Positions 1 to 64,000 of a stretch of DNA of 64,000 bases are shown here, piece after piece. The notes beneath the pieces are model-generated. The model was not told the DNA's origin. It saw only the letters and a list, made by a program, of their open reading frames with translations, and did not search any database. Origin of the DNA: Ensifer oleiphilus (GTDB lineage: Bacteria; Pseudomonadota; Alphaproteobacteria; Rhizobiales; Rhizobiaceae); NCBI RefSeq assembly GCF_013371465.1, contig NZ_JABWDU010000003.1:806001-870000 (forward strand), given 5' to 3'. Position 1 is the stretch's first letter; every line of letters begins with the position of its first letter. Made by a program: the position numbers and the translations under genes.

Positions 1-58
1 ATTCGATGAAACGGGTGACCCCGTCTTCGAAGTTCAATGCGATCCTGTAGCAGCTCAT
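1..58 (-). CDS. benC: benzoate 1,2-dioxygenase reductase BenC, N-terminal fragment (cut by window edge)
   Basis: Only the first 19 codons lie in the window. They read MSCYRIALNFEDGVTRFIE, which matches the start of the ferredoxin-reductase component of benzoate/toluate dioxygenases. In the family this protein carries a plant-type [2Fe-2S] ferredoxin domain followed by FAD and NADH domains and passes electrons from NADH to the BenAB oxygenase. It follows benB after a 42-bp gap on the same strand, the usual benABC order. A GGAGGG-type ribosome site lies just upstream of the ATG. The rest of the gene is outside the window. Confidence 0.85.
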   Translation of the reverse strand, partial: MSCYRIALNFEDGVTRFIE

Positions 59-100
59 GGAACCCTCCTCTTCAGTCCCTGTTCCGACCGGCAACGTGCG

Positions 101-589
101 TCAAAGGTGATAGATGTCGACGACCTGGCGGATGTAGTCGTTCTTCAGCACGATCTTCTTGCTGGCGATCAGATACCCGTCGCCGTGCTTATGCAGCGTA
201 ACGAACATGGTGCCGAAGAACTGGTCGGTGACCTTGTAGCGATGGTTCAAGGTCTGGAAGTTGTAGCGCACGTCGACCGCGTCGCCCCGGTCCTCGACAA
301 TCTCGACATTCGTCACGTTGTGGCTGGTGCGCGGTTCGGGTGTCGACGCGCCGGAGCGCTCGGTCTTGATGCGGAACACCCGGTCCTCCAACCCGTCCCG
401 GCTTGGGTAGTAGATCAGCGAGATCTCGGAGTGCGGGTCCTCGGTCAGTTGATCGTCATCGTCCCAGGCCGGCATCCAGTAGGTCACATCAGGCGCATAG
501 CAGGTCAGCCATTCGTCCCATTGGCGATCGTCGAGCAGGCGTGCTTCTTGATAGAGAAAGCCGCAGATGGCATCGTAGGAAGTGCTCAT
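101..589 (-). CDS. benB: benzoate 1,2-dioxygenase small (beta) subunit
   Basis: This 162-residue protein is the beta subunit of a Rieske-type ring-hydroxylating dioxygenase. It has the usual family length and the expected start ([21 protein letters not shown]) and C-terminus. Beta subunits have a cone-like SnoaL/NTF2 fold and stabilise the alpha3beta3 oxygenase; they carry no metal centre. The open frame continues upstream through benA, but the ATG at 589 overlaps the benA stop by four bases (ATGA), which indicates translational coupling and decides the start. The product works with BenA and BenC to make the cis-diol of benzoate. Confidence 0.93.
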
Positions 590-1944
590 GCGACCACTCC
601 GCTCTTTTCGGCCACAAGCGCATCGCGCATAACCTTGGCCCAGTATTCGTGCTGGCGGACGAAAAGCCCCTCGTCCTCGCTGCGCTCGCCTGACAACAAC
701 GGCTCGATGCCCATGCGCCTGGCGTTTTCGTCCGCGCCGTCGATCCACAACGGCGCACCGCGCGACAGGTCGTTCCAGAGCGCGGTCGTTCCGGCGTAGC
801 CCTGCTGGCAAGCTCGGAATTCCTCCAGGTCGTCGGACGTCCCCATGCCGGAGACATTGAAAAAGTCCTCGTACTGGCGGATGCGCAACGCGCGATCGGC
901 GGCGCTTTCGCCTTTCGGCGCGAAACAGAAAATACTGATCTCGGTCTTGTCGACGCTGATCGGCCGCGTCACGCGGATCTGCGTGCTGAACTGATCCATC
1001 AGGAAGACGTTCGGATAGAGGCAGAGATTGCGGGTCTGGTTGACGATGAAATCCGCCTTGTCCTCGCCGACCCGTGCCACGATCTCGTCCCGCCGGTTGT
1101 AGACGGGGCGGACCTCTGGGTTCATGGTATTGGTCCACAGGAGGATATGGCCGTTGTCGAACCCGTAGACGCCGGCGACCGAGCGGCTCCAGCTGTTGGC
1201 GTCGACCGCCTTCGTGCCTTCATCGTTGCGCCGGCCCATGGTAGCGGCGTAGTTCCAGTGCACGGAGCTGACGTGGTAGCCGTCGCAACCGTTCTCCATC
1301 TGCAGTTTCCAGTTGCCATCATAGATGTAGGACGAATTGCCCCTCAGCACTTCCAGTCCATCGGGCGCCTGATCGACGATCTGGTCGATGATGACTTTCG
1401 TCTCGCCCAGATAGTCCTCCAGGGCTGGAACGTCTTCCTTGAGACTGCCGAACAGGAAGCCACGATAACTTTCGAACCGAGCAACACGCCTCAGGTCATG
1501 CGAGCCGTCCTTGGCAAACTGCGGCGGATACTGCGTCGACTTTTCGTCCTTGACCTTCAAGAGCTTGCCGCTGTTGGAAAAGGTCCAGCCGTGGAAGGGA
1601 CAGGTGAAGCTGCCCTTGTTGCCGTGCTTGCGGCGGCACAACATCGCGCCGCGATGCGCACAGGCATTGATGACCGCATGCAGTTCGCCGTGCTTGTCGC
1701 GCGTGACGACTACCGGCTGACGGCCGATATAGGTGGTGTAGTAGTCGTTGTTGTCAGGGATCTGGCTCTCATGGGCCAGATAGACCCAGTTGCTTTCGAA
1801 GATGTGCTTCATCTCCAGCTCGAACAGGTCTTCGTTGGTGAAGATATCGCGGCGGCAACGGAATATGCCGGCCTCCTTGTCGTCCTGCACGGCGGTGGCG
1901 AGCAGATGATTGAGGTCCCGGGCCTTGTCGATGATCGCAGACAT
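586..1944 (-). CDS. benA: benzoate 1,2-dioxygenase large (alpha) subunit
   Basis: This 452-residue protein is the catalytic oxygenase subunit that dihydroxylates benzoate with O2 and electrons from BenC. The Rieske [2Fe-2S] ligands are visible as C95-x-H97 and C115-x2-H118. The mononuclear iron region follows with D221, H224 and H229, and an acidic stretch near residue 375 (GTSDDLEEF) would supply the third ligand. Length is normal for BenA/XylX. A GGGAGA ribosome site precedes the ATG. It lies 109 bp downstream of catA on the same strand and overlaps benB. Toluate or anthranilate dioxygenase is the main alternative, but the neighbouring cat genes favour benzoate. Confidence 0.93.
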
Positions 1945-2022
1945 GATCTATCTCCCGCAAAGCGCGCACATCAGGGCGCAGCCTTTGCAACACAGTCGTT
2001 TATGACGATAATTGTCGGGGGT

Positions 2023-2042
2023 GGCGGCCCATCCGGGCCGCC
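2023..2042. terminator. perfect 8-bp hairpin between catA and benA
   Basis: GGCGGCCC and GGGCCGCC form a perfect stem with a 4-nt loop, 11 bases past the catA stop. On the catA strand no T-run follows, so it may be a partial terminator, an attenuator or an mRNA-stability element separating catBCA from benABC rather than a full stop. Confidence 0.4.
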
Positions 2043-2053
2043 GGTTTTGCCGC

Positions 2054-2992
2054 TCAGGCGGCCGCGCGCTTGCGCTGTTCGTTGACCTGGTTGTCGATGC
2101 CGTCGACCAGCGCCGTCAGGTGGATGTCGAACTTGATTTCCGCGAAGGGCCCGGCCAGGCCGTTGGCCTTGATGCTGGCCTCGTCGGTCCGTTCGGTGAC
2201 GGCTGGAACCAGCCCGTCCCTTGTCGCATAGGCGAAATCGTCATCAACAAGCGGATCGCCTTCGATGTTGATCTGGGTCGTCAGCTTGCGATGATCGCCG
2301 GCGCTGATGAACAGGTGGATGTGGGCCGGACGCTGGCCATGGCGACCAAGCGCCGACAACAGCCGTTCGGTCGGGCTGCCGGGTGGCACGCCGTAGCCAT
2401 GCGGCACGATGCTCTGGAACTTGTAACAGCCGTTTTCATCCGCAACGATGGTGCGACGCATGTTGAACGGCGCCTGCTTTCCCGTCGGATCGAAGTGGGA
2501 ATAGAAGCCGCGGGTGTCACAGTGCCAGACCTCGACGGTCGCGCCCGGCAACGGCTTGCCGTTGGCGCCGAAGACGGTGCCGTGCATGATCAGGGTGTGG
2601 CCGTTTTCGTCGGTGCCATCGTCGAGGCGGGCAAATCCGTGCGACACCGGCGCGCCGGCCACGTAAAGCGGGCCTTCGATGGTACGCGGGGTCGGATTTT
2701 CAATGCCGAGAGCCGCATCGATCGCATCGAGGCGCTCATCGAGAAAATGGTCGAGGCCAAGACCGGGCGAGATCAGCCCGGCCTGGCTGGTGGCGCCGAT
2801 CTCGTTGAGCCAGGCGATGCCGGTCCAGTATTCATCGGGGGTGATGTCGAGATCGTCGATGGCCTTGAACAAGTCAGACATGATCCGGTGGACGATCTGC
2901 TTGACACGCGGACTGCCGCCGTTGTTGTCGAGGCCGCTCAGAACCTTGAGAAAGTCCTGTGTCTCCGGCCTGTCGAAGATCTGCACGTTCAT
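2054..2992 (-). CDS. catA: catechol 1,2-dioxygenase (intradiol)
   Basis: This 312-residue non-heme Fe(III) enzyme cleaves catechol to cis,cis-muconate. The four iron ligands can be placed at Y164 (RGFYSHF), Y200 (PHGYGVP), H224 and H226 (RPAHIHLF), the same spacing as in characterised proteobacterial CatA. The N-terminal helical dimerisation domain of intradiol dioxygenases is present (residues 1 to about 100). An AGAGGAGG ribosome site lies just upstream of the ATG. It sits between catC and benA on the same strand and joins the dioxygenase output to the muconate branch. Confidence 0.95.
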   Translation of the reverse strand: MNVQIFDRPETQDFLKVLSGLDNNGGSPRVKQIVHRIMSDLFKAIDDLDITPDEYWTGIAWLNEIGATSQAGLISPGLGLDHFLDERLDAIDAALGIENPTPRTIEGPLYVAGAPVSHGFARLDDGTDENGHTLIMHGTVFGANGKPLPGATVEVWHCDTRGFYSHFDPTGKQAPFNMRRTIVADENGCYKFQSIVPHGYGVPPGSPTERLLSALGRHGQRPAHIHLFISAGDHRKLTTQINIEGDPLVDDDFAYATRDGLVPAVTERTDEASIKANGLAGPFAEIKFDIHLTALVDGIDNQVNEQRKRAAA

Positions 2993-3066
2993 TTTTCATC
3001 CTCCTCTTGGATTGCTCAATAAGTTCGCGCCTTTCGCGTCCTCCCGGGCGCAGCGCCAATGATTGT

Positions 3067-3357
3067 CTAGCTATCGTCCTCGCGAACCGACGAGGGATGC
3101 CGCACCAGCGGCGTCACCTCGATCTCCATGAATTTGAACAGCGGAAGGCCGGAGAGTATCTCGTGCAGTTCCGCATTGTCCTTCACGTCGAAAACGCTGT
3201 AGTTCGCGTACTGGCCGACGATCCGCCAGATGTGTCGCCACTTGCCGCTCATCTGCAGCTCCTGCGAATAGGCCCTTTCCCGGGCGATGATCTCGGCGGC
3301 CTCGGCCTGCGGCAGATCACCTGGAATGTTCACGTCCATGCGCACATGAAAGAGCAT
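3067..3357 (-). CDS. catC: muconolactone delta-isomerase
   Basis: This 96-residue protein starts MLFHVRMDVNIP, the typical CatC N-terminus, and contains the family's ERAYSQELQ and GQYANYSVFDV segments. CatC forms a decamer of ferredoxin-like subunits and isomerises (+)-muconolactone to 3-oxoadipate enol-lactone. A longer frame begins with TTG two codons upstream, but the ATG at 3357 matches the family start. It lies two bases after the catB stop, so the two genes are almost certainly co-translated. The next step, CatD/PcaD, is not in the window. Confidence 0.95.
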   Translation of the reverse strand: MLFHVRMDVNIPGDLPQAEAAEIIARERAYSQELQMSGKWRHIWRIVGQYANYSVFDVKDNAELHEILSGLPLFKFMEIEVTPLVRHPSSVREDDS

Positions 3358-3359
3358 GT

Positions 3360-4550
3360 TCAACCTCCCTGCCCGGCAATGCTGATCGTCTTGCGCAGCC
3401 CGTCACGCGTGAAGAAGGCGAGACGCTCTTCGTCGAGTTCGATGCCGAGCCCCGGCCCTGCGGGCACGGTCAGCTCAAACTCGCTGTAGGTGAGCGGCGC
3501 CGTCAGGATCTCTTCGGTCAGGAGCAGCGGCCCAAACAGCTCGGTGCCCCATTGAAGGTTGGTAAAGGTGGAGAACACCTGCGCCGACGCCACGGTGCCA
3601 ACGGCGCCCTCAAGCATCGTGCCGCCGTAAAGACCGATCCCGGCCGCGTCGGCGATAACAGCGACGCGCTGGGCATTGAACAGCCCGCCGCTTTGCTCGA
3701 TCTTGACGGCAAACACGTCGGCGCCACTGACTTTTGCGAGCTCGAACGCGCTTTCCGGGCCATGCAATGATTCATCGGCCATCAGCGCGACGGGAAAGCG
3801 ACGCACGAGCCGTGTCAATGCGGCAGCAGATGCGACCGGCTGTTCGACCAGGTCGCAACCGGCGTCCGCCAGGGCAGCCATGCCGTAGGCGGCATCCGTC
3901 TCGCTCCAGGCCATGTTCACGTCGACCCGCACCGAGGCGCGCTCGCCCAGCGCCCGCTTGATCGCCGCAACATGGGCAATGTCCTGGCGCAGCGGCCTTG
4001 CGCCGATCTTCAGCTTGAAGATCCGGTGGCGGCGCAGGTCGAGCATCTTCTCAGCCTCGGCGATATCGGTCTTCGTATCACCTGATGCCAGCGTCCAGGC
4101 GACGGCCAAGCGGCTTCGCAAGCGCCCACCCAGCAGTTCGCTGACCGGCTGGCCGAGCCGCTTGCCGTGGGCATCGAGCAGTGCCGTTTCAACCGCACAT
4201 TTGGCGAAGCGGTTCTCCTTGACCATCTTGCCGATGCGCGCCATCAGCGCTCGAACCGCGGTCGCGTCCTGACCGACCATGACGGGGCGAAAATAGGTAT
4301 CGACCGCGAGCTTCATGCTTTCCGGGCTTTCGCCGCCATAGGCCAGCCCCGCAATCGTGGTGCCCTCACCAATGCCGACGATGCCGTCGCTGCAATGGAC
4401 TTTGACCAGCATCAGGGTCTGGCCGTTCATGGTCGCCACCGAGAGCTTGTGCGGCCGGATGGTCGGCAGATCGACGAGCAGGGTCTCAATGCGCTCTACG
4501 AGAGGCAACGATGCTGCGGTCGGGCCAACGGATGTCAAGGTCGTGTTCAT
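3360..4550 (-). CDS. catB: muconate cycloisomerase
   Basis: This enolase-superfamily enzyme (396 residues from the chosen ATG) converts cis,cis-muconate to muconolactone. The catalytic K-x-K is K179/K181 (FKLKIG), metal ligands are D210, E236 and D259, and the second general base is K283 (AVKIEQ). Starts at 4589 (ATG) or 4592 (TTG) would add about 14 residues but would lie very near the expected promoter downstream of the CatR box, so the ATG at 4550 is preferred. It is the first gene of the leftward catBCA-benABC run. Chloromuconate cycloisomerase is a close relative but no chlorocatechol genes are near. Confidence 0.92.
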   Translation of the reverse strand: MNTTLTSVGPTAASLPLVERIETLLVDLPTIRPHKLSVATMNGQTLMLVKVHCSDGIVGIGEGTTIAGLAYGGESPESMKLAVDTYFRPVMVGQDATAVRALMARIGKMVKENRFAKCAVETALLDAHGKRLGQPVSELLGGRLRSRLAVAWTLASGDTKTDIAEAEKMLDLRRHRIFKLKIGARPLRQDIAHVAAIKRALGERASVRVDVNMAWSETDAAYGMAALADAGCDLVEQPVASAAALTRLVRRFPVALMADESLHGPESAFELAKVSGADVFAVKIEQSGGLFNAQRVAVIADAAGIGLYGGTMLEGAVGTVASAQVFSTFTNLQWGTELFGPLLLTEEILTAPLTYSEFELTVPAGPGLGIELDEERLAFFTRDGLRKTISIAGQGG

Positions 4551-4606
4551 GGGGCGACTTTGCGCCGGCCAAGAAGTCCCGTCCAACATCAATTGCGTCT
4601 GCTACG

Positions 4607-4621
4607 ATACCTTTCTGGTAT
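4607..4621. promoter_or_regulatory. CatR/BenM-type LysR operator (ATAC-N7-GTAT)
   Basis: ATAC CTTTCTG GTAT is an exact match to the ATAC-N7-GTAT dyad recognised by CatM/BenM/CatR-type LysR regulators. It lies between divergent catB (start 4550) and catR (start 4711). In this family the site controls both the catabolic operon and autorepression of the regulator, with muconate as inducer. Confidence 0.75.
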
Positions 4622-4710
4622 CATGGGTGAAAAAATGTCACCCTATCTGCACTTCCCGCGGTGCAGCATATCGTCGACACCAGCTAAATCGGTATAAGGA
4701 GTGCAAGCAA

Positions 4711-5682
4711 ATGATGGATCTCCGCCAGCTTCGCTATTTCGTCGCCGTCGCCCGCGAGCGAAACTTTACCCGCGCCGCCCAGATGCTGCACATCGCCCAA
4801 CCGCCCCTGAGCCGGCAGATCCAGTTGCTCGAGGAGGACCTCGGCGTCCCCCTCATCATCCGCACGAGCCGCCCGATCCGGCTGACCGAGGCAGGCCGTC
4901 TGTTTTACGAACAGGCGCTGCAGGTGCTCGGCCGGGTCGAACAGATGCAGTCGGCAACCCGTCGCATCGGCTTGAACCAGAACAGCGTCGTGTCCATCGG
5001 CTTCGTTGCCTCGACCTTGTATGGCGGGCTGCCCTCGCTCGTGCGAAAATTGCGCCAGCGCGCCCCGGATGTGGATATCCAACTGTTGGAAATGGTCTCC
5101 GTCCAGCAGATCCCCGCCCTCAAGGAGGGCCGCATCGACATGGGATTTGGCCGTCTGCGCCACAGCGACCCGAACGTGGTCGGCACAGTGTTGCGCGAAG
5201 AACGCCTAGTCGTCGCCATACCCAAAGATACGCCGCTTGCCGAGGATGCCTCACCGCTTGCGGTCGCTGCACTTGCCGGTCAGAAGGTCATCGTCTACCC
5301 CAAGGAGCCTCGCCCCGGCTATGCCGACCACGTGCTGAACCTGCTGCAGAGCCATGACGCGCGCCCAGCCGAGGTCCAGGAAGTGCGGGAAATCCAGACG
5401 GCCCTCGGACTGGTGGCCGCCGAAGCCGGCGTCTGCATCATCCCCTCCTCCGCGCGGCAGATGCGGTCTGACGTGCATTACCGCCTGCTTGAGGGAGAGG
5501 GCGCAACCTCGCCGGTCATCCTCAGCCATCGCGCCGGCGACAATTCCCGCTACATCGAACTCGTCAAACGGCTGATCGAGGAAATGTATGCGGAAAACCC
5601 GCCCTGGTTGGATCCGGCATACAATTTCGTTCCGACCCATGGCTCGATCGATAGCCCCGCCGCACACGTGGAGACGTTCTAG
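4711..5682 (+). CDS. catR: LysR-family regulator of catechol/benzoate catabolism
   Basis: The first 60 residues form the LysR winged helix-turn-helix (LRQLRYFVAVARERNFTRAA then QPPLSRQIQLLEEDLGVPL), followed by a periplasmic-binding-protein-like effector domain; total 323 residues. CatR and BenM respond to cis,cis-muconate and/or benzoate. The long open frame extends upstream, but an AAGGAG site at 4696-4701 places the start at the ATG at 4711 (4714 is also possible). It is divergent from catB over an ATAC-N7-GTAT operator, which strongly supports the specific role. Whether this protein also senses benzoate cannot be told from sequence. Confidence 0.88.
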   Translation: MMDLRQLRYFVAVARERNFTRAAQMLHIAQPPLSRQIQLLEEDLGVPLIIRTSRPIRLTEAGRLFYEQALQVLGRVEQMQSATRRIGLNQNSVVSIGFVASTLYGGLPSLVRKLRQRAPDVDIQLLEMVSVQQIPALKEGRIDMGFGRLRHSDPNVVGTVLREERLVVAIPKDTPLAEDASPLAVAALAGQKVIVYPKEPRPGYADHVLNLLQSHDARPAEVQEVREIQTALGLVAAEAGVCIIPSSARQMRSDVHYRLLEGEGATSPVILSHRAGDNSRYIELVKRLIEEMYAENPPWLDPAYNFVPTHGSIDSPAAHVETF

Positions 5683-5780
5683 CAGGAGCCATACCCGGCC
5701 TGGCAGGACGGTCACGTCGCCATCGTCGAAGCGGCGCGCTTGCCGGCCAGATAACCGTGCACGATTATCTCCATCTCGAC

Positions 5781-5804
5781 CGGCCGGGGTTGTTCAACCG
5801 GCCG
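5781..5804. terminator. hairpin between convergent catR and udgX
   Basis: CGGCCGGGGTTG and CAACCGGCCG form a 10-bp stem with a 2-nt bulge and TT loop in the 130-bp gap between the convergent catR and DUF4130-UdgX genes. Position suggests a bidirectional transcription stop; there is no strong T-run. Confidence 0.4.
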
Positions 5805-5812
5805 AACCACCT

Positions 5813-7282
5813 TCATGCCCTTGGCGCTGCAAGCGCGGCGACCGCGGCAAGGTCCTGCTTGAAATGGGCCATCTCGACCTCTCGGCGGGTGGCATCGGGA
5901 ATGCGCAGCAGGAAGGATGGATGAACTGTGACAAATACGGCCGGACCATGTTCTGAGCGCCGTATCGTTCCCCTGACATCTGATATCTTCGGGCGTTCGC
6001 CGGTGAGGGCGAACAGCGCTGTCGCACCCATCGCCACGACCAGGCTCGGCTTCACCAGTGCCAGTTCGAGGTCGAGCCACCATCTGCAATGTTCCACCTC
6101 GCCAGCATTGGGCCTTTGGTGCAGGCGCCGCTTGCCGCGCATCTCGTATTTGAAATGCTTGACGGCATTGGTGATATAGAGGGAACGGCGATCGAGCCCG
6201 GCTTCATGCGCCACCGCGTCAAAAAGCCTGCCGGCCGGTCCGACGAAGGGTCGCCCTGCCAGATCCTCCTGGTCTCCGGGCTGTTCGCCGACGATCATGA
6301 TTGGGGCATCGGCCGGCCCTTCGCCGAACACCGTCTGCGTGGCGCTGCAATGGAGCGGGCACCGCGTGCAACCAGCAGCCTCGGCACGAAGCTCCTCCAA
6401 TGTACCGCGCAACGGCGGTGGCGCATCGCGCGGCGCGTTTGCTGCGGCCTCAATACGCGCATGAAAGGCCGGCGGGTCCCGTGCCATTCGCTCGCCCATG
6501 GCAACGACGCTTGCCTCGGCACCTGCGATCATCGCGGGAATAAGCGAGGCTTCCGGCAGATTCTTCCAATACTTCTTCGGCATTTCCGCCTGCATCGCCC
6601 TCACCTTCAGTCGCGCAGGATTGAAGATGCTGGAAAAATAGGTGCGCCAGAGTTCTTCGGTGTCGTCCGACAAGGCTGTCTTTTGGCCCGGGATTGACGA
6701 CACCTCCAAGACCTTGCCGTCCCAGGCGGCGATGCCGCGCGGCGTTGCAATCATCCAATCCATGTCGAAGAACCGCCTGTGAAAGAACGGTGCGACCCTG
6801 GCAACAATGTAGTGATCCGGTTCGAACCATGCGACGAACCGTCGGCGTTCGGCGTCTCCACACGGGCCGACCTCCTTGAAGCGGACAAATGCCGTCATCT
6901 TGTGGCTGTCGCGCCGGACCGATTTTGCCAATGCGTGCAGGGTGGCGACGTCGCCATCCGTTGCGACATCCAGCAGGTTGCGGTCCCGTTGCAGTCGGTG
7001 GAGGACCCGGTAGAGAACGCCGAACCGAACCGGATCGGCATGACAGATGGCAGTGGCCGCAAGATCGAGGAACAGCCTGGGCACCGTCAACGCCGGCGTG
7101 GCATCCTTCAGCGCCGCTTTCTGCTCCGATACACCCCGCTCCTGATCAAACAAATCGGCGCTTGCATCGGTCCCTTGACGCCATTCAACCGCCTCTGGCG
7201 GTACGCCTGCGAGCAGCAGCCTGCGCGCCGCTTCGCGCCATTCGCCCAGTCCCCCCCGCCCCTCAAGCCCGACGACGCGCAT
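5813..7282 (-). CDS. udgX: DUF4130 and UdgX-family uracil-DNA glycosylase fusion
   Basis: This 489-residue protein has an N-terminal DUF4130 domain (about 1-280, with MTAFVRFKE and HRRFFDMDW motifs) and a C-terminal family 4/UdgX-type uracil-DNA glycosylase domain. The second domain shows C305, C308 and C312 and C399 for an iron-sulfur cluster, the GEQPGD motif (332-337), the UdgX-specific KRRLH loop (384-388) and an HPS motif (454-456). In characterised UdgX the loop histidine bonds covalently to the abasic site left after uracil removal. The ATG at 7282 overlaps the preceding radical SAM stop (TGATG); a TTG one codon upstream is possible. The fusion and pairing match the known TIGR03915/TIGR03914 and TIGR03916 association. 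Confidence 0.88.
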   Translation of the reverse strand: MRVVGLEGRGGLGEWREAARRLLLAGVPPEAVEWRQGTDASADLFDQERGVSEQKAALKDATPALTVPRLFLDLAATAICHADPVRFGVLYRVLHRLQRDRNLLDVATDGDVATLHALAKSVRRDSHKMTAFVRFKEVGPCGDAERRRFVAWFEPDHYIVARVAPFFHRRFFDMDWMIATPRGIAAWDGKVLEVSSIPGQKTALSDDTEELWRTYFSSIFNPARLKVRAMQAEMPKKYWKNLPEASLIPAMIAGAEASVVAMGERMARDPPAFHARIEAAANAPRDAPPPLRGTLEELRAEAAGCTRCPLHCSATQTVFGEGPADAPIMIVGEQPGDQEDLAGRPFVGPAGRLFDAVAHEAGLDRRSLYITNAVKHFKYEMRGKRRLHQRPNAGEVEHCRWWLDLELALVKPSLVVAMGATALFALTGERPKISDVRGTIRRSEHGPAVFVTVHPSFLLRIPDATRREVEMAHFKQDLAAVAALAAPRA

Positions 7283-8514
7283 CAAAACAGATCCAGCTGC
7301 TCGGGCTTGGGTTCGAACATCGAGCGCAAATCCGATCGGTCGATCAGTTTGTTCGGCGTCCAGCCCTCCGTCGACAGGAATGAACGCACCTTCTTGACCG
7401 AGACGTGCAGCCGGGCGAGATCCTCCAACCTCAGACGGCGCAAACGGCGTGCGGAAAGAATGGCCCTGACGGCCTTCGTGCCAAGGCCGGGAACGCGCAA
7501 CAGCGCCTCTCTCGACGCGGAATTGACGTCGAGCGGGAAAAAATGCCGATTGGCCAGCGCCCAGGAAAGCTTGGGGTCAAGCTTGAGATCGAGCATGCCA
7601 TCCGGCTGGTTGGCGGTGATCTCATCGATTTCGAACCCATAGAAACGATAGAGCCAGTCCGCCTGATAAAGCCTGTGCTCGCGCATCATTGGCGGCTTGA
7701 TCAGCGGCAGTTTGCGGGATGCATCGGGAATGGGACTGAAGGCCGAATAGTACACCCGGCGCAATCCGTAACTGCCATAGAGCCTGGCGCTCGTTGTAAG
7801 GACCACGCGGTCGTTGGCCTGGTCGGCCCCAACGATCATCTGCGTGCTTTGACCTGCCGGGACGAAACGCTTCTTTCGCTTGGTCTGCAGTGTCGCGTCA
7901 TTGGCCTCATCGATCTTCAGCCGCAGCTCCCCCATCGATCTGCGGATGTGAGCCGGCCGCTTTTCCGGCGCGTAGGCCGCAAGACCCGCGTCGGTCGGAA
8001 GTTCGATGTTGATGGAAAGCCGGTCGGCATAGAGGCCGGCTTGCTCGATCAAGAGCGGCGACGCCTCCGGGATCGATTTCAGATGAATGTATCCTGAGAA
8101 ATTGTGGTCAACGCGCAAGGCCCGGGCGATGCGGACCATCTCTTCCATCGTGTAATCCGATGACCGAATGATACCGGATGAGAGAAACAACCCTTCGATA
8201 TAGTTGCGCCGATAGAATTCCATCGTCAGCCAGACGACTTCTTCGACCGTAAACCTGGCCCGCTCGACATTGCTTGACGATCGGTTGATGCAATAGGCGC
8301 AGTCGTAGATGCAGAAGTTCGTCAGCAGTATCTTGAGGAGCGAAATGCATCTGCCATCGGGAGCGTAGGCATGGCAAATGCCGGAGCCTTCCGTCGAGCC
8401 CAACCCGCCGGTATCCGCCGAGCTTCGCTTGACGGTTCCACTCGAAGCGCACGAGGCGTCGTACTTTGCCGCATCCGAAAGGATTGCGAGCCGTTCTTTG
8501 AGTGATTTCTTCAT
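7282..8514 (-). CDS. radical SAM DNA modification/repair-associated protein (UdgX-linked)
   Basis: This 410-residue protein carries the radical SAM [4Fe-4S] motif C68-x3-C72-x2-C75 (CIYDCAYC), a TIM-barrel core, and a C-terminal helix-hairpin-helix (LLRVPGLGTKAVRAIL) typical of DNA-binding proteins. It fits the putative DNA modification/repair radical SAM family that is regularly linked to UDG-fold proteins; its reaction is not established. Spore photoproduct lyase is a more distant relative. The start codon follows a LexA box by only four bases, and no Shine-Dalgarno sequence is possible, so a leaderless mRNA is likely. It is translationally coupled to the UdgX gene. Confidence 0.85.
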   Translation of the reverse strand: MKKSLKERLAILSDAAKYDASCASSGTVKRSSADTGGLGSTEGSGICHAYAPDGRCISLLKILLTNFCIYDCAYCINRSSSNVERARFTVEEVVWLTMEFYRRNYIEGLFLSSGIIRSSDYTMEEMVRIARALRVDHNFSGYIHLKSIPEASPLLIEQAGLYADRLSINIELPTDAGLAAYAPEKRPAHIRRSMGELRLKIDEANDATLQTKRKKRFVPAGQSTQMIVGADQANDRVVLTTSARLYGSYGLRRVYYSAFSPIPDASRKLPLIKPPMMREHRLYQADWLYRFYGFEIDEITANQPDGMLDLKLDPKLSWALANRHFFPLDVNSASREALLRVPGLGTKAVRAILSARRLRRLRLEDLARLHVSVKKVRSFLSTEGWTPNKLIDRSDLRSMFEPKPEQLDLF

Positions 8515-8518
8515 GTTT

Positions 8519-8533
8519 GTTCACTATATGTTC
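8519..8533. promoter_or_regulatory. LexA (SOS) box of alphaproteobacterial type
   Basis: GTTC ACTATAT GTTC is a perfect match to the alphaproteobacterial LexA consensus GTTC-N7-GTTC. It covers the predicted -10 element and ends four bases before the radical SAM start codon, an ideal place for repression. Confidence 0.8.
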
Positions 8534-8551
8534 CATTCGCGCTTGCGTCAA
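8523..8551 (-). promoter_or_regulatory. sigma70-type promoter of the radical SAM-udgX operon
   Basis: On the minus strand TTGACG (8551-8546) and TATAGT (8528-8523) are separated by exactly 17 bases. The predicted start of transcription falls within about three bases of the ATG at 8514, implying a leaderless or nearly leaderless mRNA. The -10 lies inside the LexA box. Confidence 0.65.
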
Positions 8552-8726
8552 CATTCAAGGCGCTGCAATCCGGATCGTGCGCGCCATCGCGATTTACAGG
8601 GTGGCCGAAGATCATTGGAGATAGAGACGGGTCCGGCCGGGTGATGTCGACGGCACCGTCGAGCGAGGCGCTTGGAGCCGTTCGTTCCCGGCGGGCCACC
8701 GATCGGCATGGGTCCGCAACGGCCAC

Positions 8727-8754
8727 GGCGTTCCAGCTTTCGAGCCGGAACGCC
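8727..8754. terminator. hairpin downstream of msrA
   Basis: GGCGTTCC/GGAACGCC (8 bp) extends through a mismatch into a GCT/AGC stem capped by a TTCG tetraloop. It lies 28 bases past the msrA stop, consistent with a terminator or 3' stabilising structure that separates msrA from the SOS operon. No T-run follows. Confidence 0.45.
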
Positions 8755-8782
8755 TTCCACCGTTGCCAGGCAGGCTGGCAGC

Positions 8783-9289
8783 CTAGGCGGCCGCCTCTCG
8801 CTTGGGCAACACCCAATTCGCCCGCGGAAAATGGCAGGTGTAGCCGCTGGGATAGCGCTTCAGGTAGTCCTGGTGCTCCGGTTCCGCTTCCCAGAAAGCG
8901 CCGGCCGGTTCGACCGACGTCACGACTTTTCCTGGCCAAAGGCCCGACGCATCCACATCCGCGATGGTATCTTCGGCTATTCGCCGCTGCTCATCCCCAA
9001 GAACGTAAATCGCCGATCGGTAGGAGGTGCCGATATCGTTGCCCTGCCGGTCGAGCGTGGTCGGGTCGTGAATCTGGAAGAAATACTCCAGAATGCGGCG
9101 ATAGCTGATCATCTCGGGATTGAAAACGATCTCGATGGCTTCGGCGTGTGTGCCGTGGTTGCGATAGGTGGCATTGGCGACATCGCCGCCGGTATAGCCC
9201 ACGCGGGTCTCGATGACGCCGGGCAGCGCGCGGATCAGATCCTGCATTCCCCAGAAGCAGCCACCAGCCAAAACAGCTTTCTCGGTCAT
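8783..9289 (-). CDS. msrA: peptide-methionine (S)-S-oxide reductase MsrA
   Basis: This 168-residue protein contains the MsrA active-site GGCFWG motif with the nucleophilic C11, followed by the GYTGG and [11 protein letters not shown] segments of the family. It reduces the S-epimer of methionine sulfoxide in proteins using thioredoxin. Length is normal. No recycling cysteine pair is obvious at the C-terminus, so thioredoxin would resolve the active-site sulfenic acid directly or through C-terminal C150 (YTCHF). The ATG overlaps the stop of a short upstream frame that resembles the C-terminus of MsrB, hinting at an ancestral msrB-msrA operon. Confidence 0.95.
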
Positions 9290-9420
9290 TTGTTAGTCTC
9301 CACTTGCTTGAGATCGGCACCATAGCGCCCGGCGCCCCATTCGCCGAGCGGAATGAGCCGCAGTGCCGTGGAGTTGATCCAAGAACGCAGCCCGACGCAG
9401 GCAAAGACGTCAGGCCCGGT
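9286..9420 (-). pseudogene. C-terminal remnant resembling MsrB
   Basis: The last 44 codons of a 64-codon frame read like the tail of methionine-R-sulfoxide reductase B: GLRSWINSTALRLIP corresponds to the family's GLRYCINSASLRFIP. The catalytic cysteine position is occupied by tryptophan and the whole zinc-binding N-terminal part is absent. The frame overlaps msrA by four bases (ATGA), the arrangement expected of a decayed msrB-msrA pair. What lies further upstream (hairpin, then an ABC operon end) shows no MsrB similarity, so most of the gene was deleted. The match is short, so confidence is moderate. Confidence 0.5.
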
Positions 9421-9438
9421 GCAAGGGAGGTCAAGGGA

Positions 9439-9477
9439 TGGTGGCGTGCGGGCGGGAGAGTTGCCCGCACGCCACCA
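9439..9477. terminator. 15-bp perfect stem-loop downstream of the Afu-type ABC operon
   Basis: TGGTGGCGTGCGGGC pairs perfectly with its inverted copy around a 9-nt loop. It lies 64-102 bases past the end of the ABC operon on the minus strand and upstream of msrA. It is the strongest simple hairpin in the area; the lack of a T-run leaves terminator versus other roles open. Confidence 0.5.
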
Positions 9478-9540
9478 CACGCTGCATAGAAGCCAGCCTG
9501 GGGCGCGAACCCGAGGCGGCTTCCTTGCGTGGCAGGATCG

Positions 9541-10521
9541 TTACTTGCTCGAACCGGCCTTCGGCAGAGCCGCCCATTCCGCGAGGAATGTGTCGCGGCT
9601 GCGGGCGGCCTCTTCCTCGTCGATCTTGAAGACCTTGATCGAGGCGAGTTCCGGCAGCTTCACGAAGTCGGAAACCTGGATGTCCGTGCGGCTCGGACGG
9701 CGAAAGGCGACCTTCAGCAGCTCGATCTGCGCCTCCTTGGAGAGCAGCGTATCGATTGTCTTCCTGGCGTTGTCGCCAGCCGGCGCGCCCTTGACGAGAG
9801 CGGCGAATTCCGGCGTCGTGAAGGTTCCCGAGGAGGGGTAGACGATGCTGATTTCCGTCTGGCCGCCGTCGACATAGCTGTAGCTGTTCGTTTCGAAGGT
9901 GATGCCGACGGCATATTCGCCCATGGCCACGCCCTTCGGCACGGCCGAAGACGAACTGCTGACGACGAGGTTGGCAACCAGCGCCTTGTAGGTCGCTTCA
10001 TCAAGCAGCTTCGACAGACCCCAGACGATCGTGTAGCCGGTCGAGCTGTTGGCCGGATCGGGCAGGACGATACGACCCTTCCAGGACGGATCGGCAAGGT
10101 CCTTCCAGTCGGCCGGCGCTGAGGAACCGTTCAGCTGGTCGGTGTTTACCATCACGGTCACGACATGGACGTTGGCGGGCTGGAAATAATCTTCCGGAAC
10201 ACGCAGGTCCGCAGGCATGGCGGCCAGTTCCGGCGAGGTGTAGGGCTCGAGCACATCCTTGAAAGCGCCCATGGTGTTGGCCGAGGACGACCAGAAGACG
10301 TCGCCCTGGGGAGCGGCCTTCTCCGCCTCGATGCGGCGCAGCAACACACCGCTGCCGCCGGTAATGATGCCGGTCGTCAGCCCGGCCTTCTCCTTGATGA
10401 CGGCCTGCACGGCCTCGACGGCCGGGACCGGGTTGGTGGTGTAGATCACGGGATCGGCAGCGGCGGCGTCTGCGGCGGCAAAGCCGGCAAGAAGCATGGT
10501 CGTTGCGGCAAGTTTCATCAT
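9541..10521 (-). CDS. ABC transporter substrate-binding protein, Fe3+/sugar-phosphate (AfuA/FbpA) type
   Basis: This 326-residue protein has a Sec signal peptide (about residues 1-22, ending ADAAAA) and the class II binding-protein pattern of the FbpA/AfuA/PhnS group (VIYTTNPVP, GGSGVLLRRIEAEK, GDVFWSSS). The group contains ferric-iron, 2-aminoethylphosphonate and sugar-phosphate binders. The paired tyrosines that bind iron in FbpA are not evident, and the operon includes an inositol-monophosphatase-family gene, so a phosphorylated organic ligand seems more likely than iron. An AGGAGG site precedes the first ATG. It is the last gene of its operon. Confidence 0.8.
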   Translation of the reverse strand: MMKLAATTMLLAGFAAADAAAADPVIYTTNPVPAVEAVQAVIKEKAGLTTGIITGGSGVLLRRIEAEKAAPQGDVFWSSSANTMGAFKDVLEPYTSPELAAMPADLRVPEDYFQPANVHVVTVMVNTDQLNGSSAPADWKDLADPSWKGRIVLPDPANSSTGYTIVWGLSKLLDEATYKALVANLVVSSSSSAVPKGVAMGEYAVGITFETNSYSYVDGGQTEISIVYPSSGTFTTPEFAALVKGAPAGDNARKTIDTLLSKEAQIELLKVAFRRPSRTDIQVSDFVKLPELASIKVFKIDEEEAARSRDTFLAEWAALPKAGSSK

Positions 10522-10586
10522 GGCAGTTCCTCCTGGTTGGTCTGAGATCGGCCGCGTCCCTCACGCGGCCGGATGGTCGTTGATCT

Positions 10587-12227
10587 TCACTTCGAGCCGA
10601 ACAGGTCCACCTTGAACACGGTCGTGGCGATCACGACCGGCAGCAGGATCACGGCAACCAGCACCAGGCCATAGGCCGAGGCATAGGCCATCAGGCCCGA
10701 GTCGATCAGCCGGAAGATCTGGATCGGCAAGGTTTCGCGGCCGCCGGAATAGACAAGCAGCGAAGCCGAGAGTTCGGAAACGGTGGTCGTCCAGGTCAGG
10801 ATCGCAGCCGAGGCGACGGCGGGCAGCATCATCGGTAGCACCACGCGCAGGAACGTCCTGAACGGCGGCGAGCCGAGGCTGATGGACGCCTCTTCGATGG
10901 AGTTCGGGATGTTGTGCAGGATGGCCTGGCCGTTGCGCATGCCGAAGGGCATGCGGCGGATGACATAGGCGAGCACGATGATCGTTGAGGTGCCGGTCAG
11001 CGAGAGGAAGCCGCCGTTGAAGGAGGCGAGCAACCCGACGCCGAGAACGGTGCCCGAGAGCGCCAATGGTATGGCCGAGACATAGTCAATCAGCGGCGTT
11101 ACCAGGTTCGGCTTCTTGACGACGAGGTAGCTGACGAGCGTGCTGAAGGCGACCGAAATGAGCGTGGCGATGCCGGCGTAGAGGATAGAGTTGACCAGCG
11201 GGCCGGGCGCCGTGATGAAGACGCGGGCCATGTTGTCGAGTGTCCACTCCCCCCAGCGCATGACCGGGCCTCGCGAAAGCGTGAAGGCGCCGACGGCAAT
11301 GGTTAAGAGCGGCAACAGCGAGATGGCGACGACGAAACCCGCCGCAGCGCTGACGACCACGCCCTGGCCGCCCTTCAGCGGCTGGGGCTTGGCGCCCCTG
11401 CCCTGCACGATCTCGTAGCGGCCCCTGGCGATGATGCGGCGGTTGACGAAGAGCAGACCCATGACGATCAACACGGAGGTGCTGGCAAGCGTGCTCTGCA
11501 TGGTAAGGTTGCTCGCACCCTCCGCCACGGCCGCCTGGTAGATGGCGACCGAGAGCAGCGGCACGTTGTGGCCAAGGATGGTCGAGATTGCGAAATTTCC
11601 GACGACCATGGTGAAGACAAGCAGAGCCGAGGCAAGGATCGCCGGGCGGATGACCGGCAACATCACATGGAAACGCGAGCGCACCGGTGCCGTGCCGAGG
11701 CTTTGGGCGGCCTCCTCCAGTTGCGCATCGAATTTGCCGATGGCTGCCACCGTGCCGATATAGACATAGGTGTAGTAGATGAAGCTCATCGAGGTGATGA
11801 GGCCGAACCAGCCGTAGAAACTCGGAAGGAAGATCCCGTGGCCTTTCAGGAAGCGGGTGATGACGCCGTTGTTACCAAGGATCATCAACCAGGTCTGCGC
11901 CGTCACGACTTCCGGAATGACCAGCGTGATGAGCGGCAACAGCGTGATCAGCAGCTTGCCGCGGAAACGGAAGCGCGCCGAGACATAGGCGAGCGGCACG
12001 CCGATCAGCGTCGAACACAGCGTGACGACGCAGGCGAGCACCAGGGTATTGCAGATGGCCGCCAGGCTGCGCCCATCGTGCATGAGCTGGACCCAGCCCG
12101 AGCCGCCGTCTCCGAAGAAGCTCGCGGTAAAGATATAAAGCAGCGGATAGACGACGAAGACGCCGAGTAGAGCAAGCGCCAGCGCGGAAAACCAGGGCCA
12201 GGGGGAGCGCAGAAGAGACGGGTTCAT
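10587..12227 (-). CDS. ABC transporter permease with two fused transmembrane domains (FbpB/AfuB type)
   Basis: The protein (546 residues from the ATG at 12227) contains two tandem binding-protein-dependent permease domains, each with about six membrane segments and an EAA-like loop (DAQLEEAAQSLGTAP and NSIEEASISLGSPP). This fused layout is typical of the ferric iron/Afu transporter family. The open frame extends further upstream, but the ATG at 12227 overlaps the ATPase stop by four bases (ATGA), which fixes the start. It would form the inner-membrane channel for the ligand delivered by the binding protein encoded next. Confidence 0.88.
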   Translation of the reverse strand: MNPSLLRSPWPWFSALALALLGVFVVYPLLYIFTASFFGDGGSGWVQLMHDGRSLAAICNTLVLACVVTLCSTLIGVPLAYVSARFRFRGKLLITLLPLITLVIPEVVTAQTWLMILGNNGVITRFLKGHGIFLPSFYGWFGLITSMSFIYYTYVYIGTVAAIGKFDAQLEEAAQSLGTAPVRSRFHVMLPVIRPAILASALLVFTMVVGNFAISTILGHNVPLLSVAIYQAAVAEGASNLTMQSTLASTSVLIVMGLLFVNRRIIARGRYEIVQGRGAKPQPLKGGQGVVVSAAAGFVVAISLLPLLTIAVGAFTLSRGPVMRWGEWTLDNMARVFITAPGPLVNSILYAGIATLISVAFSTLVSYLVVKKPNLVTPLIDYVSAIPLALSGTVLGVGLLASFNGGFLSLTGTSTIIVLAYVIRRMPFGMRNGQAILHNIPNSIEEASISLGSPPFRTFLRVVLPMMLPAVASAAILTWTTTVSELSASLLVYSGGRETLPIQIFRLIDSGLMAYASAYGLVLVAVILLPVVIATTVFKVDLFGSK

Positions 12228-13285
12228 GACCGGATCACCCGTGCCGCGGCGGGATCGAAGCCGAGGTAGACAGAGGCACCCGGCAGGAAGGCGTCGTGCC
12301 CTGCACCGTGCAGTTCCGCATTGAGAGCGAGGCCGCCTGCGCATTCGACGCTGTAGCTGGTCCGGGCGCCGAGATATTGTCGGCCACGGATGATCGCCGG
12401 CAACGATTGCAGGCCGGCAGCCGGCGCTGACGAAATCTTCAGGTCTTCCGGTCGAAGAACGAGGATGCCGTGCTCGGCTGGGCCCTCCAGCGCGTCCGTC
12501 GCCAGCAGGCGGCTGCCGGCGACTTCAAGCTCGACGATGCCCGCAGAGGTCGAGCGCACGGCAACTTCGGTGCGGTTCGCAGCACCGACGAAATCGGCGA
12601 CGTAGCCGGTGCGGGGCGTCGCATAGATCTGCTGCGGCGTGCCCAACTGCTCGACCTTGCCCTTGTTCATCACACCGATCAGATCGGACATGGACAGCGC
12701 TTCTTCCTGGTCGTGCGTCACGAAGACCGTGGTGATGTTCGCCTCGCGCTGCAATTCGATGATCGTCTCGCGAATCTGGACGCGGAGTTTCGCATCGAGA
12801 TTGGAGAGCGGTTCGTCCATCAGCAGGACCGTCGGTTTGATCACCAGCGCGCGGGCGAGCGCCACGCGCTGGCGCTGGCCGCCGGAAAGGGCTGCCGGGT
12901 GGCGGGAAAGCAGATGGCCGAGGCCGACCCGCTCAAGTGCGGCCTTCACCTTGCGCTCGACGCCCTCGCCCTTTTCGCCACGGGCGCGCAGACCGTAGGC
13001 GACGTTGTCGGCCACCGTCTTGTCCGGAAAAAGCGCATAGTCCTGGAACACCATGCCGATCGCGCGCTTGTGCGGCGGCAGTTCGGTGACGTCGCGGCCG
13101 CCGAAACGGATCTGGCCGCCGCTTGCGGGCGCAAAACCGGCAATGGTGCGCAGCAGTGTGGTCTTGCCGCAGCCGGAGGGACCGAGCAGCGTGAAGAAGC
13201 AGCCTTGTGGAATATCCAGCGACAGGCCGGAAATGACGGTCTCGGCGCCGTATCGCACCGACAGGTTGGAGATCGCTATGCCCAT
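12224..13285 (-). CDS. ABC transporter ATP-binding protein (FbpC/PotA-like)
   Basis: This 353-residue ATPase shows Walker A GPSGCGKT (35-42), the Q-loop (VFQDYALFPD), signature SGGQRQRVALARAL, Walker B VLLMDEP and the H-loop VTHDQEEA. A C-terminal TOBE-type domain (about 240-353) follows, as in FbpC/PotA/UgpC ATPases. It would power the fused permease encoded next, with which it overlaps. It begins 26 bp after the phosphatase gene on the same strand, so all four genes are probably one transcript. Confidence 0.9.
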   Translation of the reverse strand: MGIAISNLSVRYGAETVISGLSLDIPQGCFFTLLGPSGCGKTTLLRTIAGFAPASGGQIRFGGRDVTELPPHKRAIGMVFQDYALFPDKTVADNVAYGLRARGEKGEGVERKVKAALERVGLGHLLSRHPAALSGGQRQRVALARALVIKPTVLLMDEPLSNLDAKLRVQIRETIIELQREANITTVFVTHDQEEALSMSDLIGVMNKGKVEQLGTPQQIYATPRTGYVADFVGAANRTEVAVRSTSAGIVELEVAGSRLLATDALEGPAEHGILVLRPEDLKISSAPAAGLQSLPAIIRGRQYLGARTSYSVECAGGLALNAELHGAGHDAFLPGASVYLGFDPAAARVIRS

Positions 13286-13311
13286 GAGTTCCCTCTTCTT
13301 TGTCTTCAGGC

Positions 13312-14130
13312 TTATGCGTTGGCCGAAACGGCAGAGCCGGATTTCATGTCCTTGACGAGATCGAGCGCCTGGGCGTGCACCCTGGCGTCACCCGCCCCCA
13401 GCAGCTGACCGGAGCTTTCCAGCGTCAGCGGCGCGCCGGCCCAGTCTGTGACGATACCGCCGGCACCTTCGACGATGGGCCGGAAGGGCGCGAAATCAAA
13501 AACCTTCTGGCCGCCATCGAGCGCCAGATCGGTGCGCCCATCGGCAAGAAGGCCATAGTTGAGGCTCGCCCCGCCATAGACCCGCGCACTGGTGGCCGCG
13601 CGCAGCCGGTCGAGCGCGGGGCGTTCGTTCTGTGCCAGATAATCCTGGTTGCTGTTGGTCATGATCGCCTCGCCAAGCGAGGAGCAGGAACGCACGCCGA
13701 CCCTCTGGCCATTGCGCGTCGTGCGCCGGCCTTCAGCGCCGATCCAGCGGGAATCGATTGCCGGAATGTCGATGATGCCGAGGCGCGGCACACCGCCGAT
13801 GGCAAGCGCGATCAACGTGCCGTAGACCGGCATGCCGGCGATAAAAGCCGTCGTACCGTCAATCGGATCGAGCACCCAGACATGTTCGCTGCCGGGGCGG
13901 ACCCAGTCGCGCTCCTCGCCAATGATGCCGTGGGAGGGATACCGTGATGAGATCATGCCGCGCAGCCGGTCCTCGATGAGGATGTCCATCGCGGTCACAA
14001 GGCTGCGGTCCGCCTTGACCGAGACATCGACCCGCGACATGCGGTTTTCCTTGAGAACAGCCCGGGCGACATCCGCCAGTTCCGCGGCGAATGCCACATG
14101 CTTGTCTTCGATGAGGGCGGCGCTGGTCAT
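13312..14130 (-). CDS. inositol-monophosphatase-family (histidinol-phosphatase-like) phosphatase
   Basis: This 272-residue protein has the metal-binding motifs of the IMPase/FBPase superfamily: GIIGEE near residue 82 and WVLDPIDGTTAF near 97-108. The family removes phosphate from inositol phosphate, histidinol phosphate or other sugar phosphates using Mg2+. The C-terminal WDxxAG motif appears altered to FDFAPFRPIVEGAGG. It is the first gene of the ABC operon, which suggests that the imported ligand is phosphorylated and is dephosphorylated inside the cell. The start at 14130 (MTSAALIEDK) was chosen over a longer frame on family length; its ribosome site is weak. Confidence 0.8.
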   Translation of the reverse strand: MTSAALIEDKHVAFAAELADVARAVLKENRMSRVDVSVKADRSLVTAMDILIEDRLRGMISSRYPSHGIIGEERDWVRPGSEHVWVLDPIDGTTAFIAGMPVYGTLIALAIGGVPRLGIIDIPAIDSRWIGAEGRRTTRNGQRVGVRSCSSLGEAIMTNSNQDYLAQNERPALDRLRAATSARVYGGASLNYGLLADGRTDLALDGGQKVFDFAPFRPIVEGAGGIVTDWAGAPLTLESSGQLLGAGDARVHAQALDLVKDMKSGSAVSANA

Positions 14131-14277
14131 TCTCAGTTTTACGCTTTCCCGTTTGCCGGCAGCCGCCATCGCTCCCGCAATGCATGCAGGTTGGGCGCCG
14201 GCTTTGGCTCCGACTGATTGAAGATGCTGATCGGGCAATTCCGACCTGTGTGCTCTACGTACAGGCAATTGTCGAAT

Positions 14278-14350
14278 GTGGCAATATGCGTTTTTAGTGG
14301 CAATATGTGTTTTTATGCGGCGAGCAATATGGCGCTTGTGGCAATGCGAG
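14278..14350. promoter_or_regulatory. tandem operator-like repeats between DeoR regulator and ABC operon
   Basis: Two adjacent 19-bp direct repeats (14278-14296 and 14297-14315) differ at one base: GTGGCAATATG(C/T)GTTTTTA. Partial copies follow at 14323 (GAGCAATATGG) and 14338 (GTGGCAATGCG). They lie in the divergent intergenic region just upstream of the DeoR gene, the expected place for its binding sites. Confidence 0.55.
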
Positions 14351-14387
14351 GCGTCGCATATCAAGAAGCTGCAAGGGAGGCTTCGTG

Positions 14388-15176
14388 ATGTGGCAAGAAG
14401 AGCGTCAGCAGAAAATCCGTTCGCTGCTTGCGGCCTATGGCCAGGTATCGATCGACCGCATCGTCGATGATTTCGGCGTGTCGCGCGAAACGATCCGCCG
14501 CGATCTCATGGAAATGGAGATGGCGGGAGAGCTGCGTCGGGTGCGCGGCGGCGCTGTTCCGGTAACGCGGGAAGACACGACCTTCGGCGTGCGCATCACG
14601 CTACGTCTTCAAGAGAAGCGCGCGATCTGCGCGGCCGCCCTCGGCTTCCTCGAAAGCGGCCAGACCATCTTCATGGATGCCGGCTCGACCAGTTCGACCA
14701 TGGCCGAGGCACTCGCCGGCCCGAGCGGCCTTAGCAACCTCACCATCCTCACCAATTCCATCGACGTGGCGAGCCAACTGACGGAACGGTCGGGCGAGCT
14801 TTCGCGTGGCACGCGCGTCATCCTGCTCGCCGGAAACGTCAAGCAGGATCCGATGGAGACCTTTGGCGAGGCAACCATCAACGATATCCAGCGCTACCGC
14901 GCGGACATTGCGCTCCTTGCTCCCTGGGGGGTCGACGCCACGATGGGCGCGATGAACTACTTCCTCCACGGCGCCGAGATTGCGCGCGCCATGGTGCGCA
15001 ATTCCGGCCGGACGATCATCCTCGCCGACCATTCCAAGGTTGGTGTCGTCAGCCGTTCGGTCTTCTGCGAGACCGGCGAGATGGCCCACCTGATCACCGA
15101 TGCCAAGGCCCGTCAGAAGCCCGGCTTCGAAGCGCTTGCGGCCGCGGTGAAGGGGCTCGTCGTCGCCGGCGAATAG
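14388..15176 (+). CDS. DeoR/GlpR-family transcriptional regulator
   Basis: This 262-residue protein has the N-terminal DeoR winged helix (RQQKIRSLLAAYGQVSIDRIVDDFGVSRETIRRDL) and a C-terminal DeoRC sensor domain that usually binds phosphorylated sugars (MDAGSTSSTMAEAL is the phosphosugar loop). GGGAGG at 14374-14379 supports the ATG at 14388. It is divergent from the phosphatase/ABC operon across the tandem repeats, so it most likely represses that operon until a sugar phosphate accumulates. The family's ligand type agrees with the sugar-phosphate idea for the transporter. Confidence 0.88.
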   Translation: MWQEERQQKIRSLLAAYGQVSIDRIVDDFGVSRETIRRDLMEMEMAGELRRVRGGAVPVTREDTTFGVRITLRLQEKRAICAAALGFLESGQTIFMDAGSTSSTMAEALAGPSGLSNLTILTNSIDVASQLTERSGELSRGTRVILLAGNVKQDPMETFGEATINDIQRYRADIALLAPWGVDATMGAMNYFLHGAEIARAMVRNSGRTIILADHSKVGVVSRSVFCETGEMAHLITDAKARQKPGFEALAAAVKGLVVAGE

Positions 15177-15561
15177 GCCGTCTTTCATGGCGCGAAACCG
15201 GTCATGCCGGTCATAGGACCGAAGACCCTTCGGACGAAACCTTGTCGTTCACCTGGAGGAAATCAAGTTTCACTCCCTTTCGCGCGGGCTTCCGCGCTCG
15301 CAGCCGGTTGCGCCAAGGTCGTCATCCTGGTCGTGGCCACGGTCAGCGCGATCCTCGCAGCCCTTCTCCCCGCGCGCAACGTCAATGGCAAGATCTTACA
15401 TCGGACTTTGGTCTGGCAGGGCGGGCACCTACGTCGAAAACCTCGCGGAACCTAAGTCTGTGTCACGCCTTCCTTGAAGGCCCTACCATACGAGGGCTCG
15501 AAATCGACCATTCTGGACAGATTGAGCCAACAGCGCGGGCAACCGCACTGAGGAGGGGGCA
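15177..15561. other. 385-bp intergenic region without a supported gene
   Basis: The gap between the DeoR gene and the hemA paralogue contains only short frames without family features. A short direct repeat (CCGGTCAT, twice near 15200) and a GCGCG/CGCGC hairpin near 15285 are visible. A GAGGAGGGGG ribosome site lies at its end. The promoter of the hemA-RND operon is probably here but no clear -35/-10 pair was seen. Confidence 0.5.
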
Positions 15562-16917
15562 ATGGACTACGGTGTCTTTTTTACCAACGCCCTGGAGGGA
15601 CTGCGCCAGGAAGGGAGATATCGCGTCTTTGCCGATATCGAACGCATGGCCGGCGCTTTTCCACATGCCAGACTCCACGAGGGAGATCGCGTTCGCGAGG
15701 TCATCGTCTGGTGTTCGAACGACTACCTCGGGATGGGACAGCACGAAAAAGTCCGAAGTGCCATGCACCAATCGCTGGATACGTCCGGCGCCGGCGCCGG
15801 CGGCACGCGCAACATTGCAGGCACGAACCACGCGCACGTGTTGCTTGAGCGCGAACTGGCCGATCTGCACCGCAAGGAAGCAGCACTGTTGTTTACATCC
15901 GGCTACGTCTCGAACTGGGCGGCGTTGTCGACGCTCGCAGCCAACTTGCCGGGATGCGTCGTTCTGTCGGATGCAGGCAATCACGCCTCGATGATCGAGG
16001 GTATCCGGCATTCGCGCGCGGACTATCGGGTTTTCAAGCACAACAGCCCGGAAGATCTCGCCCGCTGCCTGGAGCAGGTCGAGCCCGATCGGTCCAAGCT
16101 TGTCGCGTTCGAATCCGTCTATTCGATGGATGGCGACATCGCACCGATCAAGGAGCTTTGCGACGTTGCCGACGACTACAATGCCATGACCTATCTGGAT
16201 GAAGTCCATGCGGTCGGGCTCTATGGTCGCCGTGGCGCCGGCGTCGCCGAACGCGACGGCGTCATGGATCGGCTGACGATTGTCCAGGGGACGCTCGGAA
16301 AGGCGTTCGGAGTTGTCGGTGGCTATATTGCCTCGACCGGGCCGATCGTCGATTTCGTGCGTTCCTTCGCCTCCGGCTTCATCTTTACCACCGCGCTGCC
16401 GCCGATGCTGGCGGCCGGTGCGCTCGCCTCCCTCCGGCATCTGAAGACCAGCGAGAGCGAGCGCAGGGCGCAGCAGGACAGGGTGCGGATGCTGCGCGAC
16501 AAGCTCGACGCCGCCGGCATCCCGCATATGCACAATCCGAGCCATATCGTTCCCGTCGTCGTCGGCGACGCAGCAAAATGCCGGGCCGTTTCCGACCGGC
16601 TGCTCGACGGCTTCGATATCTACATTCAGCCGATCAATTACCCGACCGTGCCGCGCGGCACCGAGAGGCTGAGGATCACCCCGTCGCCGCTGCACAGTTA
16701 CGAAGACATCGATTATCTGGTTGATGCGCTCGATACGGTCTGGTCGGAGCATCACCTCGCGCGCACCCGGCCGATCGGACCGACGATGCCGCGCTGGCGC
16801 ATGGCAAACAGGCTGCCTCTGCCCGACCCCGCGCAATGCCAGGGCTGTCGAAAAGTGATGGCGATGATGCCCGCGACGGCGGCCGACGACGCCCCCCTCC
16901 TCGAGATGCACTCATAA
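15562..16917 (+). CDS. hemA: 5-aminolevulinate synthase paralogue
   Basis: This 451-residue PLP enzyme of the alpha-oxoamine synthase family matches ALAS throughout: CSNDYLGMGQH, GGTRNIAGTNHAHVLLE (keeping the T and N that favour succinyl-CoA), DEVHAVGLYG and the lysine in GTLGKAFG that forms the internal aldimine. It would condense glycine and succinyl-CoA to 5-aminolevulinate. A C-terminal extension of about 45 residues beyond the usual ~405, containing CQGC, is unusual. It is followed 17 bp later by an RND adaptor gene, not by tetrapyrrole genes, so it may be a second, specialised ALAS. A strong ribosome site precedes the ATG. Confidence 0.85.
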   Translation: MDYGVFFTNALEGLRQEGRYRVFADIERMAGAFPHARLHEGDRVREVIVWCSNDYLGMGQHEKVRSAMHQSLDTSGAGAGGTRNIAGTNHAHVLLERELADLHRKEAALLFTSGYVSNWAALSTLAANLPGCVVLSDAGNHASMIEGIRHSRADYRVFKHNSPEDLARCLEQVEPDRSKLVAFESVYSMDGDIAPIKELCDVADDYNAMTYLDEVHAVGLYGRRGAGVAERDGVMDRLTIVQGTLGKAFGVVGGYIASTGPIVDFVRSFASGFIFTTALPPMLAAGALASLRHLKTSESERRAQQDRVRMLRDKLDAAGIPHMHNPSHIVPVVVGDAAKCRAVSDRLLDGFDIYIQPINYPTVPRGTERLRITPSPLHSYEDIDYLVDALDTVWSEHHLARTRPIGPTMPRWRMANRLPLPDPAQCQGCRKVMAMMPATAADDAPLLEMHS

Positions 16918-16934
16918 AGGCAAGAGGTGTCGTC

Positions 16935-18254
16935 ATGATCCGCAGACGACCGATACATTCAGATGCGTCGCCGCTAGCCCGACAGCCAGAAACCAAGCTG
17001 GGAGCGAACCACAAACGGCGCAGAGCGGTCGGTTCCGTCGCACTCGTTGCTGTTGCGGCCCTGCTTGCGGCAGCCTACCCGATGGTTGTCGGCAATCTCT
17101 CCCCAACCACAGGGTCAGCGATGGCGGTCGCCACGGGATCGACCGGTGGCACCTCTGCCCACGATGCCTCCGTGATGAGCGTATCGGTCGTCAATGCTTC
17201 ACCCGGCGCCCTCACGACCACAAGCACTGTGTCCGGGTCGATCGTCGCACGCGAGGACGTGCTGGTGGGGACGGAGAGCGAGGGCGCCGGCATTCTCTCC
17301 ATCCTGGTCGAGGAAGGCGATACGGTCCAAGAGGGCCACATCCTGGCCGTCCTCACGTCCGACCTCGACGAGATCGCGCTCGCGATGAACGACGTCGAGA
17401 TCGAGCGCGCCAACGCTCTGTTGACCCAAAGCGACAGTACGATCGCACTTGCACAAACGAATCTCGATCTCGCCAGCAAGGCACTGGCACGCGCCGACCC
17501 ACTCTCAAAATCCGGAGTAACGTCCCTGGACGTCCTCGAGCAACGCCAGGCCGATGTGCTTGTCGCCGAAGCCAAGCTTGCCACAGCGCAACAGGCAAAG
17601 AGGGTCGCCTTGGCGGAGCGCGCCATCGCGCTGGTCAAGCATCGCGAACTGACTGCCCATCTCGAGCGAACGCGCATACGAGCGCCCGCAGCCGGCATCA
17701 TCGTCGAGCGTTTCGCGCATGTGGGCGACATAGCCACGGGCAAGACGCCGCTGTTTCGCATCGCCAAGGACGGACTTTTCGAGCTCGAGGCGCTGGTTCC
17801 CATGCGCATGATGGATCGGATCCGGCCTGAAACGGCAGCGTCCATCGCGATCCCGGGGATCGAGGCACCCCTCGCGGGCACCGTCCGGCATCTCTCGCCG
17901 CGGATCGAACAGACCACGAGGATGGCGCGTGTCCGCATCGCCCTTCCGCCGACCGTCACGGTGAGGCTCGGCACCTTTGCGCGCGCGGAAATCCGCACGA
18001 CGGAGCAGATGCAGATCGTCCTTCCACTCAGCGCCGTCCAGCCCACGGCCAATGGCAGCCAGGTGCAGCTGGTGGCGAACGGAACCGTCGAAACGCGCGC
18101 TGTCGTCACCGGTCGCACGACCGCCGAGGCTGTCCAGATCGTCTCAGGGATATCGACCGGCGAGCAGGTCATCCTGCGGTCGGGCGGCCTGGTGCGCGCC
18201 GGCATGCGCGTCACGCCCGTTCTTCCCGCCGCCGTCATCGCCTCCAACCTGTGA
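16935..18254 (+). CDS. RND efflux periplasmic adaptor (membrane fusion) protein
   Basis: This 439-residue protein has one N-terminal membrane segment (VGSVALVAVAALLAAAYPMVVG), then a lipoyl/biotinyl-like half (GILSILVEEGDTVQEGHILAVL), an alpha-helical hairpin (about 150-240), the second half (LERTRIRAPAAGIIVERF) and a beta-barrel. This is the HlyD/AcrA adaptor layout. It would link the inner-membrane pump encoded next to an outer-membrane channel; no TolC-like gene is nearby. The ATG at 16935 follows an AGAGGTG site. It overlaps or abuts the permease gene and follows the ALAS gene by 17 bp. Confidence 0.88.
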   Translation: MIRRRPIHSDASPLARQPETKLGANHKRRRAVGSVALVAVAALLAAAYPMVVGNLSPTTGSAMAVATGSTGGTSAHDASVMSVSVVNASPGALTTTSTVSGSIVAREDVLVGTESEGAGILSILVEEGDTVQEGHILAVLTSDLDEIALAMNDVEIERANALLTQSDSTIALAQTNLDLASKALARADPLSKSGVTSLDVLEQRQADVLVAEAKLATAQQAKRVALAERAIALVKHRELTAHLERTRIRAPAAGIIVERFAHVGDIATGKTPLFRIAKDGLFELEALVPMRMMDRIRPETAASIAIPGIEAPLAGTVRHLSPRIEQTTRMARVRIALPPTVTVRLGTFARAEIRTTEQMQIVLPLSAVQPTANGSQVQLVANGTVETRAVVTGRTTAEAVQIVSGISTGEQVILRSGGLVRAGMRVTPVLPAAVIASNL

Positions 18255-18262
18255 GGCATCCG

Positions 18263-21200
18263 ATGGCCATCAACATCTCGAAATGGTCAATCGAGCGTCC
18301 CGCCGTCGGCATTGCGCTGTTTCTCGTGTTGACGGCGATGGGGTGGCTGTCCTTGACCGCGCTGCCGGTCAACCGCTTCCCGGAAATGGAGGTCCCTGTC
18401 GTTACAGTCATGTTGCGCCAGCAGGCGGCATCGCCGAGCGACCTCGAAATTCAGGTGGCGCAAAAGGTTGAAGAGGCCTTCGAGGACATCGAGGGGCTTG
18501 AACGTCTGGATGCCACGCTCGGCGACGGCAGCGTCATTTTGAATGCAGAATTCGCCGCCCACGTTTCGCCTGACGTCGCGCTGGAACGGATACAGGCCAC
18601 GATGACGGCGGTCCGGATCCAGTTGCCGGCCAATCTGGAGGAGCCTTCGATCGCGCTTGCCAACATACGACGTCTGGCAATCGCCACCTATGCTCTGCGC
18701 TCCGACCAGCTGTCACTGCCGGCGATCTCCAGGCGCGTCGATGACCACATCCGCCCCGCCCTGGAGAAAGTACCGGGCGTCGGCAGGATTGTGCGGGTTG
18801 GCGGCAGCGAGCGGGAGATCGGGGTCTGGCTGCAGCAAGATGAAATGATCGCCCGGGGCCTTGCACCGCAGGATGTCAGCCGGGCACTGCGTGCCGTCAG
18901 CGACAACCGGGCCTCCGGTACGATGAAGACCAACGGCTTCGATCAGCCGATCCGCACGGTCTCGGCGCCGATGTCGGTGGAGGATCTCGACACGCTTGCC
19001 GTCAGAACCGGCGCTGGATCCAGCGACCGGCTTTCCGATATTGCCAGGATCGAGGATGCCTGGAGCGAGCCTTCGGGTTTCGCGACGCTCGATGCCGATC
19101 CGATCGTCGCCTTGGCGATCTTTGCCGAAAAGCGGGCGAACGAGGTTGAGACGTTCGAGCAGATAAAATCCGCAGTTCAACGTCTCGACGATACCGAGAC
19201 TGCCGTGCAGTTCACGCTGCTCGACGAGAACGCCAGCTACATTAGCAACAATTTCACCGGAACGATGCGAACCATGGCCGAGGGGGCGCTGTGCACCATC
19301 GCAGTCGTCTTTCTGTTCCTGCGGGATCGTCGCTCGACGCTCATCGCTGCCATCGCTCTGCCGCTGGCGGTGATCCCGACTTTTCTTGCCATGGAAGCGC
19401 TTGGCTTCTCGCTCAATCTCGTCTCCCTGTTGGGTTTGACGCTGGCGATCGGATTGCTGGTCGATGACACCATCGTGGAGATCGAGAACGTCACGCGTCA
19501 CCGCGAGATGGGAAAGACGATCTGGCGCGCGGTGATCGATGCGACGGAGGAGATCGGCGGCTCGGTCATCGCGATCTCGCTGACCGTTGTCGCGGTTTTC
19601 CTGCCGCTGGCGTTTGTCGAGGGCCTACCCGGTCGATACTTCCGGGAATTTGGACTGACCGTCGCCGTCGCGACGCTTCTGTCATTGCTGGTCGCGCGCG
19701 TGATCACGCCCATGCTGGCAGTGGCGTTGTTGACGCCCGGGCCGCCCGGCAAGCCGAGAAAATCCGGAGGCAGCCATGGAATTTATTCGCAACTGCTTCG
19801 ACTGTCGATCGGCCGGAAGACAGTGTCGCTGGGAGGGAAACGCATCCACCTCGACATGACCCTCGTGACTTTGGCGCTCGGTCTGCTTTCCGTCGCGGTG
19901 CCGTTCCTGGCGGTACTGCCGACCTTGCCGCGCGGGTTCATCCCCACAGAGGACGGGACCCGCCTGGCATTCGCAATCGACATGGCCGATGGCGCCAGCG
20001 TCTCGTCGATGATGCAAAAATCCGTCGAGATCGCAGGCTCCCTGAAGAATGACCCGGATGTCCAACACATCTACGCCTACCGCGGCGATCTCAATGTCGG
20101 CTCGCCGAACCCGCAGGCCTTCACCGTTCACTTGATGCTGACGGCGCCGGGCGAACGCAACCGGACCCGCCAACAAGTGGCCGCCGATGTCACCAGGCAA
20201 CTGGCAGCAATTGCGGATATCAGAAGCAGCGAACTGGGTTTGACCGGCAGCCGCCAGTTCTCGCTCACTCTCCTCGGCGATCAGCCCGGACGCCTTGAGC
20301 AGGCAAGCGACAACTTGTCGTCGGCGATGGCTGCGATGCCTGAGTTCCGAACCGTGACGTCTCTTTCCCCCGCCCTTCGCAGCGAGTTGCAGATCACCCC
20401 CGACCGGGACCTCGTTTCGGAACTTGGTATCAGTCTCGACGCGCTATCGGATGCGGTGCGCGTGGCCACTGTCGGAGATATCAGCCACGAGCTGGCCCAC
20501 ATCGATCTGCAGGGCCGTCGGGTTTCGGTGCGGGTACGGGTGGAGGCTGAAGATGACATCGACATTTCGCTGATAGAAGGCATGCCACTGAGAACCGCCG
20601 ATGGCAACGTCGTGCCGTTGGTGGCAGTCGCCGAGGTCGTAGCGGGGTCCGGCCCGTCCGAGATCATACGGCGCGACGGGTTGCGGCGCATCGACATCAC
20701 TGCCGATCTGCAAGGGGCAGTCTCCTCAGGCACCGCCCTGTCGGCGGTGATGACGTGGATTGCAGACAACCCCTTGCCGAAGGGCATCAGCTTGCAGCCC
20801 GCCGGCGAGACCCTGTCGATGCAGGACTTTTTTTCAAGCTTCCATCGCGCAGTCCTGCTTGGGCTTGCCGCCGTGTTCGCGATCCTGCTCGTCCTCTTCG
20901 GCAACCCGTTCCAACCATTGACGATCCTGTTGTCCCTGCCTCTCGCCCTGTCCGGCGGCATCCTGGCGCTCGCTCTCACCGGAAACGGCGTGACGATGCC
21001 GGTGCTGATCGGCGCACTGATGTTGATGGGCATTGTCGCCAAGAATGCGATCCTGATCGTCGATCTCTCGGGTCAGCTGATCAGGCAGGGCCACGCCCCC
21101 CGCGAGGCCGTGGTCACTGCCGCCGAACGGCGGGCACGCCCGGTGATCATGACCACCGCAGCGATGATCGCCGGCATGGTTCCCGTGTCCCTCGGTTTCG

Positions 21201-21382
21201 GCGACGGCGGAGCCTTCCGCGCGCCGATGGCGATCGTCGTGATCGGCGGACTCGTCGCCTCCACTGCCCTTTCGCTGCTTTTCGTGCCGGCATTGTTCCT
21301 GCGCGTTCATGCGCTGCAGATCCTGTGCACGAGGCTTGTCGGCGCCACGCCGCGCACGTCCGCAACGCAACCGCACGGTTGA
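18263..21382 (+). CDS. RND efflux permease (AcrB/MexB-like, HAE1 type)
   Basis: The protein (1039 residues) starts MAINISKWSIERPAVGIALFL, typical for AcrB/MexF relatives, and has two repeats of six membrane segments with large periplasmic loops. The proton-relay residues are recognisable as DD in LAIGLLVDDTIVEIENV and K in GIVAKNAILIVDLSG. It would export drugs, lipids or metabolites using the proton gradient. GAGG at 18253-18256 supports the ATG at 18263; a GTG at 18251 would overlap the adaptor stop. Substrate is unknown. Confidence 0.9.
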   Translation: MAINISKWSIERPAVGIALFLVLTAMGWLSLTALPVNRFPEMEVPVVTVMLRQQAASPSDLEIQVAQKVEEAFEDIEGLERLDATLGDGSVILNAEFAAHVSPDVALERIQATMTAVRIQLPANLEEPSIALANIRRLAIATYALRSDQLSLPAISRRVDDHIRPALEKVPGVGRIVRVGGSEREIGVWLQQDEMIARGLAPQDVSRALRAVSDNRASGTMKTNGFDQPIRTVSAPMSVEDLDTLAVRTGAGSSDRLSDIARIEDAWSEPSGFATLDADPIVALAIFAEKRANEVETFEQIKSAVQRLDDTETAVQFTLLDENASYISNNFTGTMRTMAEGALCTIAVVFLFLRDRRSTLIAAIALPLAVIPTFLAMEALGFSLNLVSLLGLTLAIGLLVDDTIVEIENVTRHREMGKTIWRAVIDATEEIGGSVIAISLTVVAVFLPLAFVEGLPGRYFREFGLTVAVATLLSLLVARVITPMLAVALLTPGPPGKPRKSGGSHGIYSQLLRLSIGRKTVSLGGKRIHLDMTLVTLALGLLSVAVPFLAVLPTLPRGFIPTEDGTRLAFAIDMADGASVSSMMQKSVEIAGSLKNDPDVQHIYAYRGDLNVGSPNPQAFTVHLMLTAPGERNRTRQQVAADVTRQLAAIADIRSSELGLTGSRQFSLTLLGDQPGRLEQASDNLSSAMAAMPEFRTVTSLSPALRSELQITPDRDLVSELGISLDALSDAVRVATVGDISHELAHIDLQGRRVSVRVRVEAEDDIDISLIEGMPLRTADGNVVPLVAVAEVVAGSGPSEIIRRDGLRRIDITADLQGAVSSGTALSAVMTWIADNPLPKGISLQPAGETLSMQDFFSSFHRAVLLGLAAVFAILLVLFGNPFQPLTILLSLPLALSGGILALALTGNGVTMPVLIGALMLMGIVAKNAILIVDLSGQLIRQGHAPREAVVTAAERRARPVIMTTAAMIAGMVPVSLGFGDGGAFRAPMAIVVIGGLVASTALSLLFVPALFLRVHALQILCTRLVGATPRTSATQPHG

Positions 21383-21501
21383 CGTCTCTTCCCTAGCCCT
21401 CCACACGCGCCCTGCAGGCAACCGCGTACATTCCTTCATCCGCTCGGGAACCCGGAAGGCTCAAGGCCGTTAGTTGGGATCGACAAGACGAGGACAAAGA
21501 T

Positions 21502-22206
21502 ATGGGCTTCGATCAACTCGTTCCGGCGCCGGATCTCGCAGCCAAGGGCAAGTCGGCCTTTCCCGGTGAAACGGCGGAATACAGAAAAGCGCGGCAGGCC
21601 CTGCTGCGCGAAGAAATCGAGTTCCGACGGCAAATGACGCGGCTGGTCGAGCTGCGGCGGTCTCTGCCGGAAGGGCCGGTGATCGAAACGGATTATCGCT
21701 TCAAGGATGCCAACGGCAGCGAAATCGGCCTGATCGACCTCTTCGGCGACAGGCAGACGCTCGTCACCTATTTCTGGATGTACGGACCAGAGCGCGCCCT
21801 TCCCTGCCCGATGTGCACGAACTGGCTCGGTGCGGTGAACGGCAACGCCGCCGACATCAAGCAGCGAGTGGCGCTGAAGATCCTCGGCCGCAGCCCGGTC
21901 GAACGCCAACTGGCATTCGCGCAAGAACGAGGCTGGCGAGACCTTGATTTCGTCCAGACCGTCGGCGACGACTATGCCCGTGATCTCGGCCTCATCAATG
22001 CGGACGGAAGCGAAAACCCGGCACTTGGCGTCTTCAAGCGCGACGGTGAGACCGTCAGGCTTTTCTGGTCGAGCGAGATGACGATGGAGATGGCCGACCC
22101 AGGCCAGGACCCGAGGGATGCGCCCGACATCGCGTCGCTCTGGTCGATCCTGGACCTGACGCCTGAAGGCCGTGGCACGGACTGGTATCCCAAGCTCAGC
22201 TACTGA
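21502..22206 (+). CDS. DUF899 family protein (thioredoxin-like fold)
   Basis: This 234-residue protein matches the DUF899 family in its N-terminal FPGETAEYRKARQALLREEIEFRRQ segment and the thioredoxin-like core (DLFGDRQTLVTYFWMYGPE followed by CPMCTNWL, a C-x2-C). The family has a thioredoxin fold but no settled function; a redox role is only suggested by the C-x2-C pair. A GAGGA site lies upstream of the ATG. It stands alone between the RND operon and an AraC/DUF1801 pair. Confidence 0.82.
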   Translation: MGFDQLVPAPDLAAKGKSAFPGETAEYRKARQALLREEIEFRRQMTRLVELRRSLPEGPVIETDYRFKDANGSEIGLIDLFGDRQTLVTYFWMYGPERALPCPMCTNWLGAVNGNAADIKQRVALKILGRSPVERQLAFAQERGWRDLDFVQTVGDDYARDLGLINADGSENPALGVFKRDGETVRLFWSSEMTMEMADPGQDPRDAPDIASLWSILDLTPEGRGTDWYPKLSY

Positions 22207-22293
22207 CGGCCATCATCACGTCGCCAATGGATGTCGTGGACGGGTCGCGGCGCTGGCCGCGCGCCTTCGGAAGACAAATAATGGCGTTAACAT

Positions 22294-22325
22294 CGGCAAG
22301 ATCTTCAAATCCGCAAGATTTGCCG
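22294..22325. repeat. 11-bp inverted repeat upstream of the AraC/GyrI gene
   Basis: CGGCAAGATCTT and AAGATTTGCCG pair over 11 bp with one bulged G and a 9-nt loop. It lies between the DUF899 stop and the AraC-family start, so it could be a 3' hairpin or a regulator site. No T-run follows. Confidence 0.35.
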
Positions 22326-22375
22326 GTGCATCCTGTGCAAACCTCTTCATGGTTTGGAGAGCCGTGGGGACAACG

Positions 22376-23236
22376 ATGCGCAAGGCACTGACGCAGGCGA
22401 GCTACGATGCACGGATGAACAGGGTTATCGACCATGTCTATGCGCATCTGGAAGAGGACATCTCCTTCGACGAACTGGCCGACGTCGCCTGCCTCTCCCC
22501 CTATCACTGGAGCCGGATCTACTCGGCCATGCGCGGCGAGACCATCTCGGCGACCATTCGCAGGCTCCGGCTGCAGCGCGCTGCCGACCGGCTGGCCAAT
22601 TCGGATGTCGATATCGGCACTGTTGCCGATCGCGCCGGATATGTTTCAACCGACACATTCGGGCGCGCGTTCAGGGAGACCTTTGGCACGACGCCCGCCG
22701 CCTATCGGTATAATGGTCCGCATGCCGCCTTCAGGGCGGCCAATGCTTCTGGGGACACAAACCGCTTCCCGGTGAGCGTCGTTACCCTGACTGAGCGACG
22801 GTGTGCGTCGGTCGACCATCGGGGCTCCTACATGGAAATCGACCGAGCGATGGGTCGGCTCTTTGGTGAACTTGCGGCCCGTGCGGCATTGCCGGACCGA
22901 CCGGAGATGATCGGGGTATTCTTCAGCGATCCTGATCTCGGTCCTGAAGATGACTTGCGCTCTCGCGCCAGCATGCCGGTTGCCGGTCCAATCACCTTCG
23001 CCCCGCCAATGACCGAAACGGTCCTGCGCGGAGGCTCCTATGCAAAGCTGAGCTACACCGGTCCCTATGCGACAATGCGCGGTGCCTATCGCTGGTTCCT
23101 CGGCGTATGGCTGCCCGGATCCGGGCATGAGCCCGACGATGCGCCGGTCTTCGAAGCCTATCTCAACGACCCACGCGTCGTGCCTCAGAGCGAATTGCGG
23201 ACCGACATCCATCTACCGCTGAAAAGGACGTCATGA
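22376..23236 (+). CDS. AraC-family regulator with GyrI-like effector domain
   Basis: Two helix-turn-helix motifs fill the N-terminal ~110 residues (ISFDELADVACLSPYHWSRIYSAM and DIGTVADRAGYVSTDTFGRAFRETFGTTPAAYR). A GyrI-like small-molecule binding domain follows (about 125-286; GPYATMRGAYRWFLGVWLPGSG). The layout resembles Rob/SoxS-like multidrug sensors with an N-terminal HTH. The start at 22376 was chosen by the HTH position; ATG at 22349 would add nine residues. It overlaps the DUF1801 gene by four bases. Confidence 0.85.
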   Translation: MRKALTQASYDARMNRVIDHVYAHLEEDISFDELADVACLSPYHWSRIYSAMRGETISATIRRLRLQRAADRLANSDVDIGTVADRAGYVSTDTFGRAFRETFGTTPAAYRYNGPHAAFRAANASGDTNRFPVSVVTLTERRCASVDHRGSYMEIDRAMGRLFGELAARAALPDRPEMIGVFFSDPDLGPEDDLRSRASMPVAGPITFAPPMTETVLRGGSYAKLSYTGPYATMRGAYRWFLGVWLPGSGHEPDDAPVFEAYLNDPRVVPQSELRTDIHLPLKRTS

Positions 23237-23694
23237 CGACCCCAGCAGTTCCATCAGCCGTCGCCGAGGTGCTTGCGCAACACACCGCAGCAGTACGGGC
23301 GCGCCTCCTGCAGGTTCGCGATCTCATCTATATGGTCGCGGCGGAGGCGGAGGGTGTCGGGCCGTTGACGGAAACGCTCAAATGGGGAGAACCGGCCTAC
23401 CTCACGGAAGCAAGCAAAAGCGGAACGACGATCCGGTTGGGTGTAGTCAAATCGGCGCCGGGACAATGCGCGGTTTTCTTCAACTGCAAGACGATGCTTG
23501 TCGAAACTTTCCGCGTTCATTTCGGGAACAACTTTACCTTTGAGGGTAATCGCGCCCTCCTCATCCCGACCACCGGCGATCTGCCGACAGAACCGCTATC
23601 GCTCTGCCTGCGTGCGGCTTTGACCTATCACCGTCGTACGGCTGGGCGCGATGCAACGTCGCGCCCGCCGCCCGTTGCCTCGCTCAGACGATGA
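23233..23694 (+). CDS. DUF1801 domain protein
   Basis: This 153-residue protein belongs to the DUF1801 (YdhG-like) family by its TLKWGEPAYL motif and the FFNCKTMLVETFR segment. The function is not established; the fold is related to iron-chaperone frataxin-like or YdhG proteins. It overlaps the AraC/GyrI regulator by ATGA and is thus co-translated. Its 3' end overlaps the convergent D-aminopeptidase gene by 11 bp. Confidence 0.8.
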   Translation: MTTPAVPSAVAEVLAQHTAAVRARLLQVRDLIYMVAAEAEGVGPLTETLKWGEPAYLTEASKSGTTIRLGVVKSAPGQCAVFFNCKTMLVETFRVHFGNNFTFEGNRALLIPTTGDLPTEPLSLCLRAALTYHRRTAGRDATSRPPPVASLRR

Positions 23695-24481
23695 AGCGGA
23701 TGGCGCGCTGGATTTCGAAGAAATCCTTGGCCTCGAAACGCAGCGTGCGTGCGGCGACATGCTCGACACCAGGATAATGACTACCGCGATAGGCCTCGAT
23801 CGGCGTCGTGTATTCGACGATCAGCTCGAACCGGTCGGCAAGTTTCGGCAGGCAGGCTTTCAGATCCCCCGAAAGCGCTTTCTCCACACCCTCGCGAATG
23901 GCGGCAACCGCGGCCTTCGGCGTCAGCGAACGCGTCGCCGGACCGAAACCCTCGCTGGTGGCAACGGTGCCGATACCCGATGCGATCGCCTTGGCCTCGG
24001 CGCACATGCCGGCATCGCCCGAAAGAAACGCCGAAGGCACGCCGTAGCGCGCGGCGCAAAGGGCGTTCAGCGTGAATTCCGACGCCACTTCGCCATTGAT
24101 CAGAAGCCGCGAGACCGTGCCTGTTAGCGTGTGCGCGAGCGGGTTGGTGTCGGTGCCGGCCTTGTTGTGATAGCCGGTGTAAAGCGCTGCGGAGAAACTC
24201 TTGTCGATGCCGAACATCATCAGGTCAGGATGCCCGCTCCAGCCCCTGACGATGCTGACATAGGCCGGCAGTTTCGACAGGATCAGGTTGCGTGCCGTCG
24301 AATGGGCGTCCTTGACCACAATTTCCTTGGCACCGGCAGCCTTTGCGCCTTCGCAAGCCGCCACAAGCTCGTCGGTCATGTATTCGCGGAACTCCTCGTA
24401 TTCCGCATGGCCCTTCTTGGCCTCGTCCCAAGCGGTGATCCCCGCCGTGCCCTCGATGTCAGCGCTGATGAAAACCTTCAT
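23684..24481 (-). CDS. dppA: M55 family D-aminopeptidase (DppA-like)
   Basis: This 265-residue zinc peptidase has the M55 pattern: D8 and E10 in SADIEG, H60 in VKDAHS, H105 in TGYH and E131, the positions known as metal ligands in Bacillus DppA. DppA forms a decamer and releases D-amino acids from D-Ala-D-Ala and similar peptides. It is the last gene of a run that also encodes a peptide importer and an S12 hydrolase, as in the Bacillus dpp operon. The ATG at 24481 (MKVFISAD) fits the family start; the longer frame adds seven residues. Confidence 0.93.
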   Translation of the reverse strand: MKVFISADIEGTAGITAWDEAKKGHAEYEEFREYMTDELVAACEGAKAAGAKEIVVKDAHSTARNLILSKLPAYVSIVRGWSGHPDLMMFGIDKSFSAALYTGYHNKAGTDTNPLAHTLTGTVSRLLINGEVASEFTLNALCAARYGVPSAFLSGDAGMCAEAKAIASGIGTVATSEGFGPATRSLTPKAAVAAIREGVEKALSGDLKACLPKLADRFELIVEYTTPIEAYRGSHYPGVEHVAARTLRFEAKDFFEIQRAIRFIV

Positions 24482-24498
24482 GATTGTTCTCTCATCTC

Positions 24499-25605
24499 TC
24501 AAATAAGCTCGGCCATCGACTGCAGCAGCCGATCGATCTGAGCCGGGGAATGTTCGGAAAACACCGCGAGCCGCAGGCTCGGCACGTTGGGCGCGTCGGA
24601 ATAGCCGCCCGCCTGCTGCACCCGGACAATGATGTCGTGTTCGGCCAGACGGTCGCGCAGTTGTTCCAGATCGGTTACGCCCTTTACGGTCACGATCGGC
24701 ACCGGCGTTTCGGCGACCTCGAAACCGAGCGCCCTCAGCCCCCCGCGCACATGCCTGATGTTGCGGGTGAGGTTGGCACGCTTTTCCGGCGTCGTTTGCA
24801 GTACCCGCAACGATGCTGCAGCCGCCGCCGCAAGGCCGGGCGGTGCCGGCGAGGCACCGCGCATGATCATCGCGTTGCGGGCGATCTTTTCGGCGAGGGC
24901 GATATCGCCGGGAACGACGCCACCGAGCGCGCCAAAAGCCTTGCTCATGGTGCCGGCAAGATAGTTGCCTTCGCCTTCGAGCCCGGCATGCTGCAACGAA
25001 CCGCGACCGGTTTCGCCGAGAACGCCGACGCCGTGGGAATCGTCGATGCAGAGAAGCGCCCCTTCATAGGGCGCCATCGCCTTGCGATAATCAACAAGCG
25101 GCGCCAGCCTGCCGGAGGACGGAAAAACGCCGTCCGTCAGCACCGCCGGCCGCTCGCCTGCCTTCACATGCAATGATAGCTGCGTTGCGAGGTCATCCGG
25201 GTCGGCGTGGCGAAACTCATGGATCCGCTTACCGAGCGTCGGGATCGCGTCCCGCGTGCTGTAATGCGTGGCGGAATCCATCAGGATGACATCGAAATCG
25301 TCGCGCAGCCCCTGCAGCAATACCATCGGGCTGGTGTAGCCGGAGATCATATAGACGACCTCCTCCGTGCCGAACCAGTCACGCAGCCGCTCCTGCAGGT
25401 CGGCATAGACCTGCATATGGGCGAGCGTTCCCGGCCCCATGCCGTACTGCCGCGTGGCGTCGCAGGCCGCCTCGATCACCTCAGGGTGGCCGTGCAGGCA
25501 GAAGTAGGACGTGCCGCAATAGTAGTCGACCTCGCGCCCGCCGATGAACATGCGGGCGCCCAAGGGTGACTCCATCCTGATCGGAGTGGCCATGGTCCGG
25601 CTCAC
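24499..25605 (-). CDS. alpha-oxoamine synthase family PLP enzyme (BioF/Kbl-like)
   Basis: This 368-residue fold-type I PLP enzyme shows the family motifs DDSHGVGVLGETGRG and the aldimine lysine K222 in AGTMSKAFG. The family includes glycine C-acetyltransferase, 8-amino-7-oxononanoate synthase and ALAS, which join an amino acid to an acyl-CoA with loss of CO2 or run the reverse cleavage. It is somewhat shorter than typical members (385-400). A GTG at 25605 overlaps the upstream stop; ATG at 25593 is the alternative start. Its place between two D-peptidase genes suggests a role in handling amino acids from D-peptides. The exact substrate is unknown. Confidence 0.75.
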   Translation of the reverse strand: MSRTMATPIRMESPLGARMFIGGREVDYYCGTSYFCLHGHPEVIEAACDATRQYGMGPGTLAHMQVYADLQERLRDWFGTEEVVYMISGYTSPMVLLQGLRDDFDVILMDSATHYSTRDAIPTLGKRIHEFRHADPDDLATQLSLHVKAGERPAVLTDGVFPSSGRLAPLVDYRKAMAPYEGALLCIDDSHGVGVLGETGRGSLQHAGLEGEGNYLAGTMSKAFGALGGVVPGDIALAEKIARNAMIMRGASPAPPGLAAAAAASLRVLQTTPEKRANLTRNIRHVRGGLRALGFEVAETPVPIVTVKGVTDLEQLRDRLAEHDIIVRVQQAGGYSDAPNVPSLRLAVFSEHSPAQIDRLLQSMAELI

Positions 25606-27275
25606 GCCGCTTCCGCCTGGGACGGGCTGCGCCGCGCGAGGAACATCGGCCCGACGCGGATGCCGCGCTTGCCGTTGTCGTCGACGGCATCGAGTTCGAG
25701 GATCTCGTCTTCATAAAGCCGCCCATGCATGCGGAACCGCCCTTCTTCGACCGGCTCGCAGGTGTGGGTGCAGAAGTACTCGATCAGGCATTTCAGCCCA
25801 CCATGGCTATAGGTCAGGTAGGTGATGTTGAAATCCGGCCCGTATTCGCCGAGATGCGCCGCGATCGCCTCGGGCACGGTCTCCTCATCGGGCGTCTCGA
25901 TACGGGTCCAGGTCGCATCCTTCCAGGCGAGCTTGCCGGCTTCGGGGAAGGACAGGTTCATATGGGCGTAGTCGGCGCCGCGTCCGTAAATGCGGCCGTC
26001 GATGACGAAGTCGTTGCCGGCGACCGGGCGGATCTGGTGCGGCACGCCCTCGCCCATCAGGTAGATCTTGCCGTCCTTGGACTTGACCTCGACGATCTCC
26101 TGCGTGGCGTCGTCGCGGTAATAGCCTGGCAGGGTCTTGAATTGCGCCTCCGAGATCTCCGGCGGACGCTGGGTGCGCTCCGGCATCTTGCCCATCTTGC
26201 TTTCGGCAAGGACGATGCGCACGCCGTCGACGCCGAGCCGCGAGGCGATCTGGTTGGCGAAATCGAGCGTCGCAAAGATCAGCACGCCGACACCGGCGAC
26301 CGGCAGCAACATCATCTGCGAGGCATAGCCATAGACGGCACCGCCATGGCCGACGGAGGTCCAGCCGTCGACTTCGCCGGCGCCGAAGCACAGGCCATAA
26401 CCGGCGAGCGCCTTGTCGCCGCCCGGGCGTTTGCCGAATGGCGTCCACATTTCGCGCAGCGACGCCGGCGAGATGATGGAATTGCCCTCGGTATCGAAAC
26501 CGCCGCGCAGCAGGCATTGCGCGTAGCGCGCCATATCGCCGGTGGTGGAGAAGATATTGCCGGCCGGCGAGCCGCCGAGGCTGAACACCGGTGCCGGCGT
26601 ATCGCCATCGAGCGTCCACATGTCGGCGGGCGCAAGCCGCTCGCGGATGCCGGGCGCCATGCCGCAGGACGAGCCCTCCATGCCGAGCGGTTTCAGGATG
26701 TTGGCGGCGACATAGTCGGAATAGCTCTGACCGGTCACCGTCTCGATCACCCGCCCGACGACGGCGATGCCGGCGTTGGAATAGTGCATTATCCCGAGGC
26801 TCGGATCCTGCTTCAGGACGGAGCTTGCGAGCTCGTTGACCGTATCTTCGAGCGGCGGACGGGTGGCGTCGAGATAGTGGCCGCTCTTCGGCTCGCGCAC
26901 GAGACCCGCCGTATGGGTCATGAGCTTGCGCAGGCTGATGAGCGAGCCGTATGGCCCGCCCTCGGCACCCGCGAACGGGTTCTCCGGCTTGAAGCCGGGC
27001 AGATAGGTCGAGACATCGACGTCGATATCGACAAGTCCCTTCTCGACCAGCTGCATGATCGCCAGCGACGTGAAGGTCTTGGTGATCGAGCCGATGCGGA
27101 AGCAGGTATCCTTGCCCATGGCGAAATGGCGGTCATGACGCTGCACATGGCCTTCGGCAAGCACGCCGTCGCGGTCGACGAGGGCGTAGGAGATCGAGGG
27201 GATCGCCTTGTCTTCGACCTCATAGCGGATCAGATCCTCGAACAGCTCGATCGAGGCGGCAGACAGAGAGGACAT
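25602..27275 (-). CDS. S12-family serine hydrolase, D-aminopeptidase (DAP)-like
   Basis: The N-terminal ~350 residues form a class C beta-lactamase/penicillin-binding-like domain with S63-x2-K66 (SITK), Y165-S-N167 and a GHGG motif. Two further beta-rich segments follow to residue 557, the three-domain plan of Ochrobactrum D-aminopeptidase DAP (about 520 residues). DAP removes N-terminal D-residues from peptides and amides. No signal peptide is seen, so it should act in the cytoplasm on imported peptides. It lies between dppC and the PLP enzyme on the same strand. A plain esterase or beta-lactamase-like role cannot be excluded. Confidence 0.8.
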   Translation of the reverse strand: MSSLSAASIELFEDLIRYEVEDKAIPSISYALVDRDGVLAEGHVQRHDRHFAMGKDTCFRIGSITKTFTSLAIMQLVEKGLVDIDVDVSTYLPGFKPENPFAGAEGGPYGSLISLRKLMTHTAGLVREPKSGHYLDATRPPLEDTVNELASSVLKQDPSLGIMHYSNAGIAVVGRVIETVTGQSYSDYVAANILKPLGMEGSSCGMAPGIRERLAPADMWTLDGDTPAPVFSLGGSPAGNIFSTTGDMARYAQCLLRGGFDTEGNSIISPASLREMWTPFGKRPGGDKALAGYGLCFGAGEVDGWTSVGHGGAVYGYASQMMLLPVAGVGVLIFATLDFANQIASRLGVDGVRIVLAESKMGKMPERTQRPPEISEAQFKTLPGYYRDDATQEIVEVKSKDGKIYLMGEGVPHQIRPVAGNDFVIDGRIYGRGADYAHMNLSFPEAGKLAWKDATWTRIETPDEETVPEAIAAHLGEYGPDFNITYLTYSHGGLKCLIEYFCTHTCEPVEEGRFRMHGRLYEDEILELDAVDDNGKRGIRVGPMFLARRSPSQAEAA

Positions 27276-27326
27276 CGGGAATGCTCCTTGAACCTTAAAC
27301 GGATTGGGGTCTTAAAAGAGTCAGTT

Positions 27327-28199
27327 TCAATGGGCGTGGCGGGGGTCGAGCATGTCGCGCAGTGCATCACCCACAAGGTTCCACGACAGCACGAACAGGA
27401 AGACGGCGGCACCTGGGAAAGCCAGCGTGTACCAGAACTGGAAGGGATTGCCGGGCTGGCCGACGATCCAGTTGCGCGAATAGGCGATGAACTGACCCCA
27501 GTCGGCATAGCCTTCTTCGGTACCGACACCGAGGAAGCTTAGCGCCGACGCCGACAGCACCATGGAGCCGGTTGCCATCGTCGCGAGCACCAGCACCGGG
27601 AACATGGCGTTGGGCAGGATATGCAGCACGATCAGCCTGAGGTCGCTCGCGCCGTAGCTGCGGGCCGCATGGATGTAATCCATCTCGCGGATCCTCAGGA
27701 TCTCGCTTCGGACAATTCGGGCGTAACTCATCCAGCCGAATGTGGTGAGCGCGATGGTGATCGGCACGATGCCCTTGCCGAGCAGCGCCGTCAGCACCAT
27801 CGCCGCGATCAGGAACGGCACCGCCATGAACACGTCGACGATGCGCATCAGCACCTCCTCGATGACGCCACCGTAGTAGGCTGCGACCGCCCCGACGACG
27901 GTGCCGATCAGGACGGAAATCGCCACGACTCCGAGCCCGATCTTGAATGCGGTGCGCGTGCCCCAGACGACGCCGTAGAAGATGTCGTACTGGCCCTGCG
28001 TCGTGCCGAAAACGGCCTCCGGCGAAGGCGGTTGCGGCGTTGCCAGGAAGCCGGCACGCGGCGTGTCATAAGGCGAAAGCTGGAAGCTCTGCGGCGGCGC
28101 CAGAACGGGCGCGAAGACGGCGATCAGCACGAAGGCGGTAAGGATCACGACGCCGAACAGCGACACCGGATTGCGTGCGAGGTAACGAAGAAACTTCAT
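27327..28199 (-). CDS. dppC: dipeptide/oligopeptide ABC permease (DppC-like)
   Basis: This 290-residue permease begins MKFLRYLARNPVSLFGVVILTAFV, has an N-terminal membrane segment, a periplasmic stretch, and five more segments with the EAA loop (MDYIHAARSYGASDLRLIVLHILPN). It is the DppC/OppC half of a peptide importer. A much longer open frame runs upstream, but ATG 28199 overlaps the dppB stop by four bases. The gene ends before a 51-bp gap to the S12 hydrolase. Confidence 0.92.
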   Translation of the reverse strand: MKFLRYLARNPVSLFGVVILTAFVLIAVFAPVLAPPQSFQLSPYDTPRAGFLATPQPPSPEAVFGTTQGQYDIFYGVVWGTRTAFKIGLGVVAISVLIGTVVGAVAAYYGGVIEEVLMRIVDVFMAVPFLIAAMVLTALLGKGIVPITIALTTFGWMSYARIVRSEILRIREMDYIHAARSYGASDLRLIVLHILPNAMFPVLVLATMATGSMVLSASALSFLGVGTEEGYADWGQFIAYSRNWIVGQPGNPFQFWYTLAFPGAAVFLFVLSWNLVGDALRDMLDPRHAH

Positions 28200-29233
28200 T
28201 GCGTCTTCACCCTCGGATCGAGCAACGGATAGATGAGGTCGACGATCAGGTTCATGACCACCAGAACGACCGCGAAATAGAGGCCGAAACCGAGCACTGC
28301 CGGAAAGTCGAGATTGGCGGCGGTCTTGGCGGCGAACTGGCCGAGACCGGCATAGTCGAAGATGGTCTCGGTAATGACGACACCACCCATCATGACGGCG
28401 AGCTCCATGCCGGCGATGGTAGCAAGCGGCAGAAGCGCGTTGCGTCGGGCATGGCGCAGCTCGACCACGCGTCTTGGCAGACCTTTGGCGCGGGCGGTGC
28501 GCACATAGTCCTGGCGGAGCGTCTCCAGCATCGAGGTGCGCATCACCCGCGTCATGCTGGCGACGTTCACGTAAGTCAGCGTGATGACGGGTGCGGCGAG
28601 ATGGCGAAGTGCATCGCCGAAGACCGCAAGATTGCCGTTCAGTAGCGCGTCGATTGTGTTGGCGCCGGTATAGCGCACGAAGTCGCTGGTGCTGACCACG
28701 GTCTGCGCCCACTGGCTTAGCCGGCCGGGCGGGAACCAATCGAGCGCCGAATAGAAGATCAGCAGCATCAAGAGGCCGAAAACGTAGACAGGGAACGACC
28801 AGCCGAGAATGGTGAAGATGCGGATGACGTGGTCCGGCCAACGGTTGAGATAGATGCCGGCGCGCGATCCTAGGAAGACGGCGAGCAACAGGCAGGGGAC
28901 GAAGGCCAGCACCACCAGTTCCAGCGTCGCGGGAAACAATGACATCAGCGCCGTCGACACCGGCTGGCGGGCTGTCTCCGACCAGCCGAGATTGCCGGTG
29001 AGGATACCGCCGATCCAGCGGCCGTACTGGATATAGAAGGGATCGTTGAGCCCATACTGCTCGATCATCCTGCGGATGCTTTCCTGACCGCCCTTGAGAT
29101 AGTCAGGCGACGGCGCATAGGCCGCCAGTCTCTGCGTCGGCGAAAGCGACATCTGCAGCGCGAAGATCATCAACGACAGCGCGAAGAGAACGATCGGCAG
29201 CATCATCAGTCGTCTGAGTGCGTAGTTCAGCAC
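28196..29233 (-). CDS. dppB: dipeptide/oligopeptide ABC permease (DppB-like)
   Basis: This 345-residue permease starts MLNYALRRLMMLPIVLFALSLMIFAL and has the DppB features LNDPFYIQYGRWIGGILTGNLG and the EAA loop (VRTARAKGLPRRVVELRHARRNALLPL). It begins with GTG. It pairs with the overlapping dppC gene to form the inner-membrane channel. It lies 74 bp after the binding-protein gene, on the same strand. Confidence 0.92.
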   Translation of the reverse strand: MLNYALRRLMMLPIVLFALSLMIFALQMSLSPTQRLAAYAPSPDYLKGGQESIRRMIEQYGLNDPFYIQYGRWIGGILTGNLGWSETARQPVSTALMSLFPATLELVVLAFVPCLLLAVFLGSRAGIYLNRWPDHVIRIFTILGWSFPVYVFGLLMLLIFYSALDWFPPGRLSQWAQTVVSTSDFVRYTGANTIDALLNGNLAVFGDALRHLAAPVITLTYVNVASMTRVMRTSMLETLRQDYVRTARAKGLPRRVVELRHARRNALLPLATIAGMELAVMMGGVVITETIFDYAGLGQFAAKTAANLDFPAVLGFGLYFAVVLVVMNLIVDLIYPLLDPRVKTQ

Positions 29234-29307
29234 GGTTCACACGTTCCGATTTCAGGGAAAATGAAAAAAGCACGCCGGACTTTGTAGCCCAGCGTGCTCG
29301 TCGCCAA

Positions 29308-31236
29308 TCAGTCGTTGGCCTTGGTGACCGGGTAGAAATCCCAGGCGCCGTAGAGGATCATGTTGTCGACATAACCATCGATGTTGCTGCGGGTGACGAC
29401 GTAGCCGAAGTCTTCCCAGAGGAACTGGGTGGTGGCGTATTCGTACGACATTTCCTGCAGTTTGGCGTAGATCGGCTCGCGGACTGCGGGATCGACCGAG
29501 GCCCAGGCTTCGTCGAGCAGCGGCTTGAACTTCTCCGCCATCAGGTCGCGGTAGCCCTGGCCGACCATGCCGCCGACGAGACCCGTGGGCGAGAGGTAGT
29601 AGCTGGCAGCACCGAGCGGGCCACCCGGGTCGGAATAGTCAGGACCCCAACCCATCACCGTCAAGGGTGCTGCCGGCTTTTCGCGGTTGTTGAGCTTGTC
29701 GGAAACGGAGGCCCATGGCAGCGCCTGGATCTGCATCTTGAACTTAGGGTTGATGCGCGACAGCCCCTGCTGCAGTGCCGACAGTGCCGCCGTCAGCTGC
29801 GGGTTGCCTTCGGTCACATAGGCGGTGAAGGCAAAGCCGGTATCCCAGAGCTTGCCGTCGAACGCCTTCTTGAAGTGTTCCTCGGCCTTGGCGGGATCGT
29901 AGCTGTAGACAGGCGAGTCCGGACGGTAGCCCATGATGCCGCGCACGGTCGGCCCGCGCGACTGAACGGTCTTGTTGAGCAGCACCTGGGTCAAGAGCGC
30001 ATCGTAGTTCTGGGCATAGTTGAAGCCCTTGCGCACGTCGATGTCGGCGAAGAAGTCCGGCGGAATGCCGGCACCGTCGAGCTTGCCGCTGCCGATGGCC
30101 GGATTGTCGTTGTCGTCGAGCGGCCAGGCGAAGAAGACGCCGCGTGAAAACACCTTCTGCAGACCGTCGATGACTTTCACGCCCTCGGTCTTGCTGAGTT
30201 CGTCGATGAATTCGACCGGTGCGGTGACGAAATCGGCGTCACCGGACAGAAGCTGCAGACGCCGCGTCGTCCATTCCGGCACGGTGCGCATCACCACGCG
30301 CTCGAGCTTGGCCGGGCCCATGAAGTAGTTGTCGAAGCGCTTCAGCGTAATGCGCCGGTCGGTGCGGTCCCATTCCTCGAGCATGAAGGGGCCGGTGCCG
30401 TTCTCCTCCGCAAACAGCGGATTGGCGCCGAGTTCCGGGCGGTAATGGGCCTTCCAGGTGTCGCCCGAACCATCCCAGCCGCCGACCGAAGCGACCCATT
30501 CCTTGTCCAGCACCGAGGTGCCGAAGGGCAGCGCGATCACGCCGAGCGTCGCCGGGAACGATTTTGGCAGTTTCAGCGTGACATTGTCGCCGTCGACGAC
30601 GATCTGCGAGGCAAGCTGGTCATAGACCTTGCGCAGGACCTCGGGGCTGGCGTCATTGACGGATTTGACCTCGCCTTCGGTCTCGACCCACTTGGCGATA
30701 TCGGTGTATTTGCCGGCGGTGATCACCTCGGTGATCGCATTCGACATCCACGACTGGCCCTGGAGAATGGCGCGCAGCAGCGAGTAGCGCACGTCTTCGG
30801 GCGTGATCTGGCCGTAGCCCGGTTCGATCGTCGCCTTCTGGGCGTCGGTCAGCTTGTCGTAGTATTCCCAGGTGATCTTGCCGTCGGCGCCCTTGACGCC
30901 GACCTTATGGGCGAAGACGCCCTTGCGGATCGGGAAGGTATAGCTCACCGAGCCATCGTCAGCCTGCTTGATCAGACCGTTTTCAAGCGAGGGAACCTCG
31001 GTCGAAAGCGATGGCACGAACTCGGAGATCTTCGAGCCGTTGAAGTTCAGCAACCGGCTGTAGATGTTGAGCGAGCCGTAGGAGCTCGGCGTGTTGGCGA
31101 TATAGGCCGGATCGAACGACTGGATGTCGTCGGTCCACATGAAGACGAAGGTGCCGGGGTTCTTGGTCTCGGCCATAGCGGGCGCAGCCGCGATGCCGAG
31201 CCCCAGGCTGAGGGCTAGGGCTAAGGTGCGTTTCAT
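29308..31236 (-). CDS. peptide ABC transporter substrate-binding protein (SBP family 5)
   Basis: This 642-residue periplasmic protein has a signal peptide (MKRTLALALSLGLGIAAAPAMA) and the extended DppA/OppA-type fold (family 5), ending in the characteristic WEDFGYVVTRSNIDGYVDN. It is longer than the usual ~530 residues, like some rhizobial oligopeptide binders. A GGGA site supports ATG 31236 rather than 31248. It is the first gene of the leftward arm and is divergent from a LysR regulator. The linked D-peptidases suggest D-residue-containing peptides as ligand. Confidence 0.88.
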   Translation of the reverse strand: MKRTLALALSLGLGIAAAPAMAETKNPGTFVFMWTDDIQSFDPAYIANTPSSYGSLNIYSRLLNFNGSKISEFVPSLSTEVPSLENGLIKQADDGSVSYTFPIRKGVFAHKVGVKGADGKITWEYYDKLTDAQKATIEPGYGQITPEDVRYSLLRAILQGQSWMSNAITEVITAGKYTDIAKWVETEGEVKSVNDASPEVLRKVYDQLASQIVVDGDNVTLKLPKSFPATLGVIALPFGTSVLDKEWVASVGGWDGSGDTWKAHYRPELGANPLFAEENGTGPFMLEEWDRTDRRITLKRFDNYFMGPAKLERVVMRTVPEWTTRRLQLLSGDADFVTAPVEFIDELSKTEGVKVIDGLQKVFSRGVFFAWPLDDNDNPAIGSGKLDGAGIPPDFFADIDVRKGFNYAQNYDALLTQVLLNKTVQSRGPTVRGIMGYRPDSPVYSYDPAKAEEHFKKAFDGKLWDTGFAFTAYVTEGNPQLTAALSALQQGLSRINPKFKMQIQALPWASVSDKLNNREKPAAPLTVMGWGPDYSDPGGPLGAASYYLSPTGLVGGMVGQGYRDLMAEKFKPLLDEAWASVDPAVREPIYAKLQEMSYEYATTQFLWEDFGYVVTRSNIDGYVDNMILYGAWDFYPVTKAND

Positions 31237-31319
31237 CGTTGTTCCCATTTGGTGGAGGCGGAAGTTTTCTTCTCGTTATAAGGGAGGCTAGAAGAGCGCT
31301 TGCGGGTCTGTCCAATGTG

Positions 31320-31335
31320 TAGTTAGGATAGACTA
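31320..31335. promoter_or_regulatory. candidate LysR operator in the divergent peptide locus
   Basis: TAGTTAGGATAGACTA has TAGT/ACTA inverted half-sites 8 bases apart and lies between the divergent SBP and LysR genes, close to the LysR start. It resembles a LysR dyad but the half-sites are short. Confidence 0.35.
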
Positions 31336-31359
31336 TGCAAAACACGCATGAGGGCCGGC

Positions 31360-32313
31360 ATGGAACTGCAATGGCTTGAAGATTTCCTGGAAATTGCCGC
31401 GACAAGGAATTTCTCGACGGCAGCGACGGCGCGCAACATTTCCCAACCGGCCTTCAGCCGGCGCATCAAGTCGCTGGAGAACTGGATCGGCGCCGATCTG
31501 ATCGACCGCAGCACCTATCCGGTACAGTTGACGCGGGCAGGCACAATGTTTCTGCCAGGCTGCCAGCGGCTCGTGCGCGAAGCCTACAGGCTGCGCACCG
31601 ATTGCCGCAATGTCGCCGGCGAAAGCTCGGCCATGCTCACCTTCACCTCGCTGCATACGCTGGCGATGTACTTCTTCCCGAAGTGGATTGGCTCGCCGCT
31701 GATCTCGCGCCTGCCACTTCGCACCAGCATGCACGCCGCCGACTTTCTCGAAAGCATCGATCATCTGTGTTCCGGCCAGTGCGATTTCGCCATCACCTAT
31801 GTGCATCCCGATGGCCCACCGGTGCTGGAGGGTGGCCCCTTCGAATCCCTGCAGATTGGCAAGGATCGGCTCATTCTGGTCTCGGGAACCGACGACAGCG
31901 GCCGGCCCCTCTTCGACATCGACGGACCGGAGACCACGGAAATCCCTTACCTCGCCTATTCCTGGAGCGACGGTTATATCGGCAAGCTCGCGACACTCAT
32001 TCAATCGCGCTGGCGCCGCCCGCTCAACCTCAGCACCGTCTACCAGTCGGGCCTTGCCGACGGTCTGAAGCATATGGCCGTTGCCGGACGCGGCGTCGCC
32101 TGGCTGCCGCAGATCTGCGTCGCCGAGGCGATGCGGCAGGGGCGCCTGGCACAGATCGGCGGCCAGCAGATGTCGCTGGAACTGGAGATCCGGATCTTTA
32201 GGCGGGCCGGCTCCGGCAGCCATGACAGCGACGCCCTATGGCAGCACCTGAAGCAATGCGCCGCCCTGCCCCAGTACAAGAGTAGTTTCGAGGCAGCCAT
32301 CGACGCGGCCTGA
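31360..32313 (+). CDS. LysR-family regulator of the peptide locus
   Basis: The N-terminal winged helix is clear (MELQWLEDFLEIAATRNFSTAATARNISQPAFSRRIKSLENWIG) followed by a LysR effector domain; total 317 residues. GAGGG five bases upstream supports ATG 31360 over 31348. It is divergent from the peptide-binding protein gene and upstream of dppDF, so it probably controls both arms. The HTH sequence resembles the YjiE/HypT branch of LysR proteins. The inducer is unknown; a D-amino acid or peptide is plausible from context only. Confidence 0.85.
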   Translation: MELQWLEDFLEIAATRNFSTAATARNISQPAFSRRIKSLENWIGADLIDRSTYPVQLTRAGTMFLPGCQRLVREAYRLRTDCRNVAGESSAMLTFTSLHTLAMYFFPKWIGSPLISRLPLRTSMHAADFLESIDHLCSGQCDFAITYVHPDGPPVLEGGPFESLQIGKDRLILVSGTDDSGRPLFDIDGPETTEIPYLAYSWSDGYIGKLATLIQSRWRRPLNLSTVYQSGLADGLKHMAVAGRGVAWLPQICVAEAMRQGRLAQIGGQQMSLELEIRIFRRAGSGSHDSDALWQHLKQCAALPQYKSSFEAAIDAA

Positions 32314-32579
32314 GGCATCAGACCGACCGAAATTGCGTGTGCAGTGCGATATGCGAAGACAGGCGATGCAATGCGCAACGCGCATAGTTTTGCTTGCCAC
32401 AATCGTGACACATTGATTTTACTCGATTTTGCGGCGGCCGTTGTTCGGCCGACATATAGCGAGCAGTTGCAGCGACGCGAGTGATCGCGGCAAGCGCCCC
32501 CTATTCCCGTATTGACAGGATGTGACCTCGTTGCGAGACCTGAAGGCACAACGTCCCTCGAAATCGGGTCCCTGTGCTG

Positions 32580-33502
<923 letters not shown>

Positions 33503-33506
<4 letters not shown>

Positions 33507-34459
33507 ACGCGTCCGTCCCGCTGAAGGAAACCCGCCAGCCGCTCGTCTCGGTGCGCAACCTGGTGACGCGCTTCGACCTCAAGGCCGGGCTGTTCGGCCA
33601 TGTCTCGGGCCGGGTGCATGCGGTGGAGAACGTCTCCTTCGACATTTTTCCGGGCGAAACCCTGGCGCTGGTCGGCGAATCCGGTTGCGGCAAGTCGACC
33701 GTCGCCCGCTCGATCATGCAGCTCGACCGGCCGCGCTCAGGCTCGATCCGCTTTGACGGAACCGAATTGATCGGCGCACCGCGCGCGGTGCTCGCACGGT
33801 TCCGGCGTGACGCCCAGATGGTTTTTCAGGACCCGTTCTCCTCCCTCAACCCGCGCATGACGATCGAGCAATCGCTGATGGACCCGATGCGGGTTCACAA
33901 GCTGGGCTCGACAGACGTGATGCGCGCCCGCGCCGCCGAGCTTCTCGCCAAGGTCGAGCTTTCGCCCGAGCATCTTGAGCGTTACCCGCATGCGTTTTCC
34001 GGCGGACAGCGCCAGCGCATCTGCATCGCCCGCGCGCTGGCGCTCAATCCGCGCCTGATCGTCGCCGACGAAGCCGTGGCCTCGCTCGACGTGACGATCC
34101 AGGCGCAGGTGATCAACCTTCTCATGGACCTTCAGCGCGAAATGCAGATCGCGCTCTTGTTCATCAGCCACGACATGGCCGTGGTCGAGCGCATTGCCCA
34201 CCGCGTTGCGGTGATGTATCTCGGCGAAATCGTCGAGATCGGCGATCGCCGCTCGGTGTTCGGCAACCCGCAGCATCCCTATACCCGCAAGCTGCTGTCA
34301 ACCGTTCCGATCGCCGACCCGACGCGCCGCCCGGAGGGCCGCCAGCCAATGTCGGACGAAATCCCGAGCGCCGTGCGTCCGCCGGACTTCGTGCCCCGCG
34401 AACTGCCGATGCATCAGATCTCATCGACCCATTTCGTAAGGCAGGTCGCAACGGTCTGA
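33503..34459 (+). CDS. dppF: peptide ABC transporter ATP-binding protein (DppF-like)
   Basis: This 318-residue ATPase contains Walker [23 protein letters not shown], signature [15 protein letters not shown], Walker [13 protein letters not shown] and the C-terminal [16 protein letters not shown] segment of DppF/OppF. Walker B ends DEA, as is common in this branch. It starts within the dppD stop (ATGA) and is followed 39 bp later by the D-threonine aldolase-like gene. Confidence 0.93.
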
Positions 34460-34498
34460 CGACCCAGCAATTCCCTTTTAAAATCAGAGCACTCCAAG

Positions 34499-35725
34499 AT
34501 GACCACTTCCGAAGTGACGGTGGCGGCTGCGACCGCTGCCGGCAACGCGACCGCCGAAATCACCAACCGTGCGACCGAAACAAAGACCGATGGCTTCTGG
34601 CGCCCAGCGGCCGCGGAACGACCGACACCCTACATCGAAGTGGATGAGGACCGCCTCGTCCGTAACATGAGGGCCATGCAGCAACGCGCCACTGCCGCCG
34701 GCGTCTTGATGTTTCCGCACGTGAAGACGCACAAAAGCGTCCATATCGCACGGCAGCAACTGGCGCTGGGCGCACGCGGCATCACCGCATCCAAGCCGAG
34801 CGAGGCGCTGATCTTTGCCGAAGCCGGTATCCCGTCGATCATCCTCGCCTACCCCATCGTCAAGGCGCAGTCGCTCGACCGCCTGCTGCCTGCGGTGAAT
34901 GCGCGCGGCACGGAGCTGCGCACGATTGCGGCAAGCAGTGTGGGCGTCGACGCGCTGGCAGACGCCGCCAAGCGTCACGGCGTCGAGATCGGCGTCTTCC
35001 TCAAGGTCGATGTCGGTCTCGGCCGTGTCGGCGTCAAGCCGAACGATCCGGCAGCACTCGAACTCTGCGCCCGGATAGCGGCCGCTAACGGTCTGCGCTT
35101 TGCCGGGTTGCTCTCGCATGCCGGTCATTCCTACGCTGCCGCGAGCCCGCAAAGTCTCGCCAAGGTTGCCCTTGATGAAGCGGCAGACCTCGCCGGTCTC
35201 GCCGGACGACTTCGCGAGCGCGGCATTGCCGTCGAGTGCCTCTCGGTCGGCGCGACACCGACCTGCCTGGGTGCGCCGCTGCCAAACGAAGTCGATTGCA
35301 TCCGGCCGGGAAACTACGTCTTCCTCGACGGCACGGCGCTCAGGCTCGGCATCTGCACCGCCGACGATCTGGCGCTTTCGGTGGTCGCGCGCGTCGTCGC
35401 CTCCAACGACACCCACTTCATCATCGACGCCGGCTCCAAATCGATGAGCTCCGATCGCGGGGCGCACGGCATGGGCGGCGCCGGCTTCGGTACCGTTGTC
35501 AGCGCCGAGGGCGATGGCGAAACAGGCATGTGGACGCTCGAGCGGCTCTCCGAGGAGCATGGTTTCGTTCCCTTCTCGGGACGTCCCTTGCCACTCGGAA
35601 GCCGGGTGCGGGTCTTCCCCAACCACTCCTGCGCCTCGATCGCCAATTTCGACCATTTCACGCTGCGCCATGCCAATGACGAAGCCACGGTGCTGCCTGT
35701 CGATGCCCGCTCCTGCCAGACATAG
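34499..35725 (+). CDS. D-threonine aldolase / D-serine dehydratase-like PLP enzyme
   Basis: This 408-residue fold-type III PLP enzyme has the alanine-racemase-like barrel with K76 in PHVKTHKS as the PLP lysine, and the C-terminal metal site H376-x-C378 (FPNHSCASIANFDHF) that defines D-threonine aldolase and eukaryotic-type D-serine dehydratase (DSD1). These enzymes cleave D-threonine to glycine and acetaldehyde or deaminate D-serine to pyruvate, with a divalent metal. The first ~40 residues are low-complexity and absent from most relatives; an internal start is possible. It follows dppF and would dispose of D-hydroxy amino acids from imported peptides. Confidence 0.85.
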   Translation: MTTSEVTVAAATAAGNATAEITNRATETKTDGFWRPAAAERPTPYIEVDEDRLVRNMRAMQQRATAAGVLMFPHVKTHKSVHIARQQLALGARGITASKPSEALIFAEAGIPSIILAYPIVKAQSLDRLLPAVNARGTELRTIAASSVGVDALADAAKRHGVEIGVFLKVDVGLGRVGVKPNDPAALELCARIAAANGLRFAGLLSHAGHSYAAASPQSLAKVALDEAADLAGLAGRLRERGIAVECLSVGATPTCLGAPLPNEVDCIRPGNYVFLDGTALRLGICTADDLALSVVARVVASNDTHFIIDAGSKSMSSDRGAHGMGGAGFGTVVSAEGDGETGMWTLERLSEEHGFVPFSGRPLPLGSRVRVFPNHSCASIANFDHFTLRHANDEATVLPVDARSCQT

Positions 35726-35774
35726 TGGGGTCCAGGCACGGCCAATCGCCGCTCGAACTGAGAGATATTCGACC

Positions 35775-35807
35775 ACATGCCGCCCTCGCGTGCGGGAGCC
35801 GGCATGT
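35775..35807. terminator. hairpin between convergent D-threonine aldolase and MFS genes
   Basis: ACATGCCG/CGGCATGT (8 bp) encloses a second CCC/GGG pairing in the 112-bp gap between two convergent genes, the usual place for a bidirectional terminator. No long T-run is present. Confidence 0.5.
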
Positions 35808-35837
35808 CGTCGACGCAGCACGCGGCAAGCCCGTCAA

Positions 35838-37046
35838 TTAGACCCGCCGCCCCTGTGTGATCAGAAACACCGCCAGTAGAGCGCAAAGCACACCGAGCGA
35901 CGATGGCAGCCCCTGATGTCCGATCAGCTGCATCGCTAGCCCTGTCGTGGGAGAGCCCACCAAGCCGCCGATGCCCCATGCGGCCGCGAAGGCCGCGTTG
36001 CCTGCAATCAGGGCCTGGCCGCTGAAACGCTCGCCGAGCCGGATCAGCGCCATGGTATAGATCCCGAACGAGGTCCCGCCCCAGACGAAGACGAGCGGCC
36101 AGATGATCCACGAGGTGAAGAACCACGGCAGGAGCAGGCAACCGAGCAGCGAAACGAGCGCGCAGAGCAACATGGTTCGCGTTGAACCAAACCGCTCGGC
36201 TACGCGGCCGAGCAACGCCTGCAGCACGGCGTTGCCGGCGATGAAGCAGGTGATGAGCGAGGCAACGCTTTCGTCGGCACTGCGGAACGCGGCGCCATAG
36301 ACCGCGAACAGGGAAAGCACGATCTGCTCGAAGGCGGCTGCGACGAACACCGCGAACAAGAGCAGCGGCGCTTGCGCGAAGAAGCCGCCGACCGATGGCG
36401 CCTCGCCGTCATGCGGCATGTCAGGAAGCCGCGGCACGACGGCAAGCACGATCAGGCCGCAGACGAGAAAGGCCAGCATGCCGACGGCGAAGGGCGGCCA
36501 ACCCTGCGTCCCTACCAGGCCGAGTGTCAATGGGCCAATGGCGAAGCCACCCGAAACGACCGAGGAGTAGAGGCCCATGATACGCCCGCGGCTCGACGCG
36601 GGCATGATCGACATCAGCCAGGTTTCGCTGATCACATAGAGCGGATTGGCGAAGACGCCGAGCAGGAAGCGCAAGGGCATCCACGCCCAGACGTTCTGTC
36701 GCCAGGCAATCGCGGACAGGGCGAGCGCCGCCAGCAGCGAGCACAAGATCGCAAGCCGTGCTCCGCCCACGCGCCGCGCCAGCGCCGGGATGAAGGGCGC
36801 CGAGACGATGAAACCCAACGGCGTCATCGCCGCCGACAGGCCGATCAACCCGGACGTCGTTCCCTGCCGTTCAAGGATGAAGCTGAGCAGCGGATAGGTC
36901 AGCCCCTGCGCCACGGCGAACACCGTGACGGTCGCGATGATGCCCGCCATCGCGGCCCATGGGATCTGACCCTCTCGCGGTGAAATCGGACCCTGGGGGT
37001 GACGGCTCATCCCCTCGGCCGGCGGAAACTGGCGATCCCTCGTCAT
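35838..37046 (-). CDS. MFS transporter
   Basis: The protein (402 residues from the chosen ATG) has 12 predicted membrane segments and the loop 2-3 motif PALARRVGGARL, typical of the major facilitator superfamily (drug/metabolite exporters of the YcaD-like type). Starts at 37046 (MTRDRQ) and 37010 (MSRHPQ) are both possible; the longer open frame upstream lacks membrane features. It is convergent with the D-threonine aldolase gene. Export of an amino acid or drug is possible but unproven. Confidence 0.82.
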   Translation of the reverse strand: MTRDRQFPPAEGMSRHPQGPISPREGQIPWAAMAGIIATVTVFAVAQGLTYPLLSFILERQGTTSGLIGLSAAMTPLGFIVSAPFIPALARRVGGARLAILCSLLAALALSAIAWRQNVWAWMPLRFLLGVFANPLYVISETWLMSIMPASSRGRIMGLYSSVVSGGFAIGPLTLGLVGTQGWPPFAVGMLAFLVCGLIVLAVVPRLPDMPHDGEAPSVGGFFAQAPLLLFAVFVAAAFEQIVLSLFAVYGAAFRSADESVASLITCFIAGNAVLQALLGRVAERFGSTRTMLLCALVSLLGCLLLPWFFTSWIIWPLVFVWGGTSFGIYTMALIRLGERFSGQALIAGNAAFAAAWGIGGLVGSPTTGLAMQLIGHQGLPSSLGVLCALLAVFLITQGRRV

Positions 37047-37059
37047 TGCCGCATTCGCC

Positions 37060-37320
37060 TCACAGAACTTGCCAGAAGGGCCTGTCGAGCTCGTCCTGGA
37101 CCTGCCGTCTCGACAGGCCGACGTCATCGATCAAGTGCGGATCTCCCCGCAACTTTTGCTCAAGCTCCGAATGAAAGCGGTCTCGTGCGCGCCACCTCGC
37201 GAGCAGCCTTCGCAGGGGCCTCAGAATGGCACGCCCTTGCGATCGGGCGGCAGGCCCGCCGCGCTGTTTGGCATGTGCTCCTTGGTACGCGGCTAAGCCA
37301 AGAGTGGGCGTATCGGTCAT
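37060..37320 (-). CDS. DUF1127 domain small protein (YjiS-like)
   Basis: This 86-residue protein ends in the arginine-rich DUF1127 segment (RRLLARWRARDRFHSELEQKLR then DVGLSRRQVQDE). Small DUF1127 proteins in rhizobia and Agrobacterium affect RNA turnover, phosphate/carbon metabolism or stress; the role here is unknown. A GGGAGG site lies just before the ATG at 37320. It is transcribed toward the MFS gene, 13 bp from that gene's chosen start. Confidence 0.85.
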   Translation of the reverse strand: MTDTPTLGLAAYQGAHAKQRGGPAARSQGRAILRPLRRLLARWRARDRFHSELEQKLRGDPHLIDDVGLSRRQVQDELDRPFWQVL

Positions 37321-37447
37321 GGCAACCTCCCTGTGGGCTTGAGGGTCCGATGCCCCCGAGCTCAACGAGGCTCAATTCTGCAGCGACCGAACGGCGCCGT
37401 CATTAAGCGCGCCCAAAGAGTTCCAAAAACTTCCAAACGCGTTATAG

Positions 37448-38965
37448 ATGCGCCGTATGCAAGGATTGCGGGTCGCCTTTGGTCCATTCGTGCTTGATCC
37501 GGGTGCGGGAACGCTCCTTCGGAACGCAGAGCCCGTGGCCGTTGGCTACCGCGCCCTGAGGCTGCTTGCAGCACTCGTTGCACGTCCCGGCGAAGTCCTC
37601 GGAAAGGCCGAGTTGATGGACGCGGGGTGGCCGGGCATGGCCGTCGAGGAGGGCAACCTTACGGTCCAGATTTCGCAGCTGCGCAAGCTGCTTGGTCCGG
37701 CCGCCGACGGCGGTGAATGGATCGCCACGGTTGCGCGCGTCGGCTATCGTTTCACGGGGACCATCGATGAGCGCGGCGGCGCAAAGCGAAAGCCTTTACC
37801 GATACCCGACAAACCATCGATAGCCGTGCTGCCTTTCGTCAATCTCAGCAATGATCCCGAGCAGGAAAGCTTCGCGCACGGCTTGACCGAAGACCTGATC
37901 ACGGACCTGTCGAGGATCTCCGGCCTGTTCGTCATCGCCCGCAACTCCTCCTTCGCGTACAAGGGGAAGGTGATGGACGTACGCACGATCGCCGACGACC
38001 TCGGCGTGCGCTACCTGCTGGAAGGCAGCGCGAGACGTGTCGCAGGACGCGTGCGGATCACCGCCCAGTTGGTCGACACGACGAGTGGCGATCATCTATG
38101 GGCCGAGCGCTTCGACCGCGACCTCGAAGATATCTTTGCCGTTCAGGACGAGGTGACCGGCAAGATCGTGCAAGCGTTGCTCGGCCAGTTGCGCACACCG
38201 CCCGCGCGCAATCGCCCCAAGAACCTTGAGGCCTACGATCTCTGCGTGCGGGCGCGAAAGCTGATGGATGATTCACCGCAGGCGGCACAGGAAGCGCATC
38301 TGATGCTTGCGCGCGCGATTTCGCTCGACCCTGACTATGCCGAAGCCTACCGCTGGCTTGCCATGAACCACTGGATGGGCTGGGTCCATTCCGGCGGCCC
38401 CACCGACGCTGGCCGTACCGCTGCTATGGAACTGGCGCGGAAAGCTGTGGCGATCGATCCCAACGATGCCGGCTCTCGTTGGATCCTGGCTTACCTGCTT
38501 GCCTATGAGCGCAACTTCACCGAGGCCGATCGGGAATTTGCCAAGGCGATCGAGCTCGACCCGAACGAGGCCGACACCTGGGCGGCGTTATCCGACATCA
38601 CGATCCTGGCCGGCCGGATCGCGGAAGGCCTCGAGCACATCGGCAAGGCGTTCCGCCTAAACCCGTTTCCGGCAAGCTGGTACTATCTGACGCTCGGGCA
38701 GGCGCAGTATGCGGCCGGCGAATATGAAGCGGCGGTCGAGACGCTGCGCAGGGACGAGACCTACCGGACAAGCTCACGCCGTTTCCTCGCCGCGAGCCTT
38801 GCCCAATTGGGCCGGCTCGACGAGGCGCGCGCGGAAGCCGAACTGTTTCTCGTCGGCAATCCGCATTTCACAACCCGCCACTGGGCCGCGACCGAGCCAT
38901 TTCGCGACACTGCGACGCTTGAGCATTTCGTGGAGGGTTATCGCAAGGCCGGACTTCCGGAGTGA
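37448..38965 (+). CDS. CadC-like winged-helix regulator with TolB-like and TPR domains
   Basis: This 505-residue protein has an OmpR/CadC-type winged helix at the N-terminus (about 5-100; GEVLGKAELMDAGWPG, VARVGYRF), a TolB-N-like domain (about 118-235; PSIAVLPFVNLSNDPEQESFAHGLTEDLITDLSRI... shown in part by residues 120-160) and TPR repeats to the end (DPDYAEAYRWLA, DPNDAGSRWILAYL, DPNEADTWAALSD). Such proteins are often annotated as adenylate cyclase because of shared TolB/TPR parts, but no cyclase domain is present. No membrane segment is seen. Target and signal are unknown. Confidence 0.8.
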   Translation: MRRMQGLRVAFGPFVLDPGAGTLLRNAEPVAVGYRALRLLAALVARPGEVLGKAELMDAGWPGMAVEEGNLTVQISQLRKLLGPAADGGEWIATVARVGYRFTGTIDERGGAKRKPLPIPDKPSIAVLPFVNLSNDPEQESFAHGLTEDLITDLSRISGLFVIARNSSFAYKGKVMDVRTIADDLGVRYLLEGSARRVAGRVRITAQLVDTTSGDHLWAERFDRDLEDIFAVQDEVTGKIVQALLGQLRTPPARNRPKNLEAYDLCVRARKLMDDSPQAAQEAHLMLARAISLDPDYAEAYRWLAMNHWMGWVHSGGPTDAGRTAAMELARKAVAIDPNDAGSRWILAYLLAYERNFTEADREFAKAIELDPNEADTWAALSDITILAGRIAEGLEHIGKAFRLNPFPASWYYLTLGQAQYAAGEYEAAVETLRRDETYRTSSRRFLAASLAQLGRLDEARAEAELFLVGNPHFTTRHWAATEPFRDTATLEHFVEGYRKAGLPE

Positions 38966-39214
38966 ACCAACGGCGCAACCGGCCAACGTCAGGTGCCTAA
39001 AGCTGCAATCGGAACGTTGGCGCCCGAGCCCGTCGGTGATCGCCGGCGGTGATCCCCATCGCTCCATCCACGGCGCAGGCGCCCGGAGTGTCGCCGTGCG
39101 ACCGTCCGACGTTCACCTGACCGTTTCTGCAACTTATGGGAAACAGTTTTCCGATAAACCAACCGCTCTGGGACGGACCGGCGCATGACATGTCTCCGGC
39201 GTTCGGAGGGGCCA

Positions 39215-41023
39215 ATGCACGAAGACAAAATCCGCCAGGCTCTGATCGAGCTTCTGTATCGCAACTCCTACGGCGTGGTTATTTCCAACATCGTCATTTC
39301 TCTCGCCGCCGTATCCGTCCTTCGGCATGCGGTATCGGTGAGTTGGCTGGCTGGATGGGTCGGCGCGCTCTATATGCTCATCATCGTCCGCGTGCTTGCC
39401 TCCCGCCGGTTCTTCAGCCGGGCCAGAGACCCTCGGTCCATCATGCGATGGGCTTGGCTCGCTGCGGCGTTCACCTGGATATCCGGCCTGTTGTGGGGCA
39501 CGCTCGGCTGGGTCGGGTTCCTTCCGGACGAGCCTATCGTGCTTTCCTTCACGGTCATCGTGCTGACTGGCCTCGTCTGCGGCACGGTCCCCTCTCTTTC
39601 CGCTTTTCCGCCCGCGCTCGTCGGCTCTATTCTGGTAACGGTTCTGCCAATCGCCGTGCGCTGCATTCTCACGGACAGCGACATTTCCGGCGCTTTCCTG
39701 TTCCTGCTCGCCTCGCTCGTGGCGATCAACTTCTATTACTGTCGCATCACCTATCGGATGCTGCGTGAAACCGTCAGCCTGCGACTGGAAAACGAAAGCC
39801 TCGTCGGCGACTTGCAGGAGGAACGCGATCGGGCGCAGGCGGCGGACCGCGCCAAGACGCGCTTTCTGGCCGCCGCCAGTCACGATCTGCGCCAGCCTAT
39901 CCATGCGTTGAGCCTGCTCGTCTCCACCCTTGCGATATTGGGGCAGCGCGGAAACGTCGCCTCCGGCGACGCCCGCGACCTGGCAGCCAGGGCGAAATCC
40001 GCCGTCGGCAATCTCAGCGGACTGCTGAACGCGCTGCTCGATATCTCCCGTCTTGATGCCGGCATCGTCACCATTGCCAATGAGACAGTAGCGCTGCGCG
40101 ATCTCTTTCGCGATCTGCGCGACGAGTTCGCCGCAGAAGCAACCGAACGCGGCGTGCAATTGCGGGTCGTCGGCAGCGACCTCCTGGTCGACAGCGACCC
40201 AATGATGCTCCGGCGGATTCTGAACAACCTGCTGTCGAACGCCTTCCGCTACACGAAAACCGGCAGCATCCTGCTTGGCTGCCGAAGGCGCGGCAATTTT
40301 GTCGAAATCCAGGTTTTGGATACCGGCTGTGGCATCCCTGCCGATCAGCAGGCGATGGTTTTCGAGGAGTTCGTACAATTGCAGAACCCGGCAAGGGACC
40401 GCACGCAGGGCCTGGGTCTGGGTCTTGCCATCGTTCGCCGCACCGCGGAACTGCTGCAACATCCCTTGAGACTGGTTTCCGTTCCCGGACGTGGCTCAAT
40501 GTTCTCGATCACCGTTCCGAAAGCCCGCCCTACGGGATCTCCGCTGCAACCCCTCCCGTCCTCGTCCACGGTGGGCATTGCGGCCGGCATCATGCTGGTT
40601 GAGGACGAGAAGGACATCTTGGACGCCATGGTTCGGCTACTCACCCTGGAAGGACATCGTGTCTATTCCGGCCGATCTGTCGGCGAAGTGCTGAAGATTC
40701 ACACGCAAGCTCTGACCGCCGGGGACGCGCCGGTCGATCTCGTCGTTGCCGATTACCGCCTCGAGCATGGCGCCACGGGTTTGGAAGCGATCGAAGGGCT
40801 TTGCGCCCATATCGGTCGTCGTGTTCCGGCAATCATCGTGACGGGCGACACCTCGCCGTCACGCCTCAAGGAAGTCAGCGCAAGCAGCGTTCGCATTCTG
40901 CACAAGCCCGTCACGGGAGAGGAACTTCGCGAAGCGATCCGTGTTGCCTTGAGCGAAGACGACGCTGTGACCCCAACGCCAAATCCTGCCGTGAGCACGA
41001 CGGAAGGCCTGAGCCTTCGGTAG
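39215..41023 (+). CDS. hybrid sensor histidine kinase with C-terminal receiver
   Basis: This 602-residue protein has about five or six N-terminal membrane segments (20-180), a dimerisation domain with phosphorylated H223 (SHDLRQPIHAL), an ATPase domain (NNLLSNAFRYT, DTGCGIP, GLGLGLAIV) and a receiver domain (IMLVEDEKDI, LVVADYRLEHG, ILHKPVTGEEL). The GGAGGG site supports ATG 39215. The HDLRQP H-box is typical of a group of orphan hybrid kinases. No separate response regulator gene is adjacent; the nearest downstream gene is an AraC regulator. Confidence 0.9.
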   Translation: MHEDKIRQALIELLYRNSYGVVISNIVISLAAVSVLRHAVSVSWLAGWVGALYMLIIVRVLASRRFFSRARDPRSIMRWAWLAAAFTWISGLLWGTLGWVGFLPDEPIVLSFTVIVLTGLVCGTVPSLSAFPPALVGSILVTVLPIAVRCILTDSDISGAFLFLLASLVAINFYYCRITYRMLRETVSLRLENESLVGDLQEERDRAQAADRAKTRFLAAASHDLRQPIHALSLLVSTLAILGQRGNVASGDARDLAARAKSAVGNLSGLLNALLDISRLDAGIVTIANETVALRDLFRDLRDEFAAEATERGVQLRVVGSDLLVDSDPMMLRRILNNLLSNAFRYTKTGSILLGCRRRGNFVEIQVLDTGCGIPADQQAMVFEEFVQLQNPARDRTQGLGLGLAIVRRTAELLQHPLRLVSVPGRGSMFSITVPKARPTGSPLQPLPSSSTVGIAAGIMLVEDEKDILDAMVRLLTLEGHRVYSGRSVGEVLKIHTQALTAGDAPVDLVVADYRLEHGATGLEAIEGLCAHIGRRVPAIIVTGDTSPSRLKEVSASSVRILHKPVTGEELREAIRVALSEDDAVTPTPNPAVSTTEGLSLR

Positions 41024-41190
41024 CGCCGGTGCGCCGGGCGATGACGCGCCGGGCCCAGACCAGCAGTGTCTCTCGTAGGCGCGGCGCGCCTCGACACGAA
41101 AATCAAGATATCCTATCGCTTCTGCAGTCGACGAAGACGGAACGGGCGGAGGGCTCCCGCGAAGCGCAGTGAGCCGATCGGAGCGATGAG

Positions 41191-42141
41191 ATGAATGCCG
41201 GAGCAAAGCGGAAATCTGTTCCGCCCAAGGCCGCACTGAGCGCGAAGTCGGCATCCATGGCCGCGAATTCCCCGACGTTCGAGCATATCGTTACCGACGT
41301 CAACGAGACGTTTCTCTGGCGCCTGGACGACTACCCGTGGGAGCGCAACGTCTGGAACTTCCATCCCGAGATCGAGATCCATCTGCTGCGGAAATCCACC
41401 GGCATGGCCTTCGTCGGCGACCACATCGGCGAGTTCTCGCCGGGATATCTCACAGTCATCGGCAGCAACCTACCGCATGACTGGGTTACGGCAACGGCGC
41501 CGGGCGAGATCATCGAGGGACGCGATATCGTCATCCAGTTTCATCCCGATCGAATCCGGCAGATCACCGGCGCGCTGCCCGAATTCGCGCAGCTCGAGGA
41601 TTTCTTCACCCGGGCGGAGCGTGGTCTCGTCTTTCATGGCGAGGCGCGCGCCAGGGGTGGCGAACTGATCGAGCGGATGGGCACGGTGAAAGGGTTGTCA
41701 CGGCTTTCGCTGTTCGTGCAGCTCCTGGATCTGCTCGTCAACAGTGGGGAACACGAGGTGCTGTCGTCGCCGGAATTCGCGCCGAAACTCGACGCAGAAT
41801 CGCTCGACGTGCTTCGTCGATCCCTGGCCTATATCTACGAGAATATCGCCACAGACATCCACCTGAGCGACGTCGCGTCCACGGCCGGCATGAGCGACAC
41901 CGCCTTCTCCCGGTTCTTCAAGAAGAACACCGGCAACAGCTTTACCGACCACGTCAACAAGCTGAGGATCTGGCAAGCCTGCAAGCTGCTTGCAGAAAGC
42001 GACATGCCGATTACCGACATCTGTTTCGAAGTCGGTTATCTCAATATCTCCAATTTCAACCGCACCTTCCTGCGCCAACACCGGATGACCCCCTCGGCCT
42101 ACCGCCGCCTCACCGGACAGCGCCGCACCTCGCGCAGCTGA
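41191..42141 (+). CDS. AraC-family regulator of the polyol/sugar ABC operon
   Basis: This 316-residue protein has an N-terminal cupin-like sensing domain (HPEIEIHLLRKSTG) and a C-terminal AraC double HTH (IHLSDVASTAGMSDTAFSRFFKKNTGNSFTDHVNKLR... and ITDICFEVGYLNISNFNRTFL). Such regulators usually activate an adjacent sugar operon when the sugar binds the cupin. It lies 239 bp upstream of the ABC binding-protein gene in the same direction. Confidence 0.88.
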   Translation: MNAGAKRKSVPPKAALSAKSASMAANSPTFEHIVTDVNETFLWRLDDYPWERNVWNFHPEIEIHLLRKSTGMAFVGDHIGEFSPGYLTVIGSNLPHDWVTATAPGEIIEGRDIVIQFHPDRIRQITGALPEFAQLEDFFTRAERGLVFHGEARARGGELIERMGTVKGLSRLSLFVQLLDLLVNSGEHEVLSSPEFAPKLDAESLDVLRRSLAYIYENIATDIHLSDVASTAGMSDTAFSRFFKKNTGNSFTDHVNKLRIWQACKLLAESDMPITDICFEVGYLNISNFNRTFLRQHRMTPSAYRRLTGQRRTSRS

Positions 42142-42239
42142 GATCCTCGTGGCTACACGTCTCCACGAACAATGAACCAATGCTCGAATGGTGGTGCGTG
42201 AAGGATATATCCGGACCATATTTCGCATTAAAGTATAGA

Positions 42240-42309
42240 ATAGGCGCATCGAAGGCGCTAGTTCACGTTCCGATAGCGCCTATGATGACCGCCAGCGAAA
42301 CGGTTCGCT
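42240..42309 (+). promoter_or_regulatory. structured leader of the polyol ABC operon
   Basis: Two pairings compete: ATAGGCGC (42240-42247) with GCGCCTAT (42276-42283), and GGCGCTA (42254-42260) with TAGCGCC (42274-42280). A third stem AGCGAA/TTCGCT follows at 42294-42309. A -10-like TATAGA at 42234 and a GGATATATCC palindrome at 42203-42212 lie just upstream. A regulatory or stabilising role is possible. Confidence 0.35.
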
Positions 42310-42380
42310 ATCAAAGAGACACGCGCCCGATCTGAGGAGTTTCCGGCGCGCGTCGTTACGACCTTGGGGAGGTCCATCAC

Positions 42381-43658
42381 ATGAGAAAAGCCAGAAAGCT
42401 CGTTTCGAGCATCGCCTTCGCATGCCTTCTTTCCAGCACGGCATCGACCGTTGCACTTGCCGCCGAATGCACTGAAACCATCAAGGTGCTCGCCCAGCCG
42501 CGGGACGGTCTCACATTGCTCGAGGACTACAAGGCCGAGTTCGAGAAGCTCAGCGGCGGCGCGTCGTTCGAGATCGACTACCTCAATGAAAATGACCGCC
42601 GCGCGAAGACCAAGGCCGACGCTTCGACGATCGGCAAGTACAATGTCTACTACATCGACGAAGCCAACGTCGCCTTGTTTGCCTCGGCCGGCTGGGTCGC
42701 ACCGCTTCTGGACTACTATCCCGCGGACTACGATTACGCCGACTTCGATCCCGGCCGCCAGAAAGTCGCCACCTATGACGGCAAGGTCTGGTTTGCCCCG
42801 ATCACCGGTGGCGGCGACCTCATGGTCTACCGAAAAGACCTGCTCGAAGCGGCAGGCATAGCACCGCCGAAGACGCTTGATGAATACATCGCCGCGGTGA
42901 AGAAGCTCAACCAGCCCGACCTGGGCATTTACGGCACCGCGCTTCGCGGCCAACGGGGCTCCGGCGCGAATGTCTGGCGCTGGATGCCCTTCTTCAAAGG
43001 CTTCGGCGGCAACTGGTTTGACGGCAAGACCCCGGTGTTTGACGGCGAGCAGGCGATAAAGGCGACCGAAACCTATCTCGAGCTCTTCAAATACTCCGCG
43101 CCCGGCAGCCAGACCGGCGGTTGGGACGAGGCCGTTGGCGCCTTCACCTCGGGCCAGGTGGCGATGCTGATCGAATCCACTCCGCTTGTCGGCATGGCGA
43201 TCGATCCGAAATCGTCGAAGGTCGCCGGCAAGGTCGGCTATCTGCCGCCTCCGGCACCGCTGACGGGCGGCGGCTACGGTCACGGCCTGGCCATCGGTGC
43301 CAAGGCCAACAAGGACGAGGCGTCCAAAGCCTGCGCCGGCTTGTTCGTCGCCTGGGCGACATCGAAGGAAAACGAGAGCCGGCGGCTGGAGGCCAATCAG
43401 TTCAGCGAACTCAATCGCACCAGCATCATGACCAGCAAGAAGTTCGCCGAACTCTACGGTCCGGATCTCGGCCAGGCGCTGGCCGACACCGGCAAGGTGA
43501 CCGCCGTCAACTTCTGGCAGAACCCGCAATGGCCCGATCTGGGCGACCGCTGGGGCATCATCCTGGAAGAGCTGATCACCGGCACCCGCACCGACATCAA
43601 GGATGGGCTCGACGAACTCGACGGGTTCGCCAAGGAGCTCGTGGCCCGCAGCCAATAG
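42381..43658 (+). CDS. ABC sugar/polyol substrate-binding protein (SBP family 1)
   Basis: This 425-residue protein has a signal peptide ending near ALAAEC, and the family 1 pattern (NVYYIDEANVALFASAGWVAPL, GGGDLMVYRKDLLEAAGI, SGQVAMLIESTP). It would bind a sugar or polyol in the periplasm and deliver it to the two permeases encoded next. The GGGGAGG site lies just before the ATG. A dehydrogenase of the xylitol/sorbitol type in the same operon suggests a sugar alcohol as ligand. Confidence 0.9.
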   Translation: MRKARKLVSSIAFACLLSSTASTVALAAECTETIKVLAQPRDGLTLLEDYKAEFEKLSGGASFEIDYLNENDRRAKTKADASTIGKYNVYYIDEANVALFASAGWVAPLLDYYPADYDYADFDPGRQKVATYDGKVWFAPITGGGDLMVYRKDLLEAAGIAPPKTLDEYIAAVKKLNQPDLGIYGTALRGQRGSGANVWRWMPFFKGFGGNWFDGKTPVFDGEQAIKATETYLELFKYSAPGSQTGGWDEAVGAFTSGQVAMLIESTPLVGMAIDPKSSKVAGKVGYLPPPAPLTGGGYGHGLAIGAKANKDEASKACAGLFVAWATSKENESRRLEANQFSELNRTSIMTSKKFAELYGPDLGQALADTGKVTAVNFWQNPQWPDLGDRWGIILEELITGTRTDIKDGLDELDGFAKELVARSQ

Positions 43659-43760
43659 GCGGGCAGCCCCGACCGAATGCTCCGGCAAGACGGCCCTCTT
43701 GCCGGAGACGCTTCAGACCGCCGGAAGCGCGCTCGCCCCTTGCCGTAGGATGACTACACC

Positions 43761-44621
43761 ATGAAACAGAAAACCAGTTTGCCGGCGGTCTTCCTGACCC
43801 CGGCGATGATGATCCTGGCCGTGCTCGCATTCGTGCCGACTGTCTACGCGATCTATATTTCCTTGCAGAACCGCGAACTCAGCCGCCCCGTCGGCGACTT
43901 CGTCGGGCTCGCCAATTATATCGATCTCTTCTCCGATCGCCGCTTCATCAACGCGATCGGCGTGTCGCTGACATGGGAGGCAGTGACGGTCGGCATGACT
44001 TTGATCGTTGCCGTCGGCCTCGGCATATTGCTGTTCGAATGTGCCGCTCCGCGCATGCGAAACATGCTGGCCCTGCTTTTCCTGATGCCGGTGATCCTGC
44101 CGCGCGTCTCGGCGGCCTTCGTCTGGAAGTTTGCATTCCATCCGCTCTACGGCATCGCCACTTACCCCTATAAGGCCATCACCGGCCAGCCGCTCGATTT
44201 GTTGTCCAACCCGGCAACCGCGCTTGCGACCGTGGCTCTGGTCGACGTCTGGCAATGGGGGCTGTTCTTCGCGGTCATCGTGCTCAAGCTGCTGGAGACC
44301 TTGCCGCCGCAACCCTTTGAGGCGGCCCGTCTCGACCATGCCCGCACCTGGGAGATCTACACCCACATCGCCATCCCCATGCTGAAGGCGCCGCTGATTT
44401 CGCTCGCTTTCGTCAAGATGATCGAGTCGCTTCGCGCTTTCGACCTGATTTACGTGATGACGCGTGGCGGCCCCGGCATCACGACGGAAACGCTCGACAT
44501 GTACGCCTTCTCGCAAGGGTTCATCGAGTCCGGACGGATTTCCTACGCATCGAGCATGGCCGTCCTGATGATGATCGCCACCTCGATCGCCTTTACCTTC
44601 ATCTGGAAGAGGGTCCAGTGA
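43761..44621 (+). CDS. ABC sugar/polyol permease 1 (MalF type)
   Basis: This 286-residue protein has six membrane segments and the EAA loop (PPQPFEAARLDHARTWEIYTHIAIPML). It begins MKQKTSLPAVFLTPAMMILAVLAF. It is the MalF/UgpA-type half of a CUT1 importer and overlaps the next gene by one base (TGATG). Confidence 0.92.
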   Translation: MKQKTSLPAVFLTPAMMILAVLAFVPTVYAIYISLQNRELSRPVGDFVGLANYIDLFSDRRFINAIGVSLTWEAVTVGMTLIVAVGLGILLFECAAPRMRNMLALLFLMPVILPRVSAAFVWKFAFHPLYGIATYPYKAITGQPLDLLSNPATALATVALVDVWQWGLFFAVIVLKLLETLPPQPFEAARLDHARTWEIYTHIAIPMLKAPLISLAFVKMIESLRAFDLIYVMTRGGPGITTETLDMYAFSQGFIESGRISYASSMAVLMMIATSIAFTFIWKRVQ

Positions 44622-45442
44622 TGAACGCCCACATGCTCGGCCGCGTGGTCGGTCGCATCCTTCTCTTCCTGGCAGCGTTCTCCGCCGTCTTCCCCGTCTT
44701 CTGGACGTTGCTCAATGCCTTCAAGAACCGGGTCGATATCGTCACGCCGACCCCGCTGTTTATCTTCACGCCGACGCTCGACAACTTTGCCTATGTGCTC
44801 GGCCGCGAGAGCGTCTTTGCCGGACTGATTAATTCGCTGATCATCTCGGGTGCCTCCGTTCTGATCGGTGCGCTCCTGGGGCTTCCCGCCGCATACGCGA
44901 TTGCGCGTTACCCCAATCGCTGGTCGGGCGATATCCAGTTCTTCGTGCTTTCGCTGCGCTTCCTGCCGCCGGTGGCGATCGCCATCCCGCTGATGGTCAT
45001 CTGGCTCGATTTCGGCCTCTACGACACGCGCCTCTCGATGATCGTCACCTACAGCCTGCTGACGCTGGCAACCGTCATCTGGCTCAGCGTGCCGGCGTTC
45101 GCGAGGGTACCGAAAGAAGTCGAGGAGGCCGCTCGGGTCGATGGATACGGGCCCTATGCGATCTTCTTCCTGGTCGCGCTGCCGATCGCACTCAGATCGC
45201 TGATCGGCGCCGTTGCCTTCGCCTTCGTGCTGGTCTGGAACGAGTTCCTGATCGCGCTGATGCTGACGACCTCCGATGCCAAGACATTGCCGATCGTCGC
45301 CTCCGAGCTGACGCAGCTTGGCCGCGACGTGCCCTGGGGCATCCTCAATGCCTCTGTCGTTCTCCTCTCGATACCACCGCTGCTCTTCATCGGAGTGCTC
45401 AGCGGCATGCTCAACAGCGCCTTCAAGCGCAAGACATCGTGA
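44621..45442 (+). CDS. ABC sugar/polyol permease 2 (MalG type)
   Basis: This 273-residue protein has six membrane segments and the EAA loop ([27 protein letters not shown]). It starts [28 protein letters not shown] and belongs to the MalG/UgpE group. The ATG at 44621 shares a base with the stop of the first permease gene. A good ribosome site (AGAGGG) lies in the end of the previous gene. Confidence 0.92.
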
Positions 45443-45459
45443 CAACAAGGAAAGCATTC

Positions 45460-46506
<1,047 letters not shown>

Positions 46507-46509
46507 GTC

Positions 46510-47601
46510 ATGGCCAATATCGTCTGTTCAAACGTCGACAAACAATATGGTGCCGTCAACGTCATCACGGATTTCAACCTCGACGTCGCCGACCATGAGT
46601 TCATCGTCTTTCTCGGCCCGTCCGGTTGCGGCAAGTCGACCCTTCTCAGGATGATCGCAGGGCTTGAGGATATCTCCGGCGGAACGGTGGTAATCGGCGG
46701 AAAAACCGTCAACGAGCTGCCGCCGCGCGACCGCGGTGTCGCGATGGTGTTTCAGAACTACGCGCTCTATCCGCACATGACAATCTACGACAATATTGCC
46801 TTCGGGTTGAAGCGAATGAACGTGCCAAAGCCGGAGATCGACCAGCGCATTCGCGCGGTGGCTGCGACGCTCGGACTTGAACCCTACTTACAGCGCAAGC
46901 CGACCGAGCTTTCCGGCGGCCAGCAGCAGCGCGTCGCTATCGCGCGCGCGATGATCAAGACGCCGCGGGTGTTTCTCTTCGACGAGCCTCTCTCCAATCT
47001 CGATGCGAAGCTTCGCAACCACATGCGGGTCGAAATCGCGCGGCTGCATCAGAAACTGAAGACGACGACGATCTACGTCACCCACGACCAGCTGGAGGCA
47101 ATGACGCTCGCCGACCGGATCGTGCTGATGAAAGGCGGCGCAATCGAGCAGGTCGGCACGCCGGCCGAGATCTACGACCGACCGAGAACGCTGTTCGTTG
47201 CGGGTTTCATCGGCACGTCGAACATGAACTTCATCGATGTGTCGGCAGAGAAGGTGGAGGACGGATGGACACTGCGCAGTGCCGGCGCGGATTTCCGTGT
47301 TTCCGCCAAGAGGTTTGCACTGGCCCCGGGACAGAAGGTCGTTCTCGGCATTCGCCCCGCCGACTTGCAGAAGCAGGAACCCTCGGCTGCCCGCACGAAC
47401 GTCGTCGCCGGCATCGCCGATCTCGTCGAATTTCATGGCAACGACGCACTGGTGACGTTTGTCTTTGCCGGTTGCGAAATCGGTGCACTGGTCAAGGCCA
47501 GCGGCTGCCCGAAGCCGGGCGATCCGGTTTCCTTTGTCGTCAACGAGGACAGCATCCATCTGTTCGATCAGGCCACGGGACTGTCGCTTCTGAAATCGTG
47601 A
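46510..47601 (+). CDS. ABC sugar/polyol transporter ATP-binding protein (MalK/SmoK type)
   Basis: This 363-residue ATPase contains Walker [32 protein letters not shown], signature [13 protein letters not shown], Walker [17 protein letters not shown] and VTHDQLEA, then a TOBE regulatory domain. These are hallmarks of the CUT1 MalK/UgpC/SmoK group. It completes the importer and begins three bases after the dehydrogenase stop. Confidence 0.93.
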
Positions 47602-47710
47602 CGACACGGCGCTGGTCCCTCTGCCATGCTCTTGTCCCGGGTGATGCCAGCGATCCTATGCGCCCGTTCGTTCGAGCCGTCATGCTCGCCGCAGCGCTGT
47701 CCGAGATAGA

Positions 47711-47731
47711 CGATAGTCCGGGACTGTCGTA
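47711..47731. terminator. hairpin after the polyol operon
   Basis: ACGATAGTCC and GGACTGTCGT form about nine pairs, one of them a wobble, about 110 bp beyond the ABC operon and 45 bp before the cyclase start. It may end the operon transcript; no T-run follows. Confidence 0.35.
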
Positions 47732-47775
47732 GACTGCGGGCCGGCTGTGGCGACGGTCCCTTGGGGAGCGAACGA

Positions 47776-48588
47776 ATGCCTATCTTCATGGACCGGCACG
47801 ATCTTGCGGGCGCTTCTGCCGAGGATGTCGCCGAAGCGCACCTGAAAGATCTCAGCATCCAGGATCAGTATGGCGTCAAGTTCCTGACCTACTGGTTTGA
47901 CCACAGGCGCGGAACGACGTTCTGCCTCATCGATGCGCCGGATGCGGAAACCGCACAGTGCGTGCACCGGGAGGCACACGGGTTCATCGCAGGCGAGGTG
48001 GTGGAGGTAGCCCTGTCTGCCGTCGAGGCATTTCTAGGGCGAATACAGGATCCGGAGGCGGCAGGTTCGATCTCTAAAGACATGGACCCCGGCCACCGGG
48101 CAATCCTTTTCACCGACATCGTTGGGTCCACCGAAATGACATCGCGTCTCGGCGATCGCATGGCCACTGAACTCATCAGAGCGCACGACGCCCTCGTTCG
48201 CAGCTGCCTGGGACGCCTGTCCGGTCGGGAGGTCAAGCACACCGGGGACGGAATAATGGCGGCATTCTCCTCCGCGGCGTTCGCAGTCGACTGCGCGATT
48301 GATATCCAACGCGAGTTCCACCGCTACAACGCAGGCAATGGCGAGCCTATCCACATCCGCATCGGACTGGATTGTGGAGAACCTGTCGAAGACAGCAATG
48401 ATCTCTTCGGCACGACGGTGCAGCTGGCAGCAAGGCTCTGCGCTGCCGCCCGTAGCGATCAGATCCTGATATCGGAAAACATATACCAGGAGTATGGCAA
48501 GGCCGATGTCTTCACGCACGGCAGCCGCCACCGACTTAAGGGATTTGCAAAACCGATCCTGGCCTACCGGTGCGAATGGCTGAACTAG
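47776..48588 (+). CDS. DUF4242 and class III adenylate/guanylate cyclase fusion
   Basis: Residues 1 to about 90 match DUF4242, a small ferredoxin-like domain (MPIFMDRHDLAGASAEDVAEAH, CLIDAPDAETAQCVHREAHG). Residues 105-270 form a class III cyclase domain with metal-binding aspartates in LFTDIVGST and HTGDGIMAAF. It would make cAMP or cGMP; the purine-specifying residues were not resolved. GGGGAG precedes the ATG. It is convergent with cysG, whose frame ends four bases inside it. DUF4242 may sense metal or redox state, but this is not established. Confidence 0.85.
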   Translation: MPIFMDRHDLAGASAEDVAEAHLKDLSIQDQYGVKFLTYWFDHRRGTTFCLIDAPDAETAQCVHREAHGFIAGEVVEVALSAVEAFLGRIQDPEAAGSISKDMDPGHRAILFTDIVGSTEMTSRLGDRMATELIRAHDALVRSCLGRLSGREVKHTGDGIMAAFSSAAFAVDCAIDIQREFHRYNAGNGEPIHIRIGLDCGEPVEDSNDLFGTTVQLAARLCAAARSDQILISENIYQEYGKADVFTHGSRHRLKGFAKPILAYRCEWLN

Positions 48589-49880
48589 CCGCGGTTTGCG
48601 CTCGACCCGGAGGTGATCAGAATTGCAAACCTTGCAAATGCATCCGCGATTGACCGGCCGCTTCGCGGAGGACTGCGGTCCGCCGACCGCTTCGCCTCGT
48701 GCGCGATACCGTGTTCGAAGGGCCCGCCCCGATCCCGGCCCGGTCCGGAGCGAAGCTTTGACGGTTGCGTTGACCATCGGCCCGGACGACGAGAGATGGG
48801 ATCGGCAGGATTCCGCAGGGGGAGCGGGACACAAAGCCGGTCAATTTCGCTACTCGTGACCGCAATACCTGGGACGACGTCAGCCAGAATGCCCTGGTGG
48901 CGCAACCGGGCGATCTCTTCGCCGGTGCGCGCTGATGTCACCGGATCACCGGACGTCAGTCGGACGACACGTTTGCCGGCACGCGCCAGCGACACCACCG
49001 TGTCGTTGACGTCCTCCTGGCCATGGCGCGTGCGGCCGCTGCGCTCATCGACGAGAAGGCGGGTGGCCTCGCGCCGCGCAAGTTCGAGCACCTCATCGGA
49101 AACGCCGGCGTCGAAAAGGATGATATCGGCCGCCTGAAGGGCACGCACCGCCTTCAGCGTCAGATGCTCCGCCCCACCGGGGCCGGCGCCGACGAGCGTG
49201 ACGCGGCCGGTGTCGGTCCGGTTCGCCGAGAGGCGATCCATTTCCGTCACCAGCCGCATCTCGACACCCTCCTCCGGTGTCGCCTGAAAGGCCCGATCGA
49301 CAAAACGTTCCCAGAAGGCGCGCCGCGCGGCACCCGGCTTCAACCGTGCATTGACCGTTTCGCGGAGCGTCTGGGCGAGCGAGGCCCAATCCTTCAGCGC
49401 CGGCGGCAGCAGCGTCTCGATGCGCCTGCGGATCGCCTGTGCGAGGATCGGCGCCGCACCATCCGTCGAGATCGAGACGACAACCGGGGAACGGTTGACG
49501 ATCGATCCGAACTGGAACTGGCAGTAAGCCGGCTTGTCGATGACATTGGCGGGGACGCCTGCATCCCGCGCTGCCTGACAGAACGCCTGCGCCTCCTCCT
49601 CTGTTTCGCAGTCGGCAATTGCGAGCGCCGCACCGGCGAGTGCCTCGGGCGTCCAGGCCACGTTGTGATGTACGAAGCTGCCCCGTGGGTGCGGGGCGCG
49701 GCCCGCGATCAGGCCCGCACAAACCTCTCCCAGATCCTCGATCGGCGCATAGACGTGAACCTCCGCGCCGCAAGCCGCCAACAGTTCGGCTTTCCAGGCG
49801 GCGCCGTCGGATCCGCCAACAACCGTGACACGGTGGCCCTCTAGCGCCCAGAAAACCGGCAGCTTCGCCAGAGGCATCAT
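48585..49880 (-). CDS. cysG: siroheme synthase CysG with truncated methyltransferase domain
   Basis: The N-terminal half looks intact: an NAD-binding precorrin-2 dehydrogenase/ferrochelatase domain (VTVVGGSDGAAWKAELLAACGA, residues 18-36 from the chosen start; and NVIDKPAYCQFQFGSIV). The uroporphyrinogen-III methyltransferase domain starts normally (VTLVGAGPGGAEHLTLKAVRALQAADIILFD in part, and RLTSGDPV) but similarity stops after DVVPGIAV (near 48869). The last ~94 residues are arginine/proline-rich and unlike the family, so about half of the methyltransferase domain is missing. The frame overlaps the convergent cyclase gene. It follows nasA by 28 bp; ATG 49880 or 49877 is the start. A second cobA-type enzyme elsewhere would be needed. 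Confidence 0.75.
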   Translation of the reverse strand: MMPLAKLPVFWALEGHRVTVVGGSDGAAWKAELLAACGAEVHVYAPIEDLGEVCAGLIAGRAPHPRGSFVHHNVAWTPEALAGAALAIADCETEEEAQAFCQAARDAGVPANVIDKPAYCQFQFGSIVNRSPVVVSISTDGAAPILAQAIRRRIETLLPPALKDWASLAQTLRETVNARLKPGAARRAFWERFVDRAFQATPEEGVEMRLVTEMDRLSANRTDTGRVTLVGAGPGGAEHLTLKAVRALQAADIILFDAGVSDEVLELARREATRLLVDERSGRTRHGQEDVNDTVVSLARAGKRVVRLTSGDPVTSARTGEEIARLRHQGILADVVPGIAVTSSEIDRLCVPLPLRNPADPISRRPGRWSTQPSKLRSGPGRDRGGPFEHGIAHEAKRSADRSPPRSGRSIADAFARFAILITSGSSANRG

Positions 49881-49908
49881 GCGCGACCGCTCGGCGCGCA
49901 AGGGGTTT

Positions 49909-52566
49909 TCATTCCGCGGCAGCAGCAAGGCACCCATCGACGATCCCCCTGATCTCGGCGCGGCAAGAGCCGCAATTGGTTCCGGCATTCAGCGTCTGAC
50001 CGACGGCTTCGACGGTGCGGCAGCCGTTGCGCACGGCTGCGACGATCTGGGTGACGCCGACATTGAAGCAGGAGCACACGGTCGCCCCCGGATCGGACTT
50101 GTCCGCGCCCGGCCGACCGGCCACGAGCGCGAAGCGCAGCCGCAGATCGGCATGCGAAGCGGTAAGCTGCTCGACCGCCCAGTTGCGGGCAACGGCGACA
50201 GGCTCCGGTGCGAGATAGAGCGCCAGCAAAAGCCGGTCCCGATCGAAAAAGGCAAGCCGCCGGTGGCCGGACGGTCCGTCGGCGTAGCCGATAGGCTCCA
50301 TATCGCCTGGAATGTCGAAGGTGCTCCGACACCAGGCGACCCAATCCGCAGGCGTCCTATCGAAGGCCAATTCCAGCCGCCAGCCGCCCTTTGCCTTGGC
50401 AAGCGCCCAATAGGTGCAATCGAGCCCTTGAGGCTTTGCGGCACTGACCGCAAAGCCATAGGTGGAGGCGGCGAAACGGCGGGCGGAAACGGCAACGTTC
50501 TTGGATGCGGGTTGACCGGAGACGGGGTCGGTGATCGGCGGCACCAAGGCATCGATGCGCGCCTTGGCCGCGAACTGGTCGCTCCAATGCATCGGTACGA
50601 ACAGGTTGCCGCGCGCCTGGCGTTCGGTAATCAACGCCCGGACGATTGCGGCGCCATAGGGGCTTTCCAGCGCCACGAGATCGGCGGGCGACAGACCAAG
50701 TTCCATCGCGTCCCGCGGATGGATCTCGGCGAAGGGCTCGCCGATATGGGCCGAAAGCCGCGCGCTTTTTCCCGTCCGGGTCATCGTATGCCAGTGATCG
50801 CGCACACGGCCGGTGTTGAGGGTGAAGGGGAAGGCTTCGCTGAGGCGATCGGCGACCTCGCCTGCGGCCGCGATAAAGCGCGCGCGACCATCCGGATGAT
50901 AGAAGCCGCCGTCGGCGAAGAAGCGCGTCGCCGCGCTTTCCGTGCCGCGCGGCTGCGGCCATTGGAATGGCGTCAACGCATCATAGCCGGCAGTATCGAT
51001 CGAGGCATGGGCGCCGATATCGAAATCGCGCCTACCGTCATTTTCAAAACCGGAAAGACCGGCATGTTCGGCAAAGATTTCGGACGGCGATGTGTAGGCA
51101 AACGCGCCGGAAAAACCCATGCGATGCCCGACTTCGGCGAGTTGCCACCAGTCGGGACGCGCCTCGCCTGGGGGCCGCAGAAAACCGCGCTGGCGGGAGA
51201 TGCGGCGCTCGGAGTTCGTAACGCTCCCATCCTTCTCGCCCCAGCCAAGCGATGGCAGCAGCACATGGGCGTGGCGCGTGGTATCGGTCTGCTTCAAGAC
51301 ATCGGAAACGACGACGAAGGGGCAGGCCTTGAGGGCCGCCTCGACCGCATCGGCATCCGGCATGGAGACAACGGGATTGGTCGCCATGATCCAGATTGCC
51401 TTGATGCGTCCGTCGGCAACAGCGCGAAACATGTCGACGGCCTTGAGGCCCGGCTTCGACGGCAGCATCGGAGCGCCCCAGAAGCGCCTGACCTGATCGC
51501 GGTGCCCGGCCTTCTCGATGTCCATATGGGCCGCAAGCATATTGGCGAGACCGCCGACCTCGCGACCGCCCATGGCGTTGGGCTGGCCGGTCAGCGAGAA
51601 CGGCCCCATGCCGGGCCGGCCGATACGGCCCGTCGCCAGATGACAGTTGATGATGGCATTGACCTTGTCGGTCCCGGCCACCGACTGGTTGACCCCCTGA
51701 CTGTAGCAGGTGACGACCTTCTGCGTCGTTTCGAACAGCCGGAAGAAGGCGGACAGCTCGGCTTCACCAAGCCCTGTCGCACGCGTCAGCCCCTCGGCGT
51801 CCAGTGCGCAAGCGGCCGTGAAAGCCTCAGCGAAACCGCTGGTGTGAGCGGAGATGTAGGCCTGGTCGACAGACGGGCTAGCGGCCAAGTGTGCAAACAG
51901 ACCATTGAACAGCGCGACATCGCCGTCCGGCCGGATCGCCAGATGCAGATCGGCGATATCGGCGGTCATCGTGCGGCGTGGATCGATGACGACGACCCGC
52001 ATCTGCGGCCGTGCGGCCTTGGCCGCCACCAGCCGCTGATAGAGGACCGGATGGCACCAGGCGAGGTTGGAACCGGTCAGGACCACGAGATCCGCCAGTT
52101 CCAGATCCTCGTAGCAGCCCGGCACCGTATCGGCACCGAAGGCACGGCGATGGCCGGCCACCGACGACGACATGCAGAGACGCGAGTTGGTGTCGATGTT
52201 GCCCGAGCCGATGAAGCCCTTCATCAGCTTGTTGGCGACATAATAGTCTTCCGTCAGCAATTGCCCCGAGACGTAGAAGGCAACCGAGTCCGGCCCATGC
52301 TCGGCAATCGTGCGCGAGAACCGCTTGGCAACGCGGTCGAGCGCCTCATCCCAATCCACCGATCTGCCATCGATCTCGGGGTGGAGCAGCCGGTCCTCGA
52401 GATCGAGCGTCTCGGCGAGCGCCGACCCCTTGGAACAAAGCCGGCCAAAATTGGCCGGATGATCCGGGTCGCCCTTCACGCTAACGCTGCCGCCATCGCC
52501 AACCGTTGCGATCACGCCGCAGCCGACACCGCAATAGGGACAGGTGGTCTTGACCTCGGTTGCCAT
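49909..52566 (-). CDS. nasA: assimilatory nitrate reductase catalytic subunit
   Basis: This 885-residue molybdoenzyme of the DMSO-reductase family has an N-terminal [4Fe-4S] site (C9, C12, C16, C44), Mo-bisMGD binding domains (SRLCMSSSVAGH, TGSNLAWCHP, NPVVSMPDADAV) and a C-terminal BFD-like [2Fe-2S] domain (CSCFNVG, then TNCGSC) that would receive electrons. It reduces nitrate to nitrite in the cytoplasm. The frame extends upstream over nirD, but ATG 52566 fits the family start MATEVKTTCPYC and lies two bases after the nirD stop. In rhizobia this gene is also called narB. Confidence 0.93.
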   Translation of the reverse strand: MATEVKTTCPYCGVGCGVIATVGDGGSVSVKGDPDHPANFGRLCSKGSALAETLDLEDRLLHPEIDGRSVDWDEALDRVAKRFSRTIAEHGPDSVAFYVSGQLLTEDYYVANKLMKGFIGSGNIDTNSRLCMSSSVAGHRRAFGADTVPGCYEDLELADLVVLTGSNLAWCHPVLYQRLVAAKAARPQMRVVVIDPRRTMTADIADLHLAIRPDGDVALFNGLFAHLAASPSVDQAYISAHTSGFAEAFTAACALDAEGLTRATGLGEAELSAFFRLFETTQKVVTCYSQGVNQSVAGTDKVNAIINCHLATGRIGRPGMGPFSLTGQPNAMGGREVGGLANMLAAHMDIEKAGHRDQVRRFWGAPMLPSKPGLKAVDMFRAVADGRIKAIWIMATNPVVSMPDADAVEAALKACPFVVVSDVLKQTDTTRHAHVLLPSLGWGEKDGSVTNSERRISRQRGFLRPPGEARPDWWQLAEVGHRMGFSGAFAYTSPSEIFAEHAGLSGFENDGRRDFDIGAHASIDTAGYDALTPFQWPQPRGTESAATRFFADGGFYHPDGRARFIAAAGEVADRLSEAFPFTLNTGRVRDHWHTMTRTGKSARLSAHIGEPFAEIHPRDAMELGLSPADLVALESPYGAAIVRALITERQARGNLFVPMHWSDQFAAKARIDALVPPITDPVSGQPASKNVAVSARRFAASTYGFAVSAAKPQGLDCTYWALAKAKGGWRLELAFDRTPADWVAWCRSTFDIPGDMEPIGYADGPSGHRRLAFFDRDRLLLALYLAPEPVAVARNWAVEQLTASHADLRLRFALVAGRPGADKSDPGATVCSCFNVGVTQIVAAVRNGCRTVEAVGQTLNAGTNCGSCRAEIRGIVDGCLAAAAE

Positions 52567-52568
52567 GA

Positions 52569-52919
52569 CTACTCCGCCGCGATCATCAGGCTTTCGAGTG
52601 CGATGAACAGCGCGCCGCCATCGTTGCGCACGGGAATCGTGCGCACGGCCCCGTCGTCCGCGCCCAGCGCCTTGCCGGTCTCGAGTGAGATCACCCAGTT
52701 GTGTAGCGGGCAGGTGACCGCCGTGCCGTGGACGATGCCCTGCGACAGCGGCCCGCCCTTGTGCGGGCAATGGTCCTCGATGGCGAAAATCTCGTTTTCA
52801 GCGGTGCGGAAGACGGCGATCTTGCCTTGAGGTGTTCGCACGCAGCGTGCGCCCCTCAAGGGAATGTCGGAAATGTCACCGATCGAATGCCAGTTTTCTG
52901 TTGGCCAGTTCGTATCCAT
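52569..52919 (-). CDS. nirD: nitrite reductase (NADH) small subunit NirD
   Basis: This 116-residue protein has a Rieske-like fold with the ligands C51-x-H53 and C70-x2-H73 (CPHKGG, CPLHNW). It is the small subunit of the assimilatory NADH nitrite reductase. It starts at 52919 (MDTNWPTENW), four bases after nirB, and ends two bases before nasA. The upstream-extended frame overlaps nirB and is not used. Confidence 0.92.
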   Translation of the reverse strand: MDTNWPTENWHSIGDISDIPLRGARCVRTPQGKIAVFRTAENEIFAIEDHCPHKGGPLSQGIVHGTAVTCPLHNWVISLETGKALGADDGAVRTIPVRNDGGALFIALESLMIAAE

Positions 52920-52923
52920 AATC

Positions 52924-55383
52924 TCACTCCGCCGCCTGCGAAAAGCCGACCGTCGCCATCGGCCGGAACTCGTGCTTGTCCTTGCCGGAGACGCGCTCCG
53001 ACCAGGGATCGACCTGGGCGAATTTCTGGCTGAAGACGAAGCGGTCGAAGAACGCCTTGCGCCGTTCGGCATCGTCCATGATCTGGCGGCGGATCTCCTC
53101 GACGCCAATGCGCTTGGTCCATTTGTAGATGCGCTCGAGATAGCGGGCCTGCTCGCGATACATCTGCGTCAGCGCGACGATGTGTTCGAGCGCCTCGTCC
53201 TCGGTCCTCACCAGGCCGAGAACCTCTGTGCCCTTGATGTCGAGCCCGGCGGCGCCGGCGAAGTGGATCTCGAAACCGCTGTCGACGCAGATGACACCGA
53301 TGTCCTTGCAGGTGGCCTCTGCGCAGTTTCTGGGACAGCCGGAGACCGCCAGCTTCAGCTTGGCAGGCGTCCAGGATCCCCACATGAATTTTTCGATGCG
53401 GATGCCGAGGCCGGTGGAATCCTGGGTGCCGAACCGGCACCAGTCGGAACCGACGCAGGTCTTTACCGTGCGCAAGCCCTTGGCATAGGCTTGGCCCGAG
53501 ACGAAACCGGCCTTGCCGAGATCGGCCCAGACGGCGGGCAGATCTTCCTTCTCGATGCCGAGAAGATCGATGCGCTGACCGCCGGTCACCTTCACCATCG
53601 GGATCTCGAACTTGTCGACCACGTCGGCGATCGCCCGCAGTTCCCCCGAATTGGTGACGCCGCCCCACATGCGCGGAACGACCGAATAGGTGCCGTCCTT
53701 CTGGATGTTGGCGTGCACACGCTCGTTGATGAAGCGTGACTGATAGTCGTCGGCGTATTCGTCGGGCCAATCGCTGACGAGATAATAGTTGAGCGCCGGC
53801 CGGCATTTGGCGCAGCCGCAGGATGTCTTCCACTCCAGTTCCTGCATGACGGCAGGAATGGTCTTCAGCCCCTTTGCCTTGATCAGTCGACGGACATCGT
53901 CGTGGCCGAGTTCGGTGCAGGTGCACATCGGCTGGACGGCGGCGGGATTGTAGGCTTCGCCCAATGTCAACGACATCACCTGCTCGACGAGCCCGGTGCA
54001 GGATCCGCAGGAGGCGGATGCCTTGGTGTGGGCGCGCACCTCGTCGAGCGAGGTCAGTCCCTTGCCGGTGATCGTCGCGACGATCTTGCCCTTGCACACG
54101 CCGTTGCAGCCGCAGATTTCCGCATCATCCGGCAAGGCTGCAACGGCCGCCGTAGGGTCCAGCGGGGACCCTCCCTGATAGGCCTGGCCGAAGATCAGGG
54201 TTTCGCGCATGGCGGTGATATCGGCGCCCTTCTTCATCAGGTCGAAGAACCAGGATCCGTCCGACGTCTCGCCGTAGAGCACGGCGCCGATGATGCGGTT
54301 GTCCCTCAGCACGAGGCGCTTGTAGACGCCGGCGGTCGCATCGCGCAGGACGATTTCCTCGCGCCCCTCGCCGTCGGCAAAATCGCCGGCGGAGAAGAGA
54401 TTGATGCCGGTGACCTTCAGCTTCGTATTGGTGACCGAGCCATGATATTCAGCCTCGCCGCCGGCGAGCCTATCGGCAAGCACCCGGGCGCTCTCATACA
54501 GAGGAGCCACCAGGCCGTAGCAGGTGCCGCGATGTTCGGCGCATTCGCCGAGCGCGTAGACCGCCGCATCCGACGTCATCATGCCGTCGTCGACGACGAT
54601 GCCGCGGTTGACGGCAATGCCGGCCTCCTTCGCCAGATTTGACGCCGGACGAATGCCGACGGCCATGACGACCATCGAGCCCCCGATGATGCGGCCGTCT
54701 TCGAGTTCGATGCCCTCGACCTTCGTTTCGCCCAGGATGCGCTTGGTGTTGGCCTTGGTCACGATCTCGATGCCGCGTTCGGTGAGCGCCTTTTCGAGCA
54801 GATAGGCGGCGGCCGGATCGAGTTGTCGCTCCATGATCGTCGGCATCAGGTGAATGACGGTGACGTCCATGCCCTGACGCTTGAGGCCATAGGCGGCCTC
54901 GAGACCGAGCAGCCCGGCGCCGATGACGATCGCGCGGCCGCCATCCCTGCTGCCGGCGAGCATTTTCTCGACGTCGTCGAGATCGCGGTAGGCAAGCACG
55001 CCGGGCAGCTGGTGACCGGGCACGGGAATGATGAAGGGGCTGGAGCCGGTGGCGATCACCAGCTTGTCATAGGTGGCGGTGATACCGTTTTCCGCCGTGA
55101 CCGTGCGGGCCGCCCGGTCGATCTGCGCGACCTTGGCGCCCTTGTGCAAGGTGACGCCATTTGTTGCATACCAGGCGTCGTCGTGGATGACGATATCGGT
55201 ATAGGCCTTTTCGCCTGACAGCACCGGCGAAAGCATGATGCGGTCATAGTTGACGCGCGGCTCGGCGTTGAAGATCGTGACGTCGTAGCGGCCTTTCGCC
55301 TTCTCGAACAGTTCCTCGAGCATGCGGCCCGGCGCCATGCCGTTGCCGACGATCACGAGTTTCTCAGGGGTTTGATGAGCCAT
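52924..55383 (-). CDS. nirB: nitrite reductase (NADH) large subunit NirB
   Basis: This 819-residue protein has FAD- and NADH-binding domains (VIVGNGMAPG at 10-19, VIGAGLLGLEAAYGL near 153), two BFD-like [2Fe-2S] regions (C424, C426, C459, C462 and C487, C489, C522-C527), and a sulfite/nitrite reductase siroheme-[4Fe-4S] domain with C643, C649, C683 and C687. It reduces nitrite to ammonium with NADH and needs siroheme, which makes the truncated neighbouring cysG notable. Length is normal. It starts seven bases upstream of the nrtC stop side of the operon, within a continuous leftward run. Confidence 0.95.
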   Translation of the reverse strand: MAHQTPEKLVIVGNGMAPGRMLEELFEKAKGRYDVTIFNAEPRVNYDRIMLSPVLSGEKAYTDIVIHDDAWYATNGVTLHKGAKVAQIDRAARTVTAENGITATYDKLVIATGSSPFIIPVPGHQLPGVLAYRDLDDVEKMLAGSRDGGRAIVIGAGLLGLEAAYGLKRQGMDVTVIHLMPTIMERQLDPAAAYLLEKALTERGIEIVTKANTKRILGETKVEGIELEDGRIIGGSMVVMAVGIRPASNLAKEAGIAVNRGIVVDDGMMTSDAAVYALGECAEHRGTCYGLVAPLYESARVLADRLAGGEAEYHGSVTNTKLKVTGINLFSAGDFADGEGREEIVLRDATAGVYKRLVLRDNRIIGAVLYGETSDGSWFFDLMKKGADITAMRETLIFGQAYQGGSPLDPTAAVAALPDDAEICGCNGVCKGKIVATITGKGLTSLDEVRAHTKASASCGSCTGLVEQVMSLTLGEAYNPAAVQPMCTCTELGHDDVRRLIKAKGLKTIPAVMQELEWKTSCGCAKCRPALNYYLVSDWPDEYADDYQSRFINERVHANIQKDGTYSVVPRMWGGVTNSGELRAIADVVDKFEIPMVKVTGGQRIDLLGIEKEDLPAVWADLGKAGFVSGQAYAKGLRTVKTCVGSDWCRFGTQDSTGLGIRIEKFMWGSWTPAKLKLAVSGCPRNCAEATCKDIGVICVDSGFEIHFAGAAGLDIKGTEVLGLVRTEDEALEHIVALTQMYREQARYLERIYKWTKRIGVEEIRRQIMDDAERRKAFFDRFVFSQKFAQVDPWSERVSGKDKHEFRPMATVGFSQAAE

Positions 55384-55389
55384 GGGAAA

Positions 55390-56190
55390 TCACTCCGCAG
55401 CTTCGACGAAACGGTGGCGCTCGTAGAGGAACTTGAGCACCGCTTCGCGGCATTTGAGGTAGGTTCGGTCGGCGGCAAGCTCGATGCGCCGGCGCGGACG
55501 GGCAAGCGCCACGGCGAGGACCTCGCCGATGCGCGCCGACGGGCCATTGGTCATCATCACGATACGGTCGGAAAGCAGCACCGCCTCGTCGACATCGTGG
55601 GTGATCATCAGCACGGTGTTGCCGAGCTCGGCGTGGATCTGCATCACCTGGTCCTGCAGGTGGGCGCGGGTCAGCGCATCGAGCGCGCCGAACGGTTCGT
55701 CGAGCAGCAGAACCTTCGGTTCCATGGCCAGCGCCCGGGCAATGCCGACGCGCTGCTTCATGCCGCCGGAGACCTCGGACGGACGCTTGTCGGCGGCATG
55801 CGCCATCTGCACCAGCTCGAGATTGCGCATCGTCCAATCATGGCGCTCCGCCTTGGACTTCGTCGAACCGAAGACCTTGTCGACCCCGAGGCGCACGTTC
55901 TCGTAGACCGTCAGCCAGGGCAGGAGCGAGTGGTTCTGGAAGACGACGGCGCGGTCCGGGCCCGGCTCGTCGGCAACGCGGCCGTCGAGCAGCACCACGC
56001 CGGTGGTGGCCTGAGTGAGACCGGCGACGATGTTGAGCAGCGTCGACTTTCCGCAGCCGGAATGGCCGATGATCGAGATGAATTCGCCCTTTTCGACGGA
56101 AAGCGAGACCTGCTTCAGGACCTCTGTCCTGACGCCGGCACGTTCAAAGCTCTTGTCGATCAGTTCAAGCGAGAGATAGCTCTTGGTCAT
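55390..56190 (-). CDS. nrtC: nitrate ABC transporter ATP-binding protein
   Basis: This 266-residue ATPase has Walker [27 protein letters not shown], signature SGGMKQRVGIARAL, Walker B VLLLDEPFGALDALTR and the H-loop ITHDVDEA, typical of the nitrate/sulfonate/taurine family. It lacks the C-terminal NrtA-like domain found in cyanobacterial NrtC, so it corresponds to NrtD/NasD-type single-domain ATPases. ATG 56190 (MTKSYLSLELID) follows the permease stop by 14 bp. Confidence 0.92.
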   Translation of the reverse strand: MTKSYLSLELIDKSFERAGVRTEVLKQVSLSVEKGEFISIIGHSGCGKSTLLNIVAGLTQATTGVVLLDGRVADEPGPDRAVVFQNHSLLPWLTVYENVRLGVDKVFGSTKSKAERHDWTMRNLELVQMAHAADKRPSEVSGGMKQRVGIARALAMEPKVLLLDEPFGALDALTRAHLQDQVMQIHAELGNTVLMITHDVDEAVLLSDRIVMMTNGPSARIGEVLAVALARPRRRIELAADRTYLKCREAVLKFLYERHRFVEAAE

Positions 56191-56204
56191 GATCTTTACC
56201 TTTC

Positions 56205-57098
56205 TCACGCGGTGGCAGTGCCGCGGGTGACGACGCGGCCGACGAGGGCGATGAGACGATCGAGGAAGAAGCCGACGATCCCGACGTAGATCAGCGCAAC
56301 GATGATGTCGCTGATCAGCGACGAGTTCCACGCATCCCAGATGAAGAAGCCGATGCCGACGCCACCGATCAGCATTTCGGCGGCAACGATGGCGAGCCAC
56401 GAAAGGCCGATGCCGATGCGAAGACCGGTGAAGATGTAAGGGGCCGCCGCCGGCAGCATGATCTTGCCGAAATATTCGAAGGCGTTGAGCCGCAGGACCT
56501 TGGCGACATTCTGGTAGTCCTGCGGAATGTTGCGGATACCGACGGCGGTGTTGATGATGATCGGCCAGATCGCCGTGATGAAGATCACGAAGATCGCCGA
56601 GGGGGTACCATCTTGAAAGGCGGCCAGCGACAGGGGCAACCAGGCAAGCGGCGGCACCGTGCGCAGCACCTGGAAGATCGGATCGAGGCCGCGCATGGCA
56701 AGCTGGCTCTGGCCGACCAGCGCGCCGAGCGCGATGCCAACTAAGGCAGCGAGCGCATAGCCGATGGCCACCCGCTGCAGGCTCGCCGCAATGTGCCAGA
56801 ACAGACCCTGGTCGACGCCCTGGCCGATATAGAAGGGATGGGCGATCAGCTCCCAGCTTTCCTCAAGCACCCGCGTCGGAGCCGGCAGGCTTGAATCGGG
56901 CGCCGAACAGACGATCTGCCAGGCGACAAGGATCAGCGAAAGCGTGACGATGAGCGGTGCGACATTTGCGGCCCCGGCGGCGAACCGTGCCAGCAGCGGA
57001 CGGCCGGTTGCCTGCTTTACCGAGCGGGTAAAGGCAATCACGGGGGCGGCAGGCCGCGGCGCCGACTGGTCCTTGAGTTTGAGGTTGGTGACGGACAT
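56205..57098 (-). CDS. nrtB: nitrate ABC transporter permease
   Basis: This 297-residue permease has about six membrane segments and the family motif GIRNIPQDYQNVAKVLRLNAFEYFGKIMLPAAAPYIF (EAA loop, residues about 205-240; key part NVAKVLRLN). A strong AAGGAGA site precedes ATG 57098; the open frame extends 18 codons further. It lies 63 bp after nrtA and forms the inner-membrane channel for nitrate or nitrite. Confidence 0.92.
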   Translation of the reverse strand: MSVTNLKLKDQSAPRPAAPVIAFTRSVKQATGRPLLARFAAGAANVAPLIVTLSLILVAWQIVCSAPDSSLPAPTRVLEESWELIAHPFYIGQGVDQGLFWHIAASLQRVAIGYALAALVGIALGALVGQSQLAMRGLDPIFQVLRTVPPLAWLPLSLAAFQDGTPSAIFVIFITAIWPIIINTAVGIRNIPQDYQNVAKVLRLNAFEYFGKIMLPAAAPYIFTGLRIGIGLSWLAIVAAEMLIGGVGIGFFIWDAWNSSLISDIIVALIYVGIVGFFLDRLIALVGRVVTRGTATA

Positions 57099-57161
57099 AC
57101 CATTCTCCTTGGAATTCGAAACCGGATGCTGGCGAGCGACGCCCGCCGGCACCGCGATGGC

Positions 57162-58454
57162 TCAGGCGACGCGCGAAATAGAAAGGCTCTTGAGATAGGC
57201 CTGCGGGTCCGCGGGATCGAAAACCTTGCCGTCGAAGAATTTTTCGATGCCGCGCGAGGTCGAGGACGGGATATCGGCAACGCCGAGATCCTTGGCCGCC
57301 TCGCGCCAGATGTCCTCGCGATTGACCTTGGCAACGAGCGCCTTGATATCGGTATCGGGCGCGAACTTGCCCCAGCGGATATTCTCGGTCAGGAACCAGG
57401 CGTCATGGCTCTGGTAGGGGTAGGAGGCGTGGTCGCGCCAGAACTTCATGAGATGGGGACTGGCCTCGACGAGCTTGCCGTTGCCGTAGTCGTATTCACC
57501 CTTCAGCCGGTCGACGATGTCCTTTGGCGGCACGTTGAACCAGCTGCGCTTGCCGACGATCTTCGCCAGCTCTTCCTTGTTGGCCATGTCGTCACACCAT
57601 TGCGCCGCTTCCTGGATCGCCATGGTGAGCGCCTTGGCGGCGCGCGGGCTCTTCTCCACCCAGTCGGCGCGCATGGCGAAGGATTTTTCCGGATGCTCGT
57701 TCCAGATCTCGGCAGTGTTGACGGCGGTATAGCCGATCTTCTGGTTGACGAGCTGCTCGTTCCAGGGCTCGCCGACGCAGAAACAGTCCATGGTGCCGAC
57801 CTTCATGTTGGCGACCATCTGCGGCGGCGGGACGACGATGGTTTCGACATCCGTGTCCGGATCGATGCCGCCGGCGGCGAGCCAGTAGCGCAGCCACAGA
57901 TCATGGGTGCCGCCGGGGAAGGTCATCGCCACCTTGGCCGCAGCGCCTTCCGCTTTCTTCCTGGCAAAGGCTTCCTTCAGCGCAGACGCGTCCAGACCGA
58001 CCTTGAGATCGGCATAGGCGCCACCGACGGAGATCGCCTGCGCATCAAGGTTGAGGCGAGCGAGGATGGCCATCGGCAACGTCTGGTTGTTCTGAGTCAC
58101 CTTGCCGGTCGAAATGAGATAGGGCATCGGCGTCAGGATGTGGGCGCCGTCGATGCCGGCACCGGCCGAACCGAGCACCAGATTGTCACGTGTCGTACCC
58201 CAGGACGCCTGCTTGACGACGTCGACTTCGGTCATGCCGTACTTGTCGAAGAAGCCTTTCTCCTTGGCGATGATCAACGGCGCGGAGTCTGTCAAAGCAA
58301 TGAAGCCGAGTACGGCCTTGGTGGTCTCGGGACCGGCCGATTGCGCAAAGGCGCCAGTCGGGAAGGCCGTCTTGGCGGCACCGAGCAGGGCGGCCGTCGC
58401 TGTGGTTTTCAGCAGGCCGCGGCGGGTCAATCCGCCAGTCGAAAACTTGATCAT
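57162..58454 (-). CDS. nrtA: nitrate-binding periplasmic protein NrtA
   Basis: This 430-residue protein has a Tat-like signal (TRRGLLKTTATAALLG) and the NrtA/NasF fold (GFIALTDSAPLIIAKEKGFF, LRYWLAAGGIDPD, DCFCVGEPWN). It binds nitrate and delivers it to NrtB. GAGGAA upstream supports ATG 58454; an earlier in-frame ATG at 58493 follows the T-run of the leader and is unlikely. It is the first gene of the large assimilation operon. NasS, encoded upstream, is a cytoplasmic relative of it. Confidence 0.93.
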   Translation of the reverse strand: MIKFSTGGLTRRGLLKTTATAALLGAAKTAFPTGAFAQSAGPETTKAVLGFIALTDSAPLIIAKEKGFFDKYGMTEVDVVKQASWGTTRDNLVLGSAGAGIDGAHILTPMPYLISTGKVTQNNQTLPMAILARLNLDAQAISVGGAYADLKVGLDASALKEAFARKKAEGAAAKVAMTFPGGTHDLWLRYWLAAGGIDPDTDVETIVVPPPQMVANMKVGTMDCFCVGEPWNEQLVNQKIGYTAVNTAEIWNEHPEKSFAMRADWVEKSPRAAKALTMAIQEAAQWCDDMANKEELAKIVGKRSWFNVPPKDIVDRLKGEYDYGNGKLVEASPHLMKFWRDHASYPYQSHDAWFLTENIRWGKFAPDTDIKALVAKVNREDIWREAAKDLGVADIPSSTSRGIEKFFDGKVFDPADPQAYLKSLSISRVA

Positions 58455-58635
58455 GCGCAGGTTCCTCTGCTGCTGCCGGCAAAAGCCGGACATAAAAAAA
58501 CGCCGCTTGGTGATTGCGTCCGGGATCAGGAGGAATCCTCGGGAAACAAAAACCGTGCGACGTCAGTGTCTCTGGCAAACGCGATCTGGCGTTTGAACTC
58601 GCTCCAATCGCCGTTGACCGAAGCAATCTCTAAAA
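58455..58635 (-). ncRNA. nrtA leader RNA, probable NasT (ANTAR) antitermination region
   Basis: About 170 bases separate the predicted sigma54 start site (~58626) from nrtA. On the minus strand GGCGATTGG and CAAACGCC pair around an AGCGAG-containing loop (58612-58588), with A and G at loop positions 1 and 4 as ANTAR targets require, although the loop is seven bases by simple pairing. An overlapping stem, CAAACGC/GCGTTTG with a hexaloop (58595-58576), excludes the first. A run of seven Ts lies at 58500-58494. CCGGC/GCCGG follows. NasT-type control is inferred from these and the adjacent nasST genes. Confidence 0.5.
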
Positions 58636-58651
58636 TGCAAAGGTCGTGCCA
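58636..58651 (-). promoter_or_regulatory. sigma54 (RpoN) promoter of the nitrate operon
   Basis: The minus strand reads TGGCACG-ACCT-TTGCA, an exact match to the -24/-12 consensus TGGCACG-N4-TTGCA. It lies about 185 bp upstream of nrtA, giving a start site near 58626. It implies NtrC-type nitrogen control. Confidence 0.85.
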
Positions 58652-58750
58652 GTTCGAATGGCCGCGACATAGATCATTGATATGAAAGGAGAAAAACTCG
58701 ATCGATACGAGTGCACAACAAAATAGCCATTACAGACTCTGCTGAATTAA

Positions 58751-58763
58751 TGTGCGCCGCACA
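58751..58763. promoter_or_regulatory. palindrome upstream of the sigma54 promoter (possible NtrC site)
   Basis: TGTGCG-C-CGCACA is a perfect inverted repeat about 125 bp upstream of the predicted start site, the right distance for an enhancer-binding protein. It resembles, but does not exactly match, NtrC half-sites (TGCAC). Confidence 0.4.
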
Positions 58764-58808
58764 CAACAGGTCTGGCCACTCTGCCCAAACAAGCAGCGCC
58801 GGACGACG

Positions 58809-60104
58809 TCAGTTTTCTGCGTCAAATGCCGATGCGCTGCCTGCGGCGCGGACGGGAAACCCCTCGACATAGGCCTCGATAGCAGTCGGGTCGAAGATAT
58901 GCCCGTCCATGAAGCGGTCGTCGGCAGATGCGCCCTCAATCCCGATGTCGGACCCGATTGGCGTAGCATCATCCCCGAGAGCGAGGCGATAGAGATCCGG
59001 GCGATAGGCAGACGCCGCCGCCGTCATCCCGGCCGGGGTGATCCTCACCTGCCCCCAGCGTGCCATCTGGCTGTAGATCCACAGCGCATGGCCGGAGCGG
59101 GGATAGTTGGCGAAGCCGCGATGGAAGACGAAGTAGTCATCGATGACCCGGCGTTGTCCCTCCGCGTCGATGGTGAACTCGCCGGAAAGCACCCGACGGA
59201 TGATTTCGACCGGGGCGCCGACATAGCGCTGGTCGGCAAGCACGTCGGACAGGCTGTCGCGATTTTGCGGATCGTCGCACCACCGCGCGGCGGCATCGAG
59301 CGCCACGATCAACCGCGAAACGGTCTCCGGATTGGCCTCGGCCCATTCGGGGCGCATGCCGATGACTTTTTCCGGCGCCGACGGCCAGATATCCTGCTTG
59401 GCGGCAACAATCCGGCCGACACCGCGCTCGGACGCGACCATGTTCCAGGGCGCACCGACGCAGAAGCCATCGATCGCGCCGGCGGCGAGCGCATCCGAAG
59501 TCATCGGCGGCGGCACGACCACGAGCTTGACGTCACGATCCGGATCGATGCCGCCGGCGGCCAGCCAGTAGCGGAACTCGTAATTGTGCGAGGAAAATGG
59601 ATAGGTGACACCCAGGGTCGGCGGCGCTTCGCCATGCGACGTCATGCGCCGAAGCACGGTGGCGAGCGCCTGGGTATTGGCAAGCGCGTCACCAATGCCC
59701 CCAAGCCCCCCCTCCTCGACCATCCTGGCATAGAGCCGGTTGGACAGCGTGATGGCGTTGCCCCCGCGCCCGAGCGAGAAGGGCGCGATTGCCGGCGACG
59801 GGTTGGAGCCGAGACCGAGCATGGCCGCGACCGGCATCGGCGAAAGCATATGGGCAATATCGAACTGCCGGAAAGCCAGGCGATCACGAACATTGGCCCA
59901 GGAAACATCCTTGACCAGATCGAGCGTCAGACCTTCCTTGTGGGCGAAGCCGAATTCGCAGGCGACGACGAGCACCGACGCATCGACAAGCGGGATAAAA
60001 CCGGCGCGCAGCGTGCGGGCGCCCTCGCCGCGCAGCTTTTGCGGCGCCGGCAAACCGCGGCCGGTCGAGGCCTGACCACTGCCGATACCGCTGAGATTGG
60101 CCAT
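58809..60104 (-). CDS. nasS: nitrate/nitrite sensor NasS (cytoplasmic NrtA-like)
   Basis: This 431-residue protein is an NrtA paralogue (TLRAGFIPLVDASVLVVACEFGF, LRYW-like FRYWLAAGGIDPD, GFCVGAPWN) without a signal peptide, the hallmark of NasS. NasS binds NasT when nitrate is absent and releases it when nitrate or nitrite is bound. A GGAGTG site supports ATG 60104; the frame extends ten codons further. It lies 55 bp after nasT and before the sigma54-controlled nrtA operon. Confidence 0.9.
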   Translation of the reverse strand: MANLSGIGSGQASTGRGLPAPQKLRGEGARTLRAGFIPLVDASVLVVACEFGFAHKEGLTLDLVKDVSWANVRDRLAFRQFDIAHMLSPMPVAAMLGLGSNPSPAIAPFSLGRGGNAITLSNRLYARMVEEGGLGGIGDALANTQALATVLRRMTSHGEAPPTLGVTYPFSSHNYEFRYWLAAGGIDPDRDVKLVVVPPPMTSDALAAGAIDGFCVGAPWNMVASERGVGRIVAAKQDIWPSAPEKVIGMRPEWAEANPETVSRLIVALDAAARWCDDPQNRDSLSDVLADQRYVGAPVEIIRRVLSGEFTIDAEGQRRVIDDYFVFHRGFANYPRSGHALWIYSQMARWGQVRITPAGMTAAASAYRPDLYRLALGDDATPIGSDIGIEGASADDRFMDGHIFDPTAIEAYVEGFPVRAAGSASAFDAEN

Positions 60105-60159
60105 GACGTTCACTCCACTCACTCCTTGCAGCAAGCCGATATGCGACGCGTCTTTCCCA

Positions 60160-60747
60160 TCACATCAACAGGCCGGCGGCCGTCACCACGCTTTGCGCGA
60201 TTTCCGACATCTTCTTCTTTTCGTTCATCGCCGTCTGGCGCAGTAGGGCGAAGGCTTCTTCTTCGGACAGACCGCGGATCTTCATCAGGATCCCCTTGGC
60301 GCGCTCGACGACCTTGCGCTCCTCGAGCGCGGACCTTGCGTCCGCCAACTCCCTCTGCAGCCGGCTGAAGGCATTGAAGCGACTGACCGCCATGTCGAGG
60401 ATCGGCTTGACGCGCTCCTTCTTCAGGCCGTCGACGATGTAGGCCGATACGCCTGCCTCGACCGCTGCCTCGATCGAGGCCGTGTCCGAGCGATCGACGA
60501 ACATCGCGATCGGCCGCCCGACAGTGCGCGTCAACTGGAAGAGATGCTCCATCATGTCGCGATTGGGGTTTTCGATATCGATGACGATGACATCGGGCCT
60601 GAGGCTGTCGATGATGCGCGCGACGCCCTGCACCTCGTGAATGACGGTAACTTTGCGATGGCCCGCCTCGTGCAATCCTTCCTCGATGATCGAGGCACGG
60701 ATGGCGTTCTCGTCAATGACGAGAATGGTGAGGTCGCGGTTTGTCAT
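60160..60747 (-). CDS. nasT: ANTAR-domain antiterminator NasT
   Basis: This 195-residue protein has an N-terminal pseudo-receiver domain (LTILVIDENAIRASIIEEGL, DVIVIDIENPNRD) and a C-terminal ANTAR RNA-binding domain (EERKVVERAKGILMKIRGLSEEEAFALLRQ in its core, AKGILMK). NasT binds two-hairpin leaders and prevents termination upstream of nitrate assimilation genes when released by NasS. The next gene is nasS and the target leader is very probably that of nrtA. The start is the only sensible ATG. Confidence 0.93.
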   Translation of the reverse strand: MTNRDLTILVIDENAIRASIIEEGLHEAGHRKVTVIHEVQGVARIIDSLRPDVIVIDIENPNRDMMEHLFQLTRTVGRPIAMFVDRSDTASIEAAVEAGVSAYIVDGLKKERVKPILDMAVSRFNAFSRLQRELADARSALEERKVVERAKGILMKIRGLSEEEAFALLRQTAMNEKKKMSEIAQSVVTAAGLLM

Positions 60748-60769
60748 GGCGTAATCATGATGCAGCGCA

Positions 60770-60841
60770 GCAATTTGCGCAACAGATTTGCCTATTTTCT
60801 TGACAAATTTGTCATGGACTAAATTTTAGGCAATTTGCGCA
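60770..60841. promoter_or_regulatory. repeats and palindrome upstream of nasT
   Basis: GCAATTTGCGCA occurs at 60770-60781 and again at 60830-60841, 60 bp apart, flanking a perfect 14-bp palindrome TGACAAATTTGTCA at 60801-60814. The block lies just upstream of nasT and downstream of nnrR. It is probably a control region, but no matching regulator was recognised. Confidence 0.5.
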
Positions 60842-61003
60842 TCCTATTGGCGCCAAGCGGGGTCATCACGAACCAGCGCCAACGGATGGGCGCAATGACG
60901 CCACGTCGCCGACCGGCGGAAACGACCTGCAGAGAACTGCGAGGATTGAATACCAAGCGCCCGGGCACCCGAGCGAAGCGGCTCGACAACCGAAGTGGCA
61001 AAC

Positions 61004-61705
61004 CTAGTTTTTCTCGACCTGTTCGGCCAGCCGCCGCAGCCCGACCAGATCACAGAGCAGCAGCTTCTGCCGTCCTCCCTGCACCAGCCCCCGCCCCTCC
61101 CAGGCGCTGAGAATGCGTGAAACCGTATGTAGGGTTGTGCCGGTCATCTCGGCAATGTCCTGGCGGGAGATCGGGAAATCGATACGCACACCGAGCTCTT
61201 CACGTTTGCCCGCCTGTTCGGCGAGCCGCAGAACCGCGTGCGCGACGCGGCGCTCGACTTCCTCCGTCGACATCTCGCGAATGCGGGTATGCGCCTCGTC
61301 GAGCCGCTGGCCGATCGTGTGCATCGCATTGATGGCCAGATGCGGATTGCTCTCGACGAACATGTTCCAGAGCTCGGTCGGCCAGGCAAGAACCAGGCTT
61401 TCCGTCGCGGTCATCGCCGTGCCGGGGTAGTCGCTGCGCTGCAGCGCACGGGCAAAGCCGAACAGATCGCCCGGATTGACGACCCGCACGATGATCTGCT
61501 GGCCGTCACGGGTGACCTGGGTGACCTTAAGGCGCCCGTGCAACAGCAGGTAAAACGAGTCCGCCGCGGCTCCCTGTTCGAACACGGCCTCGTTCTGAGG
61601 CACGCGCCGTACCGTCGCATGCGCAAGAAGCTTGTCCAGCTCCTGGTCGCTCATCTTCTGAAACAGCGGGAGGGATTTGACGAGTGTTCGGTCCAGTGCA
61701 GCCAC
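61004..61705 (-). CDS. nnrR: Crp/Fnr-family nitric-oxide-responsive regulator NnrR
   Basis: This 233-residue protein has a cyclic-nucleotide-like sensor domain and a C-terminal HTH (SRQDIAEMTGTTLHTVSRILSAWEGRGLV). It has a single cysteine, so it cannot bind an FNR-type [4Fe-4S] cluster. This, with its position beside nirV and nirK, fits NnrR, which activates nitrite and NO reductase genes when NO is present. Other Crp/Fnr types are possible but less likely. It starts at 61705 with the typical MAALDRTLVKSLPLF. Confidence 0.85.
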   Translation of the reverse strand: MAALDRTLVKSLPLFQKMSDQELDKLLAHATVRRVPQNEAVFEQGAAADSFYLLLHGRLKVTQVTRDGQQIIVRVVNPGDLFGFARALQRSDYPGTAMTATESLVLAWPTELWNMFVESNPHLAINAMHTIGQRLDEAHTRIREMSTEEVERRVAHAVLRLAEQAGKREELGVRIDFPISRQDIAEMTGTTLHTVSRILSAWEGRGLVQGGRQKLLLCDLVGLRRLAEQVEKN

Positions 61706-61788
61706 GTCGTTTCCTGTCTCCTGCGCATCGATTATGCGGGCTGCTATATCACGTGCGATCGGACGGCAGAAGCGGACAGCAATCCGTC

Positions 61789-61807
61789 ATCGCCCCGACG
61801 GGGCGAT
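61789..61807. terminator. hairpin between nirV and nnrR
   Basis: ATCGCCCC-GAC-GGGGCGAT forms a perfect 8-bp stem 18-36 bases past the nirV stop. It likely ends or stabilises the nirK-nirV transcript; no T-run follows on that strand. Confidence 0.5.
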
Positions 61808-61824
61808 AATAAAGGCCTGCGCTG

Positions 61825-62742
61825 TTACACCGCACCAGGAAAACGGCGCTCGAAGGCGTAGAGCATCTTCGCATACCAGCGATCGTCGCGAACCAGCCGG
61901 AAGCCGAGATTGTCCGGCGGCACGCCGACGGCACACCCGCCGCTCTTCGGATCGCGAATAAAGAAGCTCATCGACGCGCGGTGCTTGCCGTCGACGACGT
62001 AGATGCCACAGGCCGGCGCCTCCTTCAGTACCTCGCCGTTCTCGCCGACCGTCACGCGACGGTGACAGGTTTGCGTCCACTCCCAGACGTTGCCGTCGAG
62101 ATCGGCGACGCCGAATTCGTTCTCGCCAAACGTACCTGATGCTTGCGGCATCGGGTTCTTCGACTTCTGCCGGGTGGATTCGCGCTCGTAGTCGGCAAGC
62201 CACCGCAGCGCCGGATTGTCCTTGCTGCCGTCGATGCCGAGCGCATCGTCGGGAAACTTCCTGCCGGCGGCAAAGGCCCATTGCCGATCGGTCGGCAGCC
62301 GCCAGACTTCGCCGGTCTTTTCGGTCAGCCAGGCGGCATAGTTGCTGGCGTCGGTGTAGTTGACTCCGGTCATCGGCGTATCGTTGCCAAGGCTTGCCGC
62401 CGGCTCGCCTTTTTCGCAGGCGCCGGCTTCGACGCAGCGTTGATAGTCCGTACGACTAACCTGGTACTTCATGATCCTGAACGGTTTCGAGAGCGTCGCA
62501 TCGACAAGCGGCGCGTCGACGGCAAAGCCATTCTTGATGAAGTGTCCCTCGGCCCGATACTCCATGCGGCGCGGCTCGATCGTCACCGTCACCGGCGCTT
62601 CGACGCGTGTATCGACCGATGCGTCGAGATCATCCAACAGCCCGACCTTGGCCGAAAGCACCCCGCCGATGGCAAACAGCAGCAGGGCTGGAACGGCAAC
62701 GGAAAACACCGAGACCGAATTCTTGTGACGTCTATCGCGCAT
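61825..62742 (-). CDS. nirV: NirV, FGE-sulfatase-domain protein linked to NirK
   Basis: This 305-residue protein has an N-terminal membrane segment (VFSVAVPALLLFAIGGVLSA) and a formylglycine-generating-enzyme/SUMF1-like domain (FRIMKYQVSRTDYQRCV, PMTGVNYTDASNYAAWLTEKTG in part, WRLPTDRQWAFAA, DLDGNVWEWT, GFRLVRD). NirV is regularly encoded next to nirK; it is thought to help nitrite reductase maturation but its action is unclear. GGGGAAG supports ATG 62742; ATG 62754 is an alternative. It follows nirK by 110 bp. Confidence 0.88.
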   Translation of the reverse strand: MRDRRHKNSVSVFSVAVPALLLFAIGGVLSAKVGLLDDLDASVDTRVEAPVTVTIEPRRMEYRAEGHFIKNGFAVDAPLVDATLSKPFRIMKYQVSRTDYQRCVEAGACEKGEPAASLGNDTPMTGVNYTDASNYAAWLTEKTGEVWRLPTDRQWAFAAGRKFPDDALGIDGSKDNPALRWLADYERESTRQKSKNPMPQASGTFGENEFGVADLDGNVWEWTQTCHRRVTVGENGEVLKEAPACGIYVVDGKHRASMSFFIRDPKSGGCAVGVPPDNLGFRLVRDDRWYAKMLYAFERRFPGAV

Positions 62743-62760
62743 GATCTTCCCCATCTTATG

Positions 62761-62787
62761 GCATGCGCCGGAGGATCCGGCGCATGC
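62761..62787. repeat. perfect 12-bp stem-loop between nirK and nirV
   Basis: GCATGCGCCGGA and its exact inverted copy flank a GGA loop, 66-92 bases past the nirK stop and just before the nirV start. With no T-run it is better seen as an mRNA-processing or stability hairpin setting the nirK:nirV ratio. Confidence 0.55.
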
Positions 62788-62852
62788 GCTTGCCGCTGGC
62801 TGGTGTCGTCCCAAGGCATCTTCGGACGACACGGCCAATTATGGTGCCGCGA

Positions 62853-63998
62853 TTACATCGAAGCCGGCTTGACGACCGAGGTCATCAGATCGTCGTTCCA
62901 CTCGCCGGTGACCTTGAAATGCCCGGCTGCACCGAGTTCAAACGCCTCGATCAGGTTGTGGTTGACGTAGGCGTAGATGCCCGGCTGGCGGAATGTGTAG
63001 AAGGCCGCTCCGGCGGTTCCGCCCGGAATGAACCAGGTTTCCTGGTCGAGCTCCGGCGGGTTGCGGAACTTGCCGGTCGCCCAGACGTAGTCGCCGTGTC
63101 CGCCGATCAGGTGTGGCCGCGTATCGCGGTTGGCCTGCGAATGGATGACGAGCACATGCTCGCCCACGGCCGCCGTCAGCGCCTTCTCGCCGGTGAGCGC
63201 TCCGACCGCGCCATTGAAGACGACGTGGGTCGGCGTCAGCGTGCGCATCGCCTTGACGGTGTCTTCGTAGGCTTCGCCGGGGGTTTCGTATTTCTTGTAG
63301 TTGCCGGCCTCGTCACGCGGGATGTAGAAGTCCTGCTCGCCCACATAGTAGACCTTGTCATAGGTCAGCGGCTGGCCCTTCTCGTCCTTCAGCCCGTCGC
63401 GCGGCAGCACCATGATGGCGCCGTTCATGCCCGAGGTGACGTGCCAGGGCACCATGCCTTCCGGCGCGCAATGGTAGACGAAGACGCCTTGCTTGGTCGC
63501 CTTGAAGCGCAGGGTCGTTTCCTCGCCGGGGTTGACCTGCGTCAGGCCGCCACCGCCCAGCGCACCCGTTGCTGCGTGAAAGTCGATGTTGTGCAGCAGC
63601 GTGTTGGTGGCGGGATTGATCAGCCTGAGTTCGACATAGTCGTTCTCGTGGACAACCATCAGCGGGCCGGGAACCGAGCCGTTGAAGGTCATGGCATGCA
63701 CCTCGGTGCCCTCGCCATCAATGACCAGCTTCTTTTCTTCGATGGTCATGGTGAACTCGACCACACGCGGGCCGGTCTTGGCGACCTGGTCGTGGGCGTG
63801 AACGAAGGGCGGCGCAACGAGGTCGACCTTGACCCGTTCCAGTGTCGCAATGTCGACCGGTGCCGCGCCCGTTGCCGCGGGAGCGGCGGCCGTGGCGGCC
63901 TGGGTCGAGGTCGCCGTCAGGATCGGCGTCAGCGCGCCGGCGAAGGCGGCGCCGGCCAGTATCGTCCGGCGGGTCATCTGCAGCTGTTCTGTCATCAT
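62853..63998 (-). CDS. nirK: copper-containing nitrite reductase (NO-forming) NirK
   Basis: This 381-residue enzyme reduces nitrite to nitric oxide in the periplasm. Type 1 copper ligands are H136, C177, H186 and M191; type 2 copper ligands are H141, H176 and a histidine in VNHNLIEAF; catalytic D139 and a histidine in HLIGGHGD are present. A Tat signal ([16 protein letters not shown]) starts the protein. The start is ATG 63998 or 63995, two to five bases from the window edge, so the promoter and any NnrR box are outside. Length is normal for class I NirK. Confidence 0.95.
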
Positions 63999-64000
63999 TG

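Follow-up and report, generated by a model that had tools for sequence, protein, structure and literature searches.

A LexA-type box over the -10 element of a radical SAM/DUF4130-UdgX operon and its conservation in Alphaproteobacteria

The closest described system is the two-gene COG1573-COG4277 operon, which passages of PMC8565304 assign to the SOS network inferred for Bacteroidetes, where non-canonical repressors of the S24 type fill the role of LexA, and which they regard as a putative base excision repair system based on UDG. According to the same passages, SOS regulation of the UDG system had earlier been reported in Verrucomicrobia and Alphaproteobacteria, with citation of Erill 2016 and of a 2008 paper on the Caulobacter SOS regulon, the latter for Alphaproteobacteria. 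By this description, the Bacteroidetes operon is a gene pair of the same type as the one analysed here, placed under the SOS regulator of its own lineage. SOS control of the present operon is therefore not new in kind, and the statement of the first-pass annotation that no SOS role was known for the gene pair has to be withdrawn on the strength of those passages (PMC8565304). The locus examined here differs from that operon in carrying the alphaproteobacterial direct repeat over its -10 element, and in having the DUF4130 domain, which appears to be the constant partner, fused to UdgX.

A related association was drawn by Aravind and colleagues in 2013, in a paper on SOS components, where a figure legend (PMC3765255) predicts that DUF4130 is an enzyme related to mutagenesis and links it to SplB-like radical SAM proteins and UDGs. 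The association found here is the same; the LexA-type sites and the optional presence of UdgX go beyond what that legend gives. Among the open-licence PMC papers searched, DUF4130 was found in PMC3765255 only. SplB (spore photoproduct lyase) is a radical SAM repair enzyme reported to be SOS-regulated in passages of PMC8565304, and the radical SAM protein of the operon resembles it in its CxxxCxxC motif, its SOS-type control and, probably, a DNA substrate. However, in a scan of the NCBIfam library, which may or may not contain a SplB model, this protein matched TIGR03916 only at E up to 0.001, and it may catalyse a reaction other than photoproduct reversal. Genome-wide methods for DNA uracil make use of UdgX, and its physiological role is said, in the parts of PMC10359453 drawn on here, to be largely unknown. 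Among the open-licence PMC papers searched, none joined UdgX with LexA, "SOS response" or "radical SAM".

The operon is located on the minus strand of the window, that is, the whole analysed stretch of 64,000 nucleotides. The first gene (7282..8514) encodes a 410-aa radical SAM protein of the family TIGR03916 (rSAM_link_UDG; 564.9 bits against a cut-off of 343.5), the model of which is titled "putative DNA modification/repair radical SAM protein". This family is presumably equivalent to COG4277, and COG1573 to the family-4 UDG/UdgX group. The [4Fe-4S]/SAM motif CxxxCxxC (CIYDCAYC) is found at 8290..8313, minus strand, and its cysteines C68, C72 and C75 are invariant in 48 aligned proteins. A C-terminal helix-hairpin-helix is a feature of the TIGR03916 group; here, the respective match to HHH_3 (E 0.00085, 19.8 bits) falls under the Pfam cut-off of 27 bits, and the same stretch gave weak PDB matches to chains of the ComEA and RuvA types (E 0.29 and 0.7).

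The second gene (5813..7282, minus strand) encodes a 489-aa DUF4130-UdgX fusion with both TIGR03915 and TIGR03914 above their cut-offs, and its ATG overlaps the stop codon of the radical SAM gene (TGATG, 7284-7280). The first-pass annotation had described the operon as a radical SAM-UDG pair; the radical SAM half of this description stands, while the partner proved to be the fusion, with DUF4130 as its more constant part. The DUF4130 domain (TIGR03915, 6548..7252, minus strand) scored 215.2 bits against a cut-off of 112.25. Across 136 aligned homologues, after removal of those in which fewer than about 150 positions were aligned, 38 alignment columns are at least 95% identical, and the polar residues kept include R16, Y91, R96, D109, H127, R134, E154, R170, D206 and R224.

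The UdgX domain (TIGR03914, 5840..6544, minus strand) scored 330.5 bits against a cut-off of 189.95, and its membership in UdgX follows from this score together with the motifs GEQPG, KRRxH and HPSxxxR, as defined in PMC10359453, all of which are present (GEQPG, KRRLH, HPSFLLR). The KRRLH of the R-loop is encoded at 6119..6133, minus strand, and in the alignment its histidine matches H109 of the Mycobacterium smegmatis UdgX, the residue which bonds covalently to abasic DNA according to passages of PMC10359453. By analogy, the domain in this operon may form a covalent bond with uracil-derived abasic DNA. The motifs GEQPG, KRR(I/L)H and HPS are common to this domain and the M. smegmatis structures (PDB 6ajo, 6iod), but the chains of the latter have 205-229 residues, whereas here UdgX is fused behind DUF4130, and the neighboring radical SAM gene carries a LexA box. 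An anti-phage role was also considered and rejected, as neither operon protein matched PADLOC.

Structure models agreed with the assignment of the UdgX half. The fusion was modelled with a pLDDT of 86.4 and a pTM of 0.52, and its UdgX half matched the M. smegmatis UdgX structures in a fold search at E 1e-20, with 48% identity to 6ajp across 199 alignment columns. The first 50 rows of this search held UDG-type matches, a phage DNA polymerase and one conserved protein at UDG-like ranks. Because the matches listed were of the UDG type or stood at UDG-like ranks, the search is uninformative on DUF4130, for which a PDB sequence search also found no relative (best E 0.3). The radical SAM protein gave a model of moderate confidence (pLDDT 72.2) and no fold match at E 0.001 or better; the top ones, viperin, the PFL-activating enzyme and biotin synthase at E about 2e-3, are too weak for the naming of a substrate from this model. 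The PDB sequence search with the same protein reached E 0.16 at best, with weak matches to radical SAM and helix-hairpin-helix chains.

The candidate LexA (SOS) box GAACATATAGTGAAC occupies 8533-8519 on the minus strand and is a perfect copy of the alphaproteobacterial direct repeat GAAC-N7-GAAC (or GTTC-N7-GTTC). The plus strand of 8519-8533 reads GTTCACTATATGTTC, and GAACATATAGTGAAC points toward the gene on the minus strand. A consensus scan placed a -10 hexamer TATAGT (8528-8523) wholly within the N7 of the box and a -35 hexamer TTGACG (8551-8546) 17 nt from it, both on the minus strand. This TTGACG-N17-TATAGT is the sole promoter-like match of the scan in 8400-8800, with 0.1 expected in shuffles. 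The first-pass annotation had claimed both the perfect box and its position over the -10 element of this promoter; the sequence, the coordinates and the overlap are all correct. The ATG of the radical SAM gene (8514) is located only 4 nt past the box, and for this reason a leaderless or near-leaderless mRNA may be expected for this gene. Upstream of the operon, its immediate neighbor on the same strand is msrA (peptide methionine sulfoxide reductase, TIGR00401; 8783-9289, minus strand), and the promoter and the box sit in the 268-base gap between the two.

The frequency of the motif is by itself of no use as evidence and was dropped as such. GTTC-N7-GTTC occurs once in the window, where 1.98 are expected from dinucleotide shuffles, which is the level of chance, and 220 times in the genome compared with 170 for the reversed control pattern. 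The box is counted as real because of its position and its conservation, not because of motif frequency. As a separate observation, two contigs of one genome (G000:C3:3740/4866 and G000:C4:2056/3182) share, near their starts, one pair of motif strings set 1126 bases apart in both, which is probably a repeated element of the genome.

The comparison of upstream regions in relatives, which the first-pass annotation had pointed to, shows that the box is conserved. Of 129 distinct alphaproteobacterial loci, among them that of the window, 126 have the exact box upstream of the TIGR03916 gene, where 0.55 are expected from mononucleotide shuffling; the span searched was -150 to +12 of the start of the gene or of the profile match. 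The 129 loci result from merging a named and a genome-drawn set and collapsing loci that share sequence. The named set, which comprises the best 80 of 581 relatives by similarity and is therefore not independent, has the exact box at 78 of 80 loci, and at the other two (L085 and L088) the box has one mismatch. The genome-drawn alphaproteobacterial loci above the family cut-off have it in 51 of 52 cases (the exception being L122), and the same-genus relatives with a full gene in five out of five. Control patterns (N3-N6 and N8-N11 spacings, the reversed motif and inverted halves) were met at 0-5 loci per set of 52-80, and so was the box in control stretches at -1400, -600 and +400. Per-column values within the GAAC halves are 100% by selection and are excluded from the evidence. 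The gene itself is uncommon: among genomes drawn evenly from the class, 18 of 289 have it above the cut-off, and among those drawn from the phylum, 53 of 299.

The placement of the box relative to the promoter follows a dominant pattern with several departures. Among the 117 forward boxes, 62 have an N7 with TATAGT or TTTAGT at its end and hence coincide with the -10 element, and the commonest N7 is ATATAGT (51), which contains it. At 12-16 nt before the box a -35 of the TTGAC type is prominent, and the positions 19-32 nt upstream are close to random; TTGAC, TTGCC or TTGTC occurs at most 22 nt upstream in 80 of the 117. Two members of the genus (L115, L116) have the box between -35 and -10, two loci of Asaia (L103, L104) have it over TTGAC, and in 11 of 128 cases its orientation is the opposite. 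The first in-frame ATG, GTG or TTG is found 0-9 nt past the box in 100 of the 117 forward boxes, and it is therefore likely, from the sequences, that a leaderless or near-leaderless layout is conserved across the homologues.

Within the genus, the gene is above the cut-off in 6 of 16 genomes and belongs to two distant lineages (L114, L117, L118 and L119 in the one, L115 and L116 in the other), whose common ancestor spans 95 of the 148 tips of the tree. Each lineage has its own arrangement of the LexA box. Horizontal movement, with separate gains, is the likely origin of the two lineages in one genus. Another locus of the same genus (L120, G004:C32:9743-9955) retains only a radical SAM remnant of 71 positions with an internal TAG stop. 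Since such a remnant exists and the gene is present in only 6 of the 16 genomes, the operon seems to have been often gained and lost within the genus.

The type of the box follows the type of the LexA motif in each lineage. This genome has a single match to the LexA model, above the cut-off, and the same alphaproteobacterial box is found at its lexA (GAACACATATGGAAC) and recA (GAACATGAATCGAAC) promoters. The alphaproteobacterial box was absent upstream of the radical SAM gene in all 17 Pseudomonadota from outside Alphaproteobacteria (0/17), and the Escherichia coli-type CTGT-N8-ACAG was there instead in exact form in 12 and with one mismatch in three (L185, L194, L195), with neither form in the remaining two (L150, L168). 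Similarly, alphaproteobacterial lexA promoters carry the exact alphaproteobacterial box in 13 of 14 cases (L240 lacks it) and the E. coli type in none of the 14, whereas the non-alphaproteobacterial ones carry the exact E. coli type in 11 of 16 and the alphaproteobacterial type in none of the 16. Five of the latter promoters are devoid of an exact E. coli-type box (L223, L227, L228, L229 and L234), yet the genomes of the first four have an E. coli-type box at the radical SAM gene.

Forty genomes, a subset of the 68-genome comparison below, were searched for LexA, and only G213 and G366 were without a match above the cut-off; both are boxless at the operon. The true exception is G383, which has LexA above the cut-off and neither type of box at the operon. 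Its lexA promoter (L234) carries TTAGTAGTAATACTACTAA, which we take to be the Xanthomonas-type LexA motif, and inspection by eye showed no site of this type within 250 bases upstream of its radical SAM gene. At 32-54 bases before the radical SAM match, the same upstream region (L168, 1447-1469) holds the perfect inverted repeat GCGGTCTCAT-CCA-ATGAGACCGC, which is possibly a terminator or the site of another regulator.

Co-occurrence was followed in 68 genomes, all but one of the 69 that have the radical SAM gene above the cut-off; the one left out (G060, locus L137) has its gene cut by a contig end, and it carries the box. DUF4130 is above the cut-off in 68 of 68, always on the same contig as the radical SAM gene, at a distance of at most 200 nt in 60 and at most 750 nt in 66; in the other two, G523 and G511, it lies 2.8 and 3.1 kb from the radical SAM match. 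UdgX is above the cut-off somewhere in the genome in 51 of the 68 and nowhere in 17. The UdgX-less alphaproteobacterial genomes have the exact alphaproteobacterial box at the operon in five out of six cases (G213 is the one without), and the 11 UdgX-less genomes from outside this class have the E. coli-type box in exact form in seven and in near form in three, with none in G366. In two genomes (G048, G275) UdgX is above the cut-off only outside the operon, and there the radical SAM-DUF4130 operon is boxed and the stand-alone UdgX is not.

Control loci in Alphaproteobacteria, picked by hand from the UdgX match list and searched over whole stretches of 2.0-2.2 kb, gave no alphaproteobacterial box at 7 stand-alone UdgX loci (0/7) and none at 13 family-4-like UDG loci (0/13), "family-4-like" denoting a match that stays under the UdgX cut-off and not one defined by a family-4 model. 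The idea that UDG genes in general are SOS-controlled was rejected on these counts. As the UdgX-less operons are mostly boxed and the seven stand-alone UdgX genes are boxless, SOS control appears to follow radical SAM and DUF4130, which suggests that the core switched by SOS is this pair and not the UdgX domain. Fragments of a second, broken UdgX frame were also noticed in one genome (G001:C3:1292707-1293193), about 80 kb from its intact operon.

From these comparisons, control of the operon by LexA is very likely, and four other readings of the site or of the operon were weighed. The bare counts, with one match in the window for 1.98 expected and a genome total little above the control, would suit a chance occurrence of GTTC-N7-GTTC in a GC-rich genome, but its recurrence at 126 of 129 distinct loci for 0.55 expected leaves chance with a negligible probability. 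The conserved string could also be nothing but a strong -10 element with its flanks and no regulator site, as the -10-containing ATATAGT is the commonest N7 (51/117). The GAAC flanks persist, however, where the N7 is not -10-like, where they occupy the spacer or cover the -35, and where they are reversed, and outside Alphaproteobacteria a LexA motif of the E. coli type takes the same place in 12 of 17; since the boxes shift in position and flip in orientation, a mere conserved -10 was rejected as very improbable. Only slightly less improbable is the use of the site by a LexA-like paralogue or another S24-type repressor in place of LexA, for which the non-canonical repressors of Bacteroidetes offer a precedent (passages of PMC8565304); against it, the LexA model has a single match in this genome, which exceeds the cut-off, and the lexA and recA promoters share the motif.

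The remaining reading concerns the effector and not the regulator. It makes UdgX the effector of an SOS-induced uracil base-excision system with the radical SAM protein as an accessory, which is close to how passages of PMC8565304 see the operon, namely as putative base excision repair based on a UDG, and the domain does possess all the hallmark motifs. Nevertheless, 17 of 68 genomes have no UdgX above the cut-off and the box is kept in five of six such Alphaproteobacteria and in seven (with three near matches) of 11 others, and the stand-alone UdgX genes are boxless (0/7), so that we consider this reading unlikely, although clearly less so than the preceding ones. Of the interpretation in the first-pass annotation, LexA/SOS control is strongly supported by the conservation of the box, the change of its type with the LexA motif and the boxes at lexA and recA; a radical SAM-UDG pair is not the most apt name for the operon, and its role in DNA repair is putative.

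The preferred reading, in which we have high confidence, is a LexA operator over the -10 element of a damage-induced operon in which the radical SAM protein and DUF4130, here tethered to UdgX, make up the SOS core. In undamaged cells, LexA bound to GAACATATAGTGAAC would block the -10 of the promoter of the two-gene operon. Upon DNA damage, RecA would be activated and LexA would cleave itself, and its loss would release a single mRNA with almost no leader, from which the TIGR03916 radical SAM protein and, through the overlapping stop and start codons, the DUF4130-UdgX fusion would be translated. Radical SAM and DUF4130 would then act as the functional core under SOS control, most likely as a putative enzyme that changes or repairs damaged DNA bases. 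By analogy with its mycobacterial counterpart, the tethered UdgX would excise uracil and remain attached to the abasic site through a covalent bond.

As far as the searches go, the new elements are the scale of the conservation, the match between the type of the box and the type of LexA, and the identification of DUF4130, in place of UdgX, as the constant partner under SOS control. A wider proposal, which we put forward tentatively and would sooner expect to fail than to hold, is that radical SAM (TIGR03916) and DUF4130 form an undescribed two-protein enzyme for DNA lesions which is under LexA whatever the motif of the latter, and that in many Alphaproteobacteria the fused UdgX serves as a covalent, non-turnover uracil trap which anchors or marks the site of the radical enzyme. 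If this is true, the missing physiological role of UdgX would be that of a targeting arm of an SOS radical SAM repair system. Taken together, the literature on UdgX and that on the SOS operon give UdgX a testable setting, an SOS operon with radical SAM and DUF4130 as the constant members, and the question would shift from which glycosylase is involved to how the radical SAM-DUF4130 pair acts on damaged DNA.
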